Assembly (NCBI RefSeq): GCF_013409305.1
Contig: NZ_JACBZJ010000001.1
Coordinates: 1,736,001-1,800,000 of the forward strand
DNA from: Cellulomonas soli
GTDB lineage: Bacteria; Actinomycetota; Actinomycetes; Actinomycetales; Cellulomonadaceae
Direction of reading: 5' to 3'
DNA length: 64,000 nucleotides
Position 1 is the first letter of the stretch. Every line of letters starts with the position of its first letter. Shown here piece by piece: positions 1-64,000 of the stretch. The notes under the pieces were generated by a model. That model saw nothing but the letters and a program-made list of their open reading frames with translations, was not told the origin of the DNA and did no database searches. The position numbers and the translations under genes were made by a program.

Positions 1-871
1 CAGCCGTGAACCGCTCGATCGTGAGCCGCGGGTCGTCGGCGTTCTCGGTGTAGGAGTCGACCCCCGAGCGCAGCGCCGCGGCGTGCGCGCTGACGTGGTC
101 GGGGTGGTAGCGCTCGATCTCGACGATGCTCGAGGGAGCCTGCGCGTCGGAGACGACGGCCACCGACCCGGGCGTCCAGGACCGCAGCTCGTCGAGCAGC
201 TCGCGCGCGACGTGGTTCGGTCGGCCGTTGACCTGGTTGTACGACGGCATCACGGCGCCGACCACGCCCGCCTGCAGCGCGGCGCGGAACGCGGGCAGCT
301 CGTGCTCGCGCAGGGTCTGGGGCGGCAGGTGTGAGCTGGCAGCCGAGCGGTCGACCTCGTTGCCGTACGCGAGGTAGTGCTTGAGCGTCGGCACCGTGAG
401 CCAGACGTCGGGGTCGTCGCCGCGCAGGCCCGCGCAGTAGCCGGTGGCCAGCACGCCGGTCAGGTCGGGGTCCTCGGAGTAGCCCTCCTCGGTGCGACCC
501 CACAGCGGGTGCCGGGTCAGGTTGACGACGGGCGCCCACACGTTGAGCCCGGCGCGCGGGTCGACGACGCGCTTGGCGCGCACCTCGGTGCCGACGACGC
601 GGCCCACCTGCGCGAGCAGCCGCGGGTCCCACGAGCACGCCATGCCGACCGGCTGGGCGAAGCTCGTGGCCTCGCCGAGCCAGGCGAGCCCGTGCAACGC
701 CTCGGTCCCGGTGGTGAAGGCGCCGAGGCCCAGCCGCTCGACGGCGGGGACCCGCTGGTGGAGGAACGCCAGCTTCTCCTCGGGGGTGAGGGCGGCGAGC
801 ACGTCGGCCGGTGCGGGCGGTGCGACGACCGCCTCGGCCTCGGTGCGGTGGACCTGCGTCTCTGGGGCCAC
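1..871 (-). CDS. Glycoside hydrolase family 3 beta-glycosidase, N-terminal part
   Basis: This is the first 290 codons of a GH3 enzyme; the gene continues past the left edge. The GTG start at 871 has a GAGAGG ribosome site a few bases upstream. The frame reads through a typical GH3 barrel: FTTGTEALHGLAW near residue 50, NVWAPVVNLTRHPLWGRTEE near 110, the KHYLAYGNEVDR loop, MPSYNQVNG and then AVVSDAQ, where the Asp is at the family's nucleophile position. GH3 members release glucose or xylose from non-reducing ends. No signal peptide is seen, so a cytoplasmic oligosaccharide hydrolase is likely. Beta-xylosidase and beta-glucosidase cannot be separated from this part. The divergent neighbour is an acetyl (xylan) esterase, which slightly favours xylan. 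Confidence 0.88.
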   Translation of the reverse strand, partial: MAPETQVHRTEAEAVVAPPAPADVLAALTPEEKLAFLHQRVPAVERLGLGAFTTGTEALHGLAWLGEATSFAQPVGMACSWDPRLLAQVGRVVGTEVRAKRVVDPRAGLNVWAPVVNLTRHPLWGRTEEGYSEDPDLTGVLATGYCAGLRGDDPDVWLTVPTLKHYLAYGNEVDRSAASSHLPPQTLREHELPAFRAALQAGVVGAVMPSYNQVNGRPNHVARELLDELRSWTPGSVAVVSDAQAPSSIVEIERYHPDHVSAHAAALRSGVDSYTENADDPRLTIERFTA

Positions 872-950
872 GGAAGAGCCTCTCGCGTCGTTGCGGATCT
901 GCCGGATGGGCGTCGGGCGGCAGCGCTGCTGCGCGGCTCGCCGAGCACTC

Positions 951-966
951 TGGAAACGTTACCAGT
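951..966. promoter_or_regulatory. LacI-family-type operator palindrome
   Basis: The bases CTGGAAACGTTACCAG form a 16-bp palindrome with a single mismatched pair and a central CG, the usual form of LacI/GalR-family operators. It lies between the divergent GH3 gene (start 871) and CE7 esterase (start 1079), so one site could control both. No LacI-type gene is present nearby, so the regulator would be encoded elsewhere. Confidence 0.6.
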
Positions 967-1078
967 CGGGGCTCTATGCTGGCGCGTGGTCCGGGGTCGT
1001 GCGCGCGGACGCGCCGATCGCCGGGCCCGCGCGCCACCACCGTCGGTGACGCCGCGATCGCGCCGACCGGAGGTATCC

Positions 1079-2059
1079 GTGGCCCTGACCGACATGCCCC
1101 TGCCCGAGCTGCGCGAGTACCGACCGGCCCTCGAGGCACCGGACGGACTCGTCGACTTCTGGACCGACACCGTCGCGCAGTCGCGCGCCGCGCAGGCGGA
1201 CGGCCCCACCCTGGTCCCGGCGCGGACGCCGGTCACCGAGCTCGTCGTCGAGGACCTCACGTTCCCCGGCTTCGCGGGCGACCCCATCCGCGCCTGGGTG
1301 ACACGTCCCCGGCGCGAGGGACGCCTGCCCGTCGTCGTCGAGTACGTCGGCTACGGCGGCGGACGCGGCCTGCCCGGCGAGCGGCTCCAGTGGGCGCTCG
1401 CCGGCTACGTGCACGTCGTCATGGACACCCGCGGGCAGGGGTCCGGCTGGGGCAACGGCGGCGACACCCCGGACCCGCACGGCTCCGGGCCCTCGTCGTC
1501 CGGGTTCATGACGCGCGGCATCGAGGACCCGTCGACCTACTACTACCGACGCCTCTACACCGACGCCGTGCGGCTCCTCGACGCCGTGCGCACGTTGCCC
1601 TTCGTCGACGTCGATCGCATCGCCGTCACCGGCGGCAGCCAGGGCGGCGGGATCACGCTGGCCGCCGCGAGCATCTCCGGCATGCTCGACGAGCCGCTCG
1701 CAGCCGCCATGCCCGACGTCCCCTACCTGTGCCACTTCCGGCGCTCCGCGCAGGCCACCCCGCTGCCCCCGTTCACCGAGCTGCGCACCTACCTGTCCGT
1801 GCACCGCGACCGCATCGAGGACGTGTTCCGCACCCTCGCGCTGTTCGACGGCGCCGTGCTCGCACCGCACGCGCAGGCGCCCGCGATCTTCTCGGTCGCG
1901 CTCATGGACGACGTCGTGCTGCCCTCGACCGTCTTCGCCGCCTTCAACGCCTACGGCTCCGCGGACCGTTCGATCGAGGTCTACGAGTTCAACGGGCACG
2001 AGGGCGGGCAGCTGCACCAGTGGGTGCGGCAGGCGGACTGGCTCGCCGAGCGCGTGTAG
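1079..2059 (+). CDS. Acetyl xylan esterase / cephalosporin-C deacetylase (CE7)
   Basis: A 326-residue alpha/beta hydrolase of carbohydrate esterase family 7, the usual length for that family. The GTG start at 1079 follows a CGGAGG ribosome site. Visible family marks are the RGQGSGWG motif near residue 118, the nucleophile elbow GGSQGGG (Ser of the triad) near 185, an Asp in ALMDDVVLPS, and the catalytic His in FNGHEGGQ near the C-terminus. CE7 enzymes remove acetyl groups from xylo-oligosaccharides and also act on cephalosporin C. No signal peptide is seen, so it probably acts on imported oligosaccharides together with the divergent GH3 enzyme. Confidence 0.9.
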   Translation: MALTDMPLPELREYRPALEAPDGLVDFWTDTVAQSRAAQADGPTLVPARTPVTELVVEDLTFPGFAGDPIRAWVTRPRREGRLPVVVEYVGYGGGRGLPGERLQWALAGYVHVVMDTRGQGSGWGNGGDTPDPHGSGPSSSGFMTRGIEDPSTYYYRRLYTDAVRLLDAVRTLPFVDVDRIAVTGGSQGGGITLAAASISGMLDEPLAAAMPDVPYLCHFRRSAQATPLPPFTELRTYLSVHRDRIEDVFRTLALFDGAVLAPHAQAPAIFSVALMDDVVLPSTVFAAFNAYGSADRSIEVYEFNGHEGGQLHQWVRQADWLAERV

Positions 2060-2215
2060 TCCGGAACCTCGGACGGCGGGGCGCCTGCGCGACCTGGCGA
2101 CCCGCCGTCCTGCGCGCGCCACCCCGATCTGCCCCTTCGGCGAGTGCCGCTGACCCTAGAATCCGTCACGTCCGGCCAGGTGGGCGGGCATCGAGGGACG
2201 TCAGGGGGCGCGGCC

Positions 2216-3370
2216 ATGCACGACGCGGAGACGGTGCGACTGGCCGTGGCGAGCGCCCGGGAGAACCTGGTCGATCGCGACGTCCTCGCGGAGGTCGTCG
2301 CGCTGTGCGCGGTCGCCGGCGAGCACCTGCTGGTGATCGGCCCGCCCGGGACGGCCAAGTCGCAGGTCGTCCGCCTCGTGGCCGAGCGGATGGGCGGTCG
2401 CTACTTCGAGTACCTGCTGGGGCGGTTCACCGAGCCGAACGAGATCTTCGGGCCGGTGGACCTGCGTCGGCTGCGCGAGGGCGTCGTCGAGATCGAGACG
2501 GCGGGGATGCTCCCCGAGGCCGAGGTGGCGTTCCTCGACGAGGTCTTCCTCGGTTCGACCGCGATCCTCAACACCCTGCTGAGCATCCTCAACGAGCGCA
2601 CGTTCCGGCGGGGGCGCACGGCCATGCGCGTGCCGCTCCGAGTGTGCGTGGGCGCCTCGAACAGCCTCCCGGAGGACCCCGCACTCGCTGCGTTCGCCGA
2701 CCGGTTCCTCGCGCGGGTCTTCGTCGAACCGGTACCCGATGCCCGGCTGGAGGAGCTGCTCGAGTCGGGCTGGGCGGCGTCCCGCTCGCATGCCGTCCCA
2801 GAGCCGGGACCATCAGCGGCCGGGGCTGCCCCCGACGGCCCGGTCGTCCTGGCTGCCCTGGACCGCCTCGGACACTCCGCGCTGCGCTGCGATCTCAGCG
2901 GCGTGCAGGGCGATCTCGCCTCGGCGGTGCGGCAGATGCGCTCCGCCGGAGTGGCCCTCAGTGATCGACGGGCGGTGCGCACCCAACGGCTCGTGGCGGC
3001 TGCGGCCGTTCTCGACGATCGCGACCACGCGACAGTCGCCGACCTGTGGGTGCTTCCTCTCGTGGCCCCCACCGCCGATGCGCAGGCCACGATCAGGGAG
3101 GTCCTCGCCGACGTGCTCGCCCAGGGGCGCAGCTCGAGCCTGCTGGGCGCCGCGGAGGACTTCGCCCGCGGACCGGCAGCCCGTGCCGACCGGCTGGCGC
3201 GGACCGGGAGCGACCTGCTCGCCCGCGAAGGGGAGCTGCCGGCCGGATCCGAGCAACGCCTGCGGTTCGAGGCGACCCTGCGCGAGATCGACAGCGCCTT
3301 CGACCCCGCTCACCTTCCCGACCACCTCGCCGAGATCCGCACCCGGCTGGTGGACGCGGTCCAGGGTTGA
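2216..3370 (+). CDS. MoxR/RavA-type AAA ATPase of a bpX ternary system
   Basis: A 384-residue MoxR-family AAA+ ATPase. Walker A GPPGTAKS lies near residue 43 and Walker B VAFLDEVF near 105; the insertion NTLLSILNERTF and sensor-1 stretch VGASNSLPED follow. The segment LGRFTEPNEIFGPVDL is typical of the RavA subgroup. MoxR ATPases work as hexameric remodelling chaperones, usually with a von Willebrand A (vWA) partner. It is the first gene of a tight four-gene unit: its stop overlaps the next start, and a vWA-propeller protein and a bpX protein follow. The ATG at 2216 is chosen because a purine-rich CAGGGGGCG precedes it and homology begins there. Confidence 0.9.
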   Translation: MHDAETVRLAVASARENLVDRDVLAEVVALCAVAGEHLLVIGPPGTAKSQVVRLVAERMGGRYFEYLLGRFTEPNEIFGPVDLRRLREGVVEIETAGMLPEAEVAFLDEVFLGSTAILNTLLSILNERTFRRGRTAMRVPLRVCVGASNSLPEDPALAAFADRFLARVFVEPVPDARLEELLESGWAASRSHAVPEPGPSAAGAAPDGPVVLAALDRLGHSALRCDLSGVQGDLASAVRQMRSAGVALSDRRAVRTQRLVAAAAVLDDRDHATVADLWVLPLVAPTADAQATIREVLADVLAQGRSSSLLGAAEDFARGPAARADRLARTGSDLLAREGELPAGSEQRLRFEATLREIDSAFDPAHLPDHLAEIRTRLVDAVQG

Positions 3371-3831
3371 GCGCCTCTCAGCGTCCGAGCACCGTCCCGA
3401 GCGCCGTGCCGGCAGCGGTGCCGATCGCGTGGGTGCGCCGAGAGCCGCCGCTGACCCCGGCCGCTGTGACCGCCACCGGCAGGGCGTCCCACGCGCTCGC
3501 GCGAGCGACCTCGGCCCGGGTCGACGCGGGCTCGGCCGGCCTGCGTGCGGCCGGCCGCCGTGCCGACGGTGATCTCGACCGTCTTGTCGTGCTCGGCGAC
3601 ACCGAGGACCTGCCGTGGTGCGCGGGCGCGCGGTATCTCGGCTGGGAGGCAGGTGTCCTCGTTCCCACCGAGCGGCGTCCGACCGTTCCGACTGACATCC
3701 TCGCGGCCCAGGCACGGGCCCTCCTGCTGGGGGCTGCGCTCGTCATCGTGCTGCCTGATGCACTGGTCGGGATGCCGATGCCCGGCCGTACGGTCGACGG
3801 GCCGACCCTGCGCGCGTGGATCGGGGAGTGA
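3367..3831 (+). CDS. Small bpX5-like subunit of MoxR-vWA-propeller system
   Basis: A protein of about 154 residues. The frame has no ATG; a TTG at 3367 overlaps the stop of the MoxR gene (TTGA), which suggests translational coupling, and a GTG at 3433 is the alternative start. The core reads LGDTEDLPWCAGARYLGWEAG, then VLVPTERRPTVPTDILAAQA and a hydrophobic LLLGAALVIVLPDAL. I recall this pattern from the bpX5 domain described for MoxR-vWA-beta-propeller ternary systems; the subtype number is from memory. Its role in the complex is not established. Sitting between MoxR and the vWA gene supports membership. Confidence 0.65.
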   Translation: MSASQRPSTVPSAVPAAVPIAWVRREPPLTPAAVTATGRASHALARATSARVDAGSAGLRAAGRRADGDLDRLVVLGDTEDLPWCAGARYLGWEAGVLVPTERRPTVPTDILAAQARALLLGAALVIVLPDALVGMPMPGRTVDGPTLRAWIGE

Positions 3832-3835
3832 CGTC

Positions 3836-5548
3836 GTGGAAGGCATCCGGTGGACGGGTCGGGCCGAGCTGCCCTCGCCGCTGCACGGCTGGGCTGCGGC
3901 GTTCGCGGCGCTCACCCCGGCGGTGCTCTCGGGTGTCATGCCCATGCTGCACCGGCTCGACGAGCTCGTCTCGCGCCACGGAGACGCCGAGTCGGCCACC
4001 GGAGAGCCCGCCGGCCTGGCGGGTCTGAGCACCCGCGGCATCCCCGAAAGACTGCTGGTCTCGGAGTGGCTGCTGGCCGAGGAGCTCCCGGAGGAGTTCC
4101 TGCGTCGCGCAGCCTCGCGTGAGCTCCTGCACCTCGACACCGCCTACCGGCAGGCCCCGCCGACCGGCACCACGAAGGTGGTCGTGGACGTCGGTCCCGC
4201 TCAAGCCGGAGCTGCGCGTCTGGTCCAGCTCGCCGCCCTGGTGGTCCTGCACCGGAGGGCTCGCAGCCAGGGTGCCGATCTCGAGCTGGGCGTGCTCGGC
4301 GAGCCGGCCGACAGGTGGCACGGCGGCGAGCTGCCCGAGCTGCTCCGCACGTGGCTGAGCGCGCGGAGGGCCTCCGAGCCGACCCCGGACGAGGTTCGCG
4401 CCCGCCACGAGTCCGCCGACCGGGCGTGGTTCCTGCTCGCCCCCGGGCTGGCCGCAGGCCTGCGCGGGAGCGGTCTGCCCAGCCGCCGGGTGCTCACGGC
4501 CGACGAGGCCGACTGGGACGATGCCGGAGTCGTCGCGGCGAGGGTCGTGCTGGCCGGTGAGGGCGTCCACCTGCCGCTGCCGCCCCATCCCGTCGGCGTG
4601 CGGGTGCTCCGCGGCGAGGGCTTCCGGCGCATCCCGGCGGCCGGCAGCGACCCGCAGGACAGCGCAGCTGTCCCATTTCTCAGGAGCGCAGGTTTCACGG
4701 GGACCTCTCGGAAGCTGGTCGGTCGTGGGGTGGGGGAGGGCGATGTCGTCACCGCCGACACCGGTGCGGGGGCACGACCAGCGCGGGTGCGTGTGCACCG
4801 CTTCTCCGGTGCTGTGATCGCGGCGTCCGTCAGCGGGCGTCGCATGATCGTCGTGCACCAGCACGGAGCCGTGGTGAAGGTCTCGGTCGTCGGCAGGCGC
4901 CTCGGCGACTGGCACGGGGTCACCTTCCCGCGAGAGGTGTGGGGGTTGTCCTCCGCGGATCTCGCCGAGATCGTCGCCGGGCCATTGCAGGCGGTGCACC
5001 ACGCGGGCGGGTCTCTGTGGATCCGAGTCCCTTCCGGTTGGTACCTGGTCGATCCGTCTCTCGATGTCGTGCCGGCGGCGGCCACCGTGCTGGTCACTCC
5101 CACGGGTCCGGACTCCGTGACCGAGGTCGGGCGTCAACCGGCGTGCCTGTGGACGCGCCATGGCGTGCTCGGGGATGTCTCGGCCGATGCGCCAGCGGTG
5201 GGCGGCGGTGGATGGGTCGCCGCACAGGCGGACCCGGGTCGCTGGGTTCTGGTCGGGCCCAGCAACGGTCGTCATGAGTTGCGCGTGGCGTCCGGCGACG
5301 AGCCGGTCGGGTTGGTCACGCTCTCCGCCGTGCCGCACCTGGTGGTGCGGTCGGCCGCCGGGCTGCTGCTGCGGCTCGTCGGGCCCGGCGGCACCCGCAC
5401 GCTCACGGGGCTGTCCGGCGAGGTCCAGCGCCTGTCCGTGCACCCCTCGTTGCCGATCCTTGCTCGCGACCTCGACGACGGTCGTGTCGAGATCCACGAC
5501 CTCCTCGCAAGCACGCGGCTGGGCGTCTTCTCAGGGAGCCTGGGATGA
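3836..5548 (+). CDS. vWA-like / beta-propeller protein of MoxR ternary system
   Basis: A 570-residue protein starting at GTG 3836 behind GGGGAG. The N-terminal 260 residues look like a degenerate vWA domain: VVVDVGPAQAGAARLVQLAA near 115 occupies the position of the metal-binding DxSxS motif but lacks the two serines, so metal binding may be lost. The C-terminal half is made of short beta-rich blades (for example GAVIAASVSGRRMIVVHQH and GGSLWIRVPSGWYLVDP) consistent with a propeller. MoxR-vWA-propeller ternary systems (bpX families) are described as NTP-dependent conflict systems. The stop overlaps the next ATG, so subunits are probably made together. Confidence 0.7.
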   Translation: MEGIRWTGRAELPSPLHGWAAAFAALTPAVLSGVMPMLHRLDELVSRHGDAESATGEPAGLAGLSTRGIPERLLVSEWLLAEELPEEFLRRAASRELLHLDTAYRQAPPTGTTKVVVDVGPAQAGAARLVQLAALVVLHRRARSQGADLELGVLGEPADRWHGGELPELLRTWLSARRASEPTPDEVRARHESADRAWFLLAPGLAAGLRGSGLPSRRVLTADEADWDDAGVVAARVVLAGEGVHLPLPPHPVGVRVLRGEGFRRIPAAGSDPQDSAAVPFLRSAGFTGTSRKLVGRGVGEGDVVTADTGAGARPARVRVHRFSGAVIAASVSGRRMIVVHQHGAVVKVSVVGRRLGDWHGVTFPREVWGLSSADLAEIVAGPLQAVHHAGGSLWIRVPSGWYLVDPSLDVVPAAATVLVTPTGPDSVTEVGRQPACLWTRHGVLGDVSADAPAVGGGGWVAAQADPGRWVLVGPSNGRHELRVASGDEPVGLVTLSAVPHLVVRSAAGLLLRLVGPGGTRTLTGLSGEVQRLSVHPSLPILARDLDDGRVEIHDLLASTRLGVFSGSLG

Positions 5549-8070
5549 GCCCCCGGCCGCCCTGGTGGGGATCGACACCGGCCGACGTGCTCGTGATCGA
5601 CGCGCCGACGATCGGACCGGGCGCCGCGCGAGCACGGGTGCTGCGCGCCTGGGAACCCGGCTCCACGCTGCATCTCCTGCCCGACGGCAGATGGGCGCTC
5701 CGACTGGCCGTGGGCCGCCTGTGGCGCGCCGAGTCCGCGCCCGGCCTGCCGCTCGGCCGGGACGCCGACGGCCGCCTGCGGTGGACCTGGCACGGGGTGG
5801 CGCACCAGGCGGCGCTCGACGAGCTGCCTCGCGTCCCCTTGGTGGGATGGGTGGACCTGGCTGCGCTGCCGGTCGAGCGCCTGGTCCCGCTGGAGCGCGC
5901 GGTGGCGCCCGAGGCCAAGATCGTGGCCACACCGTCCCCGCCCGCGGTGGACCTGTCCCGTCTGGCGCGGGTCGGGCGTGACTCACGTGCCACCGCCGTG
6001 GCCGCCGAGCTCGCGCGACGCTCGGCCGAGGCGCAGGGGCGGGGACGAGGGGGGCGAGGGCGACAGGAGTCCGGTGGTGCGGTGCCGCGCCGCAACCGCC
6101 TCGCCGAGCTCGTGCTGCGATCGCCGACCGGTGGCCTGGTGACCCGGCGGCACGCCCGCTACCTGCGCGAGCTCACCGAGGACTTCGAACGCCGCAACTT
6201 CGACGCCGCACTGCGTCGGGCCATCGCGCTCACCGGTGACGGCGGCAGGCTGAGCCTGCGGATGCCGGCCCCGCGAGCCGGCAGGTTGAGTCCACGCACC
6301 GGCCCGCAGGGTCCTGGACGAGCGCTGGGCGTGGGTGGCGCGACGGTCGACGGCCATCTGCGGGCCCTGTACCAGCAGGCTGCCGAGCGGCTCGAGGCCG
6401 ACGCGCGTGTCGAGGAGGCGGCGTTCGTCCACGCCGACCTGCTGGGTTCCGTGGCGGACGCCGTGCGCCTGCTCGAGCGCCACGAGCAGCCCGCACTGGC
6501 GGCGACACTCGCCCAGGAGAGAGGGCTTCCGGTCGAGACCGCCGTCCGCTTGTGGTGGCGGGCAGGGGAGCGGGAGCGTGCCATCGACCTGGCGCGGAGC
6601 CGTGGTGCGTTCGCCGCGGCGGTCGGGCGTCTGCCCGCTGAGGACCGAGCGGCGTGGCGCCGGGAGTGGGTGGCGTTCTGCCGTGCGACGAGCGACCCCG
6701 CCGGCGCGGTCAGGGCTGCCTGGCCGGAGCCGGGCCTGCGCGACGAGGTGCGGTCGGACCTCGCCAGCGCGTGCGCCCTCGGCGGTGCCGATGCGGCCGA
6801 GATGTTCGCCCTGGCCGTGACCCACATGCCGGGTGACGGCGCGGTCGAGGCCGCCGACGGGCTTCTCCGACGTCCGGTGACGGACGACGCGCCGAGCAGG
6901 TTGCGGTTCGTGGAGACCCTCGGCGCCTGGGTCGTGACCGATCCTGCTGCCGACCGTCGCCTCACCGCCCAGGCGCTGCGGCTGCTCGTCCGAGAGCCGC
7001 GGCTGCTCTCGGATCTCACCGGTCCGGACCGCAAGCGGCTCGTCAACGCGCTGGCGGGCCGCGCCGACCCGCTCGCCGCGGCGGACCTTCCACGCCCCGT
7101 CGTGCCCCCGAACCGACCGGGCGTGGCGCCATCGGTCACCGTGGCGGGTGCTGGGCAGATCCCGGTGCTCGACGCCGCGATCACCTCTGCGGGTGTCCTC
7201 CTGGCCCTAGGCGACCACGGAGTTCGGCTCGCCGGCCCGGCGGGCCAGACCCTTGCGCGCTGGGACGTCCCGGCCCATCAGGTCGTGCTGGCAGACCACG
7301 GCGCGGCGGCCCTGCTCGCCGTCCGCGGGGACGCGCTCACCGAGTTCTACCGTCTCGACCTCGTCACCCGGAGGGTCGGCCGGTGGTTGACGTTGCGCCT
7401 GCAGAGGACGGCCTCCTCCTTCGGTGGTGCGGGCCTGCTCGCCTGCGACTCGAGGGGGATCGTCCTGCTCGACACCACGAGCAGCGGGGCGGCCCGAGAG
7501 CTCTGGCGGCAGCGTCTCGGACCCTGGGAGGTGGTCGTCGACCTCGCGCGCTCGCCGTCCCAGTTCGCGGCGGTGATCCGTGCGGACGGCAGCGGTGAGC
7601 TGCCGCCTGGGCTGCACCTGTGGCGGTGGACCTCGACGGACATGCTGCTTCGAGGTCGAGACATCGTGGAGCTGCCGCTCGCACCGGTGACCTCGACTGC
7701 CTTGAGTGCTGCGGGCCAGCTGGTCACGGTCCACGCGAGCACGGACGGGGCCGGCTCCGTCGTGCGGCGCCAGTATCCGTACGGGGGCGCGGCCATGAGC
7801 CAGCCGGTGGCCGAGCCGATCCAGGCCGTGGCGGGCGGAGCCGAGTGGGGCTTCGCCTCGCAGACGCCGCGCGGGCTGCTCGTGCAGGGCGACCGTGCGG
7901 GAGTGATCGGCCTCGCGGGGAATCCCTGGGAGGTGCTGCTTCCGGGTGCTGGCTCGGCGGGACTTCGGGTCGGCCCGCAGCGAGTCACGGTCTGGGCCCC
8001 GGACGGGCGAGTCGTCGCACTCGACACGGCTACCGGTCGCGTCCTGGCACGGTTCGTGACGAGCGCCTGA
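5545..8070 (+). CDS. Large bpX (bpX6-like) protein of MoxR ternary system
   Basis: An 841-residue protein whose ATG overlaps the previous stop (ATGA). Three regions can be seen. The N-terminal 150 residues are beta-rich. The middle region, about 190-500, is helical and solenoid-like, with repeats such as LARSRGAFAAAVGRL and ALAATLAQERGLPVETAV. From about 540 a beta-propeller-like region has blades such as GVLLALGDHGVRLAGPAGQ and VTVWAPDGRVVALDTATG. This resembles bpX6-type proteins of the ternary system as I remember them. It is the last gene of the operon. The helical middle could bind partners or the invader signal; this is inference. Confidence 0.65.
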   Translation: MSPRPPWWGSTPADVLVIDAPTIGPGAARARVLRAWEPGSTLHLLPDGRWALRLAVGRLWRAESAPGLPLGRDADGRLRWTWHGVAHQAALDELPRVPLVGWVDLAALPVERLVPLERAVAPEAKIVATPSPPAVDLSRLARVGRDSRATAVAAELARRSAEAQGRGRGGRGRQESGGAVPRRNRLAELVLRSPTGGLVTRRHARYLRELTEDFERRNFDAALRRAIALTGDGGRLSLRMPAPRAGRLSPRTGPQGPGRALGVGGATVDGHLRALYQQAAERLEADARVEEAAFVHADLLGSVADAVRLLERHEQPALAATLAQERGLPVETAVRLWWRAGERERAIDLARSRGAFAAAVGRLPAEDRAAWRREWVAFCRATSDPAGAVRAAWPEPGLRDEVRSDLASACALGGADAAEMFALAVTHMPGDGAVEAADGLLRRPVTDDAPSRLRFVETLGAWVVTDPAADRRLTAQALRLLVREPRLLSDLTGPDRKRLVNALAGRADPLAAADLPRPVVPPNRPGVAPSVTVAGAGQIPVLDAAITSAGVLLALGDHGVRLAGPAGQTLARWDVPAHQVVLADHGAAALLAVRGDALTEFYRLDLVTRRVGRWLTLRLQRTASSFGGAGLLACDSRGIVLLDTTSSGAARELWRQRLGPWEVVVDLARSPSQFAAVIRADGSGELPPGLHLWRWTSTDMLLRGRDIVELPLAPVTSTALSAAGQLVTVHASTDGAGSVVRRQYPYGGAAMSQPVAEPIQAVAGGAEWGFASQTPRGLLVQGDRAGVIGLAGNPWEVLLPGAGSAGLRVGPQRVTVWAPDGRVVALDTATGRVLARFVTSA

Positions 8071-8141
8071 GCGACCCGAACCGAGAGGTGTGTCGACCAC
8101 GGTCGGTGCAGGCGTCAGCGTTCGCGGCGGCGCATGCCCGC

Positions 8142-9635
8142 TCAGGTGGTCGCCCGGGTCACGAGGTCGACGAGCTGCGTCACGTCGGCGTCCCCGTCGA
8201 GCGCCTCGGGCAGGGTGGCGGCCTCGGCGCGGAGGTCGGCGGTGCTGACCTGCTCGGACCACGGCCCGCCGACGAGCCGATCGGTCAGCATGGCGATGAC
8301 GAGGTCCTGGCGCAGGCGGGGCGACGCCTCGCGGGGCGTCGACGCGCAGTCGGACCCGGCCAAGGTGCCGGATGCCTCGACGGCCCGGCCTGAGTCGTCG
8401 AGGTAGCGCACGGTCGCCGTCACGAACGACTCGTCGGACCGGTCCTCGCGGAGGGTGACCTCGTAGAGCGCGGTGGTGGTGTGGCCCGCGAAGATCTCGC
8501 CGCCGTCGATGGCGTCGTTGCGGAAGTCCTCGTCGGCGACGGCGCGGTTCTCGTAGCCCAGGAGCCGGTAGCCGGAGACCTGGGCGGGGTCGAACTCGAC
8601 CTGGGCCTTCGCGTCGGTGGCGGCCACGACGAGCGAGCCGGTGAGCCCTGTCGCGAACACCCGCTCGGCCTCCGCGTCGGTGTCGACGTAGACGTGCCAG
8701 CCGTCGCCCTGGTCGGCGAGCTGTTCGAGCAGCTGGTCGTTGTAGGTCGTGATGCCGACGCCGACCGAGATGAGGTTGATCCCGGACTTGGCCTCGGTGC
8801 TGATCCGATCCAGGATCCCCTCGGAGTCGGTCTCGCCGACGTTCGCGACCCCGTCGCTGATGAGGATCACGCGGGTCATGCGGCCCTCGGTGCGCATCGA
8901 CATGGCCAGGTCGTAGCCGAGCGCGAGCCCGGCGGCGGCGTTCGTCGAGTTCTGGGGCCGGAGCTCGTCGATGGCCGAGAGGATGGCCTCTCGCTCGGAC
9001 ACCGGCGTCGGCTCGAGAGCCACGGAGGCCTCGGTCGAGTAGCACACCATGGCCACGCGGTCGGTGCGCTCCAGCGAGGTCACCAGCGTCCGCAGGGCCG
9101 CCTTGGTCGTCTCCATCTTGCCGGCCTCGCCCATCGACCCCGAGCAGTCGACGACGAGTGCGAGGTCGGCGTCGGCGCGGTCGGCGCGGTCGGCCGGCGC
9201 GCTGCTGATGCCCACCCGGACCAGCTGGTGGTCGGGCCGGAAGGGCAGCGCGGTGGCGTCGATGCTGACCCCGAGCCCACGCTCGGGCGCGGGGTAGTCC
9301 TGCGCGAAGTAGTTGATGAACTCCTCGGTGCGGACCTCGCTCGGCTCGACGTAGCCCCCGTTGGACACCGCGTCGCGGAAGCGCGTGTAGGAGCCGGTGT
9401 CGATGTCGAGCGCGAACGTCGAGAGGGCGTCCGCTGCCGGGTCGGTCATCCCGACCTGGTCCGCCTCCCCTGAGGACTCAGGGTCCGGGTAGGGCGCCTC
9501 GACGTCCTCCGGTGCGGGCTGGCTGTAGCCGGTGTCCTGGTCCTCGCTGCCGCTCGCGGAGCAGCCGGCCAGGGCCACCGCCACCACGATCGCCGCGCCC
9601 GCGAGACCGGTCATCCTGCTGTGGCTGATCCTCAT
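8142..9635 (-). CDS. YfbK-like vWA-domain lipoprotein
   Basis: A 497-residue exported protein. It has an N-terminal signal with lipobox VALAGC (Cys near 25), a linker, a conserved pre-domain (DIDTGSYTRFRD and EEFINYF), and a complete vWA domain with MIDAS DCSGSMGEAGK near residue 168, the Thr region, and ILISDG. A C-terminal DUF3520-like domain follows. This is the YfbK architecture. It probably sits on the outer face of the membrane and binds a partner through a metal ion. It converges with the bpX operon, 71 bp away. Unlike the operon's own degenerate vWA, its metal site is intact. Confidence 0.88.
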   Translation of the reverse strand: MRISHSRMTGLAGAAIVVAVALAGCSASGSEDQDTGYSQPAPEDVEAPYPDPESSGEADQVGMTDPAADALSTFALDIDTGSYTRFRDAVSNGGYVEPSEVRTEEFINYFAQDYPAPERGLGVSIDATALPFRPDHQLVRVGISSAPADRADRADADLALVVDCSGSMGEAGKMETTKAALRTLVTSLERTDRVAMVCYSTEASVALEPTPVSEREAILSAIDELRPQNSTNAAAGLALGYDLAMSMRTEGRMTRVILISDGVANVGETDSEGILDRISTEAKSGINLISVGVGITTYNDQLLEQLADQGDGWHVYVDTDAEAERVFATGLTGSLVVAATDAKAQVEFDPAQVSGYRLLGYENRAVADEDFRNDAIDGGEIFAGHTTTALYEVTLREDRSDESFVTATVRYLDDSGRAVEASGTLAGSDCASTPREASPRLRQDLVIAMLTDRLVGGPWSEQVSTADLRAEAATLPEALDGDADVTQLVDLVTRATT

Positions 9636-10225
9636 CGTTGCCCCCTGTGTCCGTCATGGCGTCCTGGGCCGACAGTAGGGAGCGGGGCGATCGTCGCGGG
9701 TCGGAAGTGGGCGCCCGTGATCGGAACGATGGGCTTCCGTGTCCCGATCGGTGCCGGTGTGGCCGGACCGTGACCTGGGGCTACGCCGTCCGGGTGCGAC
9801 TCTCGTCGTGCGCGACGGGGGTTTGGAACCCTCGGCGCCGGGCGCCGCCGGCCCCGGAGCCCATCTCCGCTACAGCCGGACATCCATCAACGCTACGCAT
9901 GGACGGCAACCAAAGCTACGGCTAGACATCCTGCTGCGCTACCGCGCGACGCGCTCGCCACGGGAGCCCTTGCCTGCCGCGGCTACACCTCGAGACCCAG
10001 GGTCCCGCCGTCTGGTGTAGCGGGGATGCCGCGGTGGGGTCGACGGTCCTTCGCGGTGGTGGGCCAGCGGACTCGGGCGGCGTCCTGGGCTCGTGTGCGT
10101 CGACGGCGAGCAGCGTCGCGCCCCTTGATGAGGGGGCTGGGTCGTTCGGCCTCGTAGGTCCACGTGCAACCTTGGTGGCGACGCGGCACGTCGCGTGAGG
10201 GGCAGGCCTTGACCTGCAGAGACTG
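9636..10225. other. 590-bp region without a gene
   Basis: No frame here has a credible start, ribosome site and protein-like composition together. GCTACACC near 9982 can pair with GGTGTAGC near 10014, forming a weak hairpin. Around 9822-9893 there is a tRNA-like antisense stretch that does not fold into a full cloverleaf. The right end is next to tRNA-Gly. The promoter of the YfbK-like gene (start 9635) should lie in the left part, but no clear -35/-10 pair stands out. Confidence 0.5.
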
Positions 10226-10299
10226 TGGAGCGGGTGACGGGAATCGAACCCGCGCTACGACCTTGGGAAGGTCGAGTTCTGCCATTGAACTACACCCGC
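10226..10299 (-). tRNA. tRNA-Gly (anticodon CCC)
   Basis: Reading the minus strand from 10299, the acceptor arm GCGGGTG pairs with CACCCGC and is followed by T and an encoded CCA. The D arm begins GTTCAATGGCAGAAC. The anticodon stem CGACC/GGTCG encloses the loop TTCCCAA with anticodon CCC, and the T arm contains GGTTCGATTCC. All four stems pair. It is a normal intact glycine tRNA reading GGG codons. Confidence 0.97.
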
Positions 10300-10487
10300 A
10301 CAACCCTCGATCCGCTGGTTGCGCACCTGGTGGGGAGCGCGTCCGGCCGATGTCGGCCCCGACAGCATACCCGCCCGGCGTGGGCTCGCGATGCGTGTCC
10401 CGCACCCGGCCGGGGCGAGCCCGGCGAACGGACGCGAGCCGCACAGAACCGGCCCACCGGCCCGGCGGTCGTGGCAGGGTCGTCGGC

Positions 10488-11093
10488 ATGGCTGCTGCGC
10501 TGCGCCCGTTCCACCCGTCGGACCTGCCGGGCATGTACCGGCTCTGCCTGCTGACGGGTGCGGCCGGCGGGGACGCGAGTGCGCGGTACCGGAACCCGGA
10601 CCTGCTGGCGCACGTGTACTGCGGTCCGTACCCGGTCGCCGACCCGGGGCTGACGTTCGTGGTCGCGGACGAGGACGGCGTGGGCGGCTACGTCGTGGCG
10701 ACGGCGGACACCGTGCCGTTCGAGGAGTGGATGGAGCGGCGGTGGTGGCCGGCGCTCCGGGTCCAGCACCCGCCGATGGCGGACCCGGGGGACGGCACCG
10801 AGGACCACGTGCTGGTCGAGCGCCTGCACGCGTGGCGGCCGACGCCGGACCCGCTGTACGAGGAGTTCCCGGCGCACCTGCACGTCGACCTGCTGCCGCG
10901 CCTGCAGGGCCAGGGCTGGGGGCGGCGGCTGATCGGGCGGTTGGTCGACGAGCTGCGCGAGCGGGGGGTGCCCGGTCTGCACCTGGGGGTCGACGGTCGC
11001 AACGGCGGGGCGCTCGCGTTCTACGAGCGGCTCGGGTTCCGGCAGGCGCGCGTGCACGAGTGGGGCTTCACGCTCACGCTCGACCTGCGATGA
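10488..11093 (+). CDS. GNAT-family N-acetyltransferase
   Basis: A 201-residue protein. The N-terminal ALRPFHPSDLPGMYRLCL and the acetyl-CoA-binding motif VDLLPRLQGQGWGRRLIG near residue 137, followed by GLHLGVDGRNGGALAFYERL, are clear GNAT features. The length and the two-lobed layout, with a long insertion between the halves, resemble acetyltransferases related to the O-GlcNAcase C-terminal domain. The substrate is not known. The stop overlaps the ATG of the next lipoprotein gene (ATGA), so the two are probably co-transcribed. Confidence 0.85.
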   Translation: MAAALRPFHPSDLPGMYRLCLLTGAAGGDASARYRNPDLLAHVYCGPYPVADPGLTFVVADEDGVGGYVVATADTVPFEEWMERRWWPALRVQHPPMADPGDGTEDHVLVERLHAWRPTPDPLYEEFPAHLHVDLLPRLQGQGWGRRLIGRLVDELRERGVPGLHLGVDGRNGGALAFYERLGFRQARVHEWGFTLTLDLR

Positions 11094-12322
11094 GGGCGAG
11101 TCGACGGGTCGCCGCGCTGGTGGTGGCCACGGCACTCACCGCCTCGGGATGCGCGGTCGAACGGCCCGGTCCGCCCTCGTCGGCGGTGTCGCCGACCGAC
11201 GCCGCGGGTCTGCCGTCGGGGGTGGACGCGACGGCCCAGCCTGGCGCCCTGACCTGGGTCGACGGCACGGTCGTCGTCGCGCGGGACGTGTCGCTGTCCT
11301 CGGCCCGGCTCGCGGCGGAGGGCGTCGACCTGGTGAGGCTGTCCACGTCGCCCGCCCCGGGGGACGGCTCGAGCCTCGGGGCGCTCGCCCTGCTCGCCGA
11401 CGGGTCGCTCGTCGTCTCGCGGGCCCCGGCTGACCAGTACGACGGTGGCGCGTGGTTGTCGGAGCCGTCCGTGATCGGCACGCTCGTCGACGGGGAGTTC
11501 CGGGCCTGGCCGAGCTCGCAGGACGTGCTGGAGGACGAGCACCCGCGGCAGGTCTACGACGCGTCGGCGGACGGTGATGTCGTGGCGTGGGCGGAGACGC
11601 CGAGCACGCAGGTGGGTGTGGACCCGTGGCGGATCTTCGCGCGGACCGGTGACGGCGCGACGACCCTGGTCGCCCGCGCGGAGGACGCGGGAGCGGGCGG
11701 TGAGGCGGGTTCGCTCCTGGTGGCCGGCGAGCGCGTCTACTGGGCGTCGAGCCGCGGGGTGGTCTCGCGTGACGTCGCGGGTGAGGAGCCGATTCGGCTC
11801 GAGGTGCCCGGCGCCGCGCAGCCGGCGATCGGCGACGGCGGCCTGTACGTGGCGCGCACCGGGCCGGACGGGACGTTCGGGGTCGCGCGGGCCGACGGCG
11901 AGGGCGGGTCGTCGCCCGTCCTGGCGTACACGGGTCCGGCGGGCGCCTCGGTCGGGTCGCTCGTGGCCGACGGGGACCGGCTCGCCTTCGTGGTCACGTC
12001 CCCGACCGATACCGGCGGGAGCGTGCAGGTGGCCGACCTGGCGGCCTCCACGGTGACGAGCGTCGCGCTGCCGTCCTCGGGTCGGTCGACCTCGCTGGCG
12101 TTGTGCGGCGACCGGCTGATCTGGACCTCGGCCGATGGATCGGGAACCACGCCGGACGAGCCGGTGTACGTGCTCGACCTGGTGAGCGGGGACCTGGTCG
12201 GCGTGGTCGTCCCGGGCAGCTTCGGCGGCGTGCTGTGCGCGGGCGACCTGGTCGCGTGGCGGACGCTCGTCCCGCCTGATCGGGCTGCGACCACCACGGT
12301 CGTCCGGTGGGGCGCGGGCTGA
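11090..12322 (+). CDS. Propeller-like lipoprotein of unknown function
   Basis: A 410-residue protein with a lipoprotein signal: basic MRASRR, a hydrophobic stretch and lipobox LTASGC (Cys 21). The mature part is made of repeated beta units containing GD or AD turns, such as ALALLADGSLVVSRAP, VYWASSRGVVSRDVAGEE and LALCGDRLIWTSADG, which suggests a six- or seven-bladed propeller facing the outside. No catalytic motif is seen. It overlaps the upstream acetyltransferase by 4 bases. The function is unknown. Confidence 0.75.
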   Translation: MRASRRVAALVVATALTASGCAVERPGPPSSAVSPTDAAGLPSGVDATAQPGALTWVDGTVVVARDVSLSSARLAAEGVDLVRLSTSPAPGDGSSLGALALLADGSLVVSRAPADQYDGGAWLSEPSVIGTLVDGEFRAWPSSQDVLEDEHPRQVYDASADGDVVAWAETPSTQVGVDPWRIFARTGDGATTLVARAEDAGAGGEAGSLLVAGERVYWASSRGVVSRDVAGEEPIRLEVPGAAQPAIGDGGLYVARTGPDGTFGVARADGEGGSSPVLAYTGPAGASVGSLVADGDRLAFVVTSPTDTGGSVQVADLAASTVTSVALPSSGRSTSLALCGDRLIWTSADGSGTTPDEPVYVLDLVSGDLVGVVVPGSFGGVLCAGDLVAWRTLVPPDRAATTTVVRWGAG

Positions 12323-12365
12323 GGTCGATCGGTGGGTGCGTCGATCGGGCAGAGACCCGATCAGG

Positions 12366-12755
12366 TCAGGCGGCGTCCACGTCGTGCGCGCGTCGATCCG
12401 CGACCCGGACGGTCCAGTCGTTGCCCTTGGCCCCGCTCGGCTGGGCGGCGGTCGTGCGTCGGGGGCGGGCATCGGCCACGACAGCGGGTGCCGGTCGGGC
12501 GGCGGAGCGACGGTGCCGGGTGCGCAGCAGCGCGAGGCAGGTGATCAGCCCGACGACGGCCCACACCGCGTTGGTCACCGCGGACGGCCACACGCCCCCG
12601 ACCGCGGCGATCGTGCCCATGAGCACGCCGCTGACGACGTTCGCGAGCTGGTACCGGCCGGAGCTCGCCTGCCACCGGCCGGTGCTGACCAGCAGGTAGG
12701 CGGCCAGGCAGAGCACGGCACCGACCCAGCCGAGGGCGGTGACGACGGTGTGCAC
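12366..12755 (-). CDS. CBU_0592-like small membrane protein
   Basis: A 129-residue protein read from GTG 12755, behind AGGAG. Three hydrophobic helices are seen: VVTALGWVGAVLCLAAYLLV, then VVSGVLMGTIAAVGGVWPSA, then VWAVVGLITCLALL. A basic, proline-rich tail follows. The opening GWVGAVLCLAAYLLVSTGRW resembles the CBU_0592 domain family, whose function is unknown. Frames can be extended upstream to 12896, but the extension has no hydrophobic or domain character. It is divergent from the LysR-type gene at 12929, so it could be that regulator's target. Confidence 0.75.
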   Translation of the reverse strand: MHTVVTALGWVGAVLCLAAYLLVSTGRWQASSGRYQLANVVSGVLMGTIAAVGGVWPSAVTNAVWAVVGLITCLALLRTRHRRSAARPAPAVVADARPRRTTAAQPSGAKGNDWTVRVADRRAHDVDAA

Positions 12756-12928
12756 GGCGGGCTCCTGGCGGTTCGGACGGTCGGTCGGACGGACGCGGTG
12801 GGTTGGTCGAGCGGTGCCGGGCCGCGATGCCCGACGCCCCGATCGTCGCGCGCCGACACCTTCAGCACAATCGAACTCTGCTGCTCCCGGGGTCAAGCAG
12901 AACTGAATGCTCCGATACGCTGACCGGT

Positions 12929-13831
12929 ATGTCCGCAGATCCGCGCCGCCTGGCCTTCCTGCTCGCCGTGCACCGGGCAGGCGGCGTGCTCGCGGCCGCC
13001 GACGAGCTGCGGGTGACCCCGTCCGCCGTGTCGCAGCAGATCGCCCGCCTCGAGGCCGAGGAAGGCGTCACGGTGCTGGACCGCGGCCCGCGCGGGGCGA
13101 CCCTCACCGCCGCGGGGCGGGTGCTCGCGGACGCGGCTGAACGCATCGAGGCCGAGCTGGTGGCGGCGAGCAAGCAGCTGGCCGCCCTGGAGGGCGAGGT
13201 CTCCGGCACGGTGACGGTCGCCGCGTTCCAGACGGCGATCCGCGCGGTCGTCGGCCCGACGATCGGTGCCGTCGCCCGCCGGTACCCCGGGATCAACCTC
13301 GTCGTCGAGGAGCGCGACAAGACCGAGTCGCTGCGCCGGCTGCGCGAGGGCGACGTCGACGTGGTGCTGCTCGAGCGCGACGCCGACGCCGACACCACCG
13401 CACCGCGCGGGCAGCGCGACGTGGTGCTGCTGGAGGAACCGTGGCGGCTCGTGCTCCCCGCCTCGGTCGCGGCACCCGCACAGCTATCCGACCTGCGCGA
13501 GGCCACCTGGCTGGCCTCGGTCGAGGGCACGGCGGGGGACAGAGCCCTGCGCCGCATCGCCGGCGCCGTCGGCCCGCTGCGCACCCGCCACGTCTTCTAC
13601 GACTTCGACGTCGCCCTCGCCCTGGTCGCCGCCGGCCAGGGCGTCGCGATGCTCCCGGCGCTGGCGCTGCAGGGCGAGCTGCCCGACGGGCTGGCGGTGG
13701 CGACCGTCCCCGGTCTCGGCGCACGCCGCCTCGTCGCCCGCCACCGTGCCACCCGCACCCAGCCCGGCGCGGCGGTCACCGCGGTCGTCGAGGAGCTCCT
13801 GGCGGCCTCCGCCGCGCTCGACCTCGTGTGA
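12929..13831 (+). CDS. LysR-type transcriptional regulator
   Basis: A 300-residue LysR-family protein. The N-terminal helix-turn-helix AADELRVTPSAVSQQIARLE lies near residues 23-43. The substrate-binding domain begins about residue 95 (TVAAFQTAIRAVVGPTIGAV) and contains LREGDVDVVLLERDAD and a C-terminal LVAAGQGVAMLPALAL. LysR regulators usually bind upstream of a divergent gene and respond to a small molecule; here the divergent gene encodes the CBU_0592-like membrane protein. The inducer cannot be read from the sequence. Confidence 0.9.
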   Translation: MSADPRRLAFLLAVHRAGGVLAAADELRVTPSAVSQQIARLEAEEGVTVLDRGPRGATLTAAGRVLADAAERIEAELVAASKQLAALEGEVSGTVTVAAFQTAIRAVVGPTIGAVARRYPGINLVVEERDKTESLRRLREGDVDVVLLERDADADTTAPRGQRDVVLLEEPWRLVLPASVAAPAQLSDLREATWLASVEGTAGDRALRRIAGAVGPLRTRHVFYDFDVALALVAAGQGVAMLPALALQGELPDGLAVATVPGLGARRLVARHRATRTQPGAAVTAVVEELLAASAALDLV

Positions 13832-13950
13832 AGTCAGCTCCGGGCGCCTGAAAGGACCAGGCGAATCGCCCGCGCCGAGGTGCGTCGCGCGATAGCGTCC
13901 GGCCTGGTGACAGGGCTCTGCCACCTCACTCCCGACGACGGGTGGACAGG

Positions 13951-14385
13951 ATGTCAGGACGCGGTCGATGGGTGGTCGCCACGGCGGTGGCGGTGACGAC
14001 GCTCTGCGTGGCGGGCTGCACCGCGTCCGACCCGCTCGACGGGCTCGGCGGCGACGGTCTCGCGGCGCGATGCGCCGACGAGAGCCTGCCCCGGCTCGAG
14101 GACGCCGTGCTGCAGGGCTGCAACGGTGGCGAGGGGCAGGGCCAGTTCGCGGTCAGCCTGGACACCGGCGGCTACGACCTGCTGGTGCTGTGCGAGGACG
14201 CCGAGAAGGTGTCGATCGTGACCGACGCGGACGGCCCGATCCCCGTCATGGTGCGGACCGACTGCCCCGAGGGCGCCGACCCGGTGCGCGTGCACGTGGC
14301 CGACCTCGAGGCGCCGGTCGACACGATCGTCAAGGTAGCCCAGCAGGGCGAGGGCGAGTCCGCGTGGTTCCTCGTCCCCGAGTGA
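13951..14385 (+). CDS. Small exported lipoprotein, unknown function
   Basis: A 144-residue protein from ATG 13951 behind GGACAGG; a GTG at 13942 is an alternative. It has a lipoprotein signal with lipobox LCVAGC. Besides the lipobox Cys, the mature part contains four cysteines (ARCADES, LQGCNGG, LVLCEDA, RTDCPEG), which could form two disulfides. No known domain is recognised. It stands alone upstream of the HEPN-MNT pair. Confidence 0.7.
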   Translation: MSGRGRWVVATAVAVTTLCVAGCTASDPLDGLGGDGLAARCADESLPRLEDAVLQGCNGGEGQGQFAVSLDTGGYDLLVLCEDAEKVSIVTDADGPIPVMVRTDCPEGADPVRVHVADLEAPVDTIVKVAQQGEGESAWFLVPE

Positions 14386-14407
14386 CCGTCGCTCGACCTG
14401 GTGTGGT

Positions 14408-14425
14408 CATACTGGTACCGGTATG
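14408..14425. promoter_or_regulatory. Palindromic operator before HTH-MNT gene
   Basis: The bases CATACTGGTACCGGTATG make an 18-bp palindrome with one mismatched pair. It ends 8 bp before the ATG of the HTH-nucleotidyltransferase antitoxin gene (14434). XRE-type antitoxins usually repress their own operon by binding such a site, so this is the likely autoregulatory operator. Confidence 0.7.
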
Positions 14426-14433
14426 GTCCGTCC

Positions 14434-14943
14434 ATGGACGCGGCCGCTCTCATCCGCACGGCCCGCGAGCAGGTGGGGCTGAGCCAGCTCGCGCTCGCGG
14501 AGCGCGCCGGCACATCCCAGCCGGCCATCTCGCGTTACGAGTCGGGCGCCAGCTCGCCGTCGATCGAGACGCTCGACCGGATCCTGGCCGCGGCCGGCGC
14601 CCGGCTGGAGCTCACAGTCGTCCCCTCACCGCGTCGCCTCGACGTGCGCGGCATACGCATGTCGAAGCTCCGTGACCACCGCGACCGCATCCTGCGCACG
14701 GCCCACCGGCACGGCGCCACGAACCTGCAGGTGTTCGGGTCGGTGGCGCGCGGCGAGGACGGGCCCGACTCCGACATCGACCTCCTCGTCGACCTCGACG
14801 TGCGCACCCGGGGGCTCCTGCCCGTCGCGGCCCTGCAGGACGAGCTCGAGGAGTTTCTCGGCGAGCGGGTCGACATCGCACCCCGGCAGGCGCTCGCACC
14901 GCACGTCGCGACCGCCGCCCTCGCAGAGGCAGTCCCGCTGTGA
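14434..14943 (+). CDS. mntA: XRE HTH-MNT nucleotidyltransferase antitoxin
   Basis: A 169-residue fusion. Residues 1-60 are an XRE helix-turn-helix (LSQLALAERAGTSQPAISRY). Residues 85-160 are a minimal nucleotidyltransferase with the full signature GSVARGEDGPDSDID, i.e. GSx10DxD. MNT antitoxins of HEPN-MNT pairs neutralise the HEPN RNase by adding AMP units to a tyrosine next to its active site. The fused DNA-binding domain fits autoregulation through the palindrome just upstream. The stop overlaps the GTG of the toxin gene. The gene symbol follows the characterised MntA-HepT pair and marks family only. Confidence 0.88.
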   Translation: MDAAALIRTAREQVGLSQLALAERAGTSQPAISRYESGASSPSIETLDRILAAAGARLELTVVPSPRRLDVRGIRMSKLRDHRDRILRTAHRHGATNLQVFGSVARGEDGPDSDIDLLVDLDVRTRGLLPVAALQDELEEFLGERVDIAPRQALAPHVATAALAEAVPL

Positions 14944-15284
14944 GCCGCACACCCCAGCAGCGCCTGCAGGACATCCTCGAAGCGATCGATGCCATCGATC
15001 GTGCGGACGTGGTGCTGCGTGCACACGACCCGGGGGACGAGATCGCCCTCGTCGCGCTCGACGCCATCCAGTACCGCATCATGACGATCGGAGAGGCCGT
15101 GAAGGCACTCCCGCCGTCGTTGCGGAACGACCACCCGGACGTGCCGTGGTCCGACATCGCGCGGATGCGCGACCTGATCGGGCATCACTACTACCGCCTC
15201 GACGCGCAGATCGTCCGAGCGACGATTCAGGCACCGATCGCGCAACTGAGGGCGACGTGCCAGGCGGCGCTCGATGCTGGCTGA
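14940..15284 (+). CDS. hepT: HEPN ribonuclease toxin (HepT/DUF86)
   Basis: A 114-residue all-helical HEPN (DUF86) protein starting at GTG 14940 inside the antitoxin stop (GTGA). The active motif R-x4-H-x-Y is intact: R77, H82 and Y84 in RDLIGHHY. In HepT toxins the Arg and His cut RNA and the Tyr is modified by the MNT partner. Order (antitoxin first) and overlap are normal for this system. Expected to act in the cytoplasm on tRNA or mRNA when the antitoxin is lost. Confidence 0.9.
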   Translation: MSRTPQQRLQDILEAIDAIDRADVVLRAHDPGDEIALVALDAIQYRIMTIGEAVKALPPSLRNDHPDVPWSDIARMRDLIGHHYYRLDAQIVRATIQAPIAQLRATCQAALDAG

Positions 15285-15293
15285 GCCCCGGCG

Positions 15294-16358
15294 TCAGCCC
15301 GTGACGCGGAGCGTGAACGAGCCGGTGCGTTCCTCGCCGGGGGCCAGGACGAACACGCCGGTGCCGGGCACGCCCGCCTCGTGCAGCGCGAAGCCGCCGT
15401 TGACGTTCGTGACGGGCTCGACGGCGAAGTAGCCGCGCCGGCGCGGGGAGTAGAGCACCAGGTGCGAGTAGACCGGGTCGACCTCGACGTCGACGGTGAC
15501 CGCCGGGTCGTCGTAGGTGATGCGGATCGGGCGGCCGGGCTCGAGGTCGGTGAGGACGTCGTCGATGAACGCGTGCCCCAGGGCGTGCGGGCTGCGGAAG
15601 TCGGCGCGGCGGGGCACGTCGCCGGCGGGGCCGGCGGCCATCGCGTCGACCAGGCCGTAGCCGCGGTGCGCGGGCACGTCGAGCACGGGGCCGTCGCCGA
15701 GCAGCGCGGCGGGCGTGCCGCCGAGGCCGTGACCGGACCCGACAGGTGCCAGGGTGCGCTGCAGGTACGGGTGGTGGCCGAACCCGGCGGGGAACGGCGT
15801 GGTGTCGGCGTTGCGGATGCTCGTCGTGACGACCAGGGCGTCGCCCTCGAGCGCGTAGCGCAGGCGGGAGACGAACCGCCACGGGAAGTTCACGCCGACC
15901 AGGTCGCTCGTGTCGAGCTCGAGCTCGACGGCGGAGGCCGTGCGCTCCACGACCGTCCACTCGGCGTACCGGACGGCGCCGTGGATCGCGGTGCCGTCGG
16001 CGCCGTTGCGCTGCAGCTGCCACGTGCCGCCCGCGAACGGCAGGCGCCCGCCGCGGATGCGGTTCGACCACGGCACCATGGGGAAGCTCGCGCACTTCTC
16101 GGGGTCGCCGAGGCGGGTGCGCGGGGTCGGACGCAGCAGGTCGCGCCACGTCCCGTCGGCCGTGCGGATGCGACCGGCGGCCAGCGAGGCCCCGGTCGCG
16201 GGCAGCACGTCGAGCTCCCAGCGGTTCGAGCGCAGCGTGAGCACGCGGGGGTCGGCGGTCGCGTCGGTGACGGGGGACGTGGTGTGCACGACGCGCCCGA
16301 CGGTGGCGACCGCAGCCGCCACCGTCGAGCCCGTGCGCGCGTGCTGTGCGTGCGTCAT
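15294..16358 (-). CDS. Aldose 1-epimerase (mutarotase)
   Basis: A 354-residue GalM-type mutarotase. Seen are NRWELDVLPATGASLAAGRI, FPMVPWSNRIRGGRLPFAG (conserved NRI/G region), AIHGAVRYAEW with the catalytic His position, GFGHHPYL with the second His, and FAVEPVTNVNGGF with the catalytic Glu. These enzymes interconvert alpha and beta sugar anomers. The gene begins 22 bp after the cellobiose phosphorylase stop on the same strand, so the two form an operon. The likely role is to equilibrate the glucose anomers released or used by the phosphorylase. The start at 16358 is preferred; longer frames add a tail without family resemblance. Confidence 0.88.
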   Translation of the reverse strand: MTHAQHARTGSTVAAAVATVGRVVHTTSPVTDATADPRVLTLRSNRWELDVLPATGASLAAGRIRTADGTWRDLLRPTPRTRLGDPEKCASFPMVPWSNRIRGGRLPFAGGTWQLQRNGADGTAIHGAVRYAEWTVVERTASAVELELDTSDLVGVNFPWRFVSRLRYALEGDALVVTTSIRNADTTPFPAGFGHHPYLQRTLAPVGSGHGLGGTPAALLGDGPVLDVPAHRGYGLVDAMAAGPAGDVPRRADFRSPHALGHAFIDDVLTDLEPGRPIRITYDDPAVTVDVEVDPVYSHLVLYSPRRRGYFAVEPVTNVNGGFALHEAGVPGTGVFVLAPGEERTGSFTLRVTG

Positions 16359-16380
16359 GGACCCTGGACCGACCCGCAGG

Positions 16381-18849
16381 TCAGAGGGTGACCTCGACGC
16401 GGACCGTGGACCCGGCCGGTGCGTACGGCACGTGGTTGCCCTCGACCGGGGTGCCGTCGACCACGAGGCTGCCGCGCGCACCCGGCGTACCGGAGTTCGT
16501 CACGACGATCTCGTACGTCGCACCGCGCGCCACACGGGTCACCGTGAACGAGGGGACCTCCGGGCCGATCTGCGGGTCGACGACCAGGCCGTCGTAGTCC
16601 GGGCGGACACCGAGCAGGTACTGCGACACGGTGACGAAGTTCCACGCCGCGGTACCGGTCAGCCACGAGTTCTTGGCCTCGCCGTGCCGGACGGCCTCCT
16701 TGCCGGCGATCATCTGCGCGTACACGTACGGCTCGAGCCGGTGCACGTCGGAGATGTCCTCGCGGTACGCCGGGGTGATCCGCTTGTAGTAGTCGAACGC
16801 GCGGGCGCCGTTGCCGACGACCGTCTCGCCGATGATGACCCACGGGTTGTTGTGGCAGAAGATGCCACCGTTCTCCTTGTACCCGGGCGGGTACGTGGAG
16901 ACCTCACCGAGCTCGATCTGGTACGTCGTGTACGCGGGGTACTGGAGCACCATGCCGTGGTCGGTCGCGAGCATCTCGTTGACCGAGGCGAGCGCCTTCA
17001 CCGCGGGGGCGTCGGCGTCGTCGGGGCCGTTGCCCACACCGATGCCGGCCATGACCGCGAAGCCCTGCGGCTCGATCCAGATCTTGCCCTCGGGGTGCTC
17101 GTCGGTGCCGATCTTGTTGCCGTAGAAGTCGTACGCGCGCAGGAACCAGTCGCCGTCCCAGCCGTGCGTGAGGACGGCCTCGCGCATCGCCTCGACGGCC
17201 GCACGGGCCTGAGCGGCGACCTCGGTCAGGCCACGGCGGTCGGCCAGCTCGGCGTACTCGGCGCCGTAGAGGACGAACTGCGCGGCGATGAACACCGACT
17301 CCGCGACGCCACCGGCCTGGTTCTCGGTCGTCTGGAACGACTCGCCCGGCGTGGTGGAGAAGCAGTTGAGGTTCAGGCAGTCGTTCCAGTCGGCGCGGCC
17401 GATGAGCGGCAGGCCGTGCGGGCCGAGGTTGTCCACCGTGAAGCGGAACGAACGCGTGAGGTGCTCGAACAGCGACTCGGCGAGCGACTCGTCGTTGTCG
17501 AACGGCACCTGCTCGTCGAGGATCGAGAAGTCGCCCGACTCCTTGATGTACGCGGCGACGCCGGCGATCAGCCACAGCGGGTCGTCGTTGAAGCCCGAGC
17601 CGATGTCGTTGTTCCCGCGCTTCGTCAGCGGCTGGTACTGGTGGTACGCCGAGCCGTCGGGGAACTGCGTGGCGGCGATGTCGAGGATGCGCTCACGGGC
17701 ACGCTCGGGGATCAGGTGCACGAAGCCCAGCAGGTCCTGGTTCGAGTCGCGGAAGCCCATGCCGCGGCCGATGCCCGTCTCGAAGAACGACGCCGAGCGC
17801 GACATGTTGAACGTGACCATGCACTGGTACTGGTTCCAGATGTTGACCATCCGGTCGAGCTTCTCGTCGGTGCTGGTGACCGAGTAGGTCGACAGCAGAC
17901 CCGTCCAGTGCTCGCGCAGCTTCTCGAACGCGGCGTCGGTCTGCTCGGTGGTCGCGAAACGGCTCAGCAGGGCGTGCGCACGCTCCTTGTTGACGAGCTG
18001 GTGGTCGTCGTCCGCCCACTTCTCCTCGTCCGGGTTCTCGACGTAGCCGAGCACGAACGTGAAGGTCTGCGACTCGCCCGGCTGCAGCGACACCTCGAGG
18101 GAGTGCGAGCCGATCGGGTACCAGCCGGAGGCCACCGAGTTGGCGGACTTGCCGGAGAACGGCACGGTCGCCTCACCCAGGCCGTTGTAGGCGCCGACGA
18201 ACGAGTCGCGGTCGGTGTCGAAACCGGCGGCGTGGGCGTTCACGGCGAACACGGCGTAGTGGTCGCGGCGCTCGCGGTACTCGGTCTTGTGGTAGATCGC
18301 CGAGCCGTAGGGGCTGTCCTGCTCGACCTCGACCTCGCCGATGGAGAGGTTGCGCTGGTAGTTCGTCTGGTCGTCCTGGGCGTTCCACAGGCAGAACTCG
18401 ACGAACGAGAACAGGGTCGCGGACTTCAGCTCCGTCGAGGTGTTCGTGACGGTGACCTTCTGCACCTCGGCGGTCTCGCCCATGGGCACGAAGAACAGCG
18501 TCTCGACCGACAGGCCGTTGCGCTCGCCCACGATCCGCGAGTAGCCCAGGCCGTGCCGCGCCTCGAAGTGGTCCAGCCCGGCCTTGACCGGCAGCCACGA
18601 CGGGGTCCAGACGTCGCCGCCGTCGTTGACGTACAGGTACCGGCCGCCCGCGTCGGCGGGGATGTTGTTGTAGCGGTACCGCGTCAGGCGACGCATCTTG
18701 GCGTCGCGGTAGAACGAGTACCCGCCGGCCTGGTGGGACAGCAGCGAGAAGAACTGCTCCGAGCCGAGGTAGTTGATCCACGGGTACGGGGTGTGCGGCG
18801 TCGTGATGACGTACTCGCGTGCCTCGTCGTCGAAGTGGCCGTAACGCAT
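16381..18849 (-). CDS. cbp: Cellobiose phosphorylase (GH94)
   Basis: An 822-residue GH94 enzyme that I recognise as closely related to the Cellulomonas gilvus cellobiose phosphorylase, which is also 822 residues long. The start [15 protein letters not shown] and the end [13 protein letters not shown] both match. The catalytic region [14 protein letters not shown] near residue 490 holds the general-acid Asp, and [11 protein letters not shown] is present. The enzyme splits cellobiose with phosphate into alpha-glucose-1-phosphate and glucose, saving one ATP. There is no signal peptide, so it acts in the cytoplasm on imported cellobiose. A mutarotase gene follows, and a CebR-type box lies 104 bp upstream of the start. 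Confidence 0.97.
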
Positions 18850-18952
18850 GCCCAAGCCTTCCGGGTGGTTCCACAGGGAGAGAGCAGCCACGCGTGGGGC
18901 GGCGGCCCGCAGCGGTGCTGGGCGCCTGTGCCTACGTGCGGCGGGTGCGGTG

Positions 18953-18966
18953 CGAGAGCGCTCCCA
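18953..18966 (-). promoter_or_regulatory. CebR-type operator upstream of cellobiose phosphorylase
   Basis: On the minus strand the bases read TGGGAGCGCTCTCG, matching 12 of 14 positions of the CebR palindrome TGGGAGCGCTCCCA known from actinobacterial cellobiose operons. It lies about 104 bp before the phosphorylase ATG. CebR is a LacI-family repressor released by cellobiose, so the site would make the operon cellobiose-inducible. The repressor gene is not in this window. Confidence 0.75.
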
Positions 18967-19015
18967 CGCACTCACGTTGCCGAGCATAGTGCCTGACGTT
19001 GTGCCTGGCGAACAC

Positions 19016-19507
19016 TCAGGTGGCGGGCTGTTCCGGGGCCCCTCGGGTGGCCTGCTCAAGCAGCTGCCGGGTCCGGTACGGCATCACCTGGGCGAGCGAG
19101 ACCGACGTCGCCGCCCGCACCACGCCGTCGATCGCGAGCATCGCGTTCGCGATCCGGTAGAGGTCCTGCGTGTCCCGGGCGACCACGCGCGCCAGCACGT
19201 CCCCGTCGCCGGTCGTGGCATGCATCTCGACGATCTCGGGGATCGCGGCCAGCCCTCGCGACGCGGCCTCACCGGCGGCCTGGTCGATCTGCAGCGAGAT
19301 GAACGCGACCAGGTCGAACCCCAGCGCCGCCGGCGGGACGCGGCGGCTGAACGGTTCGAGCGCCCCCTCGCGCGCGAGCCGCTGCAAGCGGGCGTGCACC
19401 GTGTTGCGGGAGATGCCGAGGGTGCGGGCCAGGACGACCGCCGGGGCGTCGGGCTCGTCGTCGAGCGCCAGGAGGATCCTGGCGTCGAGGGGATCGAGCG
19501 TCGTCAT
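19016..19507 (-). CDS. Lrp/AsnC-family transcriptional regulator
   Basis: A 163-residue regulator. The N-terminal winged helix ([14 protein letters not shown], then [20 protein letters not shown]) is followed from about residue 65 by an AsnC/RAM ligand-binding domain with [20 protein letters not shown]. Lrp-type proteins form octamers that sense amino acids. It lies upstream of the phosphorylase gene on the same strand but has its own region, and is divergent from a YitT-like gene. The perfect 8-bp inverted repeat at 19513-19552 just upstream may be its own binding site. Confidence 0.9.
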
Positions 19508-19512
19508 GCTGT

Positions 19513-19552
19513 GCAGTCTGACGCATCTGCGCCGAATCATCGAGCAGACTGC
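19513..19552. promoter_or_regulatory. Inverted repeat upstream of Lrp-type gene
   Basis: GCAGTCTG at 19513-19520 and CAGACTGC at 19545-19552 are perfect inverted copies with centres 32 bp (about three helix turns) apart. The pair begins 6 bp before the Lrp gene start (19507) and lies in the divergent region with the YitT-like gene. Two same-face half sites of this kind suit an oligomeric Lrp-type regulator controlling itself, but this is inference. Confidence 0.4.
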
Positions 19553-19608
19553 GCAGTTGTTACCCACATGGTTGTGCACACCTGTGGACAGCCGGAACCA
19601 TCGCGCAC

Positions 19609-20301
19609 GTGACCCTCGCTCCCGCCCGCGCCGTCGAGACCCCTGGTCGACCCGGCGTCCCGGCTGCCCCGGCCGTGCCCGCCGACGCACCGGCCGCAGA
19701 TCCCGACGCGCTCCGGCACAGCCGCGTCGAGGACGTCGCAGGACTGCTCACCGGCACGTTCGTCGTCTCCCTCGGCGTGCACCTGCTCGACATCGGCGGT
19801 GCCGTCACCGGCGGCACCGCCGGCCTCGGCTTGCTGCTGCGGCACGCCGTCGACCTGCCGTTCGGCGTGCTGTTCCTGGCCGTCAACGCCCCGTTCCTGG
19901 TGCTCGCCCTCGTGCGCAAGGGGTGGCAGTTCACGCTGCGGTCGCTGCTGTCGGTCGGGCTCGTGTCCGCGTTCTCCGCCCTGCAGCCGCACGCCCTGCC
20001 CGGGCTCGACCCCGACCCGCTGTATGCCGTGGTCGTCGGCAACCTGCTCGTCGGCATCGGCCTGCTCGTGCTCGTCCGGCACCGCGCCAGCCTGGGCGGC
20101 TACACCGTCGTCGCGCTTCTCGCCCAGGAGCGCCGCGGCTGGCGCGCCGGCTACGTGCAGATGGGGCTCGACCTGGTCACCGTGCTGTTCGCCGCCACCG
20201 TCGCCGACTGGCGGACCGTGGGGCTCTCGCTCATCGGGGCCGTGGTGGTCAACCTGGTGCTCGCGCTCAACCACCGGCCGGGGCGGTACCTGGGGGTGTG
20301 A
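19609..20301 (+). CDS. YitT-family membrane protein
   Basis: A 230-residue integral membrane protein with a proline-alanine-rich N-terminal tail of about 35 residues, then five or six hydrophobic helices: LLTGTFVVSLGVHLLDIGGA, FGVLFLAVNAPFLVLALV, LLSVGLVSAFSAL, AVVVGNLLVGIGLLVLV and TVGLSLIGAVVVNLVLAL. The glycine-rich GGAVTGGTAGLGLLL and the helix order resemble the YitT (DUF161) family, whose transport role is not settled. It starts at GTG 19609, divergent from the Lrp-type regulator, which may control it. Confidence 0.75.
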   Translation: MTLAPARAVETPGRPGVPAAPAVPADAPAADPDALRHSRVEDVAGLLTGTFVVSLGVHLLDIGGAVTGGTAGLGLLLRHAVDLPFGVLFLAVNAPFLVLALVRKGWQFTLRSLLSVGLVSAFSALQPHALPGLDPDPLYAVVVGNLLVGIGLLVLVRHRASLGGYTVVALLAQERRGWRAGYVQMGLDLVTVLFAATVADWRTVGLSLIGAVVVNLVLALNHRPGRYLGV

Positions 20302-20436
20302 CCTGGGGAGGCACCGCAGTAGTCGCCGCCCGAAGGGCACCATTGCCCCGGCTCTGCTCGGAGTAGGTTCCCTGGTCAGGGGATGATCCGCCGCGCAGCC
20401 TGCGACGGACGGCAGTGCTCGCGCCAGGGGGATGAC

Positions 20437-20568
20437 ATGGGGAGCGGACCGTGGTTCGGGCCGAAGCGCATCGGGTGGGGCCTCGGCCCGCGGACGTGGC
20501 AGGGCTGGGCCGTGACAGTCGGGGGTGCGGCGCTCGTGATCGTGCTCGCTCGAGCCCTCGGGTCCTGA
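20437..20568 (+). CDS. Conserved small membrane protein with WQGW motif
   Basis: A 43-residue protein from ATG 20437 behind AGGGGGA. It starts MGSGPWFGPKRIGWG, then PRTWQGW, then a single membrane helix VTVGGAALVIVLARALG. This arrangement (WFGPKR-GWG, P-TWQGW, one helix) recurs in many small bacterial membrane proteins as far as I recall; its function is not known. It ends just before another membrane protein gene. Confidence 0.6.
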   Translation: MGSGPWFGPKRIGWGLGPRTWQGWAVTVGGAALVIVLARALGS

Positions 20569-20569
20569 G

Positions 20570-20971
20570 GTGCCGTCGGACTGGATCGCCATCGTGGCGC
20601 CCACGATCGTGGTGGCAGCACTGGTCGTCTGCCTGGTCTGCACCGGTGGGATCGTCGTCGATCCGGGGCGCTCGGAACTCGTCGCGCGGACCGCATGGCG
20701 CATTCCCTCGACGGCGCTGATCTGCTCGGCGCTGGCGACCGGCCTCATGTACCGGACGCTGCTCGCGACCGCCATGTGCCTCGGGTCCCTTGCCCTCGCA
20801 GGCGTCGTCCTGAGGTTCTCGCCGGAGCGGCCCGCCTCAACCGCTCCGACCTACGCGGGCAGTCGCGCGATCCCGCCCGCCGATCCGTGGGTGACGCGGC
20901 GCAACGTGCTGATCTACGCCTCGATAGGGCTGCAGTGCGTGGCGTTCTGGATCTACGCGGGTGTGCGGTGA
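20570..20971 (+). CDS. Small integral membrane protein, unknown
   Basis: A 133-residue protein from GTG 20570, which directly follows the stop of the 43-residue gene. Hydrophobic segments are IAIVAPTIVVAALVVCLVC, ALICSALATGLMYRTLL, AMCLGSLALAGVVL and NVLIYASIGLQCVAFWIYAG, so about four helices. No motif points to a function. It is probably co-transcribed with its small neighbour. Confidence 0.6.
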   Translation: MPSDWIAIVAPTIVVAALVVCLVCTGGIVVDPGRSELVARTAWRIPSTALICSALATGLMYRTLLATAMCLGSLALAGVVLRFSPERPASTAPTYAGSRAIPPADPWVTRRNVLIYASIGLQCVAFWIYAGVR

Positions 20972-21047
20972 TGGTTCACGGCTCAGGAGCGCGTGACGCC
21001 GATGTCGCGCGCCGTGCCGCGGCCGTCGACCAGGCAGGCGCGGGCCC

Positions 21048-21485
21048 GTGCTGAGCGACGCGCCCGACTGGTTCGCATGGATCCTTCTGCTCGTGCTGCT
21101 GGCCGGCGCGGTGCTGGTCATCAGCGGGGGTGTCGTCAGGTCGGTCTCGCAGGTTCCCAGCGACGCCACGATGCGGCGGGTGTCGGCGGCGACTTGGTGG
21201 GTCAGCCCGGGCCTGGTGACCGTGGCCGGCGCGTGCACGGTGTGGGCCGTCCGGGCCGAACCTGGGCTTGCCGCCGGGGTCGCAGTCCTGACGGTGGGCG
21301 GCGCGATGTTGGGGTGGCGATGGCGGCCGAGCCGCGCCGACAGGGTGCGCCTTCCGCGTGTGATGGTCCGCGCGCGTGCCGCCGTCCCCGTCCCGATCCG
21401 TGACGCGGCGGCCTGGCACCGGCAGATGGTGCAGCTCGTGACCGGTGGCGTGCTGCTGGTCGTTGCTGCGTCGGTGCTCAGGTGA
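21048..21485 (+). CDS. Small integral membrane protein, unknown
   Basis: A 145-residue protein from GTG 21048. Helices are WFAWILLLVLLAGAVLVIS, ATWWVSPGLVTVAGACTVWA, GLAAGVAVLTVGGAMLGWRW and a C-terminal VQLVTGGVLLVVAASVL, with a basic cytoplasmic stretch RPSRADRVRLPRVMVRAR between the last two. No family is recognised. The layout is similar to the preceding membrane protein, with which it may form an operon; the 76-bp gap holds no clear promoter. Confidence 0.55.
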   Translation: MLSDAPDWFAWILLLVLLAGAVLVISGGVVRSVSQVPSDATMRRVSAATWWVSPGLVTVAGACTVWAVRAEPGLAAGVAVLTVGGAMLGWRWRPSRADRVRLPRVMVRARAAVPVPIRDAAAWHRQMVQLVTGGVLLVVAASVLR

Positions 21486-21622
21486 TGAGGCTGGCGATGG
21501 GCAAGGACGGCGTGACCGACGGCCTGCGGTGGCGGCGTGCGCTGGTGCTCGTCAGCCATGGTGAAGTGCTCGTCGTGGTGTGACGTCAGCCCTCGGTTGC
21601 GTGGTCGGGCGCGCGAGCGGCA

Positions 21623-21661
21623 CTATAAGCATTATCAGAAGGAGTCCGACAATGCTTATAG
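21623..21661. promoter_or_regulatory. Perfect 11-bp inverted repeat around RBS and start codon
   Basis: CTATAAGCATT at 21623-21633 and AATGCTTATAG at 21651-21661 are perfect inverted copies. The 17-base spacer contains the ribosome site AGAAGGAG, and the right arm contains the ATG start of the AbiEi-like antitoxin gene. The left arm overlaps a TATAAG that could act as a -10 element. It can serve either as a DNA operator for the winged-helix antitoxin or as an mRNA stem that hides the start codon. Confidence 0.75.
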
Positions 21662-22680
21662 ACGATGTGTGGGTGGCGCTGTGGCGTGCGCACGACATCA
21701 AGGCGGCGACACTCGCGGGCACCAGCGTGCACGGCGACGTAGTCCTGGCCGGACCGGGCTTCTCCGCGACCGCGTACGAGGTGCAGACGCTCAGCGTGCT
21801 GCATCCTTCGCGGATCCGCCGCCACCTCTCACAGCAGAAGAACGACCACAGAGGTCGGCCCCTCTCGCGCGACGGCGCTGATCTCCTCGTTGTCGAGGCG
21901 GCATCTCCGGCGGCACTGGAGGTCGCACGTGTGGAGCGTGTGTCCGTCCTCATCGCCCCCGATCGCGGCCCGGTGCGAGGCACCCTCATCGACGCGGACG
22001 ACGTCGAGCACACCATCGACGCCGGCGACGCGTCGGCCGAGGCTCGCCCTGGCGAGGCCCGGCGGCGCGGGCGGACGCCGTGGGGGACGTACTCGCTGCT
22101 GCTGGAGATGCTGCGCGAGACCGAGCCGCGAAGCCAGACGACGCTGGCGGCCGAGGTGGGCGTCACACAGGCCCGTGCATCCCAGGCTCTCAATCAGCTC
22201 TCCGGCCTCGTGGAACGCCGCGCCCGCGGGTGGACCGTGACGTCGCAGCGCGACGCGGCGCAGTGGCTGGTCGAGCGGTATCCGCGCCCGCGGCTGTCGT
22301 CCACCTGGCTGACGCTCGACGATCCGGTCCCGGCGACGCAGAGCATCGCCCGCCTCCTGTCGGACGCGCGTGTGCGATACGCCGTCACAGGCCAGGTCGC
22401 CGCAGACGTCATCGCGCCGTGGGCGCGCCCCACCCGCACGACCATCTGGACGGACCGGCTCGTCGACCTGGAGGACGCCGGGTGCACACCGGTGACCTCG
22501 GTCGAGGCCACCGTCACCATCGCCGTTCCGGACGACCCGCGGGCGTTGACGTCGACGAGCGAACGTCACGGGTTGGTTGTCGCCGACTCGTGGAGGGTCT
22601 GGCTGACCTTGATGCAGGACGGTGATGTCGACGCCGCGAACCACCTGCAGAGCAAGCTTGTCGCAGAGGCGTCCGCGTGA
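21652..22680 (+). CDS. AbiEi-like winged-helix antitoxin
   Basis: A 342-residue protein from ATG 21652 behind AAGGAG. The winged helix lies near residues 145-200 (TTLAAEVGVTQARASQALNQ, then LSGLVERRARGWTVT). The C-terminal part includes RYAVTGQVAADVIAPW, typical of antitoxins paired with AbiEii nucleotidyltransferases. Unlike short AbiEi proteins it carries about 140 extra N-terminal residues of unknown fold. Antitoxins of this class repress their operon and counter the toxin without stable binding (type IV). The stop overlaps the toxin's start (GTGA). Confidence 0.75.
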   Translation: MLIDDVWVALWRAHDIKAATLAGTSVHGDVVLAGPGFSATAYEVQTLSVLHPSRIRRHLSQQKNDHRGRPLSRDGADLLVVEAASPAALEVARVERVSVLIAPDRGPVRGTLIDADDVEHTIDAGDASAEARPGEARRRGRTPWGTYSLLLEMLRETEPRSQTTLAAEVGVTQARASQALNQLSGLVERRARGWTVTSQRDAAQWLVERYPRPRLSSTWLTLDDPVPATQSIARLLSDARVRYAVTGQVAADVIAPWARPTRTTIWTDRLVDLEDAGCTPVTSVEATVTIAVPDDPRALTSTSERHGLVVADSWRVWLTLMQDGDVDAANHLQSKLVAEASA

Positions 22681-23432
22681 GCGCCCTGACACTGCAGTCG
22701 GCGTCACGAGCGACAGATGCCGGGTGGCTGGCGGCGGCGGACATCGCTCACATCACCTCCGCCCTCGGCGTGCAGTACCGGTTGGTCGGGGGACTGGCCG
22801 TGACGCTGCTCGTGCACCATCACGGTGCCGACGGGCTCGCCCCCGCTCGGGAGACCGCCGACGCCGACCTCGGTGTGCCGTTCGACGTCTGCGGTGACGA
22901 GCGGCTGCTGCAGGCGCTCGTGGGTGCCGGGTACGTCCAGGTGCAAGGCAACAGGTTCGTGCGGATCGACGGCGAGCGTGAGCTGGTGATCGACGTGCTG
23001 GCCCCCTCGTACGAGGGCAGGCTCGTCACCAGTCAGCAGCACGGGCCCCTCGTGGTGGACGAGGTACCAGGGCTGCACACAGCGCTGATGGAGCCACCGA
23101 CCGAGGTCGAGATCGCTGCCGTGCTCACGGATCGGACGGAGATCTGGGCTGTGCTGCTGCTGCCGGACGTGGCAGCGGCAATCGTGATGAAGGCACTCGC
23201 GTACAAGGGTCGGTTCGCGAAGTCGGACGCGATCGACATCCATCGACTTCTGGAGACCGCGAACCTGGCGGGCCGCACCGTCGACGACTGGCCGTCTCGT
23301 ACGGACGCGCGTGACGCGTCCGTGGTGCTGCACGACTGGTTCGGAACGAGCCGACCGCCTCGTCATCTGACGGGAACCGCCGCGGCGCGGACTCGACTGC
23401 TCGTCAAGCGTGTGGTGCCGCCGCCGGGCTGA
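22677..23432 (+). CDS. AbiEii-like nucleotidyltransferase toxin
   Basis: A 251-residue nucleotidyltransferase of the AbiEii type, starting at GTG 22677 inside the antitoxin's stop. Motifs are GG at residues 38-39 (YRLVGGLAVTLL), the metal pair D62 and D64 in RETADADLGV, a third acidic residue in LVIDVLAP, and the C-terminal signature MKALAYKGRFAKSDAIDIHR. AbiEii toxins transfer nucleotides, to tRNA in the studied homologues, and block growth after phage infection. The pair is complete and all catalytic positions are present. Confidence 0.82.
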   Translation: MSALTLQSASRATDAGWLAAADIAHITSALGVQYRLVGGLAVTLLVHHHGADGLAPARETADADLGVPFDVCGDERLLQALVGAGYVQVQGNRFVRIDGERELVIDVLAPSYEGRLVTSQQHGPLVVDEVPGLHTALMEPPTEVEIAAVLTDRTEIWAVLLLPDVAAAIVMKALAYKGRFAKSDAIDIHRLLETANLAGRTVDDWPSRTDARDASVVLHDWFGTSRPPRHLTGTAAARTRLLVKRVVPPPG

Positions 23433-23527
23433 GGTGTGCCGAACGGCAGGTCGTCCGGCGAATTCGCAGGTCAGGAGCGATGCCGGTCCCTACGATCGGA
23501 CGGTCACCGTCGACCCTCGGAGGAACC

Positions 23528-24418
23528 GTGCACGCCGATCTCACCGCTGTCCTGGACCGCCTCGTCGCTGCACTGGCCGAGGACCCGCGCGTGCACGGCG
23601 GCTGGTTCTACGGGTCGGTCGGGCGAGGCGGGTGGGACGAGCTGTCCGACTACGACGTCGTCTTCCTCATCGACGACGTCGACTTCGAGGCGGTCGCGGC
23701 CGACGTGCCGGCGCTCGTGGCGGGCGCGTGCGACGAGCTGCTGATCTCCTGGCCGGAGAACTACAACTCGCCGGTCTTCAAGAACTTCGGCACCCTGGTG
23801 CGCGTCGGCCAAGCCCTGCACCAGCTCGACTTCTTCATGCTCAACGCCGATCACGTCGACGACTGGTGGTGCCGTCAGCACCTCAAGTCGGCAACCCGCG
23901 AGAACCTCGTCTTCGACCGCGACGGACGGGTCGGCCAGCTCCTGGACCGAGGGCTGCGGACGGACGACGCCCGGCCCGACCCGAACCGGTGCTTCGACAC
24001 CTACTGGTTCCACGCCGAGATGCTCATCAAGTACCTGCTGCGCGGCGACGTCTTCAAGATCCTCAAGAACCTCGAGTTCCTGCGCCAGGCGCACGCCGAC
24101 CTGCTGCTCAGCCGGTACGACACCCTCGACTGGGGCGGCTGGGAGTCCAAGGTGAAGCACTGCGTCCCGGCCGAGAAGCAGGCGCACCTGCTGACGTACG
24201 CGACGACACCGGACCTCGACTCGCTTCGGGCCGCTGTGGTGCAGGGGGTGGGGGAGTTCGCCCGCGACGCACGCGAGGTCTTCGCCGCCGCCGGGCTGCC
24301 CTATCGCGAGGGGGTGGCGGCCACGGTCATGGAGTACGTCACCGAACGTGTGAGCGGCACCTCGGGCGTGGACTCCGCCCCCGATCTCGGCGTGAGCGGT
24401 TCCGCAAGGAGCGCCTGA
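23528..24418 (+). CDS. Nucleotidyltransferase-fold protein (aminoglycoside adenylyltransferase-like)
   Basis: A 296-residue protein from GTG 23528 behind GGAGG. The catalytic motif WFYGSVGRGGWDELSDYDVV lies near residues 26-45 with the GS and DxD pair, and HQLDFFML supplies the third acidic residue. A helical C-terminal part follows (YWFHAEMLIKYLLRGDVFKI). The layout is like streptomycin or lincosamide adenylyltransferases, but no drug-specific motif is clear. It lies 95 bp after the AbiE toxin on the same strand. It may be a resistance-type enzyme or another conflict protein. Confidence 0.7.
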   Translation: MHADLTAVLDRLVAALAEDPRVHGGWFYGSVGRGGWDELSDYDVVFLIDDVDFEAVAADVPALVAGACDELLISWPENYNSPVFKNFGTLVRVGQALHQLDFFMLNADHVDDWWCRQHLKSATRENLVFDRDGRVGQLLDRGLRTDDARPDPNRCFDTYWFHAEMLIKYLLRGDVFKILKNLEFLRQAHADLLLSRYDTLDWGGWESKVKHCVPAEKQAHLLTYATTPDLDSLRAAVVQGVGEFARDAREVFAAAGLPYREGVAATVMEYVTERVSGTSGVDSAPDLGVSGSARSA

Positions 24419-24732
24419 AGGTCGGTCCCAGTCATTGCTCCGTTAGCCGATCCGGAAGTGACCGACCGTGGTGCGTCGGAAGGCATCTGTTGTGCCCGTC
24501 CGCGTGGAAACTGCAGGTCAGCCGAAATGTCCGAGGCTGAACGGGTGAAGGAGTCGCGGTCTTCTCGTCACGCTCCTGACCTGAGTGGCAGGCGACGATG
24601 CCTCGAGTGCCGCCGAGGAGGACCGATGGACCTAGAAGTGAGGGAGAGCGGCGAACGGCTCACGCAGTATGGGGAGGTCGTCCCTTCGGACGTGCCGACG
24701 CAGGGCCAGTCGTCGGTGTGGGCCGTCCGGGG
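24419..24732. other. 314-bp region with at most one tiny frame
   Basis: No convincing gene lies between the nucleotidyltransferase and the converging sigma factor. The only candidate is a 36-codon frame (24626-24736), listed separately. I see no strong hairpin terminator or regulatory palindrome. Confidence 0.5.
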
Positions 24733-24736
24733 TTAG
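24626..24736 (+). CDS. Possible 36-residue small protein
   Basis: The ATG at 24626 follows a strong CGAGGAGG ribosome site 5-6 bases upstream, and the frame reads MDLEVRESGERLTQY onward to a TAG at 24734. The peptide is hydrophilic with no signal or family resemblance. It overlaps the end of the converging sigma factor gene by 4 bases. Only the ribosome site supports it, so it may be a chance frame. Confidence 0.2.
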   Translation: MDLEVRESGERLTQYGEVVPSDVPTQGQSSVWAVRG

Positions 24737-25293
24737 GACGCTGAGTGCCGCGATGTGCGACCCATTTCTTCGGCGTTCATCGCCGTTCGTAGGCGAGTTC
24801 TTGCGCGGGCGAGCCGGCTTGTCACCGTGGTGATGGAACACCCGAGGACCGCCGCCGCCTCCGTTGATGTGCAACCAGCCAGGACGACCAGCTCAATGAC
24901 CGCACGCTGTTGCGGCGTCAGGGTCGCAAGTAGCCCTGCGACTGCCACCTCGTCCACGATTCGGCTCGCTGGGTCTCCGGTCATGTCCTCCGGCTGAGCG
25001 CTGAGCCGGACTGTGAGCCGGTTCGAGCGGTCGCGCTGGTCACGCTGCTGCTGGAGCAAGTTCTTCGCGACGCCGTAGAGCCAAGCACGACGACGCGAGT
25101 CGCCGACCGGGATCTCCCCCCACCGTCGCCAGGCGACCAGAAAGACCTCGGAGATGACGTCCTGCGCAGTGCACGGGTCGGTGCGTTGTGTGGCGAACCA
25201 CGTGAGCTCACCTCGAGTGGCCCGATAGAGCGCGTCGAACTCGGCTTCGGGCGAGGGGTGTCGCGGCGACTGCTCGACCGCGGGATCCAGCAA
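24733..25293 (-). CDS. ECF RNA polymerase sigma factor
   Basis: A 186-residue ECF sigma factor. Region 2 reads LYRATRGELTWFATQRTD and DVISEVFLVAWRRWGEIP with RRAWLYGVAKNLL. Region 4 reads LLATLTPQQRAVIELVVLAG and TSTEAAAVLGCSITTVTSRL. No anti-sigma gene follows it; its 3' side converges with a gene-poor stretch. It is divergent from the secreted I36-like peptide gene and 294 bp separate their starts. A second sigma factor of the same class lies at 26050. Confidence 0.9.
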   Translation of the reverse strand: MLDPAVEQSPRHPSPEAEFDALYRATRGELTWFATQRTDPCTAQDVISEVFLVAWRRWGEIPVGDSRRRAWLYGVAKNLLQQQRDQRDRSNRLTVRLSAQPEDMTGDPASRIVDEVAVAGLLATLTPQQRAVIELVVLAGCTSTEAAAVLGCSITTVTSRLARARTRLRTAMNAEEMGRTSRHSAS

Positions 25294-25464
25294 GATCAGC
25301 GCCCGACTATCCTCGCCGCCTGGCTGGGCGAACGGCTGGGACCGGCAGACGTGCCTTTCATCCTCCCGGGGTGCCGCTGCTCGCGCGACGAGTTGGCTCG
25401 GTTACGTGTGGAGTAAGTCACGCTGGCCCATCCTCGGACGGAGCCTGAGATCACCCCTGTCACA

Positions 25465-25480
25465 TGTGACATGGGTCACA
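25465..25480. promoter_or_regulatory. CRP/GlxR-type operator (perfect)
   Basis: The bases TGTGACATGGGTCACA match TGTGA-N6-TCACA exactly, the consensus of CRP and actinobacterial GlxR regulators. The site is 107 bp before the ATG of the secreted peptide gene and lies in the divergent region with the first sigma factor. It is embedded in a larger set of TCACATGTGA repeats (25458-25487). A possible -10 TATAGA lies at 25521. Confidence 0.65.
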
Positions 25481-25586
25481 TGTGTGATCGTGCGTGACAA
25501 TCTGGTGCGATTCGCTGACGTATAGACGACGGGGCCTCGTCAAAGAGCGTCAATCGACGCATGAGCGATCAAGCAGGAGGAACAGC

Positions 25587-25961
25587 ATGTCCATCAAGAT
25601 GGGCAAGCCGTCGCGCGCACGTCGAGCGGTCTCGGCTCTCGTTGCCGCGACGGCCCTCGTGGGGGGCGCGGTTGCGATGGCGACACCGGCATCGGCCGCG
25701 CCGTCGTGCACGGCCAGTTACGTCTGCTTCTGGACTGGGGCCGACGCGACCGGTTCGAAGTACAGCTACCAGCTTCAGGCGAACCACACGTTCACGACCG
25801 CGTCGGTCTACTACAACTACAACACGGACTCGATCTCGTTCTGGACCGGCAGCAGCGGCACGGGCGACCTCATCACGCACTACACGACGTCACAGCGAGG
25901 GTTCCGCAACTGGTCGACCGACAACTGGGACCGGTGCCGGTCGCACCAGAACCACTACTGA
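25587..25961 (+). CDS. Secreted peptidase-inhibitor I36-like protein
   Basis: A 124-residue exported protein from ATG 25587 behind GCAGGAGG. It has a signal peptide with basic GKPSRARR, a hydrophobic core and likely cleavage after ATPASA, giving a mature form of about 87 residues rich in Tyr, Trp and Thr. The start CTASYVCFWTGADATGSKY has the C-x5-C-aromatic pattern of peptidase inhibitor family I36. The C-terminal half repeats the FWTG unit (SISFWTGSSGTGDL), suggesting two crystallin-like motifs. A small bacteriocin is an alternative reading. A very strong hairpin follows the stop. Confidence 0.7.
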   Translation: MSIKMGKPSRARRAVSALVAATALVGGAVAMATPASAAPSCTASYVCFWTGADATGSKYSYQLQANHTFTTASVYYNYNTDSISFWTGSSGTGDLITHYTTSQRGFRNWSTDNWDRCRSHQNHY

Positions 25962-25965
25962 TCGA

Positions 25966-26009
25966 CATGTCACGAGGCGAGGGCCGTCACGCCCTCGCCT
26001 CGTGACATG
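25966..26009 (+). terminator. Perfect 19-bp hairpin after the secreted peptide gene
   Basis: The arms 25966-25984 and 25991-26009 are exact inverted copies over 19 bases, with a 6-base loop CGTCAC. The stem starts 5 bp after the stop codon at 25961. There is no T-run, which is common for high-GC terminators. The stem could both end the transcript and protect its 3' end. Its right arm overlaps a CRP-like site (26001-26016). Confidence 0.8.
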
Positions 26010-26016
26010 CGTCACA
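26001..26016. promoter_or_regulatory. CRP/GlxR-like operator before second sigma factor
   Basis: CGTGACATGCGTCACA matches TGTGA-N6-TCACA at 9 of 10 fixed positions, and its central bases CATGCG are close to the CATGGG of the site at 25465. It lies 33 bp before the ATG of the second ECF sigma factor gene. It overlaps the hairpin arm, so part of its symmetry may come from that element. Confidence 0.45.
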
Positions 26017-26049
26017 CTGCGACGAGGTGATCCGCGCGTCCCCATCGGG

Positions 26050-26619
26050 ATGAGGTGGTGTGACGAGCTGGAGGGCAGCGGAAGGCGGGGGGCGGTCATC
26101 GACGCGGCGGCGTTTCGTGTGTTCTTCACCCGGCTGGCCCCTGAGGTGAGGCGGTGGGCTGTGCGCGTCGTTGGACAGGACGCGGCCGACGACGTCGTCG
26201 CTGAGACCTTCACGGTGGCTTGGCGGCGACGGGACCACCTGCCGGAGGATGAGGACCATCGACGGGCCTGGGTCTTCGTCGTGGCCCGCCACAAGGCGTC
26301 CCACGCGCGTGCGCGACGCACTCGTGACAACGCTCTGCAACGTCGGCTGGTGGAGGTTGGTGCGCCGATCGTTGGTCAGGACGTCGCGGACGTCGTCGTG
26401 GCCTCGACGTACGCCGCGACCGTGCTTCGTGACCTCAGCCCCGACGACCGGGAGGTGCTCATGCTCGTCGGTGTGGAGGGTTTGAGCCCCGCGGATGCCG
26501 CCGCCGTCCTCGGGTGCAGCATGAGCGCGATGACGACTCGGCTCTCGCGTGCACGTCGCCGCCTCGAGGCGAGACTCGTGGACGGCGAGGCCGCTGTCTC
26601 GCTCGGGGGCACGCCGTGA
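26050..26619 (+). CDS. ECF sigma factor paired with downstream membrane regulator
   Basis: A 189-residue ECF sigma factor. Region 2 includes VVGQDAADDVVAETFTVAWR and DHRRAWVFVVARHKA. Region 4 includes VLRDLSPDDREVLMLVGVEG and SPADAAAVLGCSMSAMTTRL. The ATG at 26050 is the first possible start; the conserved part begins about 20 residues later. Its stop overlaps the GTG of the next gene, which encodes a one-helix membrane protein, the usual sigma/anti-sigma layout. Confidence 0.85.
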   Translation: MRWCDELEGSGRRGAVIDAAAFRVFFTRLAPEVRRWAVRVVGQDAADDVVAETFTVAWRRRDHLPEDEDHRRAWVFVVARHKASHARARRTRDNALQRRLVEVGAPIVGQDVADVVVASTYAATVLRDLSPDDREVLMLVGVEGLSPADAAAVLGCSMSAMTTRLSRARRRLEARLVDGEAAVSLGGTP

Positions 26620-27722
26620 CCCCCGCCGACGACGACGCCCTGGCCCTGCGACGACTGGCCTCCGAGCTCGGCCTTGGCGCGACGCACCCCCCGGATCGGC
26701 GCCCCGCGGACGAGCCCCACGATGGCTGGGCGGAGGCGATGCTCGAGCGCGTCATGTCCGAGGAGCTGGTCTCCACACCGGCCGCACCCCAGCGCCCTGT
26801 CGCCGCGCTGCCCGTGCGACACCGCCGAAGGCCCCTGGGCCTGGTGGCGGCCTGTCTGGCGGTTCTGGCGGCGATCACCGGCGTGGTGATCTCTCGCCCG
26901 GCACCGGCAGCCGCCGTCGCGCCGATCCTCGCCTTCTCCGATGTGGATCCCGCATCGCTGGCACCGACCTCGGGGGCTCCGGCGCGGGCTGAGCTCTTGG
27001 CGATCGCGGCGAGCGCACAGGTGAGCGAACCGGCACCGCACAGCCCGTCGGCCACGGCGCAGCACGTTGTCGCCGACCAGTGGCGGCTGGAGATCGAGGT
27101 CGGCGGCGAGGTGACGTTGACGATCCGGCCCACCCATCAGGACTCGTGGCTGTACGCGGACGGGCAGGTGCGTGTGCGGGAGGTCGCGACCGCAGCTCGG
27201 TTCGACGAGTCCGGCCAGCAGGTCGGGGCCGACCGGGACGGCGACGTCACCCGTGACGACCTGGGATCGAGCGAGGGGCGCGGGGCGTTGTGGGCCCAGC
27301 AGCTGCCCCGCGACCCGGCGGAGCTCACCGACCTGCTGCTGCGCGGCAGCGAGGACGTGGCCACGGACCCCACGCGCCCATCCGTGGTGCTGACCGGTCG
27401 GATCGTCGACCTGTTCGGCACGTGGGTCGTCCCGCCCGATCTGGCGGCCTCCCTGTGGACCGCACTGGCCCAGTTCGACGATGTTCGCGACCTGGGCGAC
27501 GTGACCGATCGTGCGGGTCGCGCAGGCAGGGCGTTCTCCGTGTGGGACGAGAACACTCAGACACTCGAGGTCCTCATCGTGGACACGACGACCGGGGCGC
27601 TGCTCGGGCGCGAGGGCGTGCTCTTCGCCTACCCCGGTGTGGTCACGGATCAGCAGCTGTCTGCCCCGCGCGTCGGGTACTTCACGACGTTCCTCAGCTC
27701 GACATGGACCGACGCCGGCTGA
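26616..27722 (+). CDS. CU044_5270-like membrane protein, probable anti-sigma factor
   Basis: A 368-residue protein from GTG 26616, overlapping the sigma factor stop by 4 bases. The N-terminal 75 residues are cytoplasmic and helical (LALRRLASELGLG, GWAEAMLERVMSEEL), followed by one membrane helix (LGLVAACLAVLAAITGVVI). The large outer domain resembles CU044_5270-type proteins that sit beside SigE-like sigma factors. The role as an anti-sigma factor is inferred from order and topology. No zinc-binding HxxxCxxC motif is seen. Confidence 0.7.
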   Translation: MTPADDDALALRRLASELGLGATHPPDRRPADEPHDGWAEAMLERVMSEELVSTPAAPQRPVAALPVRHRRRPLGLVAACLAVLAAITGVVISRPAPAAAVAPILAFSDVDPASLAPTSGAPARAELLAIAASAQVSEPAPHSPSATAQHVVADQWRLEIEVGGEVTLTIRPTHQDSWLYADGQVRVREVATAARFDESGQQVGADRDGDVTRDDLGSSEGRGALWAQQLPRDPAELTDLLLRGSEDVATDPTRPSVVLTGRIVDLFGTWVVPPDLAASLWTALAQFDDVRDLGDVTDRAGRAGRAFSVWDENTQTLEVLIVDTTTGALLGREGVLFAYPGVVTDQQLSAPRVGYFTTFLSSTWTDAG

Positions 27723-27738
27723 TGTGACACAGGGCACA
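27723..27738. promoter_or_regulatory. CRP/GlxR-like operator before lipoprotein-exporter unit
   Basis: TGTGACACAGGGCACA matches the TGTGA-N6-TCACA consensus at 9 of 10 fixed positions. It starts immediately after the stop of the anti-sigma-like gene and lies 84 bp before the lipoprotein ATG at 27822. It is the third such site in the island. Confidence 0.4.
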
Positions 27739-27821
27739 CGCCGGCCTGTGATCGGGGGACCGTCGCCCGGATGAACAGGTGAAGTGACGCGTTCGCGTCG
27801 CCGCCACCTGGAGGTTCTGCC

Positions 27822-28721
27822 ATGACCCGCCGAGCATCCCTCGTCGCTGCCGTGCTGCTGGTCGCTGTCGCCACGCTGGCCGCCGGTTGCTCGAGCGAGA
27901 GCCCGCAGCCCGAGAACACGGCGCAGGTGAGCGACTCGTCCCTCATCGCCGGGGCCTACGCCAACCCGCTGGACCCGATCATGTTCCCCGATGCGACCCA
28001 GCAGTCCCTCATCACTGCCTCCCTCGAGGAGGTCGTGTCCGAGTGCATGGCTCAGGCGGGCTTCACCTACCAGGCCGGCGACGCCTTCCCTCAGCGGAGG
28101 GGCGCTGCAGATGCCCAGTACACCTACTCGGTGACCGACCCCGAGGCCGCCGCGCAGTACGGCTTTCACCCAGCGAGCTGGGTCCAGAACCAGCCGGCGG
28201 CCGGCGCGGCAGCGGCCACCCGGGCAGAGGGGTACGACCCTGCACTGTTCGGGGAAGCCGACACCGAGGTCGCCGACAAGGACGGCACGGTGATCGCCAC
28301 CTACGACCCCGACTCGTGCTCGGGCAAGGCCAAGGACAGCGTGACCCCTCAGTGGGCGCAGCAGGACAGGATCGTCAACGTCGCGGCCGACATCCTGCTG
28401 GCGGTCAGTGACGAAGTCGCCGAGAACCCCGAGGTCAAGGCCGCGAACCAGAAGTGGAGCACGTGCATGGCGCAGGCGGGGTTCGACTACGCCACGCCGA
28501 TGGACGCGAACAACGACGAACGGTTCGCCACGGACCTGCCCACCGCTGCTGAGATCCCGGTGGCAGTCGCGTCGGCCACCTGCCAGCACGAGTCAGGGCT
28601 GCTGCGCACCTGGTCGAAGACTCGCGCCGAGCTGACGCAGACCGAGCTCGACAAGTACCCCGGGATCGTCACCGAGTGGCTGCAGCTGCAGGACGACGCG
28701 GCCACGCGAGCGACGAGCTGA
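27822..28721 (+). CDS. Lipoprotein with duplicated CMAQAGF motif
   Basis: A 299-residue lipoprotein with signal MTRRASLVAAVLLV and lipobox TLAAGC (Cys 23). A segment is repeated: SECMAQAGFTYQAGD near residue 75 and STCMAQAGFDYATPM near 215. Two further cysteines are present (DSCSG and ATCQH), so the protein may be held by disulfides. It precedes the adaptor and ABC genes directly and probably works with the exporter on the outer face. No known family is recognised beyond similar actinobacterial lipoproteins. Confidence 0.75.
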   Translation: MTRRASLVAAVLLVAVATLAAGCSSESPQPENTAQVSDSSLIAGAYANPLDPIMFPDATQQSLITASLEEVVSECMAQAGFTYQAGDAFPQRRGAADAQYTYSVTDPEAAAQYGFHPASWVQNQPAAGAAAATRAEGYDPALFGEADTEVADKDGTVIATYDPDSCSGKAKDSVTPQWAQQDRIVNVAADILLAVSDEVAENPEVKAANQKWSTCMAQAGFDYATPMDANNDERFATDLPTAAEIPVAVASATCQHESGLLRTWSKTRAELTQTELDKYPGIVTEWLQLQDDAATRATS

Positions 28722-28722
28722 C

Positions 28723-30006
28723 GTGCGCGCCACACGAGCGATTGCCACCTCCGCGGTCGCAGTTCTGCTGGTCGCAGCAGGCGTCGCCGGGGGCATGCTG
28801 CTCCACTCGCCCGACGAGCACGTCACGGTCGACGTCCCGCAGAGCGTGCTCACCGCCCCGGTCGAGTCTCGACCGCTGACGACGCAGTACACGGGCACGG
28901 GTACCTTCTCCACCGGCGCCGAGCTGACCGTGTCCGTGGCCGCACCCGCCGGGATGAGTGCTGTCGTGACCGCCGCACCGGTCGCAGCAGGAGCGGACGT
29001 CCAGCTGTGCGACGCGCTGATCGAGGTCAGCGGACGCCCGGTGATCGCGCTCGGCGGAACTCTGCCGGCCTACCGGGACCTGACGGTCGGCGACAGCGGG
29101 CCCGACGTCAGCCAGCTCCAGCAGGCCCTGAACGACTGCGGCATCAAGACCACCGTCGACGGCACGTTCGGCACCGCCACGGCACGGGGCCTGGAGAGCC
29201 TCTACCGGCGAGCCGGCTACAAGCCCGTCTCATCCGCCACAGCGGCACTGACCCCCACCACCGCATCCGGCGACGGAGCCACCACGACCAGCACCGCGAC
29301 CCCGACGGTCACCACGGCCCAGGTCACCACAGCGGCGTATCAGCGTGCGGCAGCCGACGAAGCCGACCCGTCGGCCACGGCACCACCGGCCGAGACCGCC
29401 GCCCCGACACCGACACCGAGCCCCGCACCGACGGCCATCGCCGCCCGAGGTGAGCTGCTGTTCGTGCCAGCCGCGGCGCGAGTCGTCAGCATCGGAGCCG
29501 TCGGTGCCGTCATCGACACCCAACCCGCGCTGCGCCTGACCCTCACGGGAGACAGGTTCACGATCGCGTTCAGTGCGGCCCAACGCGCAGCAATCGCCGC
29601 CGGCACGCCCGTGACGATCAGCCGCGACGCGTGGACCATCACCCTTCCCTTGCCGCAGCTCCCAGATCAAGCCTCCGTCGACGCGAACGGCACCCCGACC
29701 TACCCTGTTGCGCTCGACCTGCCGGCACCGGTGACCGCCGACTTCTACGGGCAGGCAGGGCAGTTCACGATCACGGTCGGCCAGGCCGAGCCATACGACC
29801 TGGTCGTGCCGGTGTCCGCCGTCTTCGAAGACACCACAGGAACGATGTACGTCCAGCGAGCGACCCCCGCCTCGAGTGCGATGGCCGCCCCGACGACGGA
29901 GCAGGTCACCGTGTCGGTGACCGCCTCGGCCGAGGGCTACGTCGCCCTCTCGGTCCTCGACGGCCACCTCACCATCGGCGACGAGGTGGTCATCGGTGAG
30001 CAGTGA
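28723..30006 (+). CDS. Exporter adaptor with peptidoglycan-binding domain
   Basis: A 427-residue protein from GTG 28723, one base after the lipoprotein stop. It has an N-terminal signal anchor (AIATSAVAVLLVAAGVAGGM). A PG_binding_1 domain lies near residues 120-165 (LTVGDSGPDVSQLQQALNDC and TVDGTFGTATARGLESLY). A Thr/Pro/Ala-rich linker follows, then a beta-rich HlyD-like C-terminal part (FTITVGQAEPYDLVVPVSAV). It is probably the membrane-fusion-like partner of the ABC exporter encoded next, with its PG domain fixing it to the wall. Confidence 0.8.
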   Translation: MRATRAIATSAVAVLLVAAGVAGGMLLHSPDEHVTVDVPQSVLTAPVESRPLTTQYTGTGTFSTGAELTVSVAAPAGMSAVVTAAPVAAGADVQLCDALIEVSGRPVIALGGTLPAYRDLTVGDSGPDVSQLQQALNDCGIKTTVDGTFGTATARGLESLYRRAGYKPVSSATAALTPTTASGDGATTTSTATPTVTTAQVTTAAYQRAAADEADPSATAPPAETAAPTPTPSPAPTAIAARGELLFVPAAARVVSIGAVGAVIDTQPALRLTLTGDRFTIAFSAAQRAAIAAGTPVTISRDAWTITLPLPQLPDQASVDANGTPTYPVALDLPAPVTADFYGQAGQFTITVGQAEPYDLVVPVSAVFEDTTGTMYVQRATPASSAMAAPTTEQVTVSVTASAEGYVALSVLDGHLTIGDEVVIGEQ

Positions 30007-30676
30007 TCCGCCGCTGCTCGAGCTGCAAGACGCAGCCCGTGCCTTTGGCGCCGGGGACTCGAGGGTTCGGGCGCTGAACGGCATCAGCCTCCAGGTCAGA
30101 GCCGGCACGTCGCTGGCCATCACGGGACGATCCGGGTCCGGCAAGTCGACCCTGCTCAACGTCCTCGGACTGCTCGAGTCGCTCACCGGCGGCCGCTACC
30201 TCCTCAACGGACGCGACACCGGTGCACTGCCGGCGCGCGAGATCGATGAGCTGCGCGCGAGCACCTTCGGCTTCGTCTTCCAGGCGTTCCACCTCGTGCC
30301 GTATCTCACCGTCGCCGAGAACGTCGAGCTCGGCCTGACCTACCGCCGCCGCCCCCGTCGCGAGCGCACGCACCACATCGACGCGCTGCTGGAGCAGGTG
30401 GGCCTGACCCACCGACGAGACATGGCCGTCACCACCTTGTCCGGCGGAGAGAAACAACGGGCGGCGATCGCGCGAGCCCTGGTGCGTCGCCCCCTGGTGC
30501 TCCTCGCCGACGAACCGACCGGCAACCTCGACGACGCATCCGCCGCCGACGTGCTGCGCCTCTTCGACGCCATCGTGGCCGGTGGGGTCGCGCTGGTGAT
30601 GGTCACCCACGACCTCAGCACGGCGGCACGAGCGGGCCAGCAGATCCACCTGCGCGACGGGCGAGTCCAGCCGTGA
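29996..30676 (+). CDS. MacB-type ABC exporter ATP-binding protein
   Basis: A 226-residue ATPase. Motifs are Walker A GRSGSGKS near residue 43, Q-loop FVFQAFHLVPYLTV, signature TLSGGEKQR, Walker B VLLADEPTGNLDD and the switch His in MVTHDLS. These are marks of the LolD/MacB subgroup. It starts at GTG 29996 and overlaps the adaptor by 11 bases; its end overlaps the permease start. It powers the MacAB-like complex. Confidence 0.93.
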   Translation: MSSDPPLLELQDAARAFGAGDSRVRALNGISLQVRAGTSLAITGRSGSGKSTLLNVLGLLESLTGGRYLLNGRDTGALPAREIDELRASTFGFVFQAFHLVPYLTVAENVELGLTYRRRPRRERTHHIDALLEQVGLTHRRDMAVTTLSGGEKQRAAIARALVRRPLVLLADEPTGNLDDASAADVLRLFDAIVAGGVALVMVTHDLSTAARAGQQIHLRDGRVQP

Positions 30677-31875
30677 GCACGCGCTCACGGCGCCACGGGG
30701 CCGACTGGGCGCTCATCACGCGCCACAGCGTCGCCGCGATCTCTCGCCGCCCAGGACGGTCCCTCATCACGGCCATCGGCGTCGCCCTCGGCATCGCGGT
30801 CTTCCTGGTCACCGTCGGGTGGTCCCAGACCGTCAGCTCACAGATCAACCAGACCTTCGACGAGCTGACAGCAACCCAGCTGCGCATCCGAGACACCCAA
30901 GCCGATACCGCCACCGATGCGGCCATGCCCGACGACTTCGAGACGCGCATCGCCCAGATCGGGGGTGTCGTCGCAGGCGGCCGACTGTGGGAGGCCGGCA
31001 ACTTCGACGTCGCCGCATCCAGCGCAGCCGAACCCAGCACTCTGCCGGTCCTGGTCGTCGACCCGGGACTCCTCGACGCCGTGGGCGCCACCCTCGCATC
31101 GGGACGCCTACCCGACGCCACGATCGCGAACCTCGACCAACCCGTCGCCGTCCTCGGCGCCGCAGCCGCCAAGAGCCTCGGCGTCCCGGCCACGCGCTCG
31201 GGAACCGCCATCCGCATCGGCTCCATCGACACCCTCGTCATCGGGATCCTCGCCGACGCCGGTACAGCCACCGAGCTCAGCGGGGCGGTGATCGTCACCA
31301 CCACCGCCCCCATCGAACCCGGCAACACCCCCGCTCCACCGATGCAGATGTCCGCCATCGTCCGCGTGGAGCTCGGCACCGCCTCACAGGTCGCCAACCA
31401 GCTTCCCGTCGCCGTACGACCGGACAACCCCGGGCGGCTCGGCGTCCTGGTGCCACCCGAGCCTGCAGCCCTGCGCGGGAGCGTGCAGACCTCCCTGAAC
31501 ACCCTCGCCTACGGCGCAGCCGCGCTCTCCCTCATCATCGGCGCAATCGGCATCATGAACTCGATGCTGATGTCGGTCGCCCAACGCTCAGGCGAGATCG
31601 GGCTCCGCCGCTCTCTCGGCGCAGCCCGGCGGCACGTCCTGGTGCAGTTCCTCCTCGAAGGGGCCGCCCTGGGCCTCGCCGGCGCGATCGTCGGCACCAT
31701 CGCCGGCGAGCTGGCCCTCGTCACGCTGGCGAAGTCGAACGGTTGGGAGCCGGTCCTCGCCCGAACCCTGCTGCTTCTCGCACCCGCCGCCGGCCTGGCG
31801 GTCGGAGCACTCGCATCCCTGTACCCAGCGCTGCGGGCCGCCCGCATCAACCCGGCAACCACCCTGCGCAACTAG
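30673..31875 (+). CDS. MacB-type ABC exporter permease
   Basis: A 400-residue FtsX-like permease. One N-terminal helix (SLITAIGVALGIAVFLVTVG) is followed by a large extracytoplasmic MacB core domain, about residues 50-260, and three C-terminal helices (YGAAALSLIIGAIGIMNSML, FLLEGAALGLAGAIVGTIAG, LLLLAPAAGLAVGALASLYP) with the cytoplasmic loop SGEIGLRRSLGAARRHV. MacB-type pumps work by mechanotransmission, pushing peptides or lipids from the outer face. The substrate could be the I36-like peptide's target or an antimicrobial; this is inference. Confidence 0.92.
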   Translation: MSTRSRRHGADWALITRHSVAAISRRPGRSLITAIGVALGIAVFLVTVGWSQTVSSQINQTFDELTATQLRIRDTQADTATDAAMPDDFETRIAQIGGVVAGGRLWEAGNFDVAASSAAEPSTLPVLVVDPGLLDAVGATLASGRLPDATIANLDQPVAVLGAAAAKSLGVPATRSGTAIRIGSIDTLVIGILADAGTATELSGAVIVTTTAPIEPGNTPAPPMQMSAIVRVELGTASQVANQLPVAVRPDNPGRLGVLVPPEPAALRGSVQTSLNTLAYGAAALSLIIGAIGIMNSMLMSVAQRSGEIGLRRSLGAARRHVLVQFLLEGAALGLAGAIVGTIAGELALVTLAKSNGWEPVLARTLLLLAPAAGLAVGALASLYPALRAARINPATTLRN

Positions 31876-32116
31876 AGCGGCGAAGCGGCAAGCCACACCT
31901 AGTCGATGGGGCCGACCTCGGTGCGTGACACCCAGGCGAACCACCACGGCGAACGGGACCGCCCCGGGCTCGGTTGACTCCTGGGCTGCGAGGACGTGGT
32001 CCTCGCTGGAAGGATCAGCATCGTGCCTGTCGCATACCGGCCGGAGTTACCGCGTGACGTGATCGCAGTCGCCCGCCGCGGCGAGCCATGCTGAGCGCAG
32101 CCGTGGGGCTCTTCGT

Positions 32117-32584
32117 ATGAGGTACCGCGCGTTGACCAGCCGCAGCCCGTGGTGGTGGATCGTCGTCGTGGTTGCGCAGGCGACAACCAAGGTCGCGGGT
32201 CACGGGGACTCGACGCGGGTGCGCACCGCGGTCGGTGCCGCATTCGGGCCGAGGCCCGACCCCGCGGCGAGACGCGCTCTCATGCTTGCGACCAGCGGCC
32301 TGCTCGTCCTTGCGGCGATCGGACTGAGCGTCCTGGCGCTGCTGGTTCTTGCGCTCGCCGCACCGAGCGTGAGCCTCTACTCGGCCGTGCTCGCTCCGGC
32401 ATACCTGGTCGGCGCGATCGCCGTTGCATGGTCGATCCGCGCCGGGCTGAACGAGGTCGACGACAGGCGGAAGCGTCAGTTCGCGGACGTGGGTTCTGCG
32501 CTGCCGTCATGGTGGACGCAGCCCGCGACGCTCGACCTCGCGATCGCCCTTGCGGTGGCGTCGGCACTCGTCCTCGTCCCATAG
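32117..32584 (+). CDS. Small integral membrane protein, unknown
   Basis: A 155-residue frame from ATG 32117 with a weak ribosome site. Helices are PWWWIVVVVAQATTKVAG, LMLATSGLLVLAAIGLSVLA (with LLVLALAAP), LAPAYLVGAIAVAWSIRAG and a C-terminal TLDLAIALAVASALVLV. The composition is membrane-like. No family is recognised. It lies between the exporter and a gene remnant, in a loosely packed stretch. Confidence 0.45.
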   Translation: MRYRALTSRSPWWWIVVVVAQATTKVAGHGDSTRVRTAVGAAFGPRPDPAARRALMLATSGLLVLAAIGLSVLALLVLALAAPSVSLYSAVLAPAYLVGAIAVAWSIRAGLNEVDDRRKRQFADVGSALPSWWTQPATLDLAIALAVASALVLVP

Positions 32585-32788
32585 CGGCTCGAGCATCGGC
32601 GGTCGGTCCGCCCCGATCTCACACCACCCGGATGCAGACGGCCGAGTTCTCGGTGCCGGCTCGCTCGCGGTGGATCAGTGGCGCGGGCGCCGCTGGTGGG
32701 CGCCTCGCTACCGGGTCGTTGTTGTGGCCTCGGCCGGGTCGCTGGCGGGAGTGGTTCGCTGGTCAGGAGGCCGTGCGACGCTTCGGTC

Positions 32789-32899
32789 GGAGGCTCCGGG
32801 CACGAGGGGGAGCTCGGCGGCACGGTCCGGGCCCTGCAGCGCGGCATCAAGGCCGTCCTCGACCCGACGTGCATCCTCAACCCGGGCAAGAAGCTGTAG
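32789..32899 (+). pseudogene. 3' remnant of an FAD-linked oxidase (GlcD/lactate dehydrogenase-like)
   Basis: About 36 codons ending in a TAG at 32897 read ELGGTVRALQRGIKAVLDP followed by TCILNPGKKL. This is the typical C-terminus of FAD-linked oxidases, where the helix ends in LDPxxILNPGK. The bases before it do not continue the family in any frame, so only the end of the gene is left. It lies just upstream of a two-component operon. Confidence 0.7.
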
Positions 32900-32991
32900 G
32901 CCCGGCGCCCGGCACGCCCCGACTTTGGTCGGACACGGCAGGGGACCTGCGCGGGAGCCGCCCGCGGGTCGGTGGACCCTAGCCTGGCGCC

Positions 32992-34221
32992 ATGCCCACC
33001 GCCCCGGCGTCCGTCGCCTCGCTCGCCCCGCCTGCCTCCGGTGCGCGTCGGGGACGTGGCCGTGCGGTGTGGGGCACGACGTGGCGGTTGCTGCTGGCGT
33101 GCCTGCTGGGTGCCGGGGCGTTCGCGATCATGGTCGTCGACCCGCCCCGACCGACGCCCGGCCAGATCGTCGTGGACGTCGTGCTGGGCCTGGCGACGAT
33201 CGTGCTGCTGCCCTGGCGTCGCCGGTGGCCGTTCCCCTTGGCGCTGCTGGCGGCGGTGACGGCGGGCTTCTCGTCGTTGGGGTTGGCGGCCGCGGGGATC
33301 ATGGTGATCTCGCACGCGACCCACCGGCGGTGGAAGCAGATCGCGGTGGTCGGCGCGGTGTGGACGGCCTCGGGGCTGGTGTACGACCGCATCTCGGTGA
33401 CGCTCGAGCCGATGCACTGGAGCCTGGTCGTCGGTGGCGACCTGTTGGCGTACGCGTTCTGCGTGGCGACGGGCGCGTACATCGGGGGGCGTCGGGACCT
33501 GCTGGCGTCGTTGCGGGCGCAGGTGGAGGCGGCGAACCGGGAGCGGTTGGGGCTGGAGGACCGGGCCCGGCTGACGGAGCGCAGCCGGATCGCGCGCGAG
33601 ATGCACGACGTGCTGGCGCACCGGATCTCGCTGGTGGCGATGCACGCGGGGGCGTTGGCGTACCGGACGGACCTGACGCGCGAGGAGACGGCGGAGGCGG
33701 CGACTGTTGTGCGCGACAACGCGCACCGGGCCCTGACCGAGCTGCGGCAGGTGCTGGGGGTGCTGCGCGACCCGGTCGGCGGGCTCGAGCCGGACCGGCC
33801 GCAGCCGACGCTGTGCGACCTGCTCGAGCTGCTCGCGGAGTTCCGGGCGACGGGCACGCGGCTCGATGTCGAGGACACGGTCGGCGATGCGGCCGCCGAC
33901 CTGCCCGGCCCCGTCGGGCGCAACGCCTACCGGATCGTGCAGGAGGCGCTGACCAACGTGCGCAAGCACGCGCCCGGCCGTCCTGCACGCCTGCGGCTGA
34001 GCGGCACGCCCGGCGACCGGCTCGTCATCGAGGTGAGCAACCCGCTGCCCGTCACCGACCCGGGCGACGGCCTGCCGGAGGCGGCACCCGCGGTGCCGGG
34101 GGCGGGCATGGGCCTGACCGGGCTCGTCGAGCGGGCTCGCCTCGCCGGGGGTGAGCTCACCTACGGGCACCGGCCGGGCCACGTGTTCGTCGTGAGAGCC
34201 TGGCTGCCGTGGCAGAGCTGA
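32992..34221 (+). CDS. NarL-type sensor histidine kinase
   Basis: A 409-residue kinase. The N-terminal 170 residues hold four or five membrane helices (TTWRLLLACLLGAGAFAIMV, LALLAAVTAGFSSLGLAAAG and others). A coiled-coil follows (LRAQVEAANRERLGLEDRAR), then the HisKA_3 motif REMHDVLAHRISLVAMHAG with the phosphorylated His. The ATPase domain has NAYRIVQEALTNVRKHA and GMGLTGLVERARLAGG. No large outer sensor domain is present, so it probably senses the membrane. Its end overlaps the response-regulator gene. Confidence 0.93.
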   Translation: MPTAPASVASLAPPASGARRGRGRAVWGTTWRLLLACLLGAGAFAIMVVDPPRPTPGQIVVDVVLGLATIVLLPWRRRWPFPLALLAAVTAGFSSLGLAAAGIMVISHATHRRWKQIAVVGAVWTASGLVYDRISVTLEPMHWSLVVGGDLLAYAFCVATGAYIGGRRDLLASLRAQVEAANRERLGLEDRARLTERSRIAREMHDVLAHRISLVAMHAGALAYRTDLTREETAEAATVVRDNAHRALTELRQVLGVLRDPVGGLEPDRPQPTLCDLLELLAEFRATGTRLDVEDTVGDAAADLPGPVGRNAYRIVQEALTNVRKHAPGRPARLRLSGTPGDRLVIEVSNPLPVTDPGDGLPEAAPAVPGAGMGLTGLVERARLAGGELTYGHRPGHVFVVRAWLPWQS

Positions 34222-34892
34222 CCCCGGAGCCGACCCCGACCGTGCGCGTCGTGCTCGCCGACGACGACACCCTCGTCCGCACCGGCCTGCGGCTCATCCT
34301 CGGCGGCGACCGCAGCATCGAGATCGTCGGCGAGGCGGCCGACGGCCTGGAGGCCACCGAGCTGGTCCTGCGGCTGCGGCCCGACGTCGTCCTCATGGAC
34401 ATCCGGATGCCCCGGCGTGACGGCCTCGCCGCGCTCGAGGCGATCCGCGCCGCCACGAGCGACGTCAAGGTCGTCGTCCTGACCACGTTCGACACCGACG
34501 ACCTGGTGCTCACCGCGCTGCGCCGCGGCGCCGCCGGGTTCCTGCTCAAGGACACCGCACCCGCCGACCTCGTGGCCGCCGTGCACCTGGCCGCCGAGGG
34601 GCGCTCCACGCTCTCGCCGTCCGTCACCGACCAGCTCGTCGCCGCGGTCGCCCGTCAGCCCGACGACACCCGACGCCAGGACGCCCGCCGCCGCCTCGCA
34701 GGCCTGACCGCACGTGAGCACGACGTCGCCCTCGCCGTCGGGCGCGGCCTGAGCAACGCCGAGATCGCCGCCGAGCTGTTCATGGGCGTCGCCACGGTCA
34801 AGACCCACATCGGGCGGCTCTTCGACAAGCTCGGCACCGAGAACCGCGTGCAGATCGCCATCTGCGTGCACGACGCCGAGGTCGCGGGCTGA
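34209..34892 (+). CDS. NarL/LuxR-family response regulator
   Basis: A 227-residue regulator from GTG 34209. The receiver domain has DDDTLVRTGL, the phospho-accepting Asp in PDVVLMDIRMPRRDG, and Lys in FLLKDTAPADLV. The C-terminal LuxR-type helix-turn-helix reads GLTAREHDVALAVGRGLSNA and ELFMGVATVKTHIGRLFDKL. It is the partner of the upstream kinase (13-base overlap). The target genes are unknown. Confidence 0.94.
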   Translation: MAELTPEPTPTVRVVLADDDTLVRTGLRLILGGDRSIEIVGEAADGLEATELVLRLRPDVVLMDIRMPRRDGLAALEAIRAATSDVKVVVLTTFDTDDLVLTALRRGAAGFLLKDTAPADLVAAVHLAAEGRSTLSPSVTDQLVAAVARQPDDTRRQDARRRLAGLTAREHDVALAVGRGLSNAEIAAELFMGVATVKTHIGRLFDKLGTENRVQIAICVHDAEVAG

Positions 34893-34951
34893 TCGGGACC
34901 GGTTCTGCGGGCTTCCCGGTACCACCGACGAACGTGCAGGTCAGAGGCCGA

Positions 34952-34995
34952 ACTGAGCAGAATGGAGACGCCAGACTGAGCAGAATGTCGACGCC
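34952..34995. repeat. Two tandem 23-bp-period direct repeats
   Basis: ACTGAGCAGAATGGAGACGCC (34952-34972) is repeated as ACTGAGCAGAATGTCGACGCC (34975-34995) with two mismatches in 21. The copies lie between the response-regulator stop and the end of the converging membrane protein gene. They are more AT-rich than the surroundings and may be a remnant of a mobile end or a regulator site. Confidence 0.55.
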
Positions 34996-34997
34996 GA

Positions 34998-35876
34998 TCA
35001 GCTGGGGGTGAACCGCTCAAGGGTCCGGAGGCTCGCAGGAGAGCCGAGTTCCGAAGCGGTCCCAGAGCGCTGGTAGTGCCGGATGGCGCCGGCCAGCGCA
35101 GGGGCGTCGACCGACAACCATCGCGCGTCGATCACCGCGATCGACGGTCCGGCCGTCTGGACCGAGATCGGCCACGGTCGGGAGCGCCGACGATGAATGC
35201 CGCCCGCCGTGGCACTCGCACGAAGCAGGACGACCCCCTGGCGGACACTCGGATCCTCGCCGCCCGCCACCGTTGCCAGCCCTGACCACACGATCCGTGA
35301 CTCCAGCCCGTGGTCTCGGACCACGACCGCCGAGGGGGTCAGCCAGACTCCTCCTGCGCAGATGCGCCCCGCGGCGGTGAGCGCGACCGGGACGAGCCAG
35401 AAGGCGCCGGCTCCGGCGAGCAGTACCCCGGCCCCGATGGCACCTCCGAGCAACAGGGTCAGACCGCCTCCGAGGAGAGGTAGGGCCAGAAGCAGCCAGA
35501 GCGTGAGCGTTCCGGCCAGCCGGAGGGCAGGGGCGGTGATCGCCGTCGCAGGCTCGCCGTCGAGCAAGGTCAGTCGTGGTGACGGTCCGCGCGGGCCCGT
35601 GCCTCGCTCGACCCTGTTCCGGGTCGAGCGCCCCCAGAGAATGACGGCCGAGAGCGCGAGGAGCCACGCGCCCACGGTGAGCAGCGCCGGGTGTGCCGTC
35701 CCGCCGGCGACGACGAGAAGTCCCAACGTGGCGATCACGCACGCGACGGGCACCTCGAGTCGACGGGCATCGCGCGCCTGGGAGTCCAGACGACGGTTCA
35801 GCTCGGCCCTGTCGGCCGCGTCCGGCCGCGACGGACCGTTGGGGTCGGCGCCTCGCGAGGGCGGCGTACCGATCAT
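34998..35876 (-). CDS. Membrane protein of the WXG cassette (possible immunity)
   Basis: A 292-residue protein. An acidic N-terminal tail is followed by two helices (VACVIATLGLLVVAGGTA, LLTVGAWLLALSAVILWG), then a second pair (LAGTLTLWLLLALPLLGGGL, GVLLAGAGAFWLVPVALTAA), and a C-terminal soluble domain with LTPSAVVVRDHGLESRIVWS that looks PH-like. Its ATG overlaps the stop of the WXG protein upstream (ATGA). Membrane immunity for a pore-forming partner is possible, but this is inference only. Confidence 0.65.
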   Translation of the reverse strand: MIGTPPSRGADPNGPSRPDAADRAELNRRLDSQARDARRLEVPVACVIATLGLLVVAGGTAHPALLTVGAWLLALSAVILWGRSTRNRVERGTGPRGPSPRLTLLDGEPATAITAPALRLAGTLTLWLLLALPLLGGGLTLLLGGAIGAGVLLAGAGAFWLVPVALTAAGRICAGGVWLTPSAVVVRDHGLESRIVWSGLATVAGGEDPSVRQGVVLLRASATAGGIHRRRSRPWPISVQTAGPSIAVIDARWLSVDAPALAGAIRHYQRSGTASELGSPASLRTLERFTPS

Positions 35877-37102
35877 CCGAAGAGTCCCTTCCAGGCATCC
35901 GTCAGGCCGTCGCCGACCGCGTCAAGCGCGTCACCGGTTGCCTCAGCGCCTGCCGTCGCCAGATCGACGACTGCCGTGCCCGTGCTCACGAGGTCATTCC
36001 AGCCGCTCTCCGCTGCCATGCCGACATCCGGCCCATTCTCGAAGAGGCTGTCAACCATCCCTGACGTGATGATCCCGGCCACGGTGCCGACGGCCGCTCC
36101 GATGATTGCGCCGGCAACGTTGCCGAGGCCGGGAAAGAATGTCCCCAAGACCGCACCGGTGGCGGCGCCCGCCGCGATCGAGGCGCCGAGCCCAGCGACG
36201 TTCGATGTGACTGCCTGCTCCTCGCTCTCGCCAGCATCGATGTCGGTCTTGATGGAGACGCCTGTCACGAGCAATCCGACGACCGGACCAACGATCCGCC
36301 CTGCTCGGGCCAGGCGAGCGGCATCGTCCACGGCCGTGAGGGACTGGGTCCGTAGGCGGGCAGCTTCGTCGAGATCGTCGTAGAGCTGACTTGGGAAGGA
36401 ACTCGCCCCGGGTAGGCGCGTGTTGGCCTCCAAGAGGTCTGCGCTGTCGCGGAGCCATCGCGCTTGCCCATAGAGAGACGCCACGCCTTGCTCGACGCGT
36501 GCCGAGATGAATGCGCCGGCTGCTAGGTCGATCACGGGCACCGACAGGAGCTCCACGCTCGCGCGAACCTGTTCGAGGTTAGCCGCAGCCGTTGCCAGAC
36601 GCACCGAGACGGCGTCCATCGACGTGCAGGCGACGGCGAACGCATCGGCCAGCGTCAAGGCTCGTGCTCGGGCGCTGGCCTCAGATGCAAATAGGGCACG
36701 ATCGGCCGCTGAAGCAACAGCACCTGGCAGTTGCGGCGTCGGCCCCGTGGAGGCGGGTGCCACTATTGCTGTGGGGGTAACGGCTAGGCCTGCGCTCTTC
36801 GCGCTGGAGCGCAGCGCGGACACCTCAACTAGGGCCCGTTCCACCTCGGCCGCGCAAGCCTCCAAACCCGCAGCGGCCGCGTGCGCGGAGGTGCCGATAT
36901 CCTGGGTATAGGCGGCGATTTCGCCGACGTGCGCGCGGAATGCCTCAGCCGCAGCGCCCGTCCACTCCCCACGATCTGTGCGGCAGTAGTCGAGCGCAGT
37001 CTCAGCCATGCTCCCGGCGCCGCCAAGGTGGTCCCGTAGCCACGTTGCCACCGCTCGAAGCCCTGCAGGGTCAGCATCGATGCGCGTCGTCAGTGATGTC
37101 AC
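35873..37102 (-). CDS. WXG100-like type VII secretion substrate with glycine-zipper region
   Basis: A 409-residue protein. The N-terminal 100 residues form a helical hairpin with W47-T48-G49 at the turn (DRGEWTGAAAEAF), the mark of WXG100/ESX substrates. A helical middle follows. Residues about 265-375 are glycine-rich and hydrophobic with repeated small-residue spacing (GASIAAGAATGAVLG, GAIIGAAVGTVAGIITSG), a glycine-zipper pattern known from pore-forming effectors. No nuclease or other enzyme domain is seen. It lies in a four-gene unit with a small helical partner upstream. GC is lower than the surroundings. Confidence 0.75.
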   Translation of the reverse strand: MTSLTTRIDADPAGLRAVATWLRDHLGGAGSMAETALDYCRTDRGEWTGAAAEAFRAHVGEIAAYTQDIGTSAHAAAAGLEACAAEVERALVEVSALRSSAKSAGLAVTPTAIVAPASTGPTPQLPGAVASAADRALFASEASARARALTLADAFAVACTSMDAVSVRLATAAANLEQVRASVELLSVPVIDLAAGAFISARVEQGVASLYGQARWLRDSADLLEANTRLPGASSFPSQLYDDLDEAARLRTQSLTAVDDAARLARAGRIVGPVVGLLVTGVSIKTDIDAGESEEQAVTSNVAGLGASIAAGAATGAVLGTFFPGLGNVAGAIIGAAVGTVAGIITSGMVDSLFENGPDVGMAAESGWNDLVSTGTAVVDLATAGAEATGDALDAVGDGLTDAWKGLFG

Positions 37103-37389
37103 TGCGGCTCCATGATGCGAACGCCGCGATCAGCCACCCGCTGATCGACAAGACGGTAGTCATCTCGCGTCTGCGTGACCCCGGCAATTGCGCCTTCAAG
37201 TCCCTGGCACAGGGTCGACGCGCTGCGGAGCAGATGCGCGACCATCGCTGCGGCGGCTGCACCACCGACACCTGCGGGTGCGTCTGTGGGTGCGGTACGC
37301 CTCGCGCCGCCAAGATCGTCCGAAGCATATCCAAGGCGGCTGATGATTGCCTCGAGTTCGGCGTAATTTACTTCGAAACTATCGCTCAT
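37099..37389 (-). CDS. Small ESX-like helical partner with YxxxD export motif
   Basis: A 96-residue protein of two predicted helices (ELEAIISRLGYASDDLGGAR and AAAAAMVAHLLRSASTLCQG with a longer tail). It lacks WXG but ends with DDYRLVDQR, which fits the type VII export motif YxxxD/E. Its ATG overlaps the stop of the gene before it, and its stop overlaps the start of the WXG protein. It is probably co-secreted with or guides the large protein. No ESX secretion machinery is in the window. Confidence 0.65.
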   Translation of the reverse strand: MSDSFEVNYAELEAIISRLGYASDDLGGARRTAPTDAPAGVGGAAAAAMVAHLLRSASTLCQGLEGAIAGVTQTRDDYRLVDQRVADRGVRIMEPQ

Positions 37390-37655
37390 CCGAACGTGCC
37401 CCGATGCTCTTCGGGGATGCGGACGTCCAGATAGATGACGTCGTACGGTGAGACATCATGAACCTTCTGCAATTGAGCGATGGAGAGCAGCGCCCAAGGC
37501 ACCGAGCCAGCGCCCGCTCGGAGTCGATCGAGTGCCGTGTAAGCCAGGAGCGCGATCCGGCCGTCCTTGGTCGTGCGAAGTGACACCCGAAGGTCGTTGG
37601 TCGCCTAGTCGCCCGAACAGGGTACGTAGACGACCGGTGGCATGTCCTGCGGCAT
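37386..37655 (-). pseudogene. SAV_915-like gene interrupted by an in-frame amber codon
   Basis: From ATG 37655, behind a strong AGGAGAGG, the frame reads MPQDMPPVVYVPCSGD, then a TAG at 37605-37607, then continues in the same frame as ATNDLRVSLRTTKDGRIALL and SPYDVIYLDVRIPEEHRG to a TGA at 37386. The two parts together match the short SAV_915-like (SseB-related) proteins that often precede WXG cassettes. A GTG at 37586 could restart a 66-residue product but has no ribosome site. Either the gene is dead or only the shorter form is made. Confidence 0.65.
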
Positions 37656-37804
37656 ATTCGCCTCTCCTGCCCCCGATTCGATCTGTCAAGTGTAGTCGGC
37701 GGCCGGGGGCTACAGCCCTTGGCTCTCCACTGTGCGCGACGGCGGTGCTGCTCGCGCGTATCGACCGGCGTCGTCGCGTCCACTCGCGGATCCGTCGGGC
37801 AGCC

Positions 37805-37840
37805 GGACGCCCGCCCCCGTCGGCACAGGGGCGGGCGTCC
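37805..37840 (-). terminator. 13-bp GC hairpin after the subtilase gene
   Basis: GGACGCCCGCCCC at 37805-37817 and GGGGCGGGCGTCC at 37828-37840 are perfect inverted copies with a 10-base loop. The hairpin lies 24 bp beyond the stop of the protease gene on its strand, and between it and the converging side of the WXG cassette promoter. It is a probable terminator without a T-run. Confidence 0.75.
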
Positions 37841-37864
37841 AGGTCTGGCGGGTGTGCGCCCGGG

Positions 37865-39739
37865 TCAGCTGATCGCGAGCGTGTAGGTGCCGGTCGTGCC
37901 GGTGGCACCGGAGTAGTAGAGGACGCGGGCGTAGTAGGTCGCGCTCGCGGTTCCGCTGTTCGTGTAGGTGACGGTGTCGACCTGCCCGGCGCCGTACGTG
38001 CTGGTGGCGATGCGCGTGCCGGAGGAGTTGTACAGGTACAGGTCGTAGTCGGCGGTGGAGACCCCGGCGGTGAGCGTCACCGTGAGCGTCGCCCCCGCGG
38101 GGACGGGCACCGAGACGTAGTCGGTGTCCGAGCTGGAGCCGATCGTGCCGGTGAACGTCGAGGGTCGGGTGGCCGGGTCGGCCGTCGCCCGCGAGTTGTT
38201 CGCCTCGGACTCGACGATGGTGCCGGCCGGGGTCGTCGGGGTGGGCGTCGGTGTGGGTGTGGGCGTCGTGCCCCCGACCGCGGCGGCGACCGCGGTGGCG
38301 GCGTCGAGCATGCCGGCGCCGCAGCTGGTGCAGGTCGCGACGAACGGCTGGGCGCTCGACTTGAGCAGGGTCTCCACCTGGTCGGGCGTGAGCGAGGGGT
38401 TGGCGGAGATCATGAGCGCGGCGACGGCGGCGACGTGCGGCGTGGCCATCGAGGTGCCCTGGTAGTAGGCGTACGTGTCGGACCCGGGGGTGGTGGTGCC
38501 GGTGTTGAGGGTCGACAGGATGCCGTTGCTGCTGCCGCCCGAGGTGTCGCCGCCGGGTGCGGCGAGGTCGACGAGCGTGCCGTAGTTCGAGTAGTACGCG
38601 CGGGCCCCGGTCGGGCCGTAGGCGGCCACGGCGACGACGCCCGAGCAGTTCGCGGGGCTCGAGCCGGAGACGTTGGTGTTGGAGTTGCCGGCGGCGACCA
38701 CGACGACCGCACCGTTGGCGCGGGCGGCGGTGATGGCGTTCTGGCTGGTCGTGTCGCACGTGCCGGAGCCGCCGAGCGAGAGGTTCAGGACGCGTGCCGG
38801 GTTGGCGTTCGCGGGCACGCCGCTGACGGTGCCGCCCGAGGCCCAGACCATGGCGTCGGCGATGTCCGAGGTGTAGCCGCCGCAGCGGCCGAGGACGCGC
38901 ACGGGCACGACCTTCGCGGCGGGGGCGATGCCGGCGACGCCGAGCCCGTTGCCGGTGACGGCGGCGATCGTGCCGGCCACGTGCGTGCCGTGCCAGCTGG
39001 AGTTCGTGGCGGTCCAGCCGCTGGCGCACTGGTTGGTGGTGGTCCAGTCGCCGGGGTCGGACGCGTCGGTGTCGCGGCCGTTGCCGTCGTTGGAGACGGT
39101 CGTGTCGGAGATGAGGTCGTAGCCGCCGACGATGTTCGCCGCGACGTCCGCGTGCGGGCGGTAGCCGGTGTCGATCACGGCGACGTTGACGCCGGCGCCG
39201 CGCGTGGTGTCCCAGGCGGTGAGGACGTCGAGGCCGACCGCGGTGGTCTTCAGGTCCCACTGGTCGGCCCAGCGGGTGTCGTCGGGTGCGGCGGCGAGCG
39301 GCTGCAGGAGCCGGTCGGGCTCGGCGTACTCGACGGTGGGGTCGGCGGCGACCTGCGCGGCGATCGCCTGCACGTCGGTGACGGCCAGGTCCTTGCCGAG
39401 GGACCAGACCTGGGCGCCCTGCGTGGTGTCGCGCACGTGCTCGGCGCCGGCGCCGTAGGGCGCGGCGGCGTCCTCGATGCGGTTGCCGCGCACGGTCTGC
39501 ACGGTCGCGCCGGGTGTGGACCCGGGCGTCTGGCCGCGGTACTTCACGATGAGCCGGTCGGTGGTGCCGGGGTCGGCCGGCGCGGCGGGTGCCACGGCTG
39601 CCGGCGCTGCGGCGGGGAGGGTTCCGGGTGCAGCCCCGGGTGCGGCGACCGCGGCGAGCGCGACGGTCGTCGTGGTGGAGGCGAGCACGAGCCCGACGGC
39701 GACGGCGGCCGCGGCTCGTGCGTGGGTGGGAAGTGTCAT
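37865..39739 (-). CDS. Secreted subtilisin-like serine protease (S8) with PPC domain
   Basis: A 624-residue protein. A signal peptide (MTLPTHARAAAAVAVGLVLA) and a propeptide with DRLIVKYRG precede the catalytic domain. The triad is complete: Asp in VAVIDTGYRPH, His in SSWHGTHVAG and Ser in QGTSMATPHVAAV, with the oxyanion Asn in VVAAGNSN. A TPTPTPT linker leads to a C-terminal pre-peptidase-type PPC domain (ESEANNSRATADPA, LTAGVSTADYDLYLY). The enzyme is exported, self-processed and digests extracellular protein. The start at 39739 is chosen because it opens the signal peptide. Confidence 0.95.
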   Translation of the reverse strand: MTLPTHARAAAAVAVGLVLASTTTTVALAAVAAPGAAPGTLPAAAPAAVAPAAPADPGTTDRLIVKYRGQTPGSTPGATVQTVRGNRIEDAAAPYGAGAEHVRDTTQGAQVWSLGKDLAVTDVQAIAAQVAADPTVEYAEPDRLLQPLAAAPDDTRWADQWDLKTTAVGLDVLTAWDTTRGAGVNVAVIDTGYRPHADVAANIVGGYDLISDTTVSNDGNGRDTDASDPGDWTTTNQCASGWTATNSSWHGTHVAGTIAAVTGNGLGVAGIAPAAKVVPVRVLGRCGGYTSDIADAMVWASGGTVSGVPANANPARVLNLSLGGSGTCDTTSQNAITAARANGAVVVVAAGNSNTNVSGSSPANCSGVVAVAAYGPTGARAYYSNYGTLVDLAAPGGDTSGGSSNGILSTLNTGTTTPGSDTYAYYQGTSMATPHVAAVAALMISANPSLTPDQVETLLKSSAQPFVATCTSCGAGMLDAATAVAAAVGGTTPTPTPTPTPTTPAGTIVESEANNSRATADPATRPSTFTGTIGSSSDTDYVSVPVPAGATLTVTLTAGVSTADYDLYLYNSSGTRIATSTYGAGQVDTVTYTNSGTASATYYARVLYYSGATGTTGTYTLAIS

Positions 39740-39911
39740 GTCTGTCCTGCCTCTCTGTCGGAAGCACGGGGGACGACCTGCGTCGTCGGGGACACCGTAA
39801 AGGTGCCCCTGACGCAGGTCAATGGATACATGACAAGCATCTCCGGACGAGTGACGGCGGTATCTGTGCTGGTCAGACGTCCAAGACAGGTCGGCCGACG
39901 GGCCGCCCGGC

Positions 39912-42254
39912 ATGTCGCAAGCGTCCCGGCGACGACGGGTGAAAGTCGCCCGCCCGAGGGTGGCGACCGGCCGTCGGCCTCAGGATCGGGGTGTGGGTGT
40001 CGACATACCCGGTGTGCACCGAAGGCGGGCCGGATACCTCGTGTGCGCCGCCGTGCTGGTGGCGCTGTGGTCCGTCGCGCCCGACGGCCTCCCGAAGGAC
40101 GTGCTCTTCGTCGTCGTCGGCCTGCTCGGCGTCGTCGGCACCGTGGTCGGGGTCCGCACACACCGCCCCCGCGCGCCCGCCGCCTGGTACCTGCTCGCGG
40201 CCGGGCTGCTGCTCTTCGTCGTCGGGGACTTCCTCTACTCGGTCTACCTCGACCTGCTGCACGTCGAGCCCTACCCGTCACCCGCCGACTGGGCGTACCT
40301 CGCCGCGTACCCGCTGCTGATCGCCGGCCTCCTCGTGCTCATCCGCGCCCGCCGGGTCGGACGGGACCTCGCCTCGCTCGTCGACGCCCTGATCGTCGCC
40401 GTCGCCGTCGGCCTGGTCGCCTGGGTGTTCGTCGCGGGCGCGTACGCCGAGGCGACCGGCACCGGCCAACGGCTGCTCGCCCTCGCCTACCCTGCGGCCG
40501 ACGTCGTGATCGTGGCGACCCTCGTGCGGCTCGCCTCCGGCCCCGGCCTGCGCTCGGTGTCCTACCGCCTGCTCATGGGCTCGCTCGCCTCGCTCTTCGC
40601 CGCCGACGTCGTCTACACCGTGCTCGCCAGGACCACGTACGCCGACGGGTCCTGGCCGGACATGCTGTTCTTCTGCGCCTACCTGCTGCTCGGCGCCGCC
40701 GCGCTCGACCCGTCGATGCGCGACCTGTCCGAACCCGTGCTCACCGAACGGCGCTTCTCCCGGCGGCGGATGATCGGGCTCGCCGCCGCCGTGCTCGTCG
40801 CCCCGATGCTCGAGGCCGCCGAGCTCGTGACCGGGATCGACGTCGACGGATGGCAGGTCAAGGTCGCCAACCTCCTGCTCGTCAGCCTCACCCTCACCCG
40901 CCTCTACCTCGCCGTGCTCGAGGCCCGCGCCGAGGCCTCCCGCCGCGTGCAGGTGCAGGACGTCCTCGCCCACCAGGTCGCGCACGACGCCCTCACCGGC
41001 ATCGCGAACCGGGCGACCGTGCTCGACGAGACCGCCGGAGCGCTCGACCGCGTCGGACCCACCGGCCAGGGCGTCGGCCTCCTGCTCGTCAGCCTCGACC
41101 ACTTCCGCGCCGTCAACGACCGCTACGGCCACGGCACCGGCGACGCCGTGCTGCGCACCGTCGCCCGCCGCATCCGCCGGACCGCCCGGCCCGGGGACCT
41201 CGTCGGACGCGTCGGCGGGGACGAGCTCGCCGTGCTCGTCGAGGTGCCCGGCTCCGATGTGGAGCTCGTCGGCCTCGCCGTCCGGGTGCTCGAGGCCGTG
41301 CAGCTGCCCGTGCAGGTCGGCGACCGGGAGGTGCGGGTCACCGCGAGCGTCGGCGTCACCGTCTCCCGCGTCGGCGACACCGACCCCGACCGGCTGCTCC
41401 AGGAGGCCGAGGTCGCCGCCGCCCAGGCCCGTGGCGACGGGCGCGGCCGGGTCGTCGCGTACGACGACGTGCTCCGGGTCCGCATGCGCGAACGCGCCGA
41501 GCTCGAGAACGCCATCCGCAACGGCCTCGCGGCCGGGGAGTTCGTGCTGCACTACCAGGCGCTCGTCGACCTGAGCACGGGCGCGGTCACCGGCTACGAG
41601 GCGCTCGCCCGGTGGGAACGCCACGGTCACGGCATGGTCCCGCCGTCCGGGTTCATCCCCGTCGCCGAGCAGTCCACGCTCATCTGCGACCTCGGCCGCT
41701 GGTGCCTGCGTACCGCCGCCGTGCAGGCCGCGACCTGGTTGCGCGAACGCCCCGCCGGCGCCCCCGAGCTGCGTGTCGCCGTCAACATCTCCGGGCGGCA
41801 CCTGAGCACCCCCGAGATCGTCCCGGACGTCGAGCACGCGCTCGCCGTGGCCGGCCTGCCGGCCCGCCTGCTCGTGCTCGAGATCACCGAGACCGTGCTC
41901 GTCGACCGCCCCTCGGCCCGCGCGCAGATGACCGCGCTGCGGGACCTGGGCGTCGACATCAGCATCGACGACTTCGGCACCGGCTACACCTCGATCGGGC
42001 AGCTGCAGCACCTGCCCGCCAGCAAGCTCAAGATCGACCGGAGCCTGATCGCCTCGACAGCACCGGGATCCCGCGAGCTCGTCGCCCTCGTGGTGCACGC
42101 CGCACACGCGTTCGGGATGACCGTGGTCGCCGAGGGCGTCGAGACCACCGAGCAGCTCGCGACCGTGCGTGAGCTCGGCTGCGACCGCGTGCAGGGGTTC
42201 CTGCTCGCCCGGCCCGCCCCTGCGGACCAGCTGGTCGTCGTCGCTCCGCGCTGA
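39912..42254 (+). CDS. Membrane GGDEF-EAL cyclic-di-GMP protein
   Basis: A 780-residue protein. The first 330 residues hold about nine membrane helices. The GGDEF domain follows ([27 protein letters not shown]) with the active site reading RVGGDELAV, a GGDEL variant. The EAL domain from about 530 has [38 protein letters not shown] and KIDRSLI, so the phosphodiesterase metal residues are present. It probably hydrolyses cyclic-di-GMP; cyclase activity is possible but uncertain. ATG 39912 gives a basic tail; GTG 39993 is an alternative start nearer the first helix. Confidence 0.9.
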
Positions 42255-42261
42255 GCCGGTC

Positions 42262-42888
42262 TCAGTCGTCCGACGAGCTCTGGCCGGCCGTCCGCTCCTC
42301 GACCTGCTGCACGGGCACGCCGCCCTCGCAGCGGACCTCCACCTTCGTCTCGGCCCCCTCACGGGTGAGCTCGACCTCGACGTGCTCGGGCCCCGACGAG
42401 CCGACCTCGACGGCCCAGCCGTCCAGCGGCGTCGCATACAGCAGGGCGACCGTCGCGCCCTGGCACGACGCCGCGACCGTCCCGCCGGCGACCGCCCACG
42501 AGCGGACCGTCTGCGGCGTCTGCGCCGGGGGCTCCGGGGCGGCCGTGGTCGGGGTGTCCGGGGACGACGACGCGGTCGTGCCCGTCGTCGGATCGGGGAC
42601 GGGCGTGCCGGTGCCGGCCGCCGACGGCGTGCTCGACGGGGACCCCGTCGACGCGGTCGCACCGGCCTGCGCCTGCGCGAGCTGGGCGGTCACCTCCGAC
42701 GCGGACAGCACCCCCGTGCGGGCGGCGTCCGCCTCGACCGCCGCCACCGCACGCCACGCGACCAGCACGGCGACGGTGGCCGCCACGACCCACAGCGCGA
42801 CCGCGACGACCGCGCGACGCCCGGCCAACCCCTGCCCGGCGCGCCCCCGCCCGGCTCGGGGTCCGTCGGCGTGCCCGGGGTCGCTCAC
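42262..42888 (-). CDS. Single-helix secreted-anchor protein, unknown function
   Basis: A 208-residue protein from GTG 42888. A short cytoplasmic tail with basic residues leads to one membrane helix (AVVAVALWVVAATVAVLVAW), a Ser/Thr/Pro/Ala linker of about 70 residues, and an outer domain with VRSWAVAGGTVAASCQGATV and TKVEVRCEGGVPVQQVEE, whose two cysteines may pair. It is divergent from the OmpR-type regulator gene, and three regulator-type repeats lie between them, so it is probably part of that regulon. Confidence 0.65.
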   Translation of the reverse strand: MSDPGHADGPRAGRGRAGQGLAGRRAVVAVALWVVAATVAVLVAWRAVAAVEADAARTGVLSASEVTAQLAQAQAGATASTGSPSSTPSAAGTGTPVPDPTTGTTASSSPDTPTTAAPEPPAQTPQTVRSWAVAGGTVAASCQGATVALLYATPLDGWAVEVGSSGPEHVEVELTREGAETKVEVRCEGGVPVQQVEERTAGQSSSDD

Positions 42889-42921
42889 GGCACCATCGTG
42901 ACGCACCGCCGCCACCGGAGC

Positions 42922-42950
42922 GTTAAGGCAAGGACAAGGCGACGACAAGG
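42922..42950. promoter_or_regulatory. Three 11-bp-spaced heptamers, probable OmpR-type site
   Basis: GTTAAGG (42922), GACAAGG (42933) and GACAAGG (42944) are spaced exactly 11 bp apart. This arrangement is typical of OmpR/PhoB-family binding sites. They lie between the gene at 42888 and the response regulator at 43011, close to both starts, so the regulator may control both. Confidence 0.7.
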
Positions 42951-43010
42951 TCCACCCGGACGCCCCCGCGCAGGGGCGGGTGCGCGGAGCGATGGCCTAC
43001 CGTCACGGGT

Positions 43011-43691
43011 GTGGCCGACGTGCTCATCATCGAGGACGACGCGACGATCCGGACCGCTCTCGTGCGTGCCCTCGCCGCGCGCTCCCACTCCACCATGACC
43101 GCCCCCGACGCCATGACGGGGCTGCAGAGCCTGCTCGCGCACCGCCCGGACGTGGTGCTGCTGGACCTCGGGCTGCCCGACCTCGACGGCGCCGCGCTGC
43201 TCGCCATGATCCGCGCCGTCAGCGACGTCCCCGTCATCGTCGTCAGCGCCCGGGACGAGGGCGAGGGGATCGTCGCGCTGCTCGACGCCGGTGCCGACGA
43301 CTACCTCGTCAAGCCCTACGCACCCGACCAGCTCGAGGCCCGGATCCGCGCCGTGCTGCGACGCGTCGAGACCGCGCGACCGTCCAGCGAGGTCACCGTC
43401 GGCGGGCTGGTCGTCGACGGGCGCACGAGGACCGCCCTGCTCGACGGTGAGCCGCTCGTGCTCAGCCCCAAGGAGTTCGACCTCCTGCTGTACCTCGCCG
43501 AACGCAGCGGGGAGGTCGTCGCCAAGCGCGAGCTGCTCGCCCAGGTGTGGAACCAGCCCTACGGCGGGGCCGACAAGACCGTCGACGTGCACCTGCACTG
43601 GCTGCGCCGCAAGCTCGGCGAGAGCGCCGAGCACCCCGTCTACCTGCACCGCGTGCGCGGTGTGGGCGTCAAGCTGCAACCGCCGGCATGA
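43011..43691 (+). CDS. OmpR-family response regulator
   Basis: A 226-residue regulator from GTG 43011. The receiver has IEDDATIRTAL, phospho-Asp in PDVVLLDLGLPDLDG and Lys in DYLVKPYAPDQLEAR. The C-terminal winged helix has LVLSPKEFDLLLYLAERSGE, VAKRELLAQVWN and VDVHLHWLRRKLGE. The kinase gene starts within its stop (ATGA). The direct repeats at 42922 and 44996 are its likely binding sites. Confidence 0.95.
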   Translation: MADVLIIEDDATIRTALVRALAARSHSTMTAPDAMTGLQSLLAHRPDVVLLDLGLPDLDGAALLAMIRAVSDVPVIVVSARDEGEGIVALLDAGADDYLVKPYAPDQLEARIRAVLRRVETARPSSEVTVGGLVVDGRTRTALLDGEPLVLSPKEFDLLLYLAERSGEVVAKRELLAQVWNQPYGGADKTVDVHLHWLRRKLGESAEHPVYLHRVRGVGVKLQPPA

Positions 43692-45001
43692 GGAGGCTCC
43701 TCGTCCGGTACGGGCTGGCGATGGCCTCCGTCGTGCTCGTCGCGTTCCTCGTGCCGCTCGGCCTCCTCGCGCGCTCGCTCGCCGAGGAACGCGCGCTCGC
43801 CGCCGCCCGGCAGGACGCGCAGACCGTCGCGGTGTTCGCCGGAGGCGCCACGCAGGACGACGCCCTGCTGCAGGCCGCCCTGCTCACCGCGAACGACGGG
43901 CACCTGTCCACCACCGTGTTCCTGCCCGGCGGCGCGGTCGTCGGCGCGCAGGTGGCCCGCACGGACTCGGTCGAGCTCGCCGCGCTGGGCCGTGCCTTCA
44001 CCGCCCGCACGACCGACGGCGTCGAGGTGCTGCTGCCCGTCGGCGGCACGGGCGGGGTCGCGGTCGTGCGCACCTTCGTCCCGCAGGCCGAGCTGACCGA
44101 CGGCGTCGCACGGTCATGGGCCGTCCTGGCCGTCGTCGGGGCCGTGCTGCTCGGCGGCACCGCACTCGTCGGCGACCGGATCGCCGTGCGGCTCTCCCGG
44201 TCCGTGCAGGACCTGGCCTCGGTCGCCGACCGGCTCGGGGCAGGCGACCTGACCGCACGCGTCGAACCCTCCGGGCCGCCCGAGGTCGCCTCCGTCGGCC
44301 GGGTCCTCAACGGGCTGGGTGAGCGCGTCGTCGGGCTGCTCGCCGACGAGCGCGAGCTGGTCGCCGACCTCTCGCACCGGGTGCGGACCCCGATCACCGC
44401 GCTGCGCCTCGATGTCGAGACGCTCGACGACCCCGACGAGCGCGAGCGGATGACCCGGCACGTCGACGACCTGGTCGAGGCGGTCGACACCGTGATCCGC
44501 ACGGCCCGCGACGAACGCCCCGCCGTGCCCCCGCGCTGCGACGCCGCCGAGGTGGTGCGCGACCGCGCACGCTTCTGGGGTGTGCTCGCCGCGCACGCCG
44601 GCCGCGACCTGCAGGTCCACCTGCCGTCCGGACCGGCGCCCGTGGGCCTCACCGCGGCCGACCTGGGCGCCGCGCTCGACGTGCTGGTCGACAACGTGTT
44701 CCGGCACACGCCCGAGGGGACGCCCTTCGCGATCGCCGTCGCACGGTCCGGCGAGACGGTGACGGTGACCGTCGCCGACGAGGGCCCGGGGCTCGCCGAC
44801 GACGAGCTCGCGGACCGCGGGGCCAGCGGCAGCGGCTCGACGGGTCTCGGCCTGGACGTCGCACGCCGCACGGCCGAACGCGCCGGGGGGACCTTCCAGG
44901 TCGGCACCGGGGCGGGCACAGGTATGGGCGCGGGTACGGGCGCGGGCGCAGGCGCCGGTCCCGGGACGCGGCTGACGTTCGTGCTGCCCGCGCGGCCTTA
45001 A
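43688..45001 (+). CDS. Sensor histidine kinase (HisKA type)
   Basis: A 437-residue kinase with two membrane helices (MASVVLVAFLVPLGLLARSL and SWAVLAVVGAVLLGGTALVG) enclosing a sensor domain of about 110 residues. A HAMP domain follows, then LVADLSHRVRTPITALRLD with the phosphorylated His, VDNVFRHTPEG and DEGPGLADDE. A glycine-alanine repeat (GTGAGTGMGAGTGAGAGAG) sits near the C-terminus. It pairs with the OmpR-type regulator just upstream and ends 98 bp before the electron-transfer unit it may control. Confidence 0.94.
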   Translation: MRRLLVRYGLAMASVVLVAFLVPLGLLARSLAEERALAAARQDAQTVAVFAGGATQDDALLQAALLTANDGHLSTTVFLPGGAVVGAQVARTDSVELAALGRAFTARTTDGVEVLLPVGGTGGVAVVRTFVPQAELTDGVARSWAVLAVVGAVLLGGTALVGDRIAVRLSRSVQDLASVADRLGAGDLTARVEPSGPPEVASVGRVLNGLGERVVGLLADERELVADLSHRVRTPITALRLDVETLDDPDERERMTRHVDDLVEAVDTVIRTARDERPAVPPRCDAAEVVRDRARFWGVLAAHAGRDLQVHLPSGPAPVGLTAADLGAALDVLVDNVFRHTPEGTPFAIAVARSGETVTVTVADEGPGLADDELADRGASGSGSTGLGLDVARRTAERAGGTFQVGTGAGTGMGAGTGAGAGAGPGTRLTFVLPARP

Positions 45002-45024
45002 CGGAGGCTTAGCCGGGCGTTGGT
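44996..45024. promoter_or_regulatory. 11-bp-spaced repeats upstream of the electron-transfer operon
   Basis: CCTTAAC (44996), GCTTAGC (45007) and a weaker CGTTGGT (45018) are spaced 11 bp apart. CCTTAAC is the exact reverse complement of the GTTAAGG heptamer at 42922. The set begins at the kinase stop and lies 76-104 bp before the ATG at 45100, a suitable place for activation of the following operon. Confidence 0.65.
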
Positions 45025-45099
45025 GCCGCCCTCACCCCGGCCCGGCGACGGTGGGGTCATCGGCGCACACGCGTCGAGCACCTGACCGAGGAGCCGACC

Positions 45100-45625
<526 letters not shown>

Positions 45626-45633
<8 letters not shown>

Positions 45634-46186
45634 GCACGCGGGCGGTCGGCGAGGACTGGTGGCGCTCGCCCTGGTGCCGCTGGCCGCCGGGGTGCTGGGC
45701 GGGACCGTCACCTGGGCGCAGGCCCACGACCCCGCCGCGGAGAGCACCGGCACGACGGCTGCGGCTCCGGCGGCTCCGGTCTCAGCACCGGTCACAGCGC
45801 CGGTCGCCGTGCCCGCCACGGGATCGGCCGCAGCCCCGGCGCCCGAGACCGTCCTTCCTGAGGCGGCTGCCTCCTCGGGGGAGGGCCCCGGGAACGGCTC
45901 CGGGCCGACCCTCGACGAGCTCGCCGCCCAGGTGGTCGCAGCTCAGACGCGGGTGGCCGAGCTCCGGGCGACGCTCGAGCAGCGTGCGGCCGACGCCGCT
46001 GCGCAGGCCGCGGCGGGCACGGGAGGTGCGGCCTCCGCAGGGTCGATCGGCGCTCCCGCCGCAGCCTCCGCGCCCGCAGCCGCCCCGGCTGCCCCCGCCC
46101 CCGCGCCCGCTCCGGCGGCCCCGGCGGCTGCACCGGTACCGGCACCACCGCCGCCGGTGGACACGACCACCCGGGCGTCGGGATGA
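45626..46186 (+). CDS. Exported Ala/Pro-rich protein with short coiled coil
   Basis: A 186-residue protein from ATG 45626, overlapping the previous gene. It has an N-terminal helix (LVALALVPLAAGVLGGTVTW), a low-complexity Ala/Pro/Thr stretch, a heptad-like helix (LDELAAQVVAAQTRVAELRA) near residue 93 and a long Ala-Pro tail. It resembles a wall-spanning anchor. No S/T-G-A-T flavin attachment motif is seen. Its stop overlaps the ApbE start, so it belongs to the electron-transfer operon. Confidence 0.6.
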
Positions 46187-47259
46187 ACGCCGTCGCCGCC
46201 CCCGAGGCCGCACCCGTCTCCGAGGCCGCACCCGCCCCGACCGTGGACCGCACGTTCGCGTCGATGGCCAGCGCGATCCGGCTCTCGGTCGTGCGACCGG
46301 GTCCGACTGCCGACGCGCGGCTCGACCGTGCCGAGCAGGTGGTGCGGGCCGTCGCGACGCACTGCACCCGGTTCGAGGCGACGAGCGCGCTGTCCCGCGC
46401 GAACCTCGCCCCCGACGCGTGGCACGCGGTGCCGGCCGAGCTGGCTGCCGCGATCGACGCCGCGGCGCAGGCGCACCGGGCGACCGACGGCCTGTTCGAC
46501 CCGCGGGTCCTGCGCACGTTGCAGGCGTGGGGCGACGACGGCGCACTGGAGTTCGCGGACCATGCGCCACGCCCGGTCGTCGGCTCCAGCCCGACCGGGG
46601 CGGTGCTGCGGCCCGCCGAGCCGGACACGTCCTGGGTGGGAACGCGGTGGGAGCCGCAGGTGGTCGTGGAGGCCGGGCTGCACCTGGTGCACCTGGGCGG
46701 GTGGGCGGTCGACCTCGGCGGGATCGGCAAGGGTCTGGCCGTGCGGTGGGCCGCGGATGCGCTCGCGGGTGCGGGTGCCGGGCACCTGGTCGACGCCGGG
46801 GGAGACCTCGCGCTCGCGGGGGCCGGGCCCGACGGCGGGGCGTGGAAGGTCGGCGTCGAGGACCCGCTCGGCGGGGAGGACCCCGTGCTCGTGCTGGCGC
46901 TGCCGCGCGCGGAGGACGCCGGGACGCAGGCGCCGTCCGGCCCGCCGCCCGCCATGGCGTGCGCGACGTCCTCGACCCGGCGCCGGCGCTGGACCGTCGA
47001 CGGCACGCCCGTGCACCACCTCGTCGACCCCCGAACGGCCCGTCCGGGCGGCCGTGGGCTCGCGGCTGTCACGGTCGTCGCGAGCGACCCCGCGTGGGCC
47101 GAGGTGTGGAGCAAGGCCCTGTTCCTGTCCGGTGCGCAGGCCGTGCGGGAGCAGGCCGAGGACCGTGGGCTCGCCGCCGCGTGGGTCACCGCGGACGGCA
47201 CGGTCGGCACCTCGTCCGCGCTGGACCCCGTCGTCGTCTGGAGGTGCGGCCGTGCGTGA
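46183..47259 (+). CDS. apbE: FAD:protein FMN transferase (ApbE)
   Basis: A 358-residue ApbE-family enzyme. Seen are ASMASAIRLSV, TRFEATSALSRANL, FDPRVLRTLQAWGDD, the LGGWAVDLGGIGKGLAVRWA core, HLVDAGGDLAL and the C-terminal HHLVDPRTARPG, which is the family's FAD-binding end. ApbE attaches FMN through phosphate to a Thr or Ser of a partner protein outside the cytoplasm. No classic signal peptide is obvious here. It overlaps its neighbours on both sides. Confidence 0.92.
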   Translation: MNAVAAPEAAPVSEAAPAPTVDRTFASMASAIRLSVVRPGPTADARLDRAEQVVRAVATHCTRFEATSALSRANLAPDAWHAVPAELAAAIDAAAQAHRATDGLFDPRVLRTLQAWGDDGALEFADHAPRPVVGSSPTGAVLRPAEPDTSWVGTRWEPQVVVEAGLHLVHLGGWAVDLGGIGKGLAVRWAADALAGAGAGHLVDAGGDLALAGAGPDGGAWKVGVEDPLGGEDPVLVLALPRAEDAGTQAPSGPPPAMACATSSTRRRRWTVDGTPVHHLVDPRTARPGGRGLAAVTVVASDPAWAEVWSKALFLSGAQAVREQAEDRGLAAAWVTADGTVGTSSALDPVVVWRCGRA

Positions 47260-47914
47260 GCGGGTCGTCAGGGTGGTGCTCGTGATCGCCGCCGTCGTGT
47301 CGGTGGCCGCGGTCGGGCGCCTGGTGATCGACACCGGCCGCGCCGAGCAGGGCACCTGGGTGCTCGGCCGGGCCGGCGGGGTCGCGTCGTACGTGCTGCT
47401 GCTCGCGCTCGTCGTCACCGGCCTGGTGCAGGTGCACCCGTGGGCGCGTGGTCTGCGTCGCCCGTCGCCGTCCGCGCGGCTGGCGATGCACGCGTCGCTC
47501 GCCACGTTCACGCTGGTGTTCACGGTGCTGCACGTCGTGGTGCTCGCGCTCGACCCGTGGGCGCACGTCGGGTGGGCGGGCGCGCTGCTGCCCATGGCGT
47601 CGGGGTACCGGCCGGTGGCGGTCACGCTCGGGCTGCTCGCGCTGTGGTCCGGGCTGGTCACGGGCCTGACCGCGCGGTTCGCCGGCCGGTTCGCGGCGAG
47701 GGTGTGGTGGCCGGTGCACAAGGTCGCCGCGGTCTCGTTCGTGCTGGTGTGGGCGCACAGCGTGCTGGCCGGCTCGGACGTCGCCGCACTGCAGGTGCTG
47801 TACGTGTCGACCGGGCTGGGGGTGCTCGCGCTCGCGGTGACCCGGTACGGCGCCCGTACGTCGGCGGACCGGGTCGCTGAGCTCGCGGCCGACCTGACCC
47901 GGAGCCCTCGGTGA
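47252..47914 (+). CDS. Ferric-reductase-like heme membrane protein
   Basis: A 220-residue protein with about six membrane helices. Heme-binding histidines of the ferric-reductase-like domain are seen in RLAMHASLATFTLVFTVLHV and in VWWPVHKVAAVSFVLVWAHS, two pairs as expected. It has no FAD/NAD domain of its own, so electrons must arrive from another protein, probably the ferredoxin/flavoprotein pair encoded next. It starts at GTG 47252 inside the end of apbE and overlaps the next gene. Confidence 0.85.
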   Translation: MRERVVRVVLVIAAVVSVAAVGRLVIDTGRAEQGTWVLGRAGGVASYVLLLALVVTGLVQVHPWARGLRRPSPSARLAMHASLATFTLVFTVLHVVVLALDPWAHVGWAGALLPMASGYRPVAVTLGLLALWSGLVTGLTARFAGRFAARVWWPVHKVAAVSFVLVWAHSVLAGSDVAALQVLYVSTGLGVLALAVTRYGARTSADRVAELAADLTRSPR

Positions 47915-49215
47915 ACGCCGCGTCGACCGGGTCGCTCCGCGCGGCCCGCGCGGCCCTGCCTGCGACCCCCGCGCTGCCACGGGCCTCCGAGCCCCGGCTG
48001 CTGCTCTCCGGGTCGACGACGCTGACCCCGCTCGGCCCGGCCGATCCGGCGGGTGCCGGACCGGTGCTGACCGAGGACCTCGCCGCCCACCGCGACCGCC
48101 TGGGTTTCCGACCGGGCGGCAGCCCTGCTCTCCTGGACGTCGTCGGCGGCGCCGGGCTGACCGGGCACGGCGGCGGGCACGTCCCCGCCGTGCTCAAGTG
48201 GCGCCGCGCGCTGCGCGGCGACGGCCCCCTGACGGTCGTCGCCAACGGTGCGGAGAGCGAACCGGTCAGCGGCAAGGACGGCACCCTGCTGCGCCAGCGC
48301 CCGCACCTCGTGCTCGACGGGCTCGTGGTGCTGGCCGAGGCGCTCGGCGCCGACCGTGCCGTGCTGTGGTTGCACGGCGACGACGACGGCGCCCGCCGGG
48401 CGGCCCTCCTGGCCGTCGACGAACGCCGACGCCAGGGCGTCGACCGGCACGTGATCGAGGTGGTCAGCGGCCCGCACCACTACCTGGCCGGCGAGGGCAG
48501 CGCGATCACGCGGGCGCTCGCGGGCGGACCCGCGCTGCCGACCGCCCGTCGGCCCGTGACCGACCCGCACGCCCCGCGCACGCTCGTGCACAACGTCGAG
48601 ACGCTCGCGCGGCTCGCGCTGCTGGCCCGAGGTGCGGCCGATCCGACGACCGTGCTGCTCACGGTCGTCTCCCCGACCGGCCGGCACGTGCTCGAGGTCG
48701 ACCGCACCGACACGTTCACCGACGTCCTCGCCCGTGCCGGGTGGCCGGTCGCCGCGCCGCCGCAGGCCCTGCTGCTCGGCGGGTACGGCGGGCAGTGGGC
48801 CGCCTGGGCGCAGGTGCGTGACGTGGCGGTGCACGAGCCCGCGCTGCGGGCGGTCGGCCTCGGCCTGGGCGCGGGCGTGGTCGTTCCCCTGGCCGCCGAC
48901 GCCTGCGGTCTCGCCCGGACCGCGGCGCTCGTGGAGTACCTGGCGTCGATGAGCGCCCGGCAGTGCGGCCCGTGCCTGTTCGGCCTGCCGTCGCTGGCCG
49001 GGGTGCTGGCCGGGCTGGCCGCCGGGCGTGCGCCGGCCGGTGCGCTCGAACGGCTGCACGCCCTGCGGGGTGCCGTCGAGGGGCGCGGTGCGTGCCACCA
49101 CCCGGACGGGGTGACCCGGCTAGTGGCCTCGGCGGTGCAGGTGTTCGGCGCGGACCTCGTCGCGCACGCCGCCGGCGCGCCGTGCCTGGCGGGCGAGTCG
49201 GAGGTCGGGCGATGA
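47911..49215 (+). CDS. NuoF/RnfC-like NADH-binding flavoprotein with SLBB and Fe-S region
   Basis: A 434-residue protein. The NuoF-type FMN/NADH region reads [20 protein letters not shown] and [38 protein letters not shown] follows, then an SLBB-like stretch, and the cluster-binding end [16 protein letters not shown] with a later Cys in [10 protein letters not shown]. In complex I this subunit takes electrons from NADH. Here it probably passes them to the ferredoxin encoded next and then to the membrane cytochrome. Confidence 0.85.
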
Positions 49216-49427
49216 GCGGCGCACGCCTGCGGGTCGACCCGGTCGCGTGCGACGGCATCGGCATGTGCGCCCGGCTCAGCACCGCCGTCGGCCTCGACGA
49301 GTGGGGCTACCCGATCGTCGGTGGGCTGCTCCCCGACCAGGTCGCGGCCGCCCGCCGGGCCGTGCGCGCGTGCCCGCGCCGGGCGCTGTGGATCGAGGAG
49401 GAGGACACCCCCGCAGGTCGCGCGTGA
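49212..49427 (+). CDS. Small ferredoxin
   Basis: A 71-residue ferredoxin starting in the previous stop. The cluster ligands are CDGIGMC near residue 13 and a third Cys in VRACPRRAL. Only three cysteines are in the usual places, so a 3Fe-4S cluster, or a 4Fe-4S cluster with a non-Cys ligand, is likely. It is the last gene of the operon and the probable electron link between the flavoprotein and the heme membrane protein. Confidence 0.87.
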
Positions 49428-49501
49428 CGGGGACCCGGAGGCCGCGCCGTCGGGTCGGGAGGTCCGGGCGCGCGGCCCCGTGCGGCGGCTACGGTTGCCC
49501 C

Positions 49502-50077
49502 GTGCTGCTCTCCGACCGTGACATCAGGACCGAGCTCGACTCGGGGCGCGTGGCCCTGACCCCGTACGACCCGGCGATGATCCAGCCGTCGAGCATCGAC
49601 GTGCGCCTCGACCGGTACTTCCGCCTGTTCGACAACCACAAGTACCCGGTGATCGACCCGTCGAAGGACCAGCCGGAGCTGACCCGCCTGGTCGAGGTCG
49701 ACGGTGACGAGCCGTTCGTGCTGCACCCCGGTGAGTTCGTCCTCGGGTCCACGTACGAGCAGGTCACGCTGCCCGACGACATCGCCGCGCGTCTCGAGGG
49801 CAAGTCCTCGCTGGGCCGCCTCGGCCTGCTCACGCACTCGACGGCCGGGTTCATCGACCCGGGCTTCACGGGCCACGTGACGTTGGAGCTGTCGAACGTC
49901 GCGACGCTGCCGATCCTGCTGTGGCCCGGCATGAAGATCGGCCAGATGTGCTTCTTCCGGCTCTCGTCCGCCGCCGAGCAGCCGTACGGCTCGGGCGCGA
50001 GCGGGTCCCGGTACCAGGGCCAGCGTGGGCCCACGGCCTCGCGCTCCTGGCAGAGCTTCCACCGGACCGAGGTCTGA
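49502..50077 (+). CDS. dcd: dCTP deaminase (bifunctional dCTP deaminase/dUTPase type)
   Basis: A 191-residue protein from GTG 49502. The family core is intact: [55 protein letters not shown], and [15 protein letters not shown] with the catalytic Glu, followed by [13 protein letters not shown]. The length and the [11 protein letters not shown] region match the mycobacterial bifunctional enzyme, which turns dCTP directly into dUMP. It feeds dTMP synthesis in the cytoplasm. Confidence 0.95.
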
Positions 50078-50081
50078 GCCG

Positions 50082-51230
50082 GTGACCGAGCCTGTGCTGC
50101 CGCGCCTCGTCGCGGACGACCCGGGTCTGCGCTCGCGGCACCTGCTGGCCCTGCCCGAGGGCATCGCCGCCGAGGAGGTCGAGGTGCTCGCCGCGAGCCG
50201 GTTCACCTCGGTCCGCTGGGAGGACGTGCTGCCCGAGGCCGCGACCGCGTCGGCGCGCACCGAGCGTCGCCCGTTGACGGCCGCCCTCGGCATCCGTTCC
50301 GTGGCGGCCGTGGCGCCCGTGCGTGCGTTGCGCGTCGGGCGGCTGACCACCCTGGTGGGGCCGTACCGCGTCGAGCGTGAGGACACGGTGGCGCTGGGCC
50401 TGCCGACGTCGACGGCTGTCGTCTACGACGTGCACGCCCCGGTCGAGCGCGGCCCGCTGCCGTTCCCGGGCGGTGACCGCGACGGCCTCAAGCGTGCGTT
50501 CCCCGACGGCCTGCCGGTGCGTGAGGAGGAGCGCGTCCTGCAGTGGCTCGTCGCGGCCGCCCGTCGGCTGGGCGGCGCGGTCCGCACCGGGACGAACGGC
50601 GTCGTGCTGACCCCCGACACCGACGGCGCGATCGACCTCACGGTGCTGACCGCGCGGTGGCTCGAGCCCGAGCAGGTGCTCGCGGCCGTGCAGCGCGTCG
50701 CCCCGCGGGCCCGGCTCTCGGTGGCGGCCTCCGAGTGGCACGGCCCGATGCCCGGGTCGGGGCGTGCGGCCCTGCGCAACCCCGGGATGCCCGAACCGGG
50801 CGGGTCCGGCCTGGGCGCCGCGCTGGTCGAGCACGGGCTGCGCGACGAGGAGCTGCGCGGTCGGGTGCTCGCCGAGTCCGAGGCGTACGACGCGTACATG
50901 CGCGCGAACCCGCCGATGCCCGAGGGGTACGGCGTCCTGGTGGATCTCGGTGTCGACGGCATGGTCGCCGTCGAGGCCGGGGTCGAGCACGTCGTGCCGC
51001 CGATCATGCGCGAGCTGCCGTGGGCGCAGGCCGAGGTCGTCGCCTACCGGGTCCGGTGGGAGCCGCTGCTCATCGAGGAGCTCGAGGCGGAGCGACCCTC
51101 GCTCGAGCACCGGGTGGCCCGCGGTCGCGCGGTGCCGCAGGTGCAGGCCATCGCCCGGGTGGTGCACGCGCTGGCCGGCGGGGAGATCGCGGACGAGTCG
51201 GGCTTCCTCGTCGACCCCGAGGACCTGTAG
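50082..51230 (+). CDS. Hypothetical protein next to dcd
   Basis: A 382-residue soluble protein from GTG 50082, 4 bp after dcd. It is rich in Arg, Glu and Leu with no signal or membrane segment. Marked stretches are TSTAVVYDVHAPVERGPLPF, VLQWLVAAARRLGGAVRT and PPIMRELPWAQAEVVAYRVR. No domain is recognised. The close spacing suggests co-transcription with dcd. Confidence 0.65.
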   Translation: MTEPVLPRLVADDPGLRSRHLLALPEGIAAEEVEVLAASRFTSVRWEDVLPEAATASARTERRPLTAALGIRSVAAVAPVRALRVGRLTTLVGPYRVEREDTVALGLPTSTAVVYDVHAPVERGPLPFPGGDRDGLKRAFPDGLPVREEERVLQWLVAAARRLGGAVRTGTNGVVLTPDTDGAIDLTVLTARWLEPEQVLAAVQRVAPRARLSVAASEWHGPMPGSGRAALRNPGMPEPGGSGLGAALVEHGLRDEELRGRVLAESEAYDAYMRANPPMPEGYGVLVDLGVDGMVAVEAGVEHVVPPIMRELPWAQAEVVAYRVRWEPLLIEELEAERPSLEHRVARGRAVPQVQAIARVVHALAGGEIADESGFLVDPEDL

Positions 51231-51328
51231 CGGGCGGCGTGCGTGCCTGCCACCCTGGGCTGGGCGCGCACGGCGCCCGCGGCCGTCGGTGGCTGTCGGC
51301 GGCTGACGCGAGCACGGGGGTGGGGACG

Positions 51329-51700
51329 ATGGCGGAGCAGGGCACGGTCGCGGGCTACCTTCTCGACCTCGAGCCGGCGGACGCCGAGGTCATCGGGCAT
51401 GTGTACGCGGTCGCGCGGGAGGTCGTCCCGTCCGCCGAGGAGGGCGTGAGCTACGGCATGCCCGCGCTGATCTACCGCGGCAAGCCGCTGCTGTCGGTGA
51501 TGCGCGCGAAGAAGCACGTCGGCCTGTACCCGTACAGCTCGACGGTGGTGGCCGCGGTGGCGGACGCCGTGACGGAGGTCCCCGGGACGAGCACCGACAA
51601 GGGCACGATCCGCTTCCAGCCGACCGTTCCGCTGCCGGACGCGGTGGTCCGGCAGATCGTGGTGGCCCGGCGCGACCAGATCGACGGCGTCACGCCGTAG
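51329..51700 (+). CDS. DUF1801/YdhG-like protein
   Basis: A 123-residue protein. The N-terminal VAGYLLDLEPADAEVIGHVY, then EEGVSYGMPALIYRGKPLLS, VGLYPYSS and TDKGTIRFQPTVPLPDAVVR are the marks of the DUF1801 (YdhG-like) fold, whose biochemical role is unknown. ATG 51329 follows GGGGAC; nearby GTG codons are possible alternative starts. Confidence 0.82.
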   Translation: MAEQGTVAGYLLDLEPADAEVIGHVYAVAREVVPSAEEGVSYGMPALIYRGKPLLSVMRAKKHVGLYPYSSTVVAAVADAVTEVPGTSTDKGTIRFQPTVPLPDAVVRQIVVARRDQIDGVTP

Positions 51701-51707
51701 CCGACGG

Positions 51708-52205
51708 TCAGATCCGCGGGAACTCGACGACCGCGCCGGCCTCCTGGGAGCGACGGCTCGCGAGGGCGTCGAGCACGGCCCGGGACAGCGACTGCAGCGC
51801 ATCGGTCTGCTGGTCGTCGAGCGGGTCGAACAGGAGCGTGCGGACGCTGCCCTCGAGCGCGGGCACGGCGGCGCGGGCGGCGGTCAGCCCGAGGTCGGTG
51901 AGCGCGACGATCTTGGCGCGGGCGTTCTCCGGGTCCCGGACGCGCTGGATCAGCCCACGGCGTTCCATGCGGCGCAGCTGGTGGGAGACGCGGGAGGTGT
52001 CCCAGTCGGCGGCGGCGCCGAGCTGGCTGGGCCGCAGGCCCTCGGGGTGCTGCGCGAGCAGCGGGGCGAGCAGCTCGTACTCGGCCACGGACACCGAGGC
52101 GACGCGTTGCAGGTCGCGCTCGAGCTCGGTGAAGAACACCCGAGACAGGTCGAGGTAGGCGACCCACGCCGCGCGCTGGGTGTCGCTCAGGCGGTCGTCG
52201 GTCAT
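51708..52205 (-). CDS. MarR-family transcriptional regulator
   Basis: A 165-residue MarR regulator. The winged helix reads LAPLLAQHPEGLRPSQLGAA and DWDTSRVSHQLRRMERRGLI, with the wing at RDPENARAKIVALTDLG. It lies 59 bp downstream of the SDR gene on the same strand, so the two probably form an operon. The perfect palindrome at 53292 upstream of that operon is a likely operator. Confidence 0.9.
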   Translation of the reverse strand: MTDDRLSDTQRAAWVAYLDLSRVFFTELERDLQRVASVSVAEYELLAPLLAQHPEGLRPSQLGAAADWDTSRVSHQLRRMERRGLIQRVRDPENARAKIVALTDLGLTAARAAVPALEGSVRTLLFDPLDDQQTDALQSLSRAVLDALASRRSQEAGAVVEFPRI

Positions 52206-52264
52206 GGCCAGGAGCGTAGGCGGTACGCCGGGGCGGCCGATGCGGTGGCCGCCCCGGCGAGCGC

Positions 52265-53194
52265 TCAGCGGGTCGGGGCGGCGGGCCAGCCGGCGGAGTC
52301 GGCCTTCATGGCGTCGCGCACGGAGATCGGCGCGCGGCCGGTGAGCCGCTCGACCGCGTCGGACAGCACGGCCATGCCTCCGGTGCGCATGCCGGAGCCG
52401 TTGGTGACCATGTCCTCGCTGCACCACGGGAACGGCGAGGCGGAGAAGTCGTCGGTGGCCCAGCGCGGCACGCCCATGGCGTGGAACATGTCGTACATCT
52501 GCTCGTCGGTGATCTCGACGAACTCGATGGCGGCGCCGGACAGCTCGACCACCAGCTCGTAGCACTCGCGGAACGAGACGAGCTCGGGACCGGTGATGTC
52601 GTACGCGGTGTCGGGCTCGCCCTTGCCGAGCAGCAGGGCCACGGCGGAGCGCACGCAGTCGTCGCGGTGGACCATGCTGATCTTGCCCGGCTCGCTGTTG
52701 GTGTACCAGAAGCCGGTCTGGATCGCGGCGGCGGCCTGCATCTGCGTGATGGCCTGCTGGTACTGGCTGTCGCGCATGAAGTTCCAGGTCAGGCCGGACT
52801 CGCGGATGGCCTTCTCGGTGTACCGGTGGTCGGTGAGGGTGTACCAGCTGGCGTCCGGGTCGCCCGCGCCGAGGTACGACGTGTAGACGATCCGGCTCGC
52901 TCCGGCGGCGACGGCGGCGTCGATCGCGTTCTGGTGCTGCTGCTGGCGGACGGGTCCGACCTTCATCGTGGAGATGAGCAGGACGACGTTCGCGCCCTCG
53001 AACGCGGCGGTCGTCATGGCGAGGTCGTCGTAGTCGGCCTGGCGGACGGTGACGCCCTTGTCCTCCCAGTGCCGGATCGCCTCGACGTCCCAGCTGGTGA
53101 GGATGAGGTCCTCGGGGGCGACGGACTCGAGGGCGAGCGCGGCGGCGGCCGAGCCGAAGTGGCCGTCCACGCCGTTGATCACGTACTTGGTCAT
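52265..53194 (-). CDS. NmrA-like SDR NAD(P)-binding protein
   Basis: A 309-residue protein of the atypical SDR (NmrA/QorB-like) class. The Rossmann start YVINGVDGHFGSAAAALALE carries a G-x2-G-x2-G-like turn; ADYDDLAMTTAAFEGANVVL and VAAGASRIVYTSYLGAG follow, as in quinone oxidoreductase 2. The C-terminal part is substrate-specific. It probably reduces a quinone or senses the NADP(H) balance. It is followed by a MarR gene, a common pairing for stress-response reductases. Confidence 0.88.
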   Translation of the reverse strand: MTKYVINGVDGHFGSAAAALALESVAPEDLILTSWDVEAIRHWEDKGVTVRQADYDDLAMTTAAFEGANVVLLISTMKVGPVRQQQHQNAIDAAVAAGASRIVYTSYLGAGDPDASWYTLTDHRYTEKAIRESGLTWNFMRDSQYQQAITQMQAAAAIQTGFWYTNSEPGKISMVHRDDCVRSAVALLLGKGEPDTAYDITGPELVSFRECYELVVELSGAAIEFVEITDEQMYDMFHAMGVPRWATDDFSASPFPWCSEDMVTNGSGMRTGGMAVLSDAVERLTGRAPISVRDAMKADSAGWPAAPTR

Positions 53195-53291
53195 CGGGGT
53201 CCTCCTGGATCGCGCGTGCGCGGGTCACGGACAGGGCGGTCGACCGGCGTCGTCACCGGTCGCTGCTGTCGACTCCCAACGCTGACGTATC

Positions 53292-53307
53292 ACCTGACGC
53301 GTCAGGT
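53292..53307. promoter_or_regulatory. Perfect 16-bp palindrome, probable MarR operator
   Basis: ACCTGACGCGTCAGGT is fully symmetric. It lies 98 bp upstream of the SDR-MarR operon and 61 bp before the start of the divergent CDF-type transporter gene, so it may control both. MarR dimers usually bind such sites. Confidence 0.6.
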
Positions 53308-53367
53308 ATGACCTACGTCCCGACGGCTCGAGCCGGCCGAGGTGCCCCCTGTGTACCGTCAGGACGC

Positions 53368-54036
53368 GTGAGCACGCTCGCCCCCGCCCGCCGGACCGTC
53401 CTGCGTCGACGCATCCGCTGGGTCGTCACGGCGACCATCGCCTACAACGTCGTCGAGGCCGTCGTCGCCCTCACGGCCGGGCGGATCGCCTCGTCGTCGG
53501 CACTGCTCGGGTTCGGGCTCGACTCCGTGGTCGAGGTGCTCTCGGCCGCCGCGGTCGCCTGGCAGTTCGCCGCACCCGACCCCGAGGCGCGCGAGCGGAC
53601 CGCCATGCGCGTCATCGCGTTCTCGTTCTTCGGCCTCGCGCTGGTCGTCTCGGTCGAGGCCGCCCGCGCGCTGCTCACCGGGTCGGCGTCCGAGCACTCC
53701 ACCGTCGGGATCGTGCTGGCCGCCGTGAGCCTGCTCGTCATGCCGGGGTTCTCGTGGTTCGAGCGGCGCACCGGCCTCGAGCTCGGGTCCGCCTCGGCCG
53801 TCGCCGACTCACGGCAGACGCTGATCTGCGCCTCCCTGTCGGCCGTGCTGCTCGTCGGGCTGGTGCTCAACAGCGCGCTCGGCTGGTGGTGGGCCGACCC
53901 GGCCGCCGCGCTGCTCATCGCCGCGTTCGCCGTCCGCGAGGGGCTCGAGGCCTGGGAGGGCGACGCCTGCGGGACACCGCTCGCCGAGCTGGTCGGCGGC
54001 GAGGACGAGCAGCGGGACGACCGCTGCGACGAGTAG
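53368..54036 (+). CDS. Cation diffusion facilitator-like membrane protein
   Basis: A 222-residue membrane protein. Helices are VVTATIAYNVVEAVVALTAG, ASSSALLGFGLDSVVEVLSA, VIAFSFFGLALVVSVEAARA, IVLAAVSLLVMPGFSWF, TLICASLSAVLLVGLVLNSA and AALLIAAFAVREGLEAW. The LGFGLDSVVEV and VADSRQTL stretches match the two metal-site helices of CDF transporters, with changed ligands. The C-terminal cytoplasmic domain is missing, which is common in short CDF members. GTG 53368 is preferred; the frame extends to 53308 without support. Confidence 0.8.
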   Translation: MSTLAPARRTVLRRRIRWVVTATIAYNVVEAVVALTAGRIASSSALLGFGLDSVVEVLSAAAVAWQFAAPDPEARERTAMRVIAFSFFGLALVVSVEAARALLTGSASEHSTVGIVLAAVSLLVMPGFSWFERRTGLELGSASAVADSRQTLICASLSAVLLVGLVLNSALGWWWADPAAALLIAAFAVREGLEAWEGDACGTPLAELVGGEDEQRDDRCDE

Positions 54037-54127
54037 GCAGCCGCGACCCGTCGCCAGATCGTCCGGCCTATCACCGAGTCGTCGGATGGGCCGCCGCAGG
54101 GGCGCCCACCTCACGCGTGCCCGCCGG

Positions 54128-55177
54128 TCAGGGGCGCTTGCTCCAGGTGGCGCCTCGCCCGAGCGAGTCCGGTTCGATGCGCCCCTCCGCCTTCAGCAGG
54201 CCCAGGGCGATGCGGATCGTCTGGTCGGAGACTCCCGGGAGCGCGGCCCGCACGTCTCCGATCTGGAACGTGGACGGCGCGTGGTCCAGGACGTACTCGC
54301 GGACGCGGTCCTGCTTGCTTCCGCCCGATCTGGCCCGTGACGTCAGCGTGGCGAAGTCCTGGTAGGTGCCGGCGACGAGCCCGACGAAGTAGCGCAACCA
54401 GGGCCACGGATCGTGCTGGCCGTCGTGCCACCGCCCGGTCGACGCCAGCAGCGCTGCGTAGTAGGCGTCGGCGGACCTGGCGATCGCGGTCTCCAGCGAG
54501 ACGTACCGGGTGACGTCGTAGCCGGCGTCGTGCAGGAGTGCGTTGGTCAGTGCGCGGGTGATCCGACCGTTCCCGTCGACGAACGGGTGGATGGTCAGGA
54601 GATCCAGCACGAAGAGCCCGGTCAGGATCACCGGGTGGTGGCGTCCTGCGGCCTGCGCGGCGAGGTAGCGCCTGATGAGCTCGTCGAGGTAGGAGGGCGT
54701 CTGGGCGGCGGCCACCGGCGTGAACCGCTTGACCTTGGTTCCGTCGGGCATCTTGTCGACGACGAGGTTCTCGACCTGTTTCAGTTGTCCGCCGGGGACG
54801 GGCGTGTACTGGAACAGCAGGCGATGCAGGTGAAGGATCAGCCCGACGTTCAGCGGGCGCCACTGCTCCTGGTACAGGTAGTCGAGCGCAGCCCTGTAGC
54901 CGGCGAGCTCCTGCTCGCTCCGGTCGCGGAGCTGGTCGGCCTTCCCCGCGACGATGTCGGCGGCGCGGGCGCGATCCTCGACGACGACACCCTCGATCGC
55001 CGACGACGCCTCGATGCTCGCCACCCTGGCTCGGTCAGCGAGGCTCGTGAGGAGTGCGGGAAGCTTGTCGCGGTAGAGCGCCTCGCTCCCGCGGCCGGTG
55101 TCGATGGTGCGCAGGTCGTTCACGATCGCGAACGGGACCGCGCCGACGAGCGTGTCGAGATCGTCGAAGGACTTCAT
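54128..55177 (-). CDS. Fic-domain AMP transferase with C-terminal winged helix
   Basis: A 349-residue Fic protein. The active motif HPFVDGNGR is complete (H197 to R205). The inhibitory motif S/T-x3-E-G is in the N-terminal domain (S58-E62-G63 in SSAIEG), marking a class II Fic whose activity is self-blocked. The C-terminal 75 residues form a winged helix (FQIGDVRAALPGVSDQTIRI). Fic enzymes transfer AMP to target proteins. The fused DNA-binding domain and the large inverted repeat 9 bp upstream suggest autoregulation. ATG 55177 with GGAG upstream is preferred over ATG 55204, which lies inside the repeat. Confidence 0.9.
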   Translation of the reverse strand: MKSFDDLDTLVGAVPFAIVNDLRTIDTGRGSEALYRDKLPALLTSLADRARVASIEASSAIEGVVVEDRARAADIVAGKADQLRDRSEQELAGYRAALDYLYQEQWRPLNVGLILHLHRLLFQYTPVPGGQLKQVENLVVDKMPDGTKVKRFTPVAAAQTPSYLDELIRRYLAAQAAGRHHPVILTGLFVLDLLTIHPFVDGNGRITRALTNALLHDAGYDVTRYVSLETAIARSADAYYAALLASTGRWHDGQHDPWPWLRYFVGLVAGTYQDFATLTSRARSGGSKQDRVREYVLDHAPSTFQIGDVRAALPGVSDQTIRIALGLLKAEGRIEPDSLGRGATWSKRP

Positions 55178-55185
55178 CAAGGCTC

Positions 55186-55246
55186 CAACCAACCTGCTAA
55201 ACATGCTAAGTGACGATGCAAATTAGCATGTTTAGCAGGTTGGTTG
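55186..55246. promoter_or_regulatory. Perfect 24-bp inverted repeat before the Fic gene
   Basis: The arms 55186-55209 and 55223-55246 are exact inverted copies over 24 bases with a 13-base spacer. Each arm contains TGCTAAACATGCTAA, in which TGCTAA is itself repeated 9 bp apart. The repeat is much more AT-rich than the surroundings and ends 9 bp before the Fic start codon, leaving room only for the ribosome site. Binding here would shut off the gene. Confidence 0.85.
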
Positions 55247-55270
55247 TGGGATAGGGCGCCCGGCGCCGCG

Positions 55271-57262
55271 TCAAGGCGTGGTGCCCACCAGGGTGTCCGT
55301 CGCGGGGTCGATGCCCGGAGCCTCGTCCAGGTCGACGTCCGGCTCCTCGGCCGTGTCGTCGGTGGCGCCGGCGGCGTCCGTGGGGGAGGCCGTCGCGCCG
55401 AACTGGGTGCGGTACAGGTCGGCGTAGAGGCCGCCGCGGGCCAGCAGCTCGGTGTGGGTGCCCTGCTCGGCGACGCGTCCGCCGTCGAGCACCACGATCG
55501 AGTCGGCGGCGCGGATGGTCGACAGCCGGTGCGCGATGACCAGTGACGTGCGTCCGGCGAGCGCCTGGTCGAGGGCAGCCTGCACGGCGGCCTCCGACTC
55601 GGAGTCCAGGTGGGCGGTCGCCTCGTCGAGGACCACCAGGTCGGGGGCCTTGAGCAGCAGCCGGGCGATGGCCAGGCGCTGACGCTCCCCGCCGGAGAGG
55701 CGGTAGCCGCGGTCGCCGACGACGGTCTGCGTGCCGTCGGGCAGCGAGGCGACCAGGTCCCACACGTGTGCCTGCCGCAGCGCCTGCTCCAGCTCGGCGT
55801 CGGTGGCCTCGGGGCGGGCGTAGCGCAGGTTCGCGGCGATCGTGTCGTGGAACAGGTGCGCCTCCTGGCTGACCACCCCGACGGTGGCGCGCAAGGACTC
55901 GTGCGTGACGTCGCGCAGGTCGGTGCCGGCGACGCGGACCGTGCCGCGCGTCGGGTCGTACATGCGGGTCACGAGCTGCGAGATCGTCGTCTTGCCGGCG
56001 CCGGACGGGCCGACGAGCGCGACCAGGTGCCCGGCGGGCACGGTGAACGACACGTCGAGCAGGGTGTCGGCGACCGGGTCGTTGGGCAGTGCGGCCGCCG
56101 CCTCCAGGGACGCCAGCGAGACCTCGTCGGAGGACGGGTACCGGAAGCCCACGTGGTCCAGCTCGACGGACGCCCCGCGCTCAGCCACGTCGGTGCGCAG
56201 GTCCGTCGCGTCGGGCTTCTCGGCGACCATCGGCTCCAGGTCGAGCACCTCGAGCACGCGCTCGAACGAGACGAGCGCGGTCATCACGTCCACCTGCACG
56301 TTCGACATCGCCGTCAGCGGGCCGTACAGCCGGGCCAGGTACGCCGTCAGCGCGACGACGACACCGACGGTCAGCTGACCCTCGATCGCCAGGACGCCGC
56401 CGACGCCGTAGACGATGGCGGTGGCCACCGCCGCGACCGTGGTCAGCCCGACGCGGAACCACGTCGAGTACACGGCACGCCGCACCCCGATGTCCCGCAC
56501 CCGCCCGACCTGCTCGGCGTACGCCGCGGACTCACGCGTCGGGTCGCCGAAGATCTTCACCAGGTGCGCCCCGGCGACGTTGAACCGCTCCTGCATGGTC
56601 TGCGAGGCGTCGGCGTTGAGCGCGTAGCTCTCGCGCGTGATCGCCGCGATCCTGCGGCCGAACCACCGGGCGGGCAGCACGAACACCGGCACCAGCACCA
56701 ACGAGACCAGCGTGAGCTGCCACGACATCGACAGCATCGCGGCCAGCACGAACACGATGGTCAGCCCGTTGCTCACGGTGTTCTGCAGCACCGAGGTGAA
56801 CGCTTGCTGCGCACCCAGCACGTCACCGTTGAGCCGCTGCACGAGTGCGCCCGTGCGCGCCCGGCTGAAGAACGCCAACGGCATGCGCTGCACGTGGTCG
56901 AAGACCTCGGTGCGCAGGTCGGCGATCAGCCCCTCGCCGACGTGCGCGGACACCCAGCGCTCGCCCACGCTCAGCACCGCCGAGGCCAGCGCCAGGCCGG
57001 CGATGCCGAACGCCATGCCGATGACCAGGGTGCGGTCGCCGTTCGTGATGCCGTCGTCGATCAGCCGGCGCACCAGCAGCGGCGTCGCCGCGCCGGCGGC
57101 CGCGTCGAGCGCGATGAGCACGAGGAACCCCGCCAGTGCGGCCCGGTACGGGGTGGCGAAGCGCAGCACCCGACGCACCGTGCCGGTGCGCAGGTGGTGG
57201 CCCTTGACGGACGCGTCCTGGCGGAACGTGGCCAGGGGTGGCCCGCCGTGCTGCATCGCCAT
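55271..57262 (-). CDS. ABC exporter, fused permease-ATPase
   Basis: A 663-residue half transporter. Six membrane helices lie within about residues 35-330 (AALAGFLVLIALDAAAGAAT, TIVFVLAAMLSMSWQLTLVS and others). The ATPase domain has Walker A GPSGAGKTT, Q-loop VVSQEAHLFHD, signature RLSGGERQR, Walker B LVVLDEATAHLDSES and HRLSTIRAAD. It forms a dimer and probably exports a drug or lipid. A MarR-type gene lies upstream on the same strand, 101 bp away, and is its likely regulator. Confidence 0.93.
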   Translation of the reverse strand: MAMQHGGPPLATFRQDASVKGHHLRTGTVRRVLRFATPYRAALAGFLVLIALDAAAGAATPLLVRRLIDDGITNGDRTLVIGMAFGIAGLALASAVLSVGERWVSAHVGEGLIADLRTEVFDHVQRMPLAFFSRARTGALVQRLNGDVLGAQQAFTSVLQNTVSNGLTIVFVLAAMLSMSWQLTLVSLVLVPVFVLPARWFGRRIAAITRESYALNADASQTMQERFNVAGAHLVKIFGDPTRESAAYAEQVGRVRDIGVRRAVYSTWFRVGLTTVAAVATAIVYGVGGVLAIEGQLTVGVVVALTAYLARLYGPLTAMSNVQVDVMTALVSFERVLEVLDLEPMVAEKPDATDLRTDVAERGASVELDHVGFRYPSSDEVSLASLEAAAALPNDPVADTLLDVSFTVPAGHLVALVGPSGAGKTTISQLVTRMYDPTRGTVRVAGTDLRDVTHESLRATVGVVSQEAHLFHDTIAANLRYARPEATDAELEQALRQAHVWDLVASLPDGTQTVVGDRGYRLSGGERQRLAIARLLLKAPDLVVLDEATAHLDSESEAAVQAALDQALAGRTSLVIAHRLSTIRAADSIVVLDGGRVAEQGTHTELLARGGLYADLYRTQFGATASPTDAAGATDDTAEEPDVDLDEAPGIDPATDTLVGTTP

Positions 57263-57362
57263 CAGGCGCCTCCTCCGTGACGCGGCCCGGAGGGGCGGCC
57301 GTCGCCGTGAGGTCCAACCGCCCCCGGGCCGCTCGTGTTCCCGACGGGCGACCGGCGAACGG

Positions 57363-57914
57363 TCATGGCTCCACCGCGACGAGCAGCGTGCGCAGGTGGT
57401 CGGCCAGGTCGGCGCGGGCTGCCGGGTCGAGGGTCTCGATGAGGGTCGCCTCGAACGCCACGTACCGGGGGAGCAGGGCGTCGAACCGGCGGGCGCCGTC
57501 CGGGGTGGGTTCGATGAGGAACCCGCGGGCGTCGTCGGGGTTGGCGCGGCGAGTGATCCAGCCGGTGTCCTCGAGGCGGCGCAGGCGTTTGGTGGTGGCG
57601 GGGCCGGTGAACAGCAGCTGGCGGGTGAGCTCGCCGGGGCTGACCGGGCGGTCGGTGCGGCGCAGCGCGGTGAGGAGGTCGAACTCGGCGCGGCTGAGGC
57701 CGTGGGGTTCGAGGAACGTCTCGCAGCGGGCCATGAGCAGGGGGACCAGGCGCAGGAGCCGGCCGACGACGGCCATGGGTTCGAGGTCGAGGTCGGGGCG
57801 CAGCGTCGACCAGCGGGCGTGCATGGCGTCGATGGCGTCGCGTCCTGCGGGGGGCGGGGTGTCCGTGTCGTGGGTCACGAAGGTCCTCGGGTCATGGGCG
57901 GCGAGATCGTTCAC
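57363..57914 (-). CDS. MarR-family transcriptional regulator
   Basis: A 183-residue MarR regulator from GTG 57914. The winged helix reads GLSRAEFDLLTALRRTDRPV and PGELTRQLLFTGPATTKRLR, with RRANPDDARGFLIEPT as the wing. It precedes the ABC exporter gene on the same strand and is divergent from the FUSC-like gene (start 57961), so it may control both. The 46-bp divergent region is unusually AT-rich (GTAAACTAGT at 57916-57925). Confidence 0.9.
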   Translation of the reverse strand: MNDLAAHDPRTFVTHDTDTPPPAGRDAIDAMHARWSTLRPDLDLEPMAVVGRLLRLVPLLMARCETFLEPHGLSRAEFDLLTALRRTDRPVSPGELTRQLLFTGPATTKRLRRLEDTGWITRRANPDDARGFLIEPTPDGARRFDALLPRYVAFEATLIETLDPAARADLADHLRTLLVAVEP

Positions 57915-57960
57915 GCGTAAACTAGTCCTCGTCCACCCCTGACCCTGGAGGTCCTCCCGC

Positions 57961-59010
57961 GTGTCCGTGACCGCTCACCTGCCCCACCCGCGCGAGCTGC
58001 TGAGGGTCGGGCCGCACGCCGAGGCGCACTGGGTGGCGATCCGGACGGGCATCGCCGTGGCCGTCCCGCTGACCGTGCTGACGGCGACGGGCCGGACGCA
58101 GTGGGCGGTCTATGCGGCGTTCGGCGCGTTCGCGGCCGTGTACGGGAGGAGCTCGGGCTACCGGCGTCGGGCGCACATGCAGGTGGCCGCGGCGATCACG
58201 TTGACCGTGGCCGTGGTGGGCGGCGCCGCGGTCTCGGCGATGCTCGGCACGGGCGGGACCGCCCGGTGGGCGGTCGTGGGGGCGTCGGCGCTCGTGGCGG
58301 TGGCCGGTTCGCTCGTGGGCGATGCCGTGGGCTGGCGGCCGGCCGGACCGCTGTTCGCGGTGTTCGCCGTCGCCACGTGCGCGTCGGTGCCTGCCGCGCC
58401 GGCCGACATCGCAGCGGCCGCCCTGGTGGCCGGTGGCTCGGCGGCCTTCGCGGTGCTGGTCGGGCTGTCCGGGGCGCTGAGCGCGCGGCGGCGGGCACGT
58501 GACCGGCTCCCGTCGCCGCCGTCCGGGCTGCGCCTGCTGGTCGACGAGCCTGCCGTCCGACGGCACGCGCTGCGGTACGCCGTCGCCGTGCTGGTCGCCG
58601 GATCGGTCGCGACGCTCGTCGGCATCGGGCACCCGGCGTGGGCGATGGTCGCGGCCGTCGCCCCGCTGTCCGTCTCGGACACGCCCGGCCAGGTGCTGCG
58701 CGCGGCCCACCGTGTGGCGGGCACGGCGGCCGGGCTGCTCGTCGCGGCGGTGCTGCTCTCGTTCGGGCTGACCGGCGGGGTCCTCGTGCTCGTCGTCGTG
58801 CTGCTGCAGGTCGTCACCGAGATGCTCGTCGTGCGCAACTACGGCCTGGCGATGCTCACGATCACCCCGCTGGCCCTGCTGATGAACACCCTGGCGGGTA
58901 CCGCGTCGGCCGGGGCGCTGATCGGCGACCGGGCGATCGAGACCGCGATCGGGGCCGTCGTCGGGTGCGGCGTCGCGCTCGTGTCGGCCTGGGTCCTGCG
59001 CCGGAGCTGA
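57961..59010 (+). CDS. FUSC-like aromatic-acid exporter family membrane protein
   Basis: A 349-residue membrane protein with about ten helices in two similar halves. The first half contains WVAIRTGIAVAVPLTVLTAT and WAVYAAFGAFAAVYGRSSGY; the second contains ALRYAVAVLVAGSVATLVGI and WAMVAAVAPLSVSDTPGQVL. The second half has the (R/G)-x-GT motif VAGTAAGLLVAAVLL of FUSC proteins. FUSC members export aromatic acids; here only the membrane part is present. It is divergent from a MarR gene, which is a common regulator type for such pumps. Confidence 0.83.
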   Translation: MSVTAHLPHPRELLRVGPHAEAHWVAIRTGIAVAVPLTVLTATGRTQWAVYAAFGAFAAVYGRSSGYRRRAHMQVAAAITLTVAVVGGAAVSAMLGTGGTARWAVVGASALVAVAGSLVGDAVGWRPAGPLFAVFAVATCASVPAAPADIAAAALVAGGSAAFAVLVGLSGALSARRRARDRLPSPPSGLRLLVDEPAVRRHALRYAVAVLVAGSVATLVGIGHPAWAMVAAVAPLSVSDTPGQVLRAAHRVAGTAAGLLVAAVLLSFGLTGGVLVLVVVLLQVVTEMLVVRNYGLAMLTITPLALLMNTLAGTASAGALIGDRAIETAIGAVVGCGVALVSAWVLRRS

Positions 59011-59152
59011 GGGACGGACACCCGTCCAGGTCTTCACCGCCGCGTCCCTGGGAGTTCACGGTCGTGACCCCGCGGCGCCACCCGGCGCGAGTACCTCTGT
59101 CCTGGTGCGCCGATCGGCGCGACCTGCGACCCGACCGAGGGACTCATCCGCG

Positions 59153-60292
59153 ATGCGCAAGCTCCCCCTGCTCGTCCCGCTCACCGCCCTGGCGCTCACG
59201 CTCTCGGCGTGCTCCGCCTCCAGCGAGGCAGCGTCCGACACGGGCACGACGACCGCCGGTGACGCCACGACCTGCGGCACGACCGTCGACGAGATCGCCG
59301 CCGCCGCGAAGGACGAGGGCACCGTCAACCTCATCGCCCTGCCCGACACCTGGGCCAACTACGGCGGCATCCTCAAGTCGTTCACCGACACCTACGGGAT
59401 CGACGCGCCCGTCGCGAACCCCGACGCGTCCTCCGCTGACGAGATCACCGCGATCCAGACGCTGCGCGGCCAGGCCGACATGCCCGAGGTCGTCGACGTC
59501 GGCGCCTCGTTCACGCAGCAGCTGATCGACGAGGGCTACGCCGAGGCCTACAAGCCGACCGTCTGGGACGAGATCCCCGACGCGCTCAAGGACCCCGAGG
59601 GTCGCTGGGTCGCGTCGTACTACGGCGTCATGGCCATCGCCACGAACACCACGATCGTCAAGGACGCGCCGACGACGTTCGCCGACCTGGAGGACCCGCA
59701 GTACAAGGGCCAGGTCACGCTGAACGGCGACCCGCGTGAGGCCGGTGCCGCGTTCGGTGCCGTCATGGCCGCCTCGCTCGCCAACGGCGGCTCGTTCGAC
59801 GACATCATGCCGGGCATCGAGTACTTCGCCGGGCTCAAGGCGTCGGGCAACCTGCAGTCGGTCGACGTCACCGAGGCCACGCTGCTGTCCGGCGAGGTGC
59901 CGATCGCGCTCGACTGGACGTACAACTTCCCGGGCATCGAGCCGCAGCTGAAGGACGCGGGCTTCGACCTGCAGGTCACCGTCCCGACGGACGGCGTGTA
60001 CGGCGGGTACTACGCGCAGTCGGTCGTCACCGAGTCGGCGCACCCGTGCTCCGCGCGGCTGTTCCTCGAGCACCTCGTCGGTGACGACGGCGCGCTCGGC
60101 TACCTCGAGGGCGGGGCCATCCCGGCCCGCTACGCCACGCTCGTCGAGGAGGGCAAGGTCGACGCCGACCTGGCGAAGAACCTGCCCGACGCCGACACGA
60201 TCTCGAAGATCGAGTTCCCGACGCAGGAGCAGATCGACGCTGCGAAGGCCACGCTGGCCGAGCAGTGGGGTCCGCTGGTCGCCGACAAGTGA
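59153..60292 (+). CDS. ABC importer substrate-binding lipoprotein (AfuA/PotD-like)
   Basis: A 379-residue lipoprotein with lipobox LTLSAC (Cys 20). The mature part is a type II binding protein: VNLIALPDTWANYGGILKSF, VVDVGASFTQQLIDEGYAEA, VASYYGVMAIATNTTIV, and LNGDPREAGAAFGAVMAASL. This resembles AfuA/PotD-like proteins for iron, polyamines or organophosphonates and phosphate esters. The metallophosphoesterase at the end of the operon favours a phosphorus compound. The GTG of the first permease overlaps its stop. Confidence 0.87.
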   Translation: MRKLPLLVPLTALALTLSACSASSEAASDTGTTTAGDATTCGTTVDEIAAAAKDEGTVNLIALPDTWANYGGILKSFTDTYGIDAPVANPDASSADEITAIQTLRGQADMPEVVDVGASFTQQLIDEGYAEAYKPTVWDEIPDALKDPEGRWVASYYGVMAIATNTTIVKDAPTTFADLEDPQYKGQVTLNGDPREAGAAFGAVMAASLANGGSFDDIMPGIEYFAGLKASGNLQSVDVTEATLLSGEVPIALDWTYNFPGIEPQLKDAGFDLQVTVPTDGVYGGYYAQSVVTESAHPCSARLFLEHLVGDDGALGYLEGGAIPARYATLVEEGKVDADLAKNLPDADTISKIEFPTQEQIDAAKATLAEQWGPLVADK

Positions 60293-61245
60293 CCGCTGCC
60301 ACCCCGGCAGGACAGCTCGACCCCGTCCGCCCCGCCCCGGTCCGCCGGGCCGGGGCGGGCGGGCCCGCCGCCGGACCCGTGGTGCGCCGCGTCGCTGCGC
60401 AGGTCCGGGCGGTGCGCGGCTGGCTGGTCCTCGTGCCGTTCCTCGCGTTCGTCGGCGTGTTCCTGCTGTGGCCGACCGCCGCCGTGCTGGTCCGCTCGAT
60501 CACCCCGGGCGGCGCGTTCGGCCTGTCCGCGCTCGAGCGGGCGGTGTCCGGGCCGTACCGCAGCGCGTTCGTCAACTCCCTGACCCTGTCCGCGGTGACC
60601 GCGCTGCTCGGCGGCGTGCTCGGCCTGGCGCTCGCCCTCGCGATGCGCGGGCTGACCCGGCCGCGGTGGCTGCGACCCGCGCTCGACTCGTGGAGCTCGG
60701 TCGCCTCGCAGCTCGGTGGCGTGCCGCTCGCGTTCGCATTCGTCGCCGCGGTCGGCACGCAGGGCATCGTCACCAAGGCGCTGCTCGGCGTCGGCGTCGA
60801 CCTGGTCGGCTCGGGCTTCTCGCTGTCGACGACCGCCGGCATGGCGCTGGTCTACCTGTACTTCCAGGTGCCGCTGATGTTCCTGGTGGTCAGCCCGGCG
60901 GTCGAGGGGCTGCGCAGCACCTGGCAGGAGGCCGCGACGGTCCTCGGCGCCGGACCCGTCCGCTACTGGCGCACGGTCGCGGGCCCGGTGCTCGCCCCGA
61001 GCGTGCTCGGCGGGATGCTGCTGCTGTTCATCAACGCGTTCAGCGCCTACGCGACCGCGTACGTGCTCAGCTCGTCCGGGCAGCTCGTGCCGCTGCAGAT
61101 CCGTTTCGTGCTGCAGGGCAACGTCATCACCGGCGAGCAGGACCTCGGGTACGCGCTGGTCACCTGGACGATCGCGCTGCTGGGGGCCGGGCTGCTGCTC
61201 GTGCAGGCCCTGCAGCGCCGAGCCGCACGATGGAGCCGGGCATGA
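60289..61245 (+). CDS. ABC importer permease 1
   Basis: A 318-residue permease with six helices, from GTG 60289. Helix 1 is LVLVPFLAFVGVFLLWPTAA. The ATPase-docking loop reads WQEAATVLGAGPVRYWRTVA, the EAA motif (EAAxxLGAxxxxxF-type) of the PotB/CysT subfamily. The N-terminal tail is proline- and alanine-rich. Its stop overlaps the second permease start (ATGA). Confidence 0.9.
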   Translation: MTAATPAGQLDPVRPAPVRRAGAGGPAAGPVVRRVAAQVRAVRGWLVLVPFLAFVGVFLLWPTAAVLVRSITPGGAFGLSALERAVSGPYRSAFVNSLTLSAVTALLGGVLGLALALAMRGLTRPRWLRPALDSWSSVASQLGGVPLAFAFVAAVGTQGIVTKALLGVGVDLVGSGFSLSTTAGMALVYLYFQVPLMFLVVSPAVEGLRSTWQEAATVLGAGPVRYWRTVAGPVLAPSVLGGMLLLFINAFSAYATAYVLSSSGQLVPLQIRFVLQGNVITGEQDLGYALVTWTIALLGAGLLLVQALQRRAARWSRA

Positions 61246-62195
61246 GCCTCGACACACCCCGCCGGACCGAGCAGGACGGCACAGCCGTCGACGCGCCGAC
61301 GCCCACCGTGACGTCCGGACGCGGAGCCCGACGCGCCGCCCGCTTCGTCGGTCGCCCCCGTGAGGCACGGCCCGCCGCACCGGGGCGACGCGTCCTCGGC
61401 GTGGTGCGGTGGACGTTCCTCGGCGTCGTGGCGGTGTACTTCCTGGTGCCGCAGCTGGCGATGGCCCGGTTCGCGTTCCAGAACGTCCCGGTCGTGCTGC
61501 TCGGGCCGGACGACCTGCTGCGCGGCTGGTCGCTGCGGCCGCTGCTCGACGCGCTCGCCGAACCCGCCCTGTGGTCGGCGGCCCGCACCTCCGCGCTGCT
61601 CGCACTGGCCACCGTCACGCTCACGCTCGCGCTGCTGCTGCCGCTGGCCGTGGTCGCCGAGGTGCGCGCCCCGAGGCTGCGGCCCGTGCTGTCCGCGGTG
61701 ACGCTGCTGCCGTGGGTCGTGCCGCCGATCGCGCTCGTCGTCGGCGTCGCCGCGACGTTCCGGCCGCTCGCGCCGTGGTTCCTGTCCAGCACGTTCGCGC
61801 TCGTGCCGTTCTACGCGATCTGGGCGATGCCGTTCACCTACCGCGCGCTGGACGCGGGCCTGCGCTCGATCGGTGCCCGCACGCTCGTCGAGGCCGCGCA
61901 GAGCCTGGGGGCGTCCACCCCGCGCGTGCTGCTGCGCGTGCTGCTGCCGAACCTCGTGCCGTCGATGGTCGCCGCCGGCGGCCTGACCACCGCGCTCGTG
62001 CTCGGCGAGTTCGCGTTCGCCTCGCTGCTGCTCAAGGACACCCTGCCCACCTACCTGGTCGTCTACCAGAAGCAGGAGGCGCAGGCTGGCATGGCCCTCG
62101 CGCTCACCGTCCTGCTGCTGACCGCCCTGCTGCTCGGCACCGTCGTCCGGCTGCTGCGCCGCCGCGGCCTCGGCGTGAGCACCACCGGCCTGTAG
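61242..62195 (+). CDS. ABC importer permease 2
   Basis: A 317-residue permease with six helices after a 60-residue basic tail. Helix 1 is WTFLGVVAVYFLVPQLAMAR. The EAA loop reads VEAAQSLGASTPRVLLRVLL. ATG 61242 is preferred because GGAGCCGGG precedes it and it overlaps the previous stop; ATG 61230 is in the same frame. It should form the channel with permease 1. Confidence 0.9.
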   Translation: MSLDTPRRTEQDGTAVDAPTPTVTSGRGARRAARFVGRPREARPAAPGRRVLGVVRWTFLGVVAVYFLVPQLAMARFAFQNVPVVLLGPDDLLRGWSLRPLLDALAEPALWSAARTSALLALATVTLTLALLLPLAVVAEVRAPRLRPVLSAVTLLPWVVPPIALVVGVAATFRPLAPWFLSSTFALVPFYAIWAMPFTYRALDAGLRSIGARTLVEAAQSLGASTPRVLLRVLLPNLVPSMVAAGGLTTALVLGEFAFASLLLKDTLPTYLVVYQKQEAQAGMALALTVLLLTALLLGTVVRLLRRRGLGVSTTGL

Positions 62196-62221
62196 ACCCC
62201 TGACCCCCTCGGAGACACACC

Positions 62222-63316
62222 ATGGCCACGATCGAGATGACCGGCGTCCGCAAGACGTTCGGCAGCACCGTCGCCCTCGCCTCGCTCGACCTGTCCGTCC
62301 GCTCCGGCGAGCTCGTCTGCCTGCTCGGACCGTCCGGCTGCGGCAAGACCACCGCGCTGCGCCTGCTGGCCGGGTTCGAGCAGGCCGATGCCGGCCAGAT
62401 CCTCGTCGACGGCGAGGACGTCACGCGCGTGCCCCCGCGCCGCCGCGGGTTCGGCATGGTGTTCCAGGACTACTCGCTGTTCCCGAACCTGAGCGCGCGC
62501 GACAACGTGGCGTTCGGCCTCAAGGTGCGCGGCGCCGGCCGGGCCGAGGTCACCGAGACAGTCGACCGGCTGCTGGCCACCACCCGGCTCGAGGCGCACG
62601 CCGACAAGTACCCGCACCAGATGTCCGGCGGGCAGAAGCAACGCGTCGCCCTGGCCCGGGCGATCGCCACCCAGCCGCGCCTGCTGCTGCTCGACGAGCC
62701 GCTGTCCGCCCTGGACGCGCAGGTCCGTGAGCACCTGCGTGACGAGATCCGGCGCCTGCAGCTCGAGGTCGGCGTCACGACCGTGCTGGTCACGCACGAC
62801 CAGGGCGAGGCGATGGCCGTCGCCGACCGGGTCGCCGTGATGCGCGACGGCGTGCTCGAGCAGATCGACACCCCGCGCACCCTGTACCGCGAGCCGGCCT
62901 CGCCGTTCGTCGCCGGGTTCGTCGGCACGGTCAACCGGTTGGGCGCCCGCCGCGCGGAGGACGGCCGCTGGCACGTGCTCGGTCGGCCGGTGCAGGCGAA
63001 GGGCGACGAGCACGAGGCCGGACCCGTGCGGGCGGTCGTCCGCCCCGAGCAGGTCCGTGTCGTGCCGCTGCGCGACGTCGCCGGCACTGGCGGGGTTGGC
63101 AGCGGTCCTGGCGAAGGGGCTGGCGGTGCCGGCGACCAGGTGGCGCGGGTCTCCGGCGTCAGCTTCCTCGGCGCGGTGACCCGGGTGCGGGTCGATCACC
63201 CAGCGGAGGGTCCGGTGCTGGCCGACCTGCTCGGTGACGACGCGGCCGACCTGGCCATCGGCGACGCCGTCGAGCTGTGGGTGCGCGACGGCGCGGGCGC
63301 GGTGGTGCTCCAGTGA
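62222..63316 (+). CDS. ABC importer ATP-binding protein
   Basis: A 364-residue ATPase. Motifs are Walker A GPSGCGKTT near residue 39, Q-loop FQDYSLFPNL, signature MSGGQKQR, Walker B LLLLDEPLSALD and the switch His in VTHDQGEAM. A C-terminal TOBE-like domain starts near residue 285. The length and TOBE place it in the PotA/FbpC group. It is preceded by GGAGACACACC and its end overlaps the phosphoesterase gene. Confidence 0.93.
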   Translation: MATIEMTGVRKTFGSTVALASLDLSVRSGELVCLLGPSGCGKTTALRLLAGFEQADAGQILVDGEDVTRVPPRRRGFGMVFQDYSLFPNLSARDNVAFGLKVRGAGRAEVTETVDRLLATTRLEAHADKYPHQMSGGQKQRVALARAIATQPRLLLLDEPLSALDAQVREHLRDEIRRLQLEVGVTTVLVTHDQGEAMAVADRVAVMRDGVLEQIDTPRTLYREPASPFVAGFVGTVNRLGARRAEDGRWHVLGRPVQAKGDEHEAGPVRAVVRPEQVRVVPLRDVAGTGGVGSGPGEGAGGAGDQVARVSGVSFLGAVTRVRVDHPAEGPVLADLLGDDAADLAIGDAVELWVRDGAGAVVLQ

Positions 63317-64000
63317 GCGGGTCCTCCACCGAGCGGGGTGCGGCTGCGGCCCAGACCCCGGGCGCGACGACCGTCGAGCGCCGACTGGTCCGTGGTGAGC
63401 CCGGCGAGGGCGGCTGGGCCCCGGTCGTCGCCACGCACGGCGACCCGTACGTCGGTGCCCCACCGCACCCGCAGGGCCGCACGCTCGCCGCGTTCGCCCA
63501 CCTGTCCGACCTGCACCTGTGCGACGCCGAGTCGCCCGCCCGCCAGGAGCACCTGGACCACCACGGCGACCCCGGCGCGCCGTACGCCGGTCGGCTCGGG
63601 ATCATCGGCACGTACCGCCCGCAGGAGATCCTCACCGTGCAGGTCGCCGCCCGCGCCCTGCACGCACTGCACCGCGTGGACCGTGCCCCCGTCACCGGCC
63701 GCCCGCTCGACGCGGTGCTGGTCACCGGCGACGTCACCGACAACGCCCAACGCAACGAGCTGACCTGGTACGACGCGCTCATGTCGGGCTGGACGGTGTC
63801 CCCGCGCAGCGGCGACGAGCGGCGCAGCAGCTGGGTCGGTGCCCTGACCGCAGGCCACTGGTCGACGCACGTCTGGCACCCCGACGGCGCCCCGGCGGGG
63901 GAGCCCACCGACCGGCCCACCGCCCTGTTCGGCTACCCCCGGGTCCCCGGGCTGGTCGAGGCGGCGCGCGCCGACCTCGTCTCGCCCGGGTCGCCGCTGC
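63313..64000 (+). CDS. Metallophosphoesterase, N-terminal part
   Basis: The GTG at 63313 overlaps the ATPase stop; the gene runs off the right edge after 229 codons. The metal-binding motifs are FAHLSDLHLCDAES near residue 75 and VLVTGDVTDNAQRNEL near 140, as in calcineurin-like phosphoesterases. The long spacing and N-terminal layout resemble the TIGR03767-type group. No signal peptide is visible in this part. Fused by overlap to an importer operon, it may split an imported phosphate ester. Confidence 0.87.
   Translation, partial: MSGSSTERGAAAAQTPGATTVERRLVRGEPGEGGWAPVVATHGDPYVGAPPHPQGRTLAAFAHLSDLHLCDAESPARQEHLDHHGDPGAPYAGRLGIIGTYRPQEILTVQVAARALHALHRVDRAPVTGRPLDAVLVTGDVTDNAQRNELTWYDALMSGWTVSPRSGDERRSSWVGALTAGHWSTHVWHPDGAPAGEPTDRPTALFGYPRVPGLVEAARADLVSPGSPL

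Follow-up and report, generated by a model that had tools for sequence, protein, structure and literature searches.

A complete beta-propeller MoxR-vWA ternary operon in Cellulomonas soli with a conserved motif in place of the MIDAS of its predicted vWA-like domain

We analysed a 64,000-nucleotide stretch of the Cellulomonas soli genome (the window; contig NZ_JACBZJ010000001.1, positions 1,736,001 to 1,800,000), which holds four tightly packed, co-directional genes at positions 2216-8070 of the positive strand. The first (2216-3370) starts with ATG and encodes a bpMoxR AAA+ ATPase of 384 aa (Pfam PF20030, 284.8 bits; cut-off 27). The bpX5 gene (3367-3831, +) starts at the TTG inside TTGA, and its small product of 154 aa matched PF19921 with 50.9 bits against a cut-off of 27. 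Gene 3 (3836-5548, +), with a GTG start, encodes a 570 aa protein that structure models (m2fc3baf1b25f and mb8b1751c6b05) present as a fusion of a vWA-like domain and a C-terminal beta-propeller. The bpX6 gene (5545-8070, +) starts at the ATG in ATGA and encodes a large protein of 841 aa, matching PF19922 with 30.6 bits (cut-off 27) over residues 5-75 only. MoxR and bpX5 overlap by 4 bases, as do gene 3 and bpX6, and 4 bases separate bpX5 from gene 3; the gene calls thus bore out the positions and junctions given in an earlier note on this DNA, and the Pfam scores agreed with its bpX5-like and bpX6-like assignments. MoxR, bpX5 and bpX6 were all recognised by Pfam, but the full gene 3 protein, which the note had also expected to place by profile, matched no family. 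The operon is complete, as the note had claimed, and belongs to the beta-propeller MoxR-vWA ternary systems already known from the literature. The GC content of the operon (0.744) was close to that of both flanks (0.741 and 0.739) and so gave no compositional sign of recent arrival.

The MoxR P-loop, GPPGTAKS (2339-2362, +), is the GXXXTAKS variant that passages of PMC7159879 describe for such systems, and its residues 42, 44-46, 48 and 49 stood at 99% in 78 aligned rows (from the best 80 of 121 loci). Three solved sequences matched MoxR at E 0.001 or better, all of them RavA, which is its closest solved relative by sequence (E 9.5e-38). The description "RavA-like" in the earlier note therefore holds as a similarity but not as an identity: the protein scored 140.7 bits with NCBIfam PRK13531, whose cut-off is 681, and RavA identity was rejected. 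The bpMoxR model also matched 12 of 14 control genomes and four other places in the organism's own genome, three of them above the cut-off (next best 62 bits, against 286 here), so that a bpMoxR match alone is not specific. The bpX5 and bpX6 models matched none of the 14 control genomes. Query included, the bpX5 family was matched by 46/46 alignment members and the bpX6 family by 37/39; in a class sample of 394 genomes bpX5 passed the cut-off in one, the organism's own, and gave one further weak match. A profile search of solved structures returned nothing usable for the bpX5 fold. PADLOC gave weak matches only for MoxR (best mad8, E 1.7e-4) and none for the bpX5, gene 3 or bpX6 proteins.

Residues 4-183 of bpX6 were poorly conserved (0.25-0.32 per 30-residue block), and the C-terminal blocks were equally variable (0.20-0.32). 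The best conserved blocks lie in a putative TPR-like helical middle (approximately 6142-6744, +), a weak assignment with TPR_GEMI5 found in 5 of 39 members (best E 0.0011). The C-terminal part (approximately 7132-8067, +) appears WD40/propeller-like from a profile match to LST8 (E 0.0016) and weaker ones to WDR26 and Apaf-1. Its Pfam match and variable N-terminus identify bpX6 as the third component of the system; the TPR and propeller regions have weak support. A crude hydropathy scan, with a threshold of our own choice (19-residue mean of 2.2 or more), found a hydrophobic segment in 40 of 81 bpX6 rows (from the best 80 of 121 loci), namely 20 of 31 actinobacterial rows and 20 of 50 others; the maximum began at residues 140-256 of the aligned region. 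By the same scan the bpX6 of the window has no membrane segment (peak 1.52), the Cellulomonas chitinilytica protein peaked at 1.46, and 41 of the 81 rows stayed below 2.2. Since they have no such segment, both Cellulomonas proteins may be soluble.

Sequence families showed neither a vWA domain nor a propeller in gene 3: vWA models matched 0 of 61 N-terminal halves (query included, E 0.1), and profiles against solved structures gave no vWA at E 10. The assignment therefore rests on the structure models, in which, together with fold searches, both folds named by the earlier note were seen, a vWA-like domain followed by a propeller. In a Foldseek search with the gene 3 model the top four matches were NorQD complexes; NorD was the nearest protein, with low TM-scores. 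The models thus support the N-terminal part as a divergent vWA domain. The predicted propeller (residues 280-570; 4673-5545, +) has 28 predicted strands, in about 7 blades.

Residues 33-247 of the gene 3 model aligned with NorD 385-624, and residues 111-247 with NorD 449-624. In NorD the finger that enters the NorQ pore is formed by residues 403-448, which adjoin the vWA core on its N-terminal side (PMC13036017). By position, its counterpart in gene 3 would be the segment that immediately precedes vWA strand 1 (about residues 50-110; 3983-4165, +). When the NorD finger was replaced, NorQ co-purification was lowered but not abolished, ATPase activity was raised and iron insertion was abolished (PMC13036017); exchanges in the NorD MIDAS, as described in passages of PMC9976466, left NorQ co-purification intact and inactivated the target. 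Among 115 aligned gene 3 proteins the mean top-residue frequency was 0.69 for residues 56-110, 0.69 for 111-160 and 0.39 for the propeller, so that conservation in the protein was highest over the first two stretches. This set, found by words common with the query, carries less bias than the locus set described below; it derives from 130 matches, 120 of them listed, after removal of six proteins no longer than 480 aa, and includes the query. From the NorD finger and MIDAS data, the conservation of residues 56-110 and the alignment ranges we infer, by analogy, that gene 3 may have retained the coupling to MoxR and changed its partner binding.

In the alignment, the place of the MIDAS motif DxSxS is taken by DxGPxQxGxxR (residues 118-128; 4187-4219, +). 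D118 comes directly after a predicted strand (residues 112-117, strand 1), where DxSxS would begin, and residues 118-123 read DVGPAQ. The earlier note was right that both serines are gone, but the first aspartate remains. The exchange is not peculiar to this operon, contrary to what the note implied: in the 115 aligned proteins G120, G125 and R128 were each present in 115, P121 in 114, D118 in 110 and Q123 in 106. Position 122, the place of the second serine, was variable, with serine in 9 of 115. W198 in putative strand 4 was kept in 114/115, and aspartate was rare after that strand (between 0 and 4 of 115 proteins at any one position from 199 to 205). The full MIDAS ligand set DxSxS-T-D is accordingly not present in the window: D118 is kept, both serines are gone and the threonine was not located. 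That some of these systems have a vWA domain in which one or both metal aspartates are missing is already stated in passages of PMC7159879, and the authors' reviewer response describes such domains as having no compensatory acidic residues and other residues conserved. What is new here, on sequence comparison, is that the exchange is nearly uniform across the bpX5/bpX6 branch and spans phyla. Near-uniformity of DxGPxQxGxxR in 115 proteins across phyla speaks more for a binding site that has changed than for one that has decayed.

Relatives were collected by a scan of one genome per species with two patterns, one containing part of DxGPxQxGxxR and the other part of the finger segment, for which reason residue conservation counts based on these loci are biased. 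The scan gave 121 gene-3 relatives, the best 80 of which were kept by a ranking that favours the query's relatives. In 75 of these 80 loci the four genes had the same order and strand, and in the other five the operon was cut on contigs of 3.1-4.4 kb; such repetition in homologous loci means that the gene order is not due to chance. Note that order was judged by the best-scoring open frame per gene, and that some loci, such as L023 and L078, had split frames. Hosts of the kept relatives were Actinomycetota, Pseudomonadota, Myxococcota and Acidobacteriota, besides single bins labelled Chthonomonadaceae and Eremiobacteraeota. No neighbour family was present in more than 6 of 75 operons (flanks of 2 x 3-5 kb), which defines the unit as four genes. 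A few loci departed from the common layout. In Massilia rubra (L058, 4090-12368) five adjacent or overlapping ORFs between bpX5 and bpX6 match the vWA-propeller protein, which suggests that the vWA component has expanded in tandem. Two Archangium loci (L054 and L062, about 3280-6580) have about 3.3 kb between the MoxR stop and the aligned bpX5, a distance that does not exceed 300 bases in the remaining 73 of the 75 complete loci. In Kitasatospora purpeofusca (L026, about 8700-10100) the vWA stop and the aligned bpX6 are about 1.4 kb apart.

Distances of the four proteins co-varied (r 0.85-0.92). A quick tree of the 75 operons, with SH-aLRT support only, mostly followed phylum: the phylum label changed four times, against a possible minimum of three, and the Actinomycetota lay to one side of a branch supported at 100. 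Exceptions were a Comamonas inside a myxobacterial group and the Eremiobacteraeota bin among Oxalobacteraceae. Two copies (L037 of L034, and L007 of L017) were dropped before tree building and kept in the conservation and hydropathy counts. Within the genus the operon was found in the organism's own genome and in 1 of 35 others, and this other copy was identical to that of C. chitinilytica in the stretches compared (L007, L017). The C. chitinilytica proteins were 48-68% identical to those of the window, MoxR being the highest. In a phylum sample, with 6 candidates per genome scored, the vWA half was found in at least 1 of 396 genomes, the organism's own.

Neighbours of the operon encode a family 3 glycosidase, an acetyl xylan esterase, an aldose epimerase and a family 94 phosphorylase. 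A YfbK-like protein with a Pfam vWA domain (8142-9635, -) ends 71 bases from the end of bpX6; in just 3 of 35 genomes of the genus it was present at 75% identity. Three operon-free relatives share this right-hand yfbK, two of them also the flank beyond; no conserved left flank was found, and no empty insertion site could therefore be demonstrated. PADLOC was run on 28 of the 29 called neighbours, the exclusion being a 2,750-aa frame, with two frames taken at shorter starts. That frame, upstream of the window (contig 1725380-1733632; L091:3380-11632, +), has von Willebrand D and PPC domain matches and possibly encodes a giant secreted protein. Twenty PADLOC families were matched among the 28, all from four proteins: an HTH protein (14401-14943, +), an ABC ATPase (29996-30676), a weak match (34209-34892) and a subtilase-like protein (37865-39913). 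In the HTH protein, 6.3 kb from the operon, the HTH matches lie in the first half, and the C-terminal region matches PADLOC's candidate family PDC-S09 (E 2e-29). A defence island around the operon was not supported by neighbour families, annotations or PADLOC matches. A gene-3 relative was found in 1 of 72,556 plasmid records, on a 5.7-Mb replicon of Embleya, and in none of 50,697 phage records. Several of these results do not favour a freely mobile defence cassette.

The beta-propeller MoxR-vWA ternary systems are described in passages of Kaur et al. (2020, PMC7159879) as predicted conflict systems whose mechanism is not known, a position that the earlier note had rendered correctly. Since the window fits these systems, the type is already known and the operon is ordinary in kind, a member of a published class. 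Both share the GXXXTAKS P-loop of MoxR, a vWA with C-terminal propeller, and a third component with a variable N-terminus and propeller-like C-terminus, with no conventional effector. The same passages place the systems mostly only in bacteroidetes, planctomycetes, verrucomicrobia and proteobacteria and give the propeller about four blades, whereas the window is from Actinomycetota and has about seven predicted blades; they also describe for the third component a membrane-spanning segment, not strictly defining for the type, which the bpX6 of the window does not have. The NorQD system (PMC13036017 and passages of PMC9976466) is alike in pairing MoxR with a vWA partner and in the position of a segment before vWA strand 1, in gene 3 the putative counterpart of the finger. 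In contrast, NorD keeps its MIDAS and ends with the vWA domain, while in gene 3 the MIDAS is replaced and the vWA continues into a propeller. RavA-ViaA is alike in that RavA is the solved structure most similar to the MoxR domain of the window; ViaA is not known to contain a propeller. A MIDAS motif is present in ViaA, according to passages of PMC9489729. Other MoxR-vWA subtypes are the subject of passages in PMC10907252, PMC8195603 and PMC12839542, and no experimental study of the propeller subtype was recognisable from titles, abstracts and passages in the open-licence literature searched.

In our judgement the best explanation, and a reasonably probable one, is that the operon encodes a four-protein, NorQD-like AAA+ remodelling machine that belongs to the beta-propeller MoxR-vWA ternary type. 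In it, MoxR would form an ATP-driven ring, on which, from the gene 3 model and the alignment ranges, the vWA-like domain would dock in NorQD manner by the finger before vWA strand 1. Moved by the nucleotide cycle, the finger would twist vWA and propeller against their partners, most likely bpX6 (propeller to propeller, after the homotypic idea of the 2020 authors) and bpX5, and the conserved DxGPxQxGxxR pocket, standing in place of a metal-dependent site, would bind a partner without a MIDAS metal. As bpX6 has no hydrophobic segment of the kind found in about half of the relatives, the complex is predicted to be soluble in this organism. The remodelled target could belong to a conflict response or to the maturation of an enzyme or complex.

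In the second of these, the machine would serve as a chaperone, housekeeping or niche-specific, in the maturation of an enzyme or complex, like NorQD and, reportedly, RavA-ViaA and CbbQO. The fold nearest to NorD, inheritance mostly within phyla and families (with the Actinomycetota branch at full support) and little mobile carriage all speak for it. Client genes often adjoin such MoxR-vWA pairs, yet no constant neighbour offers itself as a client here, and presence within the genus is patchy; we put this reading at somewhat below even chances. As a defence or conflict system, the machine would sense an invader and, past a threshold set by ATP, release an activity of the bpX6 N-terminus. The poor conservation of bpX6 residues 4-183 and the patchy occurrence, in the genus as in the class and phylum samples, would fit this, but the C-terminal blocks are just as variable, no effector domain was recognised, the neighbours are sugar-degradation genes, the PADLOC matches among the 28 neighbours trace to four proteins, no neighbour family is present in more than 6 of 75 operons, the tree follows mostly phylum, and there are next to no plasmid or phage records. 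We consider defence possible but less likely than not, and from inheritance and context a maturation chaperone slightly likelier. Least likely, and in our view improbable, is that the vWA has the scaffold role suggested in the earlier note, as a decayed domain that has no binding site left: glycine at the first serine position in every aligned protein, the scarcity of serine at the second and the rare aspartates at 199-205 agree with it, but drift would be expected in a decayed site and the replacing positions are near-invariant.

Returning to the NorQD-like remodelling machine, we propose tentatively that the bpX-type vWA may represent a distinct class of MoxR partner, in which a NorD-like finger is kept, the metal site has become a metal-free DxGPxQxGxxR pocket and the ring twists propeller against propeller, off the membrane in the two Cellulomonas operons. 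The comparison weakens the simple reading of a missing MIDAS as decay and gives concrete residues of gene 3 for testing (D118, Q123, R128 and the segment 50-110), and the gene set of C. soli is a small, complete and apparently soluble four-gene version of the system, suited to expression and testing.
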